Position numbers and translations under genes: made by a program | Assembly (NCBI GenBank): GCA_019745315.1 | Contig: JAIETH010000008.1 | Location: 1 to 34,132 of the forward strand | DNA length: 34,132 nucleotides | Source of the DNA: Patescibacteria group bacterium | Lineage (GTDB): Bacteria > Patescibacteriota > Minisyncoccia > Phycocordibacterales > UBA918 | Reading direction: 5' to 3' | In this document: positions 1 through 34,132 of the stretch, piece after piece | How the letters are laid out: each line of letters begins with the position of its first letter | How positions within the stretch are numbered: position 1 is the first letter of the stretch | The notes under the pieces: generated by a model | Database searches by the model: none | Told to the model about the DNA's origin: nothing | Seen by the model: the letters and a program-made list of their open reading frames with translations, nothing else

Positions 1-166
1 CCAAACATTGCAGGAGACCAAGCAACTATTCCAGCAGGTATGATTAAGGATACTGCAGGTAACTGTGTGACTCCTCCGGTTGACGTATGTCCAAACATTG
101 CAGGAGACCAAGCAACTATTCCAGCAGGTATGATTAAGGATACTGCAGGTAACTGTGTGACTCCTC
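1..166 (+). repeat. Tandem 90-bp repeat (30 aa), second copy truncated by divergence
   Basis: Bases 1-76 are identical to 91-166 (ccaaacattgcaggagacc...gtgactcctcc); the array probably continues left of the window. Confidence 0.95.
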
Positions 167-1935
167 CTGTGACTGTTCCACTCTGTGATAGTTTTTCTCT
201 TTCGCCTTCTACAATTACCTCTGCACAAGATGTAACCCTTACGTGGGCAACAACAAATGCTGATTCAGTTTCTATTAGTGGTGGCGTTGGTGCTGTAGCG
301 GTTGATGGTTCAGTTACTCGTCTTGTTTCAGAAGATACAACATTTGTACTGACCGCAACAAAGGGTACACAAACTGCTACCTGTCAGGCTGCTGTTGACT
401 TCAATCCAGTATCAAATCCAGTACTTTCATGTGATGCGTTTTCAATCAACCCAAGTTCAGTTGATCGTGGAAATACTGCGACCATGTCATGGAATACAAC
501 AAACGCTGATTCAGTATCTATCGATAACGGTATCGGTTCTGTTTCAGGAGATGGAACTCGTGATATTACGGTAAACGAAGATCGAACATATACACTTACT
601 GCAACTCGTGGTGCGCAAACAATTACCTGTACTGCGCCTGTGTCAGTTAATTCTGACGGAGGCGGAGGTGGTGGAGGTGGTTCAAGTAGTCCTCGTTGTA
701 TAGACTTCGACGCATCTGATACCCGAATTCAGGCTGGTGAGTCAGTAGAGCTTTCATGGCGTACTACTCGTGGAGACAGACTTGTTATCGAACGTGATGT
801 ATTTTCTACTCGCGACGATGACGAAGTAGATCGTGGTTCAGTTATTGTAAAACCTACGAAAGATACGAAGTACACTCTTACCGTGTATCGTGGAAGTCGT
901 AAGGACACCTGTACTACTGAGATCCGTGTAGACGATATTACTACTATCACTACTCGTGATCAGGAGCCGCTTACTTCTATCTCATTCACTAACATTCCGT
1001 ATACTGGTTTTGACGCGGGTCCATTCCTCACAAGCGTGTTCTATACACTTCTCGCTCTCTGGAGCCTTGCAGTTGCATACGTACTTGTAATCAAGCGTGG
1101 TTCAGTACTTGGATTTTCTCTTCCATTTGCACAGCCAGTTATGGGAGGGCACGGTACACTTATGCCGCACAATGAGTTTGTCGCTCATCATGAAGCACGT
1201 GCACATGCACATGTTACTCCTGCGGTGTTTGCGCCAGTTGCTCATACATCTCACGCTCATGTTGCACCTACACACGCTGTGCCTGAGAATCTTCCGACTA
1301 TTGGATATGCTCAGCATGTTGCTTCGAAGGAGGTTGCTCATGAAGTTGTGGCACCCGCAGGAGAGCGTACTACCATCGCATACCTCGAGGATGCAGCTCA
1401 TGCGCACAATGTACTTCTTTCAAGTGATGCACTTCGTGCAATCATCGATCAGGGAGAAACACTTCATGATAACGAAACACTACTCACTGAAGTGATTGCT
1501 CGCGCTAAAGGTGCGTATCCTCGTGAGGACGGATGGATAATCCTCAATCGCGAACGTGTGACCGCACTTTTCGCTGATGAAGAATCAGAGGAAGATACTG
1601 AGGTAGAAGAAGTTTCTACTCCAGTGCACGTAGAAGGTTCAAGTACTCTCGCTGAGGCGATTGTGACGAGTAACACAACTCTTGCATACCAAAAGCTTGG
1701 TGAGTCACCAATCTTTGCTCTCGCTGATGCTGCTGAAGCTCTTGATGCTGTTGTGCGCGCTCGTCGTGGTGCTGGAAGCGCTTCAGACATGCTTATGCGT
1801 GCAGCTGCCGGAGTAACAGATGAGAAATTGAAGAATGCAGTTGTAGCTTTAACAAGCGCAATTGACGGAACATATGATGATGAGTCTGCTGCGATACGTC
1901 TTGCAATCATCAAAGCCCTCAAAGCCGTAGCTTAA
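1..1935 (+). CDS. Partial (5' truncated) surface/membrane protein: 30-aa repeats, three Ig-like/beta-sandwich repeats, poly-Gly linker, one TM helix, His-rich cytoplasmic tail
   Basis: Frame is open from base 1 (PNIAGDQATIPAGM...), so the ATG at 40 is probably internal. Repeated CDxFSxxPS...W.TTNADSVSI...YTLTATRG units; GGGGGGGGGSSS; hydrophobic segment FLTSVFYTLLALWSLAVAYVLVI. Confidence 0.8.
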   Translation, partial: PNIAGDQATIPAGMIKDTAGNCVTPPVDVCPNIAGDQATIPAGMIKDTAGNCVTPPVTVPLCDSFSLSPSTITSAQDVTLTWATTNADSVSISGGVGAVAVDGSVTRLVSEDTTFVLTATKGTQTATCQAAVDFNPVSNPVLSCDAFSINPSSVDRGNTATMSWNTTNADSVSIDNGIGSVSGDGTRDITVNEDRTYTLTATRGAQTITCTAPVSVNSDGGGGGGGGSSSPRCIDFDASDTRIQAGESVELSWRTTRGDRLVIERDVFSTRDDDEVDRGSVIVKPTKDTKYTLTVYRGSRKDTCTTEIRVDDITTITTRDQEPLTSISFTNIPYTGFDAGPFLTSVFYTLLALWSLAVAYVLVIKRGSVLGFSLPFAQPVMGGHGTLMPHNEFVAHHEARAHAHVTPAVFAPVAHTSHAHVAPTHAVPENLPTIGYAQHVASKEVAHEVVAPAGERTTIAYLEDAAHAHNVLLSSDALRAIIDQGETLHDNETLLTEVIARAKGAYPREDGWIILNRERVTALFADEESEEDTEVEEVSTPVHVEGSSTLAEAIVTSNTTLAYQKLGESPIFALADAAEALDAVVRARRGAGSASDMLMRAAAGVTDEKLKNAVVALTSAIDGTYDDESAAIRLAIIKALKAVA

Positions 1936-1955
1936 ATAATGTAAGGTTTGAAATA

Positions 1956-1985
1956 GAAAAAGCGCGCCGTATGGCGCGCTTTTTC
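1956..1985. terminator. Bidirectional intrinsic terminator between convergent genes
   Basis: GAAAAAGCGCGCC-gtat-GGCGCGCTTTTTC, 13-bp perfect stem. Confidence 0.9.
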
Positions 1986-2001
1986 TGTACGTCTCTCATT
2001 A

Positions 2002-3753
2002 CTACGCGTGAGCCTTTGTTTTTATTTCAGTGGTGAGTTTCTCTACAAGTGCTGCGAGAGTTATCTTTTCTGTTGCACCTGCGCGTGACTCAAGTGTGAT
2101 ATCTTCTGCCTCAACTTCTTTATCGCCAATCACCGCAAAGTAGGGAAGGCGTGCAGTTTTTGCTGCTCGTATTTTCTTCCCAAGATTCTCGTCACTTTGA
2201 TCCATCTCTGCGCGAATTCCAGCGTCTTTGAGAGCTGAAAGAATAGTCCGTGCACACGCTTCATGGGCTTCGCCTACCGTCACTATACGAATCTGCTCAG
2301 GAGCAAGCCATAGAGGGAAGTTACCGCCATAATGTTCGATGAGGATTCCGATAAACCGATCAGGAGAACCAACGAGTGCGCGGTGGATCATAACAGGAGT
2401 TTTCTTTTGTCCGTCTGAGTCTATATACGTAAGTCCAAAGCGTGATGGCATACTAAAGTCGAGCTGTACGGTTGAAATTTGCCATGTGCGACCGAGTGCA
2501 TCAACTGCCATAATATCGATTTTCGGTCCATAGAATGCAGCTTCTCCTTCTGCAGATTTAAATTCAATACCTTTTTCTGTAAGAAGTTTTTCAAGGATAC
2601 CTTGAGAGTTTTCCCATACAGAGTCATCGCCAAGATACTTTTCTTTTTTTTGAGGATCGCGGAGTGAGAGGCGCATCCAGTATGATATTCCGTATGTTTT
2701 GAGCGCTTCTTCGATTGCGTTTAAGATTTGAGATATCTCTTCTTCTATCTGATCAGGTCGACAAAATACGTGTCCGTCGTCTTGTGCAAAAGCGCGGAGG
2801 CGGGTGAGCCCTGAAAGCTCTCCAGGACGCTCGTCGCGATACAGGTTTGCAAAGTCAGAATAGCGAATTGGAAGATCTCTATAGCTCCGCATTTGAGACG
2901 CATAGATTTGAGTGTGCTGCGGGCAATTCATCGGTTTCATAAACATCTCATCTTCAACATATTGTGATTTCACAGAGAGCATATCTTCTTTGTATTGATC
3001 ATAGTGACCAGATATTTTGAAAAGCTCCCCTTTATTTATGTTGGGTGTATGTACTTCTCCAAAGCCAAGCTTATTATTGAGCTCTCGGGAATAGCCTACG
3101 ACTGCATTGCGAACAGTGTTCCCTCGGGGTGTCCAGAGTGGCATTCCTGAACCCACAAGGTCAGAGAAGGTAAAGAGATCGAGTTCTTTACCAAGCTTGC
3201 GGTGATCGCGCTTTTTAGCTTCTTCTATTTGAGCGATATATTCATCAAGATCTGCTGCAGTCGCAAATGCGAGTCCATAAATTCGGGTGAGCATGGTATT
3301 TTTTTCGTCTCCTCGCCAGTATGCTCCCGCGATCGTCGTGAGTTTAAATCCATTCGGATCAATTTCTTTAGCAGGATTTTCTAGATGACCGCCACGACAG
3401 AGGTCAGTATATTTGCCAGACGTGTAGAGTGTGATCTTTTCTCCTCGAGCTTCAATTTCGTTTATGAGTTCAATTTTGTATTGATTGCCTTTATAGAATT
3501 CACGTGCTTCGTAAGCCGTTACTTCTTTGTGCTCAAAAGACGTCCATGATGAAAACGTCTTACGCATCGTTGTTTGTATCTTTTTCAGATCTTCATCAGT
3601 TGGTTTTTCTCCATCTCCAAAATCAAAGTCGAAGTAGAACCCCGTATCTATTGCGGGTCCAATAGTATGTTTTGCGTGTGGGTAGTGTTGCAATACAGCG
3701 GCTGCAAGGAGGTGGGCAAGGGTGTGGCGTAGGTTGTTGAGGTTGTTTTCCAT
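2002..3753 (-). CDS. thrS: Threonyl-tRNA synthetase lacking the N-terminal TGS domain
   Basis: HTLAHL and CRGGH editing-domain motifs, class II catalytic core (NCPQHTQIYASQMRSYRDLPIRYSDF, RLRAFAQDDGHVFC), anticodon-binding C-terminus. Confidence 0.95.
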   Translation of the reverse strand: MENNLNNLRHTLAHLLAAAVLQHYPHAKHTIGPAIDTGFYFDFDFGDGEKPTDEDLKKIQTTMRKTFSSWTSFEHKEVTAYEAREFYKGNQYKIELINEIEARGEKITLYTSGKYTDLCRGGHLENPAKEIDPNGFKLTTIAGAYWRGDEKNTMLTRIYGLAFATAADLDEYIAQIEEAKKRDHRKLGKELDLFTFSDLVGSGMPLWTPRGNTVRNAVVGYSRELNNKLGFGEVHTPNINKGELFKISGHYDQYKEDMLSVKSQYVEDEMFMKPMNCPQHTQIYASQMRSYRDLPIRYSDFANLYRDERPGELSGLTRLRAFAQDDGHVFCRPDQIEEEISQILNAIEEALKTYGISYWMRLSLRDPQKKEKYLGDDSVWENSQGILEKLLTEKGIEFKSAEGEAAFYGPKIDIMAVDALGRTWQISTVQLDFSMPSRFGLTYIDSDGQKKTPVMIHRALVGSPDRFIGILIEHYGGNFPLWLAPEQIRIVTVGEAHEACARTILSALKDAGIRAEMDQSDENLGKKIRAAKTARLPYFAVIGDKEVEAEDITLESRAGATEKITLAALVEKLTTEIKTKAHA

Positions 3754-3782
3754 GATTTTGTTTCTAAAGATGATAATAAAAA

Positions 3783-3826
3783 ACGTCCGAGCAAAAAATC
3801 GAGGGATCGATTTTTTGCTCGGACGT
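3783..3826 (-). terminator. T-box intrinsic terminator hairpin
   Basis: ACGTCCGAGCAAAAAATCGA / TCGATTTTTTGCTCGGACGT perfect 20-bp inverted repeat followed on the minus strand by a T tract. Confidence 0.92.
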
Positions 3827-3950
3827 ATCTCAAGCGAGACCGCGGTTCCACCGAGCTTCTGGTCACTAGAGCGACCAGCGCTTTGGAGTCAGATTAGGCA
3901 TTTCTGCGTCTTTTGTGACTGATGGTTGGTAGCCACCACAATCTCTGATA
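3783..3950 (-). promoter_or_regulatory. T-box riboswitch (tRNA-Thr specific, transcription-terminating) controlling thrS
   Basis: Minus strand: specifier hairpin TTGTGGTGG-CTACCAA-CCATCAGTCACAA (ACC at 3930-3928), Stem III CTGGTCG/TGACCAG, GCTCGGTGGAACCGCG T-box, antiterminator GCTCGG/CCGAGC, then a 20-bp terminator. Confidence 0.9.
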
Positions 3951-3955
3951 CCTGT

Positions 3956-3983
3956 ATCCTAGCGCGAAGAAGAGGAATGTCAA
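3956..3983 (-). promoter_or_regulatory. thrS T-box promoter
   Basis: Minus strand TTGACA (3983-3978), 16 nt, TAGGAT (3961-3956); predicted start about 3949, immediately before the specifier hairpin. Confidence 0.65.
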
Positions 3984-4055
3984 TATTTGAAATACCGAGA
4001 ATAGGGGTGTGGTACTATAACCTAGTACTTATTTAAATTTTTAAAGCGTCACCAT

Positions 4056-4646
4056 ATGTCTATGCGTAGTTTTATCCGAAGATCCTTTCTAGGAATCTTT
4101 TGTTTTACTTTTTTTCTTATTCCTCTCGTTCAGGTAGACGCTGCGCAAGAAAAAAATTATTTAGGCGCAGGAATGATTGGGTTAATACGTAATGATGCCA
4201 ATGCAATTTTCTTCCCACCTTCAGGATGGAAAGAAAATAAATCTACAAAAGATATTTTTGTTGAATTTGCTCTGAAATCTAAAAAAGGTATTCCTACTTT
4301 TATCACCGTTGATGAAGTAAGTGGTGTCTATATCTCTGGCAATTACACAGAAATAAAAACATGGAGTGATTTGACTCGACTGTATATTCCTAGTCTAGAG
4401 AAAGATACTGAATACACACATGTCATCAATAAAAGCTTTATGATCGATGGTGTTCAGGGTATCAGGGTAGATACTCCTGGCACAGACGCTCATATGATAA
4501 ATATTTATTTTGAAAAATTCGGTAAAGTATATGTCTTCCATGCGCAGGTTTCTGCTGACAAATGGAAGGTCAAAAAAACTCAATTAGGAATTGAGCAAAG
4601 CATACAGGTATTGAGTGTGCGGAGACTCGGTATCGAGCGACAGTAG
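4056..4646 (+). CDS. Hypothetical secreted protein
   Basis: N-terminal signal peptide (MSMRSFIRRSFLGIFCFTFFLIPLVQVDAAQ), isolated ORF followed by a terminator. Confidence 0.7.
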   Translation: MSMRSFIRRSFLGIFCFTFFLIPLVQVDAAQEKNYLGAGMIGLIRNDANAIFFPPSGWKENKSTKDIFVEFALKSKKGIPTFITVDEVSGVYISGNYTEIKTWSDLTRLYIPSLEKDTEYTHVINKSFMIDGVQGIRVDTPGTDAHMINIYFEKFGKVYVFHAQVSADKWKVKKTQLGIEQSIQVLSVRRLGIERQ

Positions 4647-4662
4647 CTCACGGGCAAAGAAG

Positions 4663-4692
4663 TAAAAACTGCACAGAGATGTGCAGTTTTTA
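4663..4692. terminator. Intrinsic terminator
   Basis: TAAAAACTGCACA-gaga-TGTGCAGTTTTTA, 13-bp stem. Confidence 0.9.
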
Positions 4693-4702
4693 GTGAACGT
4701 CT

Positions 4703-4756
4703 TTCTCAAGTTCTTTAATGGCTTCTACACTATAGAGGGATCTCCATTTTTATGGG
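4703..4756 (-). pseudogene. Decayed duplicate of the dnaE 3' end
   Basis: Matches 4830-4884 apart from one missing base; in the dnaE frame the deletion produces ATAGTGTAG, an immediate stop. Confidence 0.85.
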
Positions 4757-4759
4757 CTC

Positions 4760-4798
4760 AGTGTTTGTCTAAGAGCGAAGCGATTAGGTACAAACACT
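4760..4798. repeat. Imperfect hairpin (REP/MITE-like) between the two copies of the dnaE end
   Basis: AGTGTTTGT-CTAA-gaGCgaaGCga-TTAG-gt-ACAAACACT. Confidence 0.6.
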
Positions 4799-4816
4799 AG
4801 TCCATATTTGGTTTCA

Positions 4817-7800
4817 TTACGTTATATCCTTCTCAAGTTCTTTAATGGCTTCTACCACTATAGAGGGATCTCCATTTTTATGGGAGAGGCGACCTTTTAT
4901 CACCACACACTTTTGAGGAACGCAGAGTTCGCGCTTTTCAGCCAGGACAGTAGGGAAAACGACGGCTTCAATGCTCGCTATTTTGTCGCCTATTTTAATA
5001 AATGCCATGCGGTCACCTTTCTTCGTCATGATCTCGCGACTCTCTTCAATGATGCCTGCAACCACTACTGGCACTCCCTCGCGTTCATCAGCTCGTACGC
5101 TCGCAATCGTGGGACGCTTCTTCAAGCCATTTTGGTATGCATCAAGTGGATGACCGGACACATACACACCCAAGAGTTCTTTTTCCCATACAAGCTTTTG
5201 AGCGTCGGGAACTGCTGGAATCGGCTCGAGTGTTATTGGATGTTCAACAGATACTCCGCTTCCTGCAAAGAGTGAGTCTTGGCTTGCGCTCGCGAATGCC
5301 TGAATCTCTTTAATATACGCAAGCATCATATCGACGTTGTGAAGAAGTGTCCCGCGATCATTAAATCGATCAAGCGCTCCGGTCATAATAAGAGCCTCAA
5401 GGGATTTTTTGTTAAAACTTTTAACCGGAACTCGCGAGAGGAAGTTGGGGAGTGAAGTAAATGGTCCGCGCGTTTTGCGTTCTTCAATCAATGCTTCAGC
5501 AACTCCTGTCCCAAAATTTTTAATAGAAGCAAGTCCAAAACGAATTGTTTGAGTCCCTGGAACTACAGAGAAATCATCAAAACTTTCGTTTACGTCTGGT
5601 GGGAGTATTTCAATTCCCATGCGTTCACACTCACTGATGATTTCGTAGATTTTTTCAACGTCTCCTGAGTCGGCGGTCAAAACTGCCGACATGTATTCGA
5701 CAGGATAGTTCGCTTTCATGTATGCGGTTTGATACGCTACGCGACCGTAGCTTGCTGCATGTGCTTTATTGAATCCGTACGCAGCAAATGGCTCAATGAG
5801 TTTCCATAATTTCTCTCCTTTATCAGGAGTGAGTTTGCCGTATTCAGCAAAACCTTTGAGAAGCTTTTCTTTTTCAGCTTCCATCACGGCAGGAATCTTC
5901 TTTCCCATTGCTTTACGAAGCTTGTCTGCTTCAAGCCACGAATACCCAGCGAGCGTTATGGCAACCATCAAAACGTCGTCCTGGTATGTCACCACTCCAT
6001 ATGAGCGATCGAGAATATCTTTAAGGCGCGGATCAAGGTAGGTGATGAGTCGAGGGTTGTGTTTGCGCTCAATATACTGAGGAATAGATTCCATCGGTCC
6101 TGGTCGGTAGAGCGCAACCATCGCATTGATATCGTGAATGCTCGAAGGCTTAAGTTCCTTTAGGAAGTGTGTCATACCAGAGCCTCCCATTTGGAATACT
6201 CCCATCGTTTCGCCACGCGCAAGCATTTCAAAAGTTAATTTGTCGTCGATGGGTACGTTTTCAATATCAACGTCAATGTTGCGAATGCGCGCTACACGCT
6301 TTACCGACTCAGCAAGAATCGCCAGGTTTTTAATTCCCAAGAAGTCGAACTTCAGAAGTCCAACACCGTCTTCTCCCACGGAGTACATGTCGTACTGGGT
6401 GATAATTTTTCCACCCTTCGGGTCGGGTTGCACAGGCACAAAGTGGGTGAGAGGCTCAGGAGAAATCACCACACCGGCTGCATGCACTGAGATGTGTCGG
6501 GCTTTCCCTTCAATTTTCTTTGCGAGGTCAATAATCTCTTTTGTATCAGGATCTTTTTTATAGAGTTCTTTAAGATCAGGCTCTATGTCGATTGCGCGCT
6601 CAATGGTCATCGCAAATCCTTGGCTACCCATGGGGATCAACTTCGCAATTCTGTCTCCGGTCCCATATGGGTGACCGAGTGCACGTGCTACGTCGCGCAC
6701 GGCAGCTCGTGCCATCATGGTTCCAAACGTTCCGATCTGGGCTACTTTATCAGCGCCATATTTACGTCGCGCATAGTCGATCATTTCGTCACGCCTATTA
6801 TCGGCATAATCCATATCGATATCAGGAGCAGAGGGTCGTTCAGGATTGAGGAATCGTTCAAAGGGAAGTTTGTATTCAAGAGGATCTACGGTGGTGATGC
6901 CGAGAGAATAGGTTACGAGAGAGCTTGCAACAGATCCTCTGATTGTTGTGAGGATTTTTTGTTTGCGCGCTTCATTGATAAGGTCTGCTACCACGAGAAA
7001 GTATTTTGAATACCCTTTCATTTTGATAACAGAAAGCTCGTATGCAATACGCTTTTCTACTTCTTCTCCCGAAAGTCCACGCCACACTAGTCCCTTGCGT
7101 GCCTCTTCTTCGAGTTGCTCGTCAGGTGTTTTTCCGCTCGCGATAGGGAAGTCAGGGAAATACCAGCTTCCAAGAGTGATTTCAACAGAGCATGAGTCGG
7201 CAATTTTTAGTGTGTTTTGGAGTGCTTCAGGATAGTCTTTAAAATACGAAACCGCTTTATCTTGCGATATAAAGGAAAAGTCTTCGTTGCGGTCATTCAT
7301 TCCTGAGGTGGTATCGACAGTACCTCCCATTCCGATTTTAACCATCACTTCGCGCGCGCGGCGATCTTCAGGATCAAGATAGTACGTGTCATGAGCAGCA
7401 ACTAAAGGTACACTTTCTGTTTTGGAAAGAGCGACAATTTTTTTCATTAAGTCCATGTGACCCGCAATTTCTGGATGATGTGTGATTTCTAAGTAGCAGC
7501 GATCTTTAAAAATACTTTGGTACCATGAAAGAGTCGCACGCGCCTTTTCTACGTCATCATTTTTAAGTGCGTGACTAGTCTCTCCTGAAAAAGAGGGGAT
7601 GATAGCTATAATTCCTTCCTGGTATTTTTCAAGATGCGCGCGGTCGAGTCGTGGTCGATAATAGAAACCATTCATGTATGACTGCGTCACCAACTCCATG
7701 AGGTTTCTATAGCCCTCATTATTTTGAGCAAGAAGTACGATACGCGCATGAGGCTTGTCGTGTGGCTCTTTATCAAAAAGAGTGCGTGGTGCTAGGTATG

Positions 7801-8008
7801 CATCAATTCCAATGATTGGTTTGATTTCAGCTTTCTTGCATGCTTGATAAAACTCAATAGCACCATAGAGGTTGCCGTTATCGGTAAGCGCAAGAGCGGC
7901 CATACCTTCTTCTTTGGCACGATCGACAAGTTCATCAATGGTAGGGAGTGCATTGAGAAGCGAGTAGTGAGAGTGGGTGTGGAGGTGAACAAAACGCGAG
8001 TCTGACAT
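4817..8008 (-). CDS. dnaE: DNA polymerase III subunit alpha
   Basis: PHP domain (HTHSHYSLLNALPTIDEL), catalytic PDIDMDYADNRRDEMIDYARRKYG, GFNKAHAASYGRVAYQTAYMKANYPVEYMSAVL, OB fold at the C-terminus. Confidence 0.97.
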   Translation of the reverse strand: MSDSRFVHLHTHSHYSLLNALPTIDELVDRAKEEGMAALALTDNGNLYGAIEFYQACKKAEIKPIIGIDAYLAPRTLFDKEPHDKPHARIVLLAQNNEGYRNLMELVTQSYMNGFYYRPRLDRAHLEKYQEGIIAIIPSFSGETSHALKNDDVEKARATLSWYQSIFKDRCYLEITHHPEIAGHMDLMKKIVALSKTESVPLVAAHDTYYLDPEDRRAREVMVKIGMGGTVDTTSGMNDRNEDFSFISQDKAVSYFKDYPEALQNTLKIADSCSVEITLGSWYFPDFPIASGKTPDEQLEEEARKGLVWRGLSGEEVEKRIAYELSVIKMKGYSKYFLVVADLINEARKQKILTTIRGSVASSLVTYSLGITTVDPLEYKLPFERFLNPERPSAPDIDMDYADNRRDEMIDYARRKYGADKVAQIGTFGTMMARAAVRDVARALGHPYGTGDRIAKLIPMGSQGFAMTIERAIDIEPDLKELYKKDPDTKEIIDLAKKIEGKARHISVHAAGVVISPEPLTHFVPVQPDPKGGKIITQYDMYSVGEDGVGLLKFDFLGIKNLAILAESVKRVARIRNIDVDIENVPIDDKLTFEMLARGETMGVFQMGGSGMTHFLKELKPSSIHDINAMVALYRPGPMESIPQYIERKHNPRLITYLDPRLKDILDRSYGVVTYQDDVLMVAITLAGYSWLEADKLRKAMGKKIPAVMEAEKEKLLKGFAEYGKLTPDKGEKLWKLIEPFAAYGFNKAHAASYGRVAYQTAYMKANYPVEYMSAVLTADSGDVEKIYEIISECERMGIEILPPDVNESFDDFSVVPGTQTIRFGLASIKNFGTGVAEALIEERKTRGPFTSLPNFLSRVPVKSFNKKSLEALIMTGALDRFNDRGTLLHNVDMMLAYIKEIQAFASASQDSLFAGSGVSVEHPITLEPIPAVPDAQKLVWEKELLGVYVSGHPLDAYQNGLKKRPTIASVRADEREGVPVVVAGIIEESREIMTKKGDRMAFIKIGDKIASIEAVVFPTVLAEKRELCVPQKCVVIKGRLSHKNGDPSIVVEAIKELEKDIT

Positions 8009-8017
8009 AGTGGTGTC

Positions 8018-8023
8018 ATTATA
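8018..8023 (-). promoter_or_regulatory. dnaE -10 element close to the start codon
   Basis: Minus strand TATAAT, 9 nt, ATG. Confidence 0.55.
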
Positions 8024-8065
8024 GTGTGCGCTCGCGTGATTGGGAAACTGGGGAAAGAGATACTA

Positions 8066-8095
8066 TTGACATATAGTATATATAAGTTGTATAAT
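8066..8095 (+). promoter_or_regulatory. Strong sigma70-type promoter for the 8126 ORF
   Basis: TTGACA (8066-8071), 18 nt, TATAAT (8090-8095). Confidence 0.75.
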
Positions 8096-8125
8096 CTTTT
8101 TAGATTTTAACCCGGAGAACAGCTC

Positions 8126-8710
8126 ATGTACCGCATCCTTCCGCTTTTGGGAGATGCCGGCCTTGGCATTCTCTCAATCGTTTTCGTCTCGCACTGGTAT
8201 AGCGTAAGCAATATGTACGCATTCTTACTTCTGCCGCTCGCATTTGCGCCAGACCTCGATGCCATCGTCGAACTTCGCAGGCGCGGCAAGGTGGCAGCAA
8301 GCGCCGAGAATCCCTCCGATCATCGTGAACTGCTCCATAAGCCGATCCTCTGGATGCTGGTGACGGGCGCGTGGTGGTACTTCGGTGGATTCTATGGGGC
8401 GGTTGCATTCGTGCTCGTCACGATGCACTTCGTCCACGATTCGGTCTTGACTGGCTGGGGCGTGCCGTGGCTTGCACCCTTTTCGAAGGTGCGAATGAAG
8501 TTTTTCGCGAGCGAAGCAAACCAAGAATCGCTCGCTCGAAAAGACTGGATCCGCACCTGGAAGCCCAAAGATCTCCACAAGGCGATCGTTGCTCACGGCA
8601 ACGAAAACTGGATTCGCGACCTCTACCTACGGCCGACCACTGTGTCGATCGTGGAGTACGGGGTCTTCGCTCTCTCCCTCATCGCTCTTCTTTGGCACCT
8701 GCTCGCATAG
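8126..8710 (+). CDS. Integral membrane protein, possibly YdjM/DUF457-like metal-dependent hydrolase family
   Basis: Multiple hydrophobic segments with D/H-rich loops (APDLDAIVEL, SDHRELLHKP, MHFVHDSV); upstream GGAG Shine-Dalgarno; GC-rich codon usage. Confidence 0.65.
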   Translation: MYRILPLLGDAGLGILSIVFVSHWYSVSNMYAFLLLPLAFAPDLDAIVELRRRGKVAASAENPSDHRELLHKPILWMLVTGAWWYFGGFYGAVAFVLVTMHFVHDSVLTGWGVPWLAPFSKVRMKFFASEANQESLARKDWIRTWKPKDLHKAIVAHGNENWIRDLYLRPTTVSIVEYGVFALSLIALLWHLLA

Positions 8711-8732
8711 TATGCGTGCAGGGCCTTTTTGT

Positions 8733-9347
8733 ATGTACAATGTCAGAGTGAAAAAAGAAAAATTAAAATACATAATCGGCATCGACGAAGCAGGTAGAGG
8801 CGCTCTCGCCGGACCCGTTTCTGTTGGTGGCATTCTGGTTACTCACGATTTTGATTTCTCCCTCTTTTCAAAAGTGAAAGATTCGAAACAGCTTTCTGCC
8901 AAGATTCGTGAGGGTGTTTTTAGAGAAGTGCAGAAAGCTATAAAGGAAGGATTACTTTCATATCACGTCGCCCTTATTTCAGAGAAGGTTATTGATACCA
9001 AAGGTATTACGTATGCGGTTAGGAAGGGAGTTGAAGAGATTCTTAAAAAGTTAGCAATTTCTCCAGATCAGGTTTCAATACTTCTTGATGGCTCGCTCTA
9101 TGCACCCAAAGAATATTTATTCCAAAAAACAATTATAAAAGGGGATGTAACTGAGCCCGCTATTTCGCTCGCATCAATTATGGCAAAAGTCACGCGCGAC
9201 AAAAAAATGATATCACTTCAGAAAAAGTACCCGCAGTATTTTTTTGAAATACATAAAGGATATGGAACGCTTCTGCATAGAGAAGCTATTACGGCGCATG
9301 GACTTTCAGCTGTTCATAGGAGGAGTTTTTGTAAGCGATGGCACTAG
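8733..9347 (+). CDS. rnhB: Ribonuclease HII
   Basis: YIIGIDEAGRGALAGPVSVGG, KDSKQLSAKIRE, SLASIMAKVTRD; the ATG at 8733 (or 8712) is more plausible than the track start at 8589. Confidence 0.93.
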   Translation: MYNVRVKKEKLKYIIGIDEAGRGALAGPVSVGGILVTHDFDFSLFSKVKDSKQLSAKIREGVFREVQKAIKEGLLSYHVALISEKVIDTKGITYAVRKGVEEILKKLAISPDQVSILLDGSLYAPKEYLFQKTIIKGDVTEPAISLASIMAKVTRDKKMISLQKKYPQYFFEIHKGYGTLLHREAITAHGLSAVHRRSFCKRWH

Positions 9348-9378
9348 AACGTATTTCCACACATAGACACGAGAAATA

Positions 9379-9407
9379 TTGACGTAGACAAAATAGTGGC
9401 GTACAGT
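9379..9407 (+). promoter_or_regulatory. Candidate promoter of an orphan transcription unit
   Basis: TTGACG (9379-9384), 17 nt, TACAGT (9402-9407). Confidence 0.45.
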
Positions 9408-9411
9408 TCAT

Positions 9412-9792
9412 TGTTGGCGTTCTTGTTTCTTTGGCGTGGTGCCAAAGAAACCTTTTTGAGGGGGAATTTCCAGTTGAGTAGTGATGTCTTAGAAGCTTTG
9501 TCGCCGCATGACATTCTCGCTATCTGGCAAAGGGAGCGAGAACTGGGGCCAAGGCTCGGAGCTGCCCACTGCGCACGCTTTTGCGCGCTTAGCGCGAACG
9601 AGTGTCCATGGGGTGCGCGTCCTCGGGACGAAAATTGGCTTTTGGTTCCGAGGACTGGCGTGACGTGCGAGAGCTTCGTCATTCACCCGGCCCTCGAGCC
9701 CTACTACGCTGCTCGGGTGGGACAGAGCCCTTCCTCGAGGAGTTGATGAGTCCCTCTGGGGCGTGCTGGTGAGATTTCTCGCCAGCTTTTTT
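9412..9792 (+). ncRNA. Candidate structured RNA / orphan transcription unit of unknown identity
   Basis: GC-rich stretch bounded by a candidate promoter and an intrinsic terminator, with strong internal hairpins (GTTTCTTTGGC/GCCAAAGAAAC; GTCCTCGG/CCGAGGAC; CACCCG/CGGGTG). An overlapping ORF (9396-9746) cannot be excluded. Confidence 0.4.
9765..9792 (+). terminator. Intrinsic terminator
   Basis: GCTGGTGAGA-tt-TCTCGCCAGC followed by TTTTTT. Confidence 0.88.
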
Positions 9793-9846
9793 ATATTCCA
9801 TGCTCTGTTGCTCATTTTTTCGTTATCTGGTATAGTCTTGCCACCT

Positions 9847-10230
9847 ATGGTTATTCGAATGAGACATACGCGGGCACATACCCGCAACCGACGTTCACAC
9901 CACGCTCTCAAAGAGACATCTCTTGTTGCGTGTACAAACTGCAAAGGAATGACACGACCTCATCATATGTGTCTTTCGTGTGGTTTTTATAAGGGTCGCC
10001 AAGTACTTGATCTCTCAAGCTTGAAAGTTGCTCGCGATGCACGCATGAAAGCAAAGCGTGAGCGAATCCGCGCTGAGTCAGGAGTTACTCCTACTGCAGC
10101 TCGCGAAGAGGCTCCACAGCTTTCAGCCGGCGAAGTGAAGGAAGAGGTAAAAGCAAAGACAGCTCGCAAGACTACTCGGACACGAAAGGTTGATGGAGCA
10201 TCTTCTGCAAAAACAAAAGAAGAAAACTAA
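9847..10230 (+). CDS. rpmF: Ribosomal protein L32 with a basic C-terminal extension
   Basis: RMRHTRAHTRNRRSHHAL...CTNCKGMTRPHHMCLSCGFYKGRQVLDL; two CxxC pairs. Start corrected from 9763 to 9847. Confidence 0.88.
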   Translation: MVIRMRHTRAHTRNRRSHHALKETSLVACTNCKGMTRPHHMCLSCGFYKGRQVLDLSSLKVARDARMKAKRERIRAESGVTPTAAREEAPQLSAGEVKEEVKAKTARKTTRTRKVDGASSAKTKEEN

Positions 10231-10255
10231 ACCTTTTAGACTCGCAGTGAAATCC

Positions 10256-10283
10256 ACATGATCCCGCTTACGCGGGATCATGT
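10256..10283. repeat. Perfect 12-bp hairpin between rpmF and the nusB fusion
   Basis: ACATGATCCCGC-ttac-GCGGGATCATGT, no T tract. Confidence 0.75.
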
Positions 10284-10325
10284 TGTATAGAGCTATGCTA
10301 TACTCGACGTAGCATTCTATTTTGT

Positions 10326-11225
10326 ATGGCAAACAGGCACCTTTCCCGCAGTATCGTTCTTCAAACTCTCTTTGAGTGGGATTTAAATAACCTTGATCGA
10401 ACTGCGCTCGCAGAAGTACTCAATCGAAACATTGAAGAATTTGCTCAGAACCGTTCTGATATGCCATTTATGGAGAATCTCCTCGATGGCGTTCTCCAAA
10501 AACAAAAAGAACTAAATCTTGTTATAGAAAAAGCTGCGCCTGAATGGCCTATCGATCGCATCTCTCCAGTAGATCGAAATATTCTCCGATTAGGTCTGTA
10601 TGAGCTTCTGTTTGCTGATCGAAAAGAAGTTCCTGCGAAAGTTGCAATCAATGAAGCGATTGAGCTTGCGAAGCAGTTTGGAGGAGAGAATTCAAGTCGT
10701 TTTGTAAACGGTGTATTAGGTGCGGTGTATAAAGAAATCGGAGAGCCAGGCAAAGCAGAGCTTTCAAAAAGAAAGAATAAAGATGTGCCGTATGATGAGA
10801 TGCCGATACTTCGTTTGGGAGGAGCTGTCGTATACGCCGAAGAGGGTCAAGATCTCTATTTTGCGTTGGTGCATGATGTATTTGGACACTGGACTCTTTC
10901 TAAAGGAAAGCTTGAGGGAGATGAAGACGCAAAAGAAGGAACACGGAGAGAGGTGAAAGAAGAATTGGGTATTGATGTAGTGATCGAAGATATGCTCGGA
11001 ACAAATGAGTACATCGCTTCTCAGCCCGAGAAAGGGAAGATTCGCAAGCAAGTACAATATTTTCTTGCGCGTGCTAATTATGAGGAATTAACTCTTGAAA
11101 AAAAAGGAGGACTTGATGCAGTGCAGTGGTTTAAGGTGACAAGTATTCTTGAATTGAATTTTTACGAAGACATTCTTCCTATTGTCACCAAGGCTGTTAC
11201 GCTTTTGGTATCAAAAAAGCGCTAG
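10326..11225 (+). CDS. nusB: NusB transcription antitermination domain fused to a C-terminal Nudix hydrolase domain
   Basis: N-terminal NusB (RSIVLQTLFEWDLN...ISPVDRNILRLGLYELL...PAKVAINEAIELAKQFGGENSSRFVNGVLGAV); Nudix box GKLEGDEDAKEGTRREVKEELGI. Confidence 0.9.
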   Translation: MANRHLSRSIVLQTLFEWDLNNLDRTALAEVLNRNIEEFAQNRSDMPFMENLLDGVLQKQKELNLVIEKAAPEWPIDRISPVDRNILRLGLYELLFADRKEVPAKVAINEAIELAKQFGGENSSRFVNGVLGAVYKEIGEPGKAELSKRKNKDVPYDEMPILRLGGAVVYAEEGQDLYFALVHDVFGHWTLSKGKLEGDEDAKEGTRREVKEELGIDVVIEDMLGTNEYIASQPEKGKIRKQVQYFLARANYEELTLEKKGGLDAVQWFKVTSILELNFYEDILPIVTKAVTLLVSKKR

Positions 11226-11301
11226 GTGAGCTCGATTGCAGGTTTCTGTACTTCCTATACTATTTAGGAGTTACGCATAATTGTTTAAAATAACCTTTTT
11301 C

Positions 11302-11994
11302 ATGGACATAGATTTATCGCCCTTAGAGACCATACTTGGCGCAACGTTTAAGGATAAAACCCTCCTTTCTATCGCTGTCACACACCGTTCATTTTTAAAT
11401 GAAAACCGCGCAGTCGAGCATGACCATAATGAGCGTCTTGAGTTTTTAGGAGACGCAGTGCTTGAGTTGGTGGTGACTGATTTTCTCTTTTCAAAATTTG
11501 AAGATAAAGCTGAAGGGGAGTTAACCGCAATACGCGCGGCGTTGGTAAATACCAATACACTTTCTGAAGTCGCATCTCGTCTTGGTATTAATGATTTCTT
11601 ACGTCTGTCTCGTGGAGAGGCAAAAGATACGGGGCGAGCTCGTCAGTATATTCTTGCAAATGCATTTGAGGCAGTCACAGGAGCGCTTTACTTGGATCAA
11701 GGATATAACGCAGCACGTGATTTTATTGCGCGTGAGCTTCTGATTCGAACGGACGACATTGTAGACAAGCGTTTGTGGCAGGATCCGAAAAGTCGTTTCC
11801 AGGAGAAGGCGCAAGAGGTTCTTGGAAAGACCCCCACATATAAAACCTTAAAAGAAGAAGGTCCTGATCATGATCGCACCTTCACTATCGGTGTCTTCTT
11901 GGGGGATGAACAAATTGCGCAAGGTATGGGTCGCTCAAAGCAAGAGGCTGAACAAGCGGCAGCTATAAAGGGGAATGAGGCGAAAGGGTGGTAA
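11302..11994 (+). CDS. rnc: Ribonuclease III
   Basis: HNERLEFLGDAVLELVVTDFLF, NAFEAVTGALYLDQGY, C-terminal dsRBD; ATG at 11302 preferred over TTG at 11281. Confidence 0.95.
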   Translation: MDIDLSPLETILGATFKDKTLLSIAVTHRSFLNENRAVEHDHNERLEFLGDAVLELVVTDFLFSKFEDKAEGELTAIRAALVNTNTLSEVASRLGINDFLRLSRGEAKDTGRARQYILANAFEAVTGALYLDQGYNAARDFIARELLIRTDDIVDKRLWQDPKSRFQEKAQEVLGKTPTYKTLKEEGPDHDRTFTIGVFLGDEQIAQGMGRSKQEAEQAAAIKGNEAKGW

Positions 11995-12004
11995 TTTTGC
12001 ATAG

Positions 12005-12496
12005 ATGTTTGAGTCAGTAAGACGAAAAACTCCTGAAAAAGAAACTATTTCTTTTGAAACGCTTGTTCATGAGCTCGGCATTTCTCCTGATGATCTTAAG
12101 AGTTTCATAGATTTATTTACTCATTATGCGGATGAGCAACTTGTTGATATGACGAATGAGTCAGCTGTATTTCGTGTTGTTCGACATTTCATTACACAGC
12201 ATAAAAAAGAAATTAAAGAGCAATTTAAAGATTCAGTATTGGGTCAGTCAGGCTGTTTTGCGTATTCTGTTCGGACATCAGTACTGCTTGGTGCTATGGG
12301 TATCGTAAATAGGCTCGCTCGAGCCACAGGTACGCGTATGCTCCATATTTTGGTTATTGATAAAAATGGTGTTCCGTATGACCCACGTGAGATTACCAAA
12401 GGAAATTTTAATCCAATGAGCCTCTCAGAAATACGAATGTATGGCCGTCTTGTCCAGCCTGTGGTTGCAAAGTGTGATAGTTGTAGAAACTCGTAG
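12005..12496 (+). CDS. Hypothetical protein
   Basis: Complete ORF of 163 aa, co-directional between rnc and smc; no recognised family. Confidence 0.65.
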   Translation: MFESVRRKTPEKETISFETLVHELGISPDDLKSFIDLFTHYADEQLVDMTNESAVFRVVRHFITQHKKEIKEQFKDSVLGQSGCFAYSVRTSVLLGAMGIVNRLARATGTRMLHILVIDKNGVPYDPREITKGNFNPMSLSEIRMYGRLVQPVVAKCDSCRNS

Positions 12497-12557
12497 CGAT
12501 GAGACCTTTCTACAGCGTATAAAGAATTTTTAGCCGCTCGATGGTAGGATAGAGGCA

Positions 12558-14852
12558 ATGTACTTGAAGTCTTTGGAGGTGAATGGCTTTAAATCTTTTG
12601 CAAAAAAGAGTGATTTGGAGTTCTCTACTGCTATCACCGCAATTGTGGGTCCAAATGGTTCGGGAAAATCTAATACGGCTGAGGCATTTCGTTTTGTGTT
12701 AGGAGAACAATCTCTTAAGAGTATGCGTGGGAAGCGAGGAGAGGACATGATCTTTAATGGATCGACGTCAGTCAGTCGCTCAAACAGGGCGTCAGTAAAA
12801 ATAACGCTTGATAATACTGCAAAGCATTTCCCTATTGATTTTGATGAGATTACGATTGAGCGTACCGTGTATCGCGATGGAACGAACGAGTATGCCTTAA
12901 ACGGTGGCAAGACTCGCCTTAAGGATGTACAAGAGCTTCTCGCGTCAGCTAATATAGGTTCAACAGGGCATCATATTATTTCTCAAGGAGAAGCCGATCG
13001 CATCCTTACCTCAAGTGCTCGCGAGCGACGCGAGATGATCGAGGATGCGCTCGGGCTCAAGGTATTTCAATATAAAAAAGCAGAGAGCGAGCGAAAGCTT
13101 GAAAAAACAACTGCTAATATTGCACAAGTAGAATCGCTCCGAAGAGAAGTGACACCACACCTGCGTTTCCTTGAGCGTCAGGTCAAGAAGATAGAAAAGT
13201 CTCTTGAGGTTCGCGACGAACTCACAAAAATGTATGTGGAGTACTTGAAGCGTGAAGATGAGTATTTGGCATTTAATCAAGATAGACTCTCTGAAGCTCT
13301 TTGTGCTCCGCGTGCTGAATTGGCGCGTCTTGAAACTGAGCTTGCAAGCGCAAACGCAAAACTTGCTGCTGCTGAGAAAGATGAAAAGCGCGATGCGCTT
13401 GTGCTGATAGAAGGTCAGTTGCGTACCGTTCGTGATGAACGCCAGCAGCGCGCGCGTGAAATTGGAAAGCTCGAAGGTCAGATAAGTTATCTTGAGCGGA
13501 GGATTGCTGAGGCTGAGCGACGCCGTGGAGAAACAGTGGCTCGTCCTGCAATTACATATGAGAGGGTTGAATATGCGATATCGAGCGCTGAAAATCTTGC
13601 TGATCAAGCGCGTGGAGAGGTGAATGTAGAAGTTCTGCAGAGACTGATAACTAACATTGTCAGTGTTCTCCGCTCATTCTTGAATGAGGCGGGAAGTACG
13701 AATGAGTCATCTGTTCCCGAAAACAATGATAGTGAAGAGCGCGATACTCTCGTTGCACAAAAAAAAGAACTCGATGAATCTCTCCTTGGTCTTGATAAAG
13801 AAGAAGAAATGCTGCGCCTTGATTACGAAAGCCTCAAGATTTCTATTGAAGCGGAATTAAGTGAGAGCAGAGAGGCGGAGCGTGAGGTATTCCGTATTAT
13901 GGCGCGTGAACAAGAATTAACGCAGCTTATTTCTCGAACTGAAAGAGATCAGGAGCTTGTAGAGCGTGATCGAAATGAATTTAAGCGAGAACTCGAAGAA
14001 GCCGTTGCCCTTATTGGGCGTTCTGTAACAGACTACTTCTCACATGTAGTTGTCGATAGTATGGGAGAGCCGCTTACGCGAGAAATGATTGCACAAGAAG
14101 ATCGCAGTCATCAAATTGAGCGTAGACGTCTTCTTGAAAAAATGAAGATTCGCCTCGAAGAGTTAGGGGCTGGAGCAGCAGATGATATTTTGAAAGAGTA
14201 TGCTGAAGCAAAAGAGCGCGATGAATTTTTGGCACGAGAAATCGCTGACCTTGAAACGTCAGTTGCGTCACTTCAATCGTTGATTACAGAACTTTCTGCC
14301 GAGCTTAATAATCGATTCAAAGATGGTATTGATAAAATAGCAGAAGAGTTTACGAAGTTTTTCATACTGATGTTTGGTGGTGGTACTGCAAGTTTGCGTC
14401 GCATTAAGCCAAAAGAAGTTAAGAAAAAAGATACCGATACCGATATGGCACACGTCTTGGCTAGCAATGGGGAAGAGGAAGTGGATGAATCTATTGAAGA
14501 AGGTATTGAGATAGATGTATCACTTCCTAATAAGCGTGTGCGAGGCCTTGAGATGCTTTCAGGAGGTGAGCGCGCCCTTACCTCTATTGCGCTTATATTC
14601 GCTATGAGCCAGGTTAACCCGCCACCCTTTGTGATTCTTGATGAGACAGACGCTGCGCTCGATGAGGCAAATAGCAAGCGCTATGGAGATATGATTGAAG
14701 CGCTTTCGAAGAGGTCTCAGCTTATTTTGATTACACATAACCGTGAGACTATGTCACGCGCAGGAGTTCTCTACGGAATCACTATGGGAGGCGATGGGGT
14801 TTCTAAAATTCTTTCAGTGAAGTTTGATGAGGCAGTTGAGGTTGCCAAATAG
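12558..14852 (+). CDS. smc: SMC-family chromosome segregation ATPase, short form
   Basis: GPNGSGKSNTAEAFRFVLGEQSLKSMRGKRGEDMIFNGS Walker A region; C-terminal LSGGERALTSIALIFAMSQVNPPPFVILDETDAALDEAN; coiled-coil-like middle. Confidence 0.92.
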   Translation: MYLKSLEVNGFKSFAKKSDLEFSTAITAIVGPNGSGKSNTAEAFRFVLGEQSLKSMRGKRGEDMIFNGSTSVSRSNRASVKITLDNTAKHFPIDFDEITIERTVYRDGTNEYALNGGKTRLKDVQELLASANIGSTGHHIISQGEADRILTSSARERREMIEDALGLKVFQYKKAESERKLEKTTANIAQVESLRREVTPHLRFLERQVKKIEKSLEVRDELTKMYVEYLKREDEYLAFNQDRLSEALCAPRAELARLETELASANAKLAAAEKDEKRDALVLIEGQLRTVRDERQQRAREIGKLEGQISYLERRIAEAERRRGETVARPAITYERVEYAISSAENLADQARGEVNVEVLQRLITNIVSVLRSFLNEAGSTNESSVPENNDSEERDTLVAQKKELDESLLGLDKEEEMLRLDYESLKISIEAELSESREAEREVFRIMAREQELTQLISRTERDQELVERDRNEFKRELEEAVALIGRSVTDYFSHVVVDSMGEPLTREMIAQEDRSHQIERRRLLEKMKIRLEELGAGAADDILKEYAEAKERDEFLAREIADLETSVASLQSLITELSAELNNRFKDGIDKIAEEFTKFFILMFGGGTASLRRIKPKEVKKKDTDTDMAHVLASNGEEEVDESIEEGIEIDVSLPNKRVRGLEMLSGGERALTSIALIFAMSQVNPPPFVILDETDAALDEANSKRYGDMIEALSKRSQLILITHNRETMSRAGVLYGITMGGDGVSKILSVKFDEAVEVAK

Positions 14853-14930
14853 TTGCCCCTGCGCCGTATTTGTGGTTTTATCGGTATGGGCTTGTAGCAA
14901 AAAGTTACAGCATAAAAAGGAGGGGGCTTC

Positions 14931-15290
14931 ATGTCTTTAGAGGGCGTCGAAGGTCGTTTCCCTGTATTGAGAGAGCAGTGTTTGCTGCTCCATCTTTCGG
15001 GGATTCGTTCGGTTGTTGTTGTGTTCGATAATTCAGCGTATCTCATATGGGTATGCAGGGAGGATCGACTGGGCAAATGCATGGAATATGACGTACGGAC
15101 GCCGGAGGGAAGGGTGTTGGGTTCGTGGGGCGATATGACTCCGTCACTGCGTGCCGCTTTTCTTTTTTTGGTCAACGCACTCCAGGAAGCACATTATCCT
15201 GCTCGAGACCCGACTGTCTCCGGTCTTGTGCCGTATCACCCAGGGTGCTGCGGCAGTCCCGAGCGCGAAAAAAGAAATACCCCCGAATAG
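14931..15290 (+). CDS. Hypothetical protein
   Basis: 119-aa ORF with a strong Shine-Dalgarno (AAAAAGGAGGGGGCTTCATG), followed by a terminator; no recognised family. Confidence 0.55.
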   Translation: MSLEGVEGRFPVLREQCLLLHLSGIRSVVVVFDNSAYLIWVCREDRLGKCMEYDVRTPEGRVLGSWGDMTPSLRAAFLFLVNALQEAHYPARDPTVSGLVPYHPGCCGSPEREKRNTPE

Positions 15291-15303
15291 GAGGCATTAC
15301 CAG

Positions 15304-15326
15304 GAATCCAGATTGGATTCTTTTTT
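15304..15326 (+). terminator. Intrinsic terminator
   Basis: GAATCC-agatt-GGATTC followed by TTTTTT. Confidence 0.7.
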
Positions 15327-17247
15327 ATATCAACTCAAAATCGAGTGTACGATCTTCAAGGCTTGCTTTTACAAGCTTCACTTGTACTTCGTCGCCAAGG
15401 CGATATGTCTGTTCAGTTTTTTGCCCCTTGATACGATACTTATCTTTTTCATGCGCAAAGAAATCTTTTTTCATAGAGCCCATACGAACCATTCCTTCTG
15501 ATTTTGAGTTTTTCTCTTCTACATAAATTCCCCAGTCAGATGTACCGGTGATAATACCCGTAAATACCTGACCAACTTTTGGAAGCATAAATTCAACCTG
15601 CTTGTACTTGATAGAGGTACGCTCAGCATCCACTGCCTCAGCTTCTTTTGCAGAAGACTGTACAGAGAGCCGTTCATACTTTGAAGACTCCTGTGGGCTC
15701 AATTTAGTCCCATTAAGGTGCTTGTAGAGAAGGCGGTGGACCATTAAGTCAGGATAGCGTCTGATTGGAGAGGTAAAGTGTGTGTAGTACTTAAACGCAA
15801 GGCCAAAGTGCCCAATATTTTTCGTGGTGTAGATTGCTTTTGCCATTGAACGGATGGTTGCCGTTTTGATGAGATTTTCTTCGGGGGTCCCGGTCACTTC
15901 TTTTAAGAGTGTATTGATATCCACTCCCTGCACGAGTCCTTTCTCGTGTTTCAGTTCGTACCCAAGCATCTTGAGGAACAGACCAAGTTCTTCTATTTTT
16001 TCACTATTTGGCACATCGTGAATTCGATATACAAATGCAAGATCTTCTTTGTTCTTTTGTGCGAGTGTGTGTACATATTCTGCAACATAGCGATTCGCAA
16101 GAAGCATAAAGTCTTCGATCATGAGCATCGTTTCAACTCTGGTCTTTAGGCGTACATCGATTGGTTTCCCCTGTGGATCAAGTTCAAAAACCACTTCTGG
16201 TTGATCAAATGCAATTGCTCCATCTTGCTGTCGGCGTGCGCGCAGTAGGCGGGAGAGATCCATCATGATGCGAAGATCGTCATGCATATCGCCGTGACCC
16301 TGATCGAGCACTTCTTGAGCCTCTTCGTATGCAAAGCGTCTGTTCGAGTGAATGATTGTCTTCCCGTACCAGGTGCTCAAGACTCCTGCCTGATGATCCA
16401 TAGTGAAGATTGCAGAAAAAGCGAGTCGGTCTTCATTTGGTCGTAGAGAACAGAGATCATTTGAAAGAATCTCAGGAAGCATCGGGATCACACGGTCTAC
16501 GAGATAGATCGAAGTACCGCGCTCAACAGCTTCTTTATCTATGGCATCATTTTCTTGTACGTAATGAGATACATCAGCAATGTGTACACCGATTTCAAAA
16601 GTGTGGTCATCAATCTTTTTGAATGAAAGTGCGTCATCAAAGTCTTTTGCCGTTTTTGGGTCAATAGTACAGGTAGGTACGTCTCGGTAATCACGTCGAT
16701 TAGGATCATTGATTGCATCAGCAAAAATCTGCTCTTTTGATGCGTGGAGTTTTTCAGCTTGTGCGGCAACGTCGGCGGGGAAATCAACCGCAAATCCGCC
16801 ACTTCGGATAATGGCCTGCATTTCAGTTTCGTGTTCTCCTGCTTTTCCAATGACGTCAAGTATCTCTCCATGAGGGCGCTTTTTTGGATCTTCCCACGAT
16901 GTCATTTTGACAGCGACTTTCATTCCCATTTTGTCGCGTACTGTTTCAGGGAGCGTAAAAAGAACGTGGATACGCTTGCTGTCGGCGCGGAGATGGGGAA
17001 GTCCGTCTTGGAGTACGACAGTTCCTATATATTCCTCTCGTGCTCGAGAAATAACCTTTGTAATTTTCCCAGCTTCACGATTGTATTGATTTTTGCCTGT
17101 AAGGGTAACTTCTACAATATCGCCATCAAGGGCGATATTGGTGTCTTCAGGGGCAATGGTAATATCCTCTTCAAAATCGGGTAAACGTAGGTATCCTACT
17201 CCTTTTCCTCGGATCATAATGACCCCCTCATGTGTTGTGTTCTGCAT
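15325..17247 (-). CDS. rnr: Ribonuclease R (RNB domain exoribonuclease)
   Basis: CTIDPKTAKDFDDALSF, YTHFTSPIRRYPDLMVHRLL, C-terminal S1 domain. Start corrected from 17322 to the ATG at 17247 (MQNTTHEGVIMIRGKGVGYL). Confidence 0.93.
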   Translation of the reverse strand: MQNTTHEGVIMIRGKGVGYLRLPDFEEDITIAPEDTNIALDGDIVEVTLTGKNQYNREAGKITKVISRAREEYIGTVVLQDGLPHLRADSKRIHVLFTLPETVRDKMGMKVAVKMTSWEDPKKRPHGEILDVIGKAGEHETEMQAIIRSGGFAVDFPADVAAQAEKLHASKEQIFADAINDPNRRDYRDVPTCTIDPKTAKDFDDALSFKKIDDHTFEIGVHIADVSHYVQENDAIDKEAVERGTSIYLVDRVIPMLPEILSNDLCSLRPNEDRLAFSAIFTMDHQAGVLSTWYGKTIIHSNRRFAYEEAQEVLDQGHGDMHDDLRIMMDLSRLLRARRQQDGAIAFDQPEVVFELDPQGKPIDVRLKTRVETMLMIEDFMLLANRYVAEYVHTLAQKNKEDLAFVYRIHDVPNSEKIEELGLFLKMLGYELKHEKGLVQGVDINTLLKEVTGTPEENLIKTATIRSMAKAIYTTKNIGHFGLAFKYYTHFTSPIRRYPDLMVHRLLYKHLNGTKLSPQESSKYERLSVQSSAKEAEAVDAERTSIKYKQVEFMLPKVGQVFTGIITGTSDWGIYVEEKNSKSEGMVRMGSMKKDFFAHEKDKYRIKGQKTEQTYRLGDEVQVKLVKASLEDRTLDFELI

Positions 17248-17256
17248 GTGCCCAAT

Positions 17257-17262
17257 ACTATA
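17257..17262 (-). promoter_or_regulatory. rnr extended -10 element close to the start codon
   Basis: Minus strand TCTGGTATAGT, 9 nt, ATG. Confidence 0.55.
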
Positions 17263-17277
17263 CCAGATATATTGGAT

Positions 17278-17306
17278 TTGACCTCTGGGGGTTATTCTGG
17301 TACGCT
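17278..17306 (+). promoter_or_regulatory. rpsP promoter, divergent from rnr
   Basis: TTGACC (17278-17283), 17 nt, TACGCT (17301-17306) with TGG extended -10. Confidence 0.55.
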
Positions 17307-17322
17307 TGCGGACACAACACAT

Positions 17323-17655
17323 ATGTTAAAGATGCGACTTCAGAGAATTGGACGTAAAAACAGCCCGTCTTACCGCGTGGTTATTGTTGATTCACGTCAG
17401 GGACCAAAGAGTGGAAAGTTTGTCGACATGATTGGCTTTTATGATCCTAAGGCAGGTACACGACGTATTGACGGCGTAAAGGCGGCTGCATGGATCGGAA
17501 AGGGTGCTCAAGTTTCTCCGACTGTTCACAATATGCTTATTACTGAGAAGATGATTGAAGGAAAGAAGATTATGGGAGTGCCAGCTAAGAAGGAGGCGGA
17601 AGCGGCTCCTGAGGCTCCAAAGGCAGAAGTTGCAGAAGAGGTTGCTGCAGCGTAA
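17323..17655 (+). CDS. rpsP: Ribosomal protein S16
   Basis: MLKMRLQRIGRKNSPSYRVVIVDSRQGPKSGKFVDMIGFYDP; start corrected from 17230. Confidence 0.95.
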   Translation: MLKMRLQRIGRKNSPSYRVVIVDSRQGPKSGKFVDMIGFYDPKAGTRRIDGVKAAAWIGKGAQVSPTVHNMLITEKMIEGKKIMGVPAKKEAEAAPEAPKAEVAEEVAAA

Positions 17656-17670
17656 GCCAAAAGAAAGAAC

Positions 17671-17704
17671 ATCAAAAAAACACCCGGAAGGGTGTTTTTT
17701 TGAT
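17671..17704. terminator. Intrinsic terminator
   Basis: ATCAAAAAAACACCC-ggaa-GGGTGTTTTTTTGAT, 15-bp stem. Confidence 0.92.
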
Positions 17705-17806
17705 ACAGGTAGGTATATTGCGTTTGAGAGCTTCCTAGCGTACGATTGACATAAGTACGTTACCAGTGTAACGAACATTTACGAGACTAGCAGTTTTACC
17801 CTCAAT

Positions 17807-18166
17807 ATGGAACGAGATCAGCAATTCCTTGAATACGTAGTAAAAGAGCTTGTAGACAATCCAAACGATGTAAAGGTCAACCGAACAGTAGATCAGATGG
17901 GAGTCCTTCTTACATTGGATGTGCATCCAGCAGACATGGGGAAGATCATTGGGCGATCAGGAAATACTGCAAAGGCAATCCGCACACTTCTTCGTGTCGT
18001 TGGTATGAAGTACGACGCACGTGTAAATCTTAAGATCAATGAGCCAGAAGGTGGTCGTGGACCAAATACTGCAAGTTCTATGAACACAGGTATGACTCAG
18101 GCGCAGATTGCAGAAAATCGCGAACCTAAGTCACTTGATGAGGCGATTGAAGACCTCAAGATGTAA
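17807..18166 (+). CDS. khpA: KH-domain RNA-binding protein (KhpA/YlqC-like)
   Basis: VHPADMGKIIGRSGNTAKAIRTLLRVVG (GxxG KH loop) and position next to rpsP. Confidence 0.88.
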   Translation: MERDQQFLEYVVKELVDNPNDVKVNRTVDQMGVLLTLDVHPADMGKIIGRSGNTAKAIRTLLRVVGMKYDARVNLKINEPEGGRGPNTASSMNTGMTQAQIAENREPKSLDEAIEDLKM

Positions 18167-18210
18167 AAAAGCTGCTTCAAAGAAGCGGCCCCAGGTTTTT
18201 TTGCTGAAAA

Positions 18211-18237
18211 AGTGCGCGCCACCGCGCGCTCTTTTTT
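18211..18237 (+). terminator. Intrinsic terminator
   Basis: AGTGCGCG-ccac-CGCGCGCT followed by CTTTTTT; a second hairpin GCTGCTTC-aaa-GAAGCGGC lies just upstream. Confidence 0.8.
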
Positions 18238-18325
18238 ATCAGGTCAATACACTAAAAAGTGTTTTTGACCAATACCAGTAATTTCTTTGGTGGTCGTTAG
18301 TGTTGTGGTATGGCATACTTTAGGA

Positions 18326-18775
18326 ATGAAAAAAGGAATTGACTATATAGGTGTTGCAGTTTGTTTTATGTGTCACGATGGCAAAGGAAATTTTCTTTTT
18401 ACCAGAAGAGGGCCGAAAGCGCGTGATGAGCAGGGCAAATGGGAAGTTCCTGCAGGAGGGGTCGAAGTAGGAGAGACAGTAGAAGCTGCTCTTCATAGAG
18501 AATTGAAAGAGGAGTTATGTGTGGAGCCAAAAGCAGTTGAATATATTGGGTATCGAGAGCATATCGCAGAGAGCGAAGAAGGGGCTCGTCACTGGATTGT
18601 GTTTTCATATCTTGTTGAGGTGGATCCGAGCGAAGTAAAAATAGGAGAGCCTGACACGTGCGACGGATTGCATTGGTCGCCGCTCGAGGAAGCGCCAGAG
18701 CCGATGCATCTTGCTATGCGTGATTCTATTATCGTGGTACAAAATCATCTCCGCGCAAAAACAGAACTTCTATAG
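18326..18775 (+). CDS. Nudix hydrolase
   Basis: GGVEVGETVEAALHRELKEELCV Nudix box; ATG at 18326 preferred. Confidence 0.9.
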   Translation: MKKGIDYIGVAVCFMCHDGKGNFLFTRRGPKARDEQGKWEVPAGGVEVGETVEAALHRELKEELCVEPKAVEYIGYREHIAESEEGARHWIVFSYLVEVDPSEVKIGEPDTCDGLHWSPLEEAPEPMHLAMRDSIIVVQNHLRAKTELL

Positions 18776-18780
18776 ATTTT

Positions 18781-19446
18781 ATGCATTTTCATATCGTGAC
18801 GTTATTTAAAGAAGCGTGTGAGGCGTATACCAATGCGTCGATGTTAGGGCGTGCGCAGGAGAATAAAAAAATAGATGTGTCGTACTATAATCCTCGTGAT
18901 TTCGTAGAAGGAAAAGTACACCTCAAGGTTGATGATAGTCCGTATGGTGGAGGTCCAGGTATGGTGATGTATGCAGAACCAATACTCCTTGCGGTAGAAA
19001 AAGCTCTTTCAAAGAATGAAGGTAAAAAAAGCGAGAAGAAAGATAGGGTGAAAATTTTAATAATGTCGCCTCGTGGAAAAACATTTGATCAAACATATGC
19101 AAAGAAGCTCGCGAAGTCATATACAGATGTTGTATTGATTGCGGGGCGATATGAAGGCATAGATGCGCGGGTAAAAAAAATACTCAAAGCCGAAGAGGTC
19201 TCGACTGGCCCTTATGTCCTTACTGGAGGCGAGCTCCCGGCGCTCACAATAGTGGATGCGGTATCGCGTCATATTCCTGGAGTGCTTGGAAAAAGTGAAT
19301 CTATTGAGGAGACGCGTATTTCAAGCGGTGAGATGTACACACGTCCTGAGACGTTAGTCTGGAAAGGCAAGAAATATAAGGTTCCAAAGGTATTGTATTC
19401 AGGAAATCATAAGCTCATAGATGAGTGGCGGCTGAAGAAGGGGTAA
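18781..19446 (+). CDS. trmD: tRNA (guanine-N1-)-methyltransferase
   Basis: VDDSPYGGGPGMVMYAEPI, IAGRYEGIDARV, GPYVLTGGELPALTIVDAVSRHIPGVLG. Confidence 0.96.
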   Translation: MHFHIVTLFKEACEAYTNASMLGRAQENKKIDVSYYNPRDFVEGKVHLKVDDSPYGGGPGMVMYAEPILLAVEKALSKNEGKKSEKKDRVKILIMSPRGKTFDQTYAKKLAKSYTDVVLIAGRYEGIDARVKKILKAEEVSTGPYVLTGGELPALTIVDAVSRHIPGVLGKSESIEETRISSGEMYTRPETLVWKGKKYKVPKVLYSGNHKLIDEWRLKKG

Positions 19447-19478
19447 TATACACAAAGGTTCCTTTTTTGTTAAAACTA

Positions 19479-19487
19479 TGGTATAGT
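19479..19487 (+). promoter_or_regulatory. Extended -10 promoter of an orphan transcription unit
   Basis: TGGTATAGT; -35 weak. Confidence 0.45.
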
Positions 19488-19496
19488 AGCGAAGGT

Positions 19497-19812
19497 TCGT
19501 TCTTCTTCCACCTCAACCACAAGAGGCTTTGTATAAGGCACTTTGTGTCTGCGGTGAAACAAAAGGAGGGGAGTCGGGTATGCCTGGTACTATGAGCCGT
19601 GGTGTTTGTGCGGCAAAAGGAGCGACCAATGAAAAAAAGGGAGCTCACAGAATTCCAGAAGTGAAGCCGAAGTGCTCGGCTCTCGTGGGTGCCTGGGGGT
19701 GCTTTGTCCGACAGTGGCTCAGCGGTCCCGTTTCTCGAGTGCGAACTCGAAGGAAGTGATTTTTGAGACCCTGGGAAGAACGTTCGCGTTCCTCCCAGGG
19801 TCTTTTTCTATC
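19497..19812 (+). other. Orphan short transcription unit: small ORF(s) or ncRNA
   Basis: Promoter-like element, two Shine-Dalgarno/ATG pairs (AAAAGGAGGGGAGTCGGGTATG; AAAGGAGCGACCAATG), ends in a strong terminator. Confidence 0.45.
19766..19808 (+). terminator. Intrinsic terminator with UUCG tetraloop
   Basis: AGACCCTGGGA-a-GAACG-TTCG-CGTTC-c-TCCCAGGGTCT followed by TTTT. Confidence 0.93.
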
Positions 19813-19824
19813 CCCAGGCCTTAT

Positions 19825-19853
19825 TTGACTTATATGCCTCAGGCTGGTATCAT
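19825..19853 (+). promoter_or_regulatory. rpoB promoter
   Basis: TTGACT (19825-19830), 17 nt, TATCAT (19848-19853) with TGG extended -10. Confidence 0.6.
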
Positions 19854-20044
19854 GCGCGAACGCAAATTACGGTACTGATTGAGTTTCGTCCGCCTGATTT
19901 TCATATAGAAGGGAAGAAGTAACGTTTTACAATAGTGTTTTTACAAGCTCAATAAGAAGGTTGAGGCCACATTCGCATTCGCGAAGTATTTTTCGTGCAT
20001 ACGTTTTAGTCTTAGTCAGCTTATTGTAAATTTAGGGTGCACAT

Positions 20045-23000
20045 ATGGCAGAGAAACAACTTCAGGCGCAGTCGAAGTCACTTCCAAAGAAGTACTTCAA
20101 GAAGTATCGTAAACCTCTCGTTGAATTGCCCGACTTGATCGAGCCTCAGCGTGAATCTTTTAAGTGGCTTGTTGAGCAAGGTATCAAAGAAGTATTTAAG
20201 GAGTTTTCTCCTATTTCAGATTATTCTGAAAAGAAGTTTGAACTTCACCTCAAGAAGTATGAGGTGGGAAAGCCTAAGGTTACACCTGAATTTGCAAAGC
20301 AAAACAAGCTTACCTACGACGCTCCGATTCGAGCGACTGTTTCTCTGAAGAATAAAGTGTTTGGTGGCGAAAAAGATCAGGAAATCTTCCTCACTGATAT
20401 GCCAGTGATGACTGATCACGGAACATTCATCATCAACGGTGTTGAGCGCGTTATTGTGCCGCAGCTCGCTCGTTCATACGGTATTTTCTTTACTGCCTCT
20501 GAATCAAAAGGAAAAACCTACTTTGGTGCAAAAATAATCCCAGCGCGTGGTGCGTGGGTTGAAATCGAATCTGAATCAGATGGAGTGATCTATGTGAAGA
20601 TTGACCGCAAGCGAAAGTTCCCAGTTTCATCACTTCTACGTGTTATGGGGGCAAAGTTTGATAAGGACATTCTGTCACTCTTTGAAAATGTACCTCAAGG
20701 ACCAGAGTACATGAAGGCGACGCTTGAAAAGGATCCTGCGAAGGATGTCGATGACTCATATATTGAAATCTATAAACGTCTTCGTGACGGTGATTTGGCG
20801 ACCGTAGAAAATGCTCGTGAATTTGTAAACTCTATCTTTAGCGAAGATCGATATGATCTTTCAGAAATTGGACGTCATCATTTCAATGAGCGTTTCAATC
20901 GCGCAACAGGAGCAAAAGAAATTGCTCGCAAAGTGGTAACGCTCGAAGACTTGATCACAGTGATCAAGAACATCATTGAGTCAAACCAAACTCCAGGAGC
21001 TCGTCCTGACGATATTGACCACCTTGGATTCCGTCGCGTACGGTACTTTGGAGAAATGCTCCAGCAGCGAATTCGCGTTGGTCTTACACGCATGAAGCGA
21101 AATATCCAGGATCGTATGTCGACGATTGAATCTGAAACATCGCTTCCTATGCAGCTCGTGAATCCACGACCTCTCCAGGCAACGATCAAGGAATTCTTTA
21201 CGACAAACCAGCTTTCACAGTTCGTGCAGCAGCAGAACATGCTCTCTGAACTTGAGCACCTCCGAACACTTTCAGCTCTTGGACCAGGAGGTTTGACTCG
21301 TGAGCGTGCTGGTTTTGAGGTGCGCGACGTACACACCAGTCATTACGGACGTCTCTGTCCAATTCACACACCGGAAGGACCAAACATCGGACTTATCTTG
21401 CGTCTTGCAATGTACTCTCGTGTAAACCGATTCGGTATTATTGAAACACCATATGCAAAAGTTAAGAATGGTGTATTGACTGACGACATTGTGTACTTCA
21501 ATGGACACGAAGAAGAGAAGCACACGATTGCGCACGCTGCGACTGAAGTAGATGCGAAGGGAAACATCGTCCCTGACTTCGTTGAGGTGCGCCGTCACGG
21601 AGATCCGTTTGTAGTGCCAAAGACTGATGTTGATTACATGGACATCGCAACAAATCAGGCATTCTCTGTTGCAACGTCAATGATTCCGTTTTTGAACCAC
21701 GACGACGCAAACCGCGCGCTCATGGGAAGTAACATGCAGAAGCAGGCGACACCATGTGTCGTCCAGGAAGCTCCGCTTGTTGGTACTGGTATTGAGGAGC
21801 TTTCAGCTCGTGACACAGGACGCATGATTGTGGCTGACGAAGACGGTGAAATCGTAGAAGTAGACGCTCGTCACATCGTACTTAAGAACAAAGAAGGAAA
21901 GAAGAAAGAATATACTCTTGCAGTCTTCGAGAGAACAAACGACTTCTCAGCGTTCTATCATCGTCCTGCTGTTTCTCTTGGTGAGATGGTGAAGCGAGGA
22001 GATGTTCTTGCAAACACTTCAACAACTGATGGAGGACAAATGGCGCTCGGACAGAATGCATTTGTTGCCTTCATGAGCTGGTCAGGAGCAAACTACGAAG
22101 ACGCGATTATTATTTCTGAGCGTTTGGTAAAAGACAGCAAGTTCTCAACTATCCACATGGATGAATTGGAAGTTGCCGTGCGTGATACAAAGCTTGGGCC
22201 CGAAGTTACGACTCCAGATATTCCGAACGTAAGTGAGCTTAAGCTTCGTAACCTTGATGAGCACGGAATTATCCGTATCGGAGCAGAAGTGCGCCCGGGA
22301 GATATTCTTGTAGGAAAAGTTACTCCAAAGGGAGAGACACAGCTTACTCCTGAAGAGCGTCTTCTCCGCTCAATCTTCGGAGAAAAAGCAAAGGATGTAA
22401 AAGATACATCTCTTCGACTCGAAGCAGGAAAGCGTGGACGCGTTATTGGTGTCAAAGTATTCTCTCGTGAGAATGGAGATCAGCTTGAAAGCGGTGTTAT
22501 CAAAAAGATTAGCATCACTGTAGCTCAAGTTCGTAACGTATCTGTGGGAGACAAGCTTGCGGGACGACACGGAAACAAAGGAGTTATCTCACGCATCTTG
22601 CCTGAGGAAGATATGCCGTACACAGAAGACGGTCGCCCGATTGATGTGATCCTCACACCACTTGGAGTACCAAGTCGTATGAACCTCGGACAGATTCTTG
22701 AGCTCCACCTTGGTATGGCTGCACACACTCTTGGATACCAGGCAATTGTTCCTCCATTTGCAGGAGCGACTGAAGATGAGATCAAAGAAGAGTTGGTTAA
22801 GGCAGGTCTTCCAGCTGATGGAAAGCTATCACTTCGTGATGGTCGCACAGGAGAAGGATTCGGACAGAAGATTGCTGTTGGATACATGTACATCTTGAAG
22901 CTTCATCACATGGTGGAAGACAAGATTCACATGCGTTCTATTGGACCCTACTCGCTTATTACTCAGCAGCCACTTGGAGGAAAGGCTCAGGTGGGAGGTC

Positions 23001-23242
23001 AGCGTTTTGGAGAAATGGAAGTATGGGCGCTTCTTGGATATGGTGCCGCTCACACACTTCGTGAAATGCTTACGATTAAGTCAGACGATATCGTAGGTCG
23101 TTCAGCAGCATTCGATGCGATTGTACGTGGCGAGCGAATTAGCGCGCCGCATACACCTGCGTCATTCAACGTACTTGTAAATCAGCTCCGTGGACTCTCT
23201 CTCGATGTGCATCTCGGAAAGAATGATGAACGCTCTTATTAA
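20045..23242 (+). CDS. rpoB: DNA-directed RNA polymerase subunit beta
   Basis: [75 protein letters not shown]. Confidence 0.98.
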   Translation: [1065 protein letters not shown]

Positions 23243-23266
23243 TCTCATCGTAATCACTCTTAATTC

Positions 23267-26200
23267 ATGACTATGAAAAATCGAACAGTACAGAACTTCG
23301 ATTTCGTAAACCTCAAGCTTGCGAGTCCGGAGAAAATCCTCGAGTGGTCCCACGGTGAGATCACAAAACCAGAGACGATCAACTATCGTACACAGCGCCC
23401 AGAAAAGCAGGGTCTCTTTGACGAACGAATCTTTGGTCCAGTTGAAGACTATGAGTGTTCATGTAAAAAATATCGCGGTATCCGTTATAAGGGTATTGTT
23501 TGTGAAAAGTGTGGAGTTGAAGTAACTCGCTCTATTGTACGTCGCGAGCGCATGGGTCATATTGAACTTTGCGTTCCAGTTTCTCACATTTGGTTCTTGC
23601 GTGGCGTACCGTCTCGTATTGCACTCTTGCTTGGAATTCCAGCAACAGAAGTTGAGAAGGTAATTTACTTTGCAGGATATTTTGTAACAAAGGTTAATGA
23701 AGATGTTCGTACTCGCCTCCTTAAAGAATTGGATACTGAATATCGTTCAAAGCTCAAAGATCTCACAAGCGAAAAGGCTCGCGAAGAACTTCATGAGCGA
23801 CTTGAGGAGACTAAGAATGATATTGAGCGCATTCGTGTTGGTACCGTGCTTGATGAAATGCACTACCATAAGTTCTCAGTAAAATTCAGTACACTCTTTG
23901 AGGCAGCGATTGGTGCAGAATCTATTTTCTCACTCTTCAAGAACCTCGATATGAATGTACTCTTGGCTCGTCTTGAAAAAGAACGAGAGACTGCAGGAGC
24001 TGCTGAGCGCGCAAAACTTGATAAGCGCCTCTCTCTTACACGAGGAATGATTTCTTCAGGCGTTCGTCCTGAGTGGATGTTCCTCTCACGTATTCCTGTT
24101 ATTCCACCAGCACTTCGTCCGATGGTTGCGCTTGAAGGAGGACGTCATGCGTCAAGCGACCTTAACGACCTCTATCGTCGTGTAATCAATCGTAACAATC
24201 GTTTGAAGAAGCTTATTGATATTCATGCTCCAGACGTAATTCTTCGAAACGAAAAGCGTATTCTCCAGGAAGCGGTTGACGCACTTATCGACAACTCAAT
24301 TCGTCATGGCAATACTGCGTACTCAGTAATGAGTCAGGCGCAGCGTCGTCCACTCAAGAGTCTTTCAGATTACCTTAAAGGAAAGCAGGGATACTTCCGT
24401 CAGAACTTGCTCGGAAAGCGTGTGGACTACTCAGGACGTTCAGTGATCGTTATCGGTCCAGAGCTTAAGCTTGACCAGTGTGGTCTTCCAAAGCACATGG
24501 CGCTTGAGCTCTTCCGTCCATTCGTTATCTCAGAGCTTCTCCGTCAGGAACTTGCGTACAACATTCGTGGAGCAGGCCGCCTTATTGAAGACGGTGTTCC
24601 TGAAGTATGGGCAATTCTTGAAGGAGTTATTCGCGACAAGCACGTACTCCTTAACCGTGCTCCAACACTTCACCGACAAGGTATTCAGGCATTCCGTCCT
24701 GTGCTTATCGAAGGAAACGCTATTCAGGTGCACCCACTTGTGTGTCGTGCCTTTAACGCGGACTTCGACGGAGACCAGATGGCTGTGCACGTACCACTTA
24801 CTCCAGAAGCACAGATGGAGGCTCGTGAGATTATTTCAGCAAACAAAAACATTCTTAAGCCAGGAGCAGGAGAGCCTGTGGTTTCTGAAAAGCTCCTCGA
24901 TATGGCGCTCGGATGTTACTGGATGACAAAGATTATTGATGGAGCAAAGGGTGAAGGAAACTATTTCCCATCACCGAACGCTGCTATTACTGCGTATGAC
25001 TTTGGTGCAATTGATTTCCGCGCAAAGATCAAGGTGATGGCAACTGAAACTGCGAAGTACCGTGAATTTAAGGGTGAAATATTTGAAACGTCTGTCGGAC
25101 GACTTCTCTTCAATAGCGTACTTCCAAGCGACTTTGGATTTATCAATGACATGGTGACGCAGCGAACTCTCTTTAACATCATTGTAGATGTGATTGACAG
25201 AGAAGGAACTGATGCAGTGCCTCCAATTATCGACAAGATCAAGCGTCACGGATTTACTTACGCAACACAATCAGGTGTGACATGGGGAATTGATGACGTT
25301 ACGGTACCAAAAGAGAAGCCTGGAATTATTGAAGCTGCGCGTCAGTCTGAGCGAAAGATCGCAGAGCAGTTCGGAGAAGGACTTCTTTCTCGTGATGAGC
25401 GCCGACGCTTTATTGTACAAATTTGGCACAAAGCAAAAACTGATCTTGAAAAGGTGATTCCAGGAACTCTTGATCAGCAAGGTTCAGTGTATGACATGTG
25501 GCAGTCAGGAGCTCGAGGATCTCTCGGACAGATCGCACAGATGGCCGGTATGAAAGGTCTTATCGTCAACACGAGAGGAGAAACTCTTGAATTCCCTGTT
25601 ATTTCTTCGATGAAGGAAGGTATGAGTCCGATTGAGTACTTTATTACAACTCACGGTTCTCGTAAGGGACTTGCTGACACTGCGCTTCAGACTGCGAAAG
25701 CTGGATACCTTACACGCCGACTCTTCGATGTTGCGCAAGATGCCATCGTTACTGAAGCTGATTGTAAGACAAAGAAAAGTATTACGATTCCTCGTATTTC
25801 TGCTTCAGGTATTGCAATTGCATTCTCGAAAGCAATTCGTGGACGTATTCTCGGAGAAGATATTGTTGATCCTTCAGGAGAGAAGCTCTTCAAGAAAGGA
25901 CATCTTATCTCACGCGCTGATGCACTCTTGGTTGAAAAGCGTGAAGATATCGCCGCTGTGTCTGTGCGTTCACCAATGACCTGTGAGACACTCCGTGGTA
26001 TTTGTCAGCAGTGTTACGGTATCGACCTCACAACCAATCACCTCGTTGATCTTGGTGAGGCGGTGGGAACTGTTGCCGCTCAAGCTATTGGAGAGCCAGG
26101 AACACAGCTTACGATGAACACGAAGCATGCCGGAGGAACAGCCTCAGTTGGTGGAGACGTAACGCAAGGTCTTCCTCGTGTTGAAGAAGTATTTGAAAAG

Positions 26201-26929
26201 CGTGCACCAAAGATTCCTGCTACAGTTTCTGTTGCTGAAGGAATTGTTACTGACATTCGTACTGAAGGACGTGAAAAGATTATTGTTGTTGCTCCTGATA
26301 TGGGTGCGAAGGGCGCTCCGAAGAAGAAGGACAATATTGAATACCCAGTACACTACCGTCGTACCGTACTTGTATCAGTTGGAGAAACTGTTAAGCAGGG
26401 ACAACTCATCACAGACGGTTCAGCTGAGCTTCCTGAAATTCTCAAATACGGTGGAGAACATGCAGTACAGGAATACATCATTGCTGAAACAAGCAAGCTC
26501 TATGAACTCCAAGGAGTTACGATTGCTCGTAAGCACATCGAGCTTATCGTTAAGCAAATGCTTTCTCGTCTCAAGATTACGAATGCAGGAGACAGTCACT
26601 TCACTGTAGGAGATGTTATTGAGGAATGGATCTTTGTTGATGCAAACAACAAGCTTAAAGAAGAAGGGCGTGAGCCAGCGAAGGGAGATCTGCTTATTCT
26701 TGGTATTACTGAAGTTTCTCTTACTCGTAAGAGCTTCCTTTCAGCGGCTTCATTCCAGAACACAACTCGTATCCTCATTAATGCGGCAGTTCGCGGAAGT
26801 CGTGACATGCTCACAGGACTTAAAGAAAACGTTATCATCGGTCGCTTGATCCCTGCTGGTACTGGTTTCCCGGGAAGCAAGAAGTACGATATGGTTGAAG
26901 CGCTTCGTCCAGCTGATATAGTTGAGTAG
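23267..26929 (+). CDS. rpoC: DNA-directed RNA polymerase subunit beta'
   Basis: NADFDGDQMAVHVPL, GKRVDYSGRSVIVIGPEL, ECSCKKYRGIRYKGIVCEKCGVE zinc site. Confidence 0.98.
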   Translation: MTMKNRTVQNFDFVNLKLASPEKILEWSHGEITKPETINYRTQRPEKQGLFDERIFGPVEDYECSCKKYRGIRYKGIVCEKCGVEVTRSIVRRERMGHIELCVPVSHIWFLRGVPSRIALLLGIPATEVEKVIYFAGYFVTKVNEDVRTRLLKELDTEYRSKLKDLTSEKAREELHERLEETKNDIERIRVGTVLDEMHYHKFSVKFSTLFEAAIGAESIFSLFKNLDMNVLLARLEKERETAGAAERAKLDKRLSLTRGMISSGVRPEWMFLSRIPVIPPALRPMVALEGGRHASSDLNDLYRRVINRNNRLKKLIDIHAPDVILRNEKRILQEAVDALIDNSIRHGNTAYSVMSQAQRRPLKSLSDYLKGKQGYFRQNLLGKRVDYSGRSVIVIGPELKLDQCGLPKHMALELFRPFVISELLRQELAYNIRGAGRLIEDGVPEVWAILEGVIRDKHVLLNRAPTLHRQGIQAFRPVLIEGNAIQVHPLVCRAFNADFDGDQMAVHVPLTPEAQMEAREIISANKNILKPGAGEPVVSEKLLDMALGCYWMTKIIDGAKGEGNYFPSPNAAITAYDFGAIDFRAKIKVMATETAKYREFKGEIFETSVGRLLFNSVLPSDFGFINDMVTQRTLFNIIVDVIDREGTDAVPPIIDKIKRHGFTYATQSGVTWGIDDVTVPKEKPGIIEAARQSERKIAEQFGEGLLSRDERRRFIVQIWHKAKTDLEKVIPGTLDQQGSVYDMWQSGARGSLGQIAQMAGMKGLIVNTRGETLEFPVISSMKEGMSPIEYFITTHGSRKGLADTALQTAKAGYLTRRLFDVAQDAIVTEADCKTKKSITIPRISASGIAIAFSKAIRGRILGEDIVDPSGEKLFKKGHLISRADALLVEKREDIAAVSVRSPMTCETLRGICQQCYGIDLTTNHLVDLGEAVGTVAAQAIGEPGTQLTMNTKHAGGTASVGGDVTQGLPRVEEVFEKRAPKIPATVSVAEGIVTDIRTEGREKIIVVAPDMGAKGAPKKKDNIEYPVHYRRTVLVSVGETVKQGQLITDGSAELPEILKYGGEHAVQEYIIAETSKLYELQGVTIARKHIELIVKQMLSRLKITNAGDSHFTVGDVIEEWIFVDANNKLKEEGREPAKGDLLILGITEVSLTRKSFLSAASFQNTTRILINAAVRGSRDMLTGLKENVIIGRLIPAGTGFPGSKKYDMVEALRPADIVE

Positions 26930-26983
26930 TACCCATCTTGTGCACGGTGTGTGCGAGCTAAGGTTGAGCCAAGGTTGATCACA

Positions 26984-28747
26984 ATGGCAATAACACCGGT
27001 AGAAAACATAAAACAGAGACTCTCCATTATTGATGTGGTGAGCTCTTATGTGGTGCTTCAGAAGGCAGGGAAGAGCTTTAAGGGAAAATCTCCTTTTGTG
27101 AGCGAGCGAACACCCTCTTTCTTTGTGTCTCCCGATCGAGGAATGTACTACTGCTTTTCTACGGGGAAAGGAGGGGACATTTTCTCGTTCATACAAGAGA
27201 TGGAAGGAGTAGATTTTAAGGGTGCGCTTAAAATTCTTGCTGAGCGTGCGGGTGTTGAATTGACTGCAGTAGACCCGCGTTCCCGTGATGATAAAGAAAA
27301 ACTTCTTAGTCTTCTTGAAGACGCAACGCGTTACTTTGTTGTCGAGATGGGAAAGAAAGAGGCGATCTCTGCGTATCTAGTAGAGAGAGGTTTACGGAAA
27401 GAGACCATAGAAAAGTGGCGTATTGGGTATGCTCCAGCGGGGTGGCGTAACCTTAAAGAGCATCTTCTTAAGAAGGGGTATACAGAGGATTTTATTTTTA
27501 GATCAGGTCTTCTTAAGAAGACGAATGATGGATCAAAAAACAGCTACGACGTGTTTCGTGATCGTATTATGTTTCCGATCGCGGATTCTTCAGGGCGCGT
27601 TGTCGGGTTCTCTGGACGCATTGTGACCCAAGACCCAGGAGCACCTAAATATGTAAACTCTCCAGAGACCGAGCTCTTTGTAAAATCACAAGTACTTTTT
27701 GGGTATGATCACGCCAAAAGTGGTATCCGCACATTTGATTTCTCTCTGGTGGTTGAAGGTCAGTTTGACCTCGTGCTCTCGCATCAGGCAGGGTATACCA
27801 ACACAGTTGCGCTCTCGGGTACCGCACTCTCCCTTTCTCACGTAGAGATTTTGCAGCGTCTCTCAAACAAAGTAGTACTTGCACTTGATGCAGATCGTGC
27901 CGGTATTGCGTCAGCCAAGCGATTAAGTGAAGTAATGCTGAAGCGTGGTATGGATGTTAAGGTTGCGCGCATTATGGGGGGCAAAGATCCAGCAGACCTT
28001 GTGCGCGAAGATCAAAAGCTTTTGAAACAGGCAGTCGGTGGGTCAGTCCACGTTGTTGAATTTCTTCTTAATGTACTCCGCGATGAAGTTGCCGACGATC
28101 GTACGTTTAAGTTGCGAGTACGAGAGGAAGTGCTTCCATTTATCGCCCTGATGCCAAACAAGATCGATCAAGAACACTTTGCTCGTATTGTAGGAGAGCG
28201 GCTTGGGGTTACAGAAGAGTCGGTGCGACATGAAATATCTCGAGTAAACGAACGAGCGCCCGTTGATCAAAAGAGTATTCCAAAGGATGTTCAGGCTGAA
28301 ATAAAGGTACGGATTCCACGGCGTCGTGAAGAGGATCTTGTGTCACATCTCTATGGAATCTTGCTCTGGCAACAGGGAGAAGAGTCCCCAGTCCTTGATG
28401 AAAAAGTACTTTACAAAAACCTTGAATTAGTCCTCGGGCATGATAGTATGCAATCGCTTGTAGATTGGGGAGAAGATACAAAAAATGAGGCTATTTTTAA
28501 GACAGAGGCCCTCTATGCCGAGGTTGGTGAGTCTCTCAAAAAGGAGGTTGCGAGCATGCTCCATGAGCTGTATGTCGTCGAGCTGCGGCGTCGTCTCGCG
28601 CAAGCTCGTGAGCGATTGAGGGAGTCTGAGCGATCACTTGATACAGCCCTCCAGGAGCGTGAGCTCGCATTATGCTCTAGTATTAATGAAACACTGAAGG
28701 AGATTATTTTAAAAAATCCATTTGAAAAAGTATTTACGGAGCAATAA
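26984..28747 (+). CDS. dnaG: DNA primase
   Basis: N-terminal CHC2-like fold ([23 protein letters not shown]), Toprim ([36 protein letters not shown]). Start at ATG 26984 preferred. Confidence 0.93.
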
Positions 28748-28761
28748 ATAAAAAGAATTAT

Positions 28762-30030
28762 ATGGCACCAAAAAAAGCGCAAAAAAAGAAAGTGGTAAAA
28801 AAAGCTCCAAAGAGTGCTGTTAAAAAAGTATCAAAGCCTAAGGTTATACAGAAAAAGAAGGCAATCAAAAAGGTGGTTAAAAAACCAGCCGCTGTTAAGA
28901 AAGCTCCAAAGAAAGCGGTTGCAAAGAAAGTGGTTAAAAAAGCACCTCTCTCAAAAGCTGATCGCCAAAGCGAAGTGAAGCTTGAGGGTGTTATTGCGAA
29001 GGCTCGTGAAAAAGGATATGTAACGTACGATGAGATTATAAAAGTATTTCCCACTATTGAAGATAGTGTTGAAGTGCTTGAAACACTCTACGAGCGCCTT
29101 GCAACAGCAGGCATCGATGTGCTTGAAAGTGGCGGCATGCTCGGAAACGATGCAAGTGACGATCTCCTTGATAAGCGTAATATCTATCGACGAAGCGAGA
29201 GCGGATACGATTCTATTCAGATGTATCTTCGTGAGATTGGACAGTATCCACTTTTGACTGGTGTAGAGGAGCGAACGCTTGCAAAGCGTATTGTTGACGG
29301 AGATGGAGAGGCACGCAATCTTCTCGCGCGCGCTAACCTTCGCCTCGTTGTTTCTATTGCAAAGAAGTATGTCGGACGAAGTCCTGATCTTACACTCCTG
29401 GATCTTATCCAGGAAGGAAACCTCGGTCTCTTTAAGGCGGTAGATAAATTCGACTTCACAAAAGGATTTAAATTCTCGACCTATGCTACTTGGTGGATTC
29501 GCCAAGCTATCACGCGAGCGCTCGCTGATCAGTCTCGTACTATTCGTATCCCGGTTCACATGGTGGAGACGATGGCAAAATATAAGCAGGTATCTCGACG
29601 GCTTTCTCAAGACCTCGGACGAGATCCTGTTGCCGAAGAGATCGCAACGGAAATGGGTATCGAAGTAGATAAGGTCTACCAGATTGAAAAAATTAGTCAG
29701 GATACCATTTCTCTTGAGACACCGATTGGAGACGAGGATGATCGATCACGACTTTCTGACTTTATTTCTGATGATAAAATTTTGCTTCCAGACCAAGAAG
29801 TAGCCCACAGAATCCTTGCCGATCAGGTAAAAGAAATTCTTGACACGCTTTCAGAAAAAGAGCGAAAAATTCTTGAAATGCGTCACGGACTCCTCGATGG
29901 TACGTACCACACGCTTGAAGAGGTAGGAAAAGAATTTGGTGTGACCCGCGAACGCATTCGACAGATCGAAGCTAAGGCGCTCGAAAAGATTCGCCTTCAC
30001 GATAAGGCACGACGCCTCAAAAGTTACTAG
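28762..30030 (+). CDS. rpoD: Primary-type RNA polymerase sigma factor with a lysine-rich N-terminal tail
   Basis: [62 protein letters not shown]; region 4 [26 protein letters not shown]. Confidence 0.96.
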
Positions 30031-30068
30031 CATTAAAAAAGACCACATGTGTGGTCTTTTTTAATGCT
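30029..30068. terminator. Bidirectional intrinsic terminator overlapping the rpoD stop codon
   Basis: AGCATTAAAAAAGACCAC-atgt-GTGGTCTTTTTTAATGCT, 18-bp perfect stem. Confidence 0.93.
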
Positions 30069-30075
30069 ATATCAT

Positions 30076-32154
30076 TTATTCGACGTGGAATTTTTCTTTA
30101 AGAGTCACGTAGAGCTTAGGCGTAATCAATTCGCGTGAGTAAAGGGAATTGAGTACGCGCTCTTCTACTTTAGTAATTCCGTGAGAAGCAAAGAGGGTTC
30201 CTATTTTTTCAGTAAGATCAGGATATGCTGCAATGCTTTCTTCCATTTTTGCTTGAGAGCCACTACGAAATTCAGTATAGAGGTCAATCACATGCAACAG
30301 AGATTCTTTTGAGAAGATCGAATGCGCTTCTTCGGGATGTATTTTATTCAATTCTTTAAGCACCTTACGAGATATGATCGATTGAGCACGGTAGTACGCA
30401 TATTGCTCGACTGCTTTTTGTGAAGCAGAGAGTGGTCTGAGGAGGGCCCCAATGCGTGCAAGTGTTCGGTCAAATATATCTCGCCCATCAATAATGGTTG
30501 GAAGATCAAGGTTTCCTTTCTCGATTTCTTCAAGTTGGACAGTAAGCTTTCCAAGTATGCGCTTGTATACTGTCTCGTTTATTTCTCCGTAGTGATAGAG
30601 CTCCTTGAGGGCTTTCTTTTCGATGCCGATAGCATACATGCGCAATACCTGCACTACGTAGTCGCGAGTTTCTGTATGGCTTTCTTGAAGAATCGAACAC
30701 GCTTTTTTGTATTCTGCTTCGTGCTCGTGTAGAAGTGTTGTGTATGCATGTTCGGTTATATACCCACGCTCGAAGAATACTTTAAGACGAACCGCTACTT
30801 CTCGATGAGTAAGGGCGCATGCTTCTTGGTACTCAATCTTTTCAAGCTCAGTCATGCGATCAAGCTTGAGGGTGCGCATGAGTGCTTGTATAGTTGTTGC
30901 TTTTACAAAGATGGTGAAGAAGATACATCCGATGGTGAGCGTGAGTATGAAGTCTCGAGGCGCTATATCAAGAGCCCATCCAGGAATAGTAATATCGGGC
31001 GGAATAAGAAGTACGAGCGTCACCGCAAGAGCTCCCCGAAGGCTGCCCCACGAAAGGAGATGTTGCCATGACCGAGGAATTCGTTTTGAGGTGTCTGAAA
31101 AAAGATTAAAGATATAGGTTACAGGGTAGATAGAAAGCGCTCGCGCAAAAGCCACAACAAAAACTGAAATGACTATAGGGAATATGATGTCAGCCTCTCC
31201 AAGGGGGATGTTCGTAAAGAGAATACCAACCATTATAAAGATTACGGAGTTTGCCATGAACGCAAGCTGACCCCACAACTTATCGACAAATTCTTCAGCG
31301 CGAGGATGAATCTTAGGGCGTCCGTAGTTTCCCATAACAATAGAAGCTATGGTGGTTGCTATGATTGATGAAATGGCGAGATCGTATCCTCCAATCTCAA
31401 TATGATGAGAAATAAACTCTGATCCTAGAAATGTTGCGTATGCAAGAACGACGGTGAGTGTGATGCTTGCAAATTCATTGGCGCGTGTGTATTCAATGCA
31501 TTTAGCAAATACCACTCCACAGAGAACACCAAAGAGAACACCACTTGCGATCATAAAGCTAAAGAGGATACTTCCTTCAAGGAGGGTCTGTGATCCATTA
31601 AAGCCGTGAAGTACCACTTCAAGAAGAATGAGGAAGAGTGCAACTGACGTCGCATCATTAAACAAACTTTCCCCTTCAAAAATAAGCGAGAGTCTGCGAG
31701 GTGCGCCATATTCTTTAAAGAGTGCGAGTACGGCTACAGGATCTGTTGCAGAAATCAGCGCTCCAAAGAGAAGTGTAATGCTGAGAGGTACTTCTATTCC
31801 AATCAGTGAGAGTAGAAAAGACAATCCATACCCAATTGCTACGGTTGATACAAGTAAGCTTACTACTGCAAAGAGGGAAATGATTGCACTATCACTCGCA
31901 AGCTTTCTGATACTTATGTTGTAGGCTGACTCAAAGATGAGGGCAGGCAAGAATATGAAAAAGAGAACCTCGGGAGTTAAGTGGAATGACGTGAGGAATG
32001 AAAATGTTTCTGAGGTAGACAGCAGTCCTATCAAAACGCCAAATGCTACCAAGAGTACTGTGTGGGGTACGCGAAGTGCTTTCGACCAAAATACCGCAAG
32101 ACTAGAGATGGTAAGTACCGCACATACTATAAGAAGGGTAGACAATTCGAGCAT
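30076..32154 (-). CDS. CPA1-family Na+/H+ antiporter with a long cytosolic C-terminal domain
   Basis: LLFGALISATDPVAVLALFKEYGAPRRLSLIFEGESLFNDATSVALF, many TM segments, about 280-aa hydrophilic tail. Confidence 0.92.
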   Translation of the reverse strand: MLELSTLLIVCAVLTISSLAVFWSKALRVPHTVLLVAFGVLIGLLSTSETFSFLTSFHLTPEVLFFIFLPALIFESAYNISIRKLASDSAIISLFAVVSLLVSTVAIGYGLSFLLSLIGIEVPLSITLLFGALISATDPVAVLALFKEYGAPRRLSLIFEGESLFNDATSVALFLILLEVVLHGFNGSQTLLEGSILFSFMIASGVLFGVLCGVVFAKCIEYTRANEFASITLTVVLAYATFLGSEFISHHIEIGGYDLAISSIIATTIASIVMGNYGRPKIHPRAEEFVDKLWGQLAFMANSVIFIMVGILFTNIPLGEADIIFPIVISVFVVAFARALSIYPVTYIFNLFSDTSKRIPRSWQHLLSWGSLRGALAVTLVLLIPPDITIPGWALDIAPRDFILTLTIGCIFFTIFVKATTIQALMRTLKLDRMTELEKIEYQEACALTHREVAVRLKVFFERGYITEHAYTTLLHEHEAEYKKACSILQESHTETRDYVVQVLRMYAIGIEKKALKELYHYGEINETVYKRILGKLTVQLEEIEKGNLDLPTIIDGRDIFDRTLARIGALLRPLSASQKAVEQYAYYRAQSIISRKVLKELNKIHPEEAHSIFSKESLLHVIDLYTEFRSGSQAKMEESIAAYPDLTEKIGTLFASHGITKVEERVLNSLYSRELITPKLYVTLKEKFHVE

Positions 32155-32255
32155 ACGTACATTTATTTTTTAATGACGAAAAACTACTATACTCCTTTGT
32201 CTGAGTTTTGTGCAAATAGTCACTGTGCTTTGCCGGACATAACATATCTTTTGTT

Positions 32256-32285
32256 TTGTCAAAAAAAGCATTTCAAACGTATAAT
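32256..32285 (+). promoter_or_regulatory. Promoter of the UvrD-like gene
   Basis: TTGTCA (32256-32261), 18 nt, TATAAT (32280-32285), 9 nt before ATG. Confidence 0.65.
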
Positions 32286-32294
32286 GCAGCTGTT

Positions 32295-34132
32295 ATGTCA
32301 CAGAAAGAGATACTCGGCGCTGAGCAGGCATTTTTAAAGGCCTATGAGGCCTTGAATGACGCCCAGAAGCAGGCAGTTGATGCTATAGAGGGTCCTGTAA
32401 TGGTTATCGCGGGTCCGGGGACAGGAAAGACACAGATTCTAGCTCTCCGCATTGCAAACATACTCCGAAAGACGGACGTGCCGCCTTCCGCAATCCTCGC
32501 GCTCACCTTTACCGAGGCAGGAGTGGCTTCCATGCGCGCTCGTCTCGTCTCTCTGATTGGCGCTCCTGGATACCATGTACGTATCCATACATTTCATGGC
32601 TTTTGCAACACCGTTATAAAGCGCTATCCAGAACGCTTTCCGCGAATTATCGGGAACGAACAAATTCTTGAAATTGATGCATTGCGCATTATTGAAAACA
32701 TTCTTAACGAAGGACAGTTTGAATTACTTCGACCCGTCAATTATCCAACGTATTACGTGCGTGAAATAAAAAGCAAAATTTCTGAAACAAAACGTGAAAA
32801 TATTTCTCCAGAAGATCTTGCAGCACTGATTTTAAAGGCGCAGCACGAATTAGAAAGTGCACCCGATCTTTATCATGAGAAAGGTGCGCATAAAGGAAAA
32901 ATGAAAGGCGTCTATGTTGACGCACAAAAGCGGTTGGATAAAGCGCGAGAGTTTGTGTCTGTGTACTCAGTGTATGAAGAAAAACTTATTGAATCTCACC
33001 AGTATGACTTTGAAGACACGATACTTGAGGCTGTGCGTATGATTGAGGCTGACGCTGAGCTTGCGCTCATTCTTCAAGAAGAGCATCAGTACGTGCTTGC
33101 GGACGAACATCAGGATGCAAATGGTGCTCAGAATAAACTTCTTGAGCTTTTATCTTCCTTTCATGAGTCACCGAATCTTTTTATTGTAGGAGACGAGAAG
33201 CAAGCGATTTATCGTTTTCAAGGAGCCTCTCTCGCCAACTTTTTATTTTTTAAGGAACGATATCAAGGCGCAGTCTGCGTAGAGCTTGAGAGTAACTATC
33301 GTTCGACCCAAACAATACTTGATGCAGCGCATGACGTGATCATGCCGTCGGCGGGTCATGAGGACATACCTCGACCGCGTTTGACCGCTCATGCAAAACA
33401 CGTCGTTTCTCCAATTCGCCTTACGAATACTCAGAACGAAGATTCTGAGCTTGACGCTCTTTCTTCTGATATAGCAGAACTCCTTCAAAGTGGAGTAGAT
33501 CCGCGCGAGGTTGTGGTGTTGGCGCGGAGAAATGCAGACGTTGCTCGTGTCAGTCGTTTACTCGAAAGAGCTGGTATCAAGGTTATATCTGCTAACGATG
33601 AGCAGGTTTTGAGTATGCCTTTGGTACATTCGTTTGTAACCCTCATGCGCGCCGTTGCGTTTTTTGGGCACGATAGTTTCCTCTACCCGCTTCTCTACGC
33701 TCCATTTATTGCACTTGATAATCTCGACATCTATCGTCTTACAGAAAAGCGTCCGCACGGTGTGACACTTACAGAGATGCTCAGTGATGAAAATCTTTTA
33801 CGAGAAGCGGGTATTGGTAATGTTGCGTCATGCAAGGAAGTGTATACGCTTCTTTCCGATATTGTGACCTATACAAAAGATGCTGATCTTGAATCAAGTG
33901 TGCATTACGCGCTTGAGCGTTCAGGAATACTTGCATATCTCCTTTCGCGAAAAGACTCACACATACTCCTTGAAGCGATTCGTACGCTTGTCCGCTACAT
34001 AGCAAGCATTGCAAAAATTCATCCGGCATATGGATTTCGTGAACTCTGTGAATCGCTCACGACAGCTGAAGAGTACGGCATATCACTTCTTGCAGCGAAA
34101 GATGAGCTCTATCCTGGTGTGCGTGTTATGAC
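32295..34132 (+). CDS. Partial UvrD/PcrA-like superfamily 1 helicase (3' truncated by window)
   Basis: Open frame to the window end (absent from the ORF track): LNDAQKQAVDAIEGPVMVIAGPGTGKTQILALRIANIL, LADEHQDANGAQNKLLELL, VGDEKQAIYRFQGA, ELESNYRST. Confidence 0.93.
   Translation, partial: MSQKEILGAEQAFLKAYEALNDAQKQAVDAIEGPVMVIAGPGTGKTQILALRIANILRKTDVPPSAILALTFTEAGVASMRARLVSLIGAPGYHVRIHTFHGFCNTVIKRYPERFPRIIGNEQILEIDALRIIENILNEGQFELLRPVNYPTYYVREIKSKISETKRENISPEDLAALILKAQHELESAPDLYHEKGAHKGKMKGVYVDAQKRLDKAREFVSVYSVYEEKLIESHQYDFEDTILEAVRMIEADAELALILQEEHQYVLADEHQDANGAQNKLLELLSSFHESPNLFIVGDEKQAIYRFQGASLANFLFFKERYQGAVCVELESNYRSTQTILDAAHDVIMPSAGHEDIPRPRLTAHAKHVVSPIRLTNTQNEDSELDALSSDIAELLQSGVDPREVVVLARRNADVARVSRLLERAGIKVISANDEQVLSMPLVHSFVTLMRAVAFFGHDSFLYPLLYAPFIALDNLDIYRLTEKRPHGVTLTEMLSDENLLREAGIGNVASCKEVYTLLSDIVTYTKDADLESSVHYALERSGILAYLLSRKDSHILLEAIRTLVRYIASIAKIHPAYGFRELCESLTTAEEYGISLLAAKDELYPGVRVM

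Follow-up and report, generated by a model that had tools for sequence, protein, structure and literature searches.

Antitermination by uncharged tRNA is the established logic of T-box riboswitches (PMC7583486). Transcriptional T-boxes generally need a long Stem I with an elbow contact, while ultrashort ones are translational, and the same review asks whether any T-box works without a K-turn (PMC7583486). In Escherichia coli, the thrS operator lies upstream of its gene and consists of anticodon-arm-like hairpins, a likeness to the leader described here. The anticodon-like loop of that operator is bound by ThrRS and translation is blocked, whereas the present leader carries a codon and a terminator.

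The window analysed here is a stretch of 34,132 nucleotides from a Patescibacteria group bacterium (contig JAIETH010000008.1). Its thrS gene is preceded by a leader that is very probably a T-box, as judged by every available sequence test, and that represents a transcriptional, Thr-specific variant, recurrent in Patescibacteria, in which Stem I is an ultrashort junction and Stem II is absent; its response to tRNA is inferred. With canonical transcriptional T-boxes (RF00230; leaders with a long Stem I, glyQS among them) it shares the UGGN bulge, the A1/A2 antiterminator with a G-U pair, a purine-flanked Stem III, a mutually exclusive terminator and a specifier matched to the gene. However, it lacks the long Stem I, the elbow-binding double T-loop and the K-turn consensus, and remains below threshold in Rfam. 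Its specifier lies in an apical loop, whereas the canonical one lies in an internal loop, and the thrS class has no Stem II.

Translational T-boxes whose Stem I is short or ultrashort, such as those of actinobacterial ileS (cited in PMC7583486), likewise have no elbow-binding motif, and the short type also places the specifier in an apical loop. In contrast to them, the thrS leader has a transcriptional terminator, Thr specificity and a four-way junction, and is without the Stem II S-turn and the IIA/B pseudoknot. The original prediction had likened the leader to the actinobacterial ultrashort ileS class; the apical-loop specifier agrees, but the expression platform here is a terminator. The glyQS T-boxes without Stem II are similar in this absence and in their GC-rich codon-anticodon pairing, yet they retain a long Stem I, whereas Stem I of the thrS leader is short as well.

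The thrS leader and its expression platform

The features of the locus are listed in Table 1. The original prediction, made from the sequence alone, had comprised the promoter, the ACC hairpin, Stem III, the UGGA antiterminator and the 20-bp terminator reusing CCGAGC, and all of these held, each being seen in the sequence.

Table 1. Coordinates of thrS, its promoter and the leader elements in the window
Feature	Positions	Strand	Evidence or remark
Promoter TTGACA-16-TAGGAT	3956..3983	(-)	sigma-70 type; -35 TTGACA at 3983-3978, -10 TAGGAT at 3961-3956, spacer 16 nt; 10/12 consensus positions matched; predicted start about 3949
P1 5' strand UCAGAGAUUG	3939..3948	(-)	basal helix of Stem I, 2-purine bulge; partner 3889-3897
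P2 specifier arm UGGUGG-CUACCAA-CCAUCA	3920..3938	(-)	6 bp + 7-nt loop
Specifier codon ACC (Thr)	3928..3930	(-)	inside loop CUACCAA 3932-3926
P3 hairpin GUC-ACAAAA-GAC	3908..3919	(-)	repeated two-hairpin folding in relatives
P4 hairpin GCA-GAAA-UGC	3898..3907	(-)	same folding basis as P3; 2 nt between P4 and P1 in nearly all two-hairpin leaders
P1 3' strand CU-AAUCUG-A	3889..3897	(-)	pairing kept or covarying; RNAalifold support; G9-C flipped to C-G in L120
Stem III + flanking purines (AAGCG ... AA)	3857..3884	(-)	CUGGUC/GACCAG 3878-3859
Antiterminator 5' side: A1 GCUCGG, T-box bulge UGGAACC, A2 GCG	3841..3856	(-)	A1 covariation
Antiterminator 3' side: A2 CGU (G-U pair), A1 CCGAGC	3817..3825	(-)	G-U pair in relatives
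Intrinsic terminator, 20 bp, CCGAGC reused, then T-run	3783..3826	(-)	-32.0 kcal/mol hairpin
thrS, threonine--tRNA ligase	2002..3753	(-)	TIGR00418, 661 bits, E 1.5e-198

Among the relatives, the first base of P1 (C1) follows the end of the -10 element by 7-11 nt in 47 of 51 leaders, with 8 nt in 27, while shuffled sequence scatters. From this promoter position, and without mapped 5' ends, we infer that the transcript begins at or just before P1. The linker from P1 to RRRxG measures only 3-12 nt; together with a start at P1, it therefore leaves no room for a distal elbow-binding part, Stem II or a IIA/B pseudoknot. The earlier claim that the start site excludes a long Stem I thus held, on promoter spacing in relatives. 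The thrS leaders, which start at P1, have no distal double T-loop to stack on the tRNA elbow, and the P1-to-RRRxG interval is too short for a Stem II carrying an S-turn and a IIA/B pseudoknot. Judged by inspection of the consensus only, the base of Stem I has no K-turn either; P1 has a 2-purine bulge, and the strand facing it, CUAAUCUG, lacks GA.

The RRRxG-Stem III purine motif, a known T-box feature (PMC7583486), was observed in 43 of the 52 leaders and AA ahead of A1 in 50 of them, and in all leaders C1 and the end of A1 are 111-172 nt apart. Four of the six A1 pairs show change on both sides, and the A2 position that forms a G-U pair is G-U in 32/52 leaders and G-C in 16/52. The region 3786-3832 folds at -25.3 kcal/mol (z -8.1), and none of 200 shuffles was as good. 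The antiterminator (-15.3 kcal/mol, against -32.0 kcal/mol for the terminator hairpin) has the CCGAGC strand in common with the terminator. Sequence and covariation show an A1-bulge-A2 antiterminator that is mutually exclusive with the terminator, as the definition of a T-box demands. Rfam microRNA matches on the terminator arm were dismissed as chance.

Elsewhere in the window, the two long open frames adjoining thrS (40-1935 and 4056-4646, both plus strand) had no match in NCBIfam or Pfam. At 12558-14852 (plus strand), an SMC-like protein of 764 aa is encoded; the SMC profile has 1181 positions, and the match is split into two stretches.

Stem I and the specifier arm

In the 52 distinct leaders, a mean of 5.81 of the six P2 pairs are kept, compared with 4.07 after shuffling (maximum 4.40 in 1000 shuffles), and every one of the six pairs shows a both-side change in at least one sequence. 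Within the loop CU-ACC-AA, the codon, preceded by U and followed by A, sits where a tRNA anticodon loop holds its anticodon. The specifier hairpin originally described held in part, as only its inner 6 bp (UGGUGG/CCAUCA) are conserved. The outer UUGUG/CACAA pairing was rejected; it is not conserved, and its bases are shared between the basal helix, where their partner is AAUCUG (3895-3890), and the hairpin GUC-ACAAAA-GAC.

The outermost pair of P1 is present in 42/52 leaders, against 23.7 in shuffled sequences, and none of 1000 shuffles equalled this value. Compensatory changes in P1 were found at loci not selected on P1 sequence, from C-G to U-A in L162, L164 and L257 and from A-U to G-C in L163. 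Furthermore, P1 (N0 C1 A2 G3 A4 with U C U G N) is recovered independently by RNAalifold, which also finds a G-C pair beside P2. A P1 register without the bulge (AGAUU/AAUCU) was ruled out by the CAGAAGUUG and CAGAAAUUG variants and the conserved outer pairs. The bulge may be placed at A4-R5 or R5-R6, which the data do not separate.

The interval between P2 and P1 is not conserved in sequence, yet it folds with a mean z of -2.2 and forms two hairpins in 41/52 leaders, compared with 3/52 when shuffled. The junction gaps are 0,0,2 in 27/52 leaders, so that most often there are no spare bases between the helices and two before P1, while P3 and P4 are free to vary in sequence and length. Because of this two-hairpin folding and the compensatory changes in P1, Stem I is probably best drawn as a 5'-terminal four-way junction formed by P1, the specifier arm and two variable hairpins, a drawing that rests on comparison and corrects the simple-hairpin ultrashort Stem I proposed at the outset. 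By nearest-neighbour energy, the 5' domain of the window has a minimum-energy fold of -14.6 kcal/mol, compared with -9.5 kcal/mol for the four-way junction. This fold differs from the junction, and P1, P3 and P4 therefore rest on comparison among relatives. P3 and P4 are backed by repeated folding, with no column-by-column covariation test.

An alternative is a T-box with a free specifier hairpin as Stem I, in which P1, P3 and P4 are incidental spacer. The lowest-energy fold of the window, which has no junction, and the free variation of P3 and P4 speak for it; the compensatory changes in P1, its recovery by RNAalifold, the two-hairpin excess and the junction gaps speak against it, and we consider it unlikely. 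Leader-peptide attenuation through Thr codons would find support in a short AUG frame in the window leader (MPNLTPKRWSL). It can be practically ruled out, as the frame holds a single Thr codon and overlaps P4 and P1, which vary in relatives without keeping the AUG.

Two further observations concern P1 itself. Its internal loop (purine-purine-UU opposite UAA; window 3939-3945 with 3893-3897) is conserved in all thrS leaders beyond what pairing needs, and may be a structured motif docking on the codon-anticodon helix. As to an IDTM, the AGAGA string in P1 was judged a coincidence, since the bases are paired and the string varies (AGAAG, AGAAA).

Distribution and specificity in Patescibacteria

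The Rfam search suggested with the original prediction gave only a weak match, as RF00230 scored 19.9 bits on the window leader (E 0.031 in a 601-base search) and did not reach the gathering cut-off of 93. This gathering score is a curated annotation cut-off and not a biological feature; no genome among the 59 or the 188 searched exceeded it. In the sweep of 59 related genomes, RF00230 gave sub-threshold matches in 39, and the matched leaders form two main classes, one upstream of thrS and the other upstream of aspS. Leaders of the thrS class have in common CAGAGAUUG, a stem with the loop CUACCAA, CCUAAUCUG, AAGNG, Stem III, AA and GGUGGAACCGCG. A gapped-pattern search with one genome per species returned 51 records, nearly all from Patescibacteria, including Kaiserbacteria, Taylorbacteria, Adlerbacteria, Campbellbacteria, Nomurabacteria and others. 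Because AAUCUG, UACCA and the UGGA box were required by the pattern, their conservation in the main set is partly imposed. A pattern scan of viral contigs gave no match, and a search of the window genome for further T-boxes with GGTGGNACCRCG returned the thrS site alone. Records of the same family are named Candidatus Kaiserbacteria / Paceibacterota, which supports the earlier description of the genome as CPR-like.

For a census independent of the RNA, all thrS genes in the family were identified at the protein level, and the DNA upstream of them was then examined. Among 44 thrS genes with a locus, 41 had enough upstream sequence, and the leader was present in 35 of these; 34 have the UGGA box and the ACC hairpin, and L260 has the Stem I domain with an assembly gap at the position of the box. 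Since the same leader precedes 35/41 evaluable thrS genes of the family, it is not a product of chance. The remainder comprises two genes with UGGA and no ACC arm and four with no T-box; along with the Rfam score far under gathering, these are among the points against the T-box reading. Most thrS genes sampled from other families of the order are without the leader, and related versions occur in other orders and classes of the phylum. The two leaders without the ACC hairpin (L014 and L244), from genomes G011 and G006 within a single genus, still have UGGA and the terminator and carry GUUGCGAUUGUA... in its place; either another specifier layout or a loss is possible.

A segment-anchored alignment of the 52 leaders had 96.9% of pair cells paired, against 29-41% in slid controls, and both-side changes in 154 cells, where shuffled data gave 49 (0/500). 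Covariation, which the original prediction had put forward as a check, was found in P1, P2 and the antiterminator helices, and the specifier follows the gene. A decayed T-box, with its tRNA-binding part lost and its terminator constitutive, would be consistent with the score far under the Rfam cut-off, the reduced genome and the absence of Stem II and elbow-binding parts. However, every remaining part is conserved and covarying, the specifier and UGGN included, and this explanation is most improbable.

With respect to specificity, tRNA-Thr(GGU) of the window genome has U73 and a 3' UCCA complementary to the leader UGGA. Its anticodon loop, AUGGUAA, allows 3 bp with ACC, and we infer that loop-loop pairing could extend to 5 bp with UACCA (U33 and A37). 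Among the RF00230 matches, the thrS leaders carry UGGA in 19/19 cases, and the aspS leaders UGGC in 23/27 and UGGU in 4. ACC occurs in every aligned leader; its presence is partly imposed by the search pattern, and it is also found in thrS leaders detected through RF00230 or the thrS gene alone. Specifier and discriminator track the downstream gene, as Thr ACC/UGGA, Asp GAC/UGGC, Gly GGC/UGGA and Ile AUC/UGGU, and the trpB leaders of other Patescibacteria have a UGG specifier and UGGC. Several downstream gene names in other Patescibacteria were confirmed, while others were read from the protein start. Sequence comparison shows that UGGN matches the tRNA discriminator and that the specifier is cognate to the gene, in line with T-box criteria. 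P1, P2, A1, A2, the strand shared with the terminator, and the agreement of codon and UGGN with the gene are shown by sequence and covariation. The T-box identity, Thr specificity, apical-loop specifier and transcriptional terminator of the original prediction held on this comparative evidence.

A ThrRS-bound operator as in E. coli thrS, with P2 mimicking the anticodon arm of tRNA-Thr and the enzyme repressing its own gene, was also considered. P2 does have anticodon-arm geometry, with a 7-nt loop whose triplet is preceded by U and followed by A. However, the loop carries the codon ACC and not an anticodon NGU, the aspS leaders carry GAC and not GUC, and UGGN, the antiterminator and the terminator are left unexplained. 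We therefore regard such an operator as very improbable.

Across Patescibacteria, T-boxes with the specifier in a short apical loop are found repeatedly upstream of thrS, aspS, glyS, ileS and other genes; the occurrence in a reduced CPR-like genome, originally singled out, is not a one-off. The aspS leaders of the same family (L011, L017, L021, L047, L048, L050 and others) present GAC in a short apical loop (GCGG-CUGACAC-CCGC), many have an S-turn-like Stem II (GAAGAA ... AGUAGAAC) and a IIA/B-like segment, and they apparently form a second T-box class. A strict 7-nt-loop GAC scan of the aspS leaders found only 9 hairpins because many seem to have 6-nt loops (CUGACA), and the 7-nt geometry is not claimed for every gene class. 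In other Patescibacteria, the glyS leaders L179, L184, L191, L242 and L243 have GGC in short apical loops and UGGA, and L184 resembles a three-way junction without Stem II. Apparent T-boxes also precede proS and non-synthetase genes such as argG and trpB (L190, L198, L202, L220, L227). Stem II is absent from the thrS leaders and at least one glyS leader and apparently present in the leaders of aspS and ileS, a distribution that fits the idea that strong codons can dispense with Stem II.

Proposed mechanism and its implications

The leader is very likely a T-box that attenuates transcription and detects uncharged tRNA-Thr(GGU) through a junction Stem I, although no expression or binding data are available and the tRNA response is inferred. 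Transcription would start at P1, and the four-way-junction Stem I would present ACC in its 7-nt anticodon-like loop. The leader loop and the tRNA anticodon loop would then kiss, with 3 bp to the anticodon and up to 5 when U33 and A37 take part, and the 3' UCCA of uncharged tRNA would pair with UGGA and stabilise the A1/A2 antiterminator. Held in this state, the antiterminator would prevent the terminator, and RNA polymerase would read into thrS. Charged tRNA-Thr could not stabilise the antiterminator, and the 20-bp terminator would stop transcription. We assume that the specifier arm is aimed at the discriminator by P1, P3, P4 and the conserved purine bulge, which would replace the K-turn, Stem II and elbow contact.

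In the open-access literature searched, we found no report of T-boxes together with Patescibacteria, Parcubacteria or CPR, and the phylum Patescibacteria goes unmentioned in a 2025 riboswitch survey; subscription papers and preprints were outside the search, and priority is uncertain. T-box regulation is apparently widespread in a bacterial group where the Rfam cut-off found none in the sampled genomes. A bolder reading, which we hold to be probable, is a distinct architectural T-box class widespread in Patescibacteria, with a 5'-terminal four-way junction and an anticodon-arm-like 7-nt codon loop, controlling transcription without elbow contact, K-turn or Stem II. If this class is real, tRNA would be captured by the loop-loop kiss and the NCCA contact alone. 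Leaders that lack the elbow motif, the K-turn and Stem II but have a terminator would be a natural minimal tRNA-sensing transcription switch, and the thrS leaders offer a direct test of which tRNA contacts a T-box needs.
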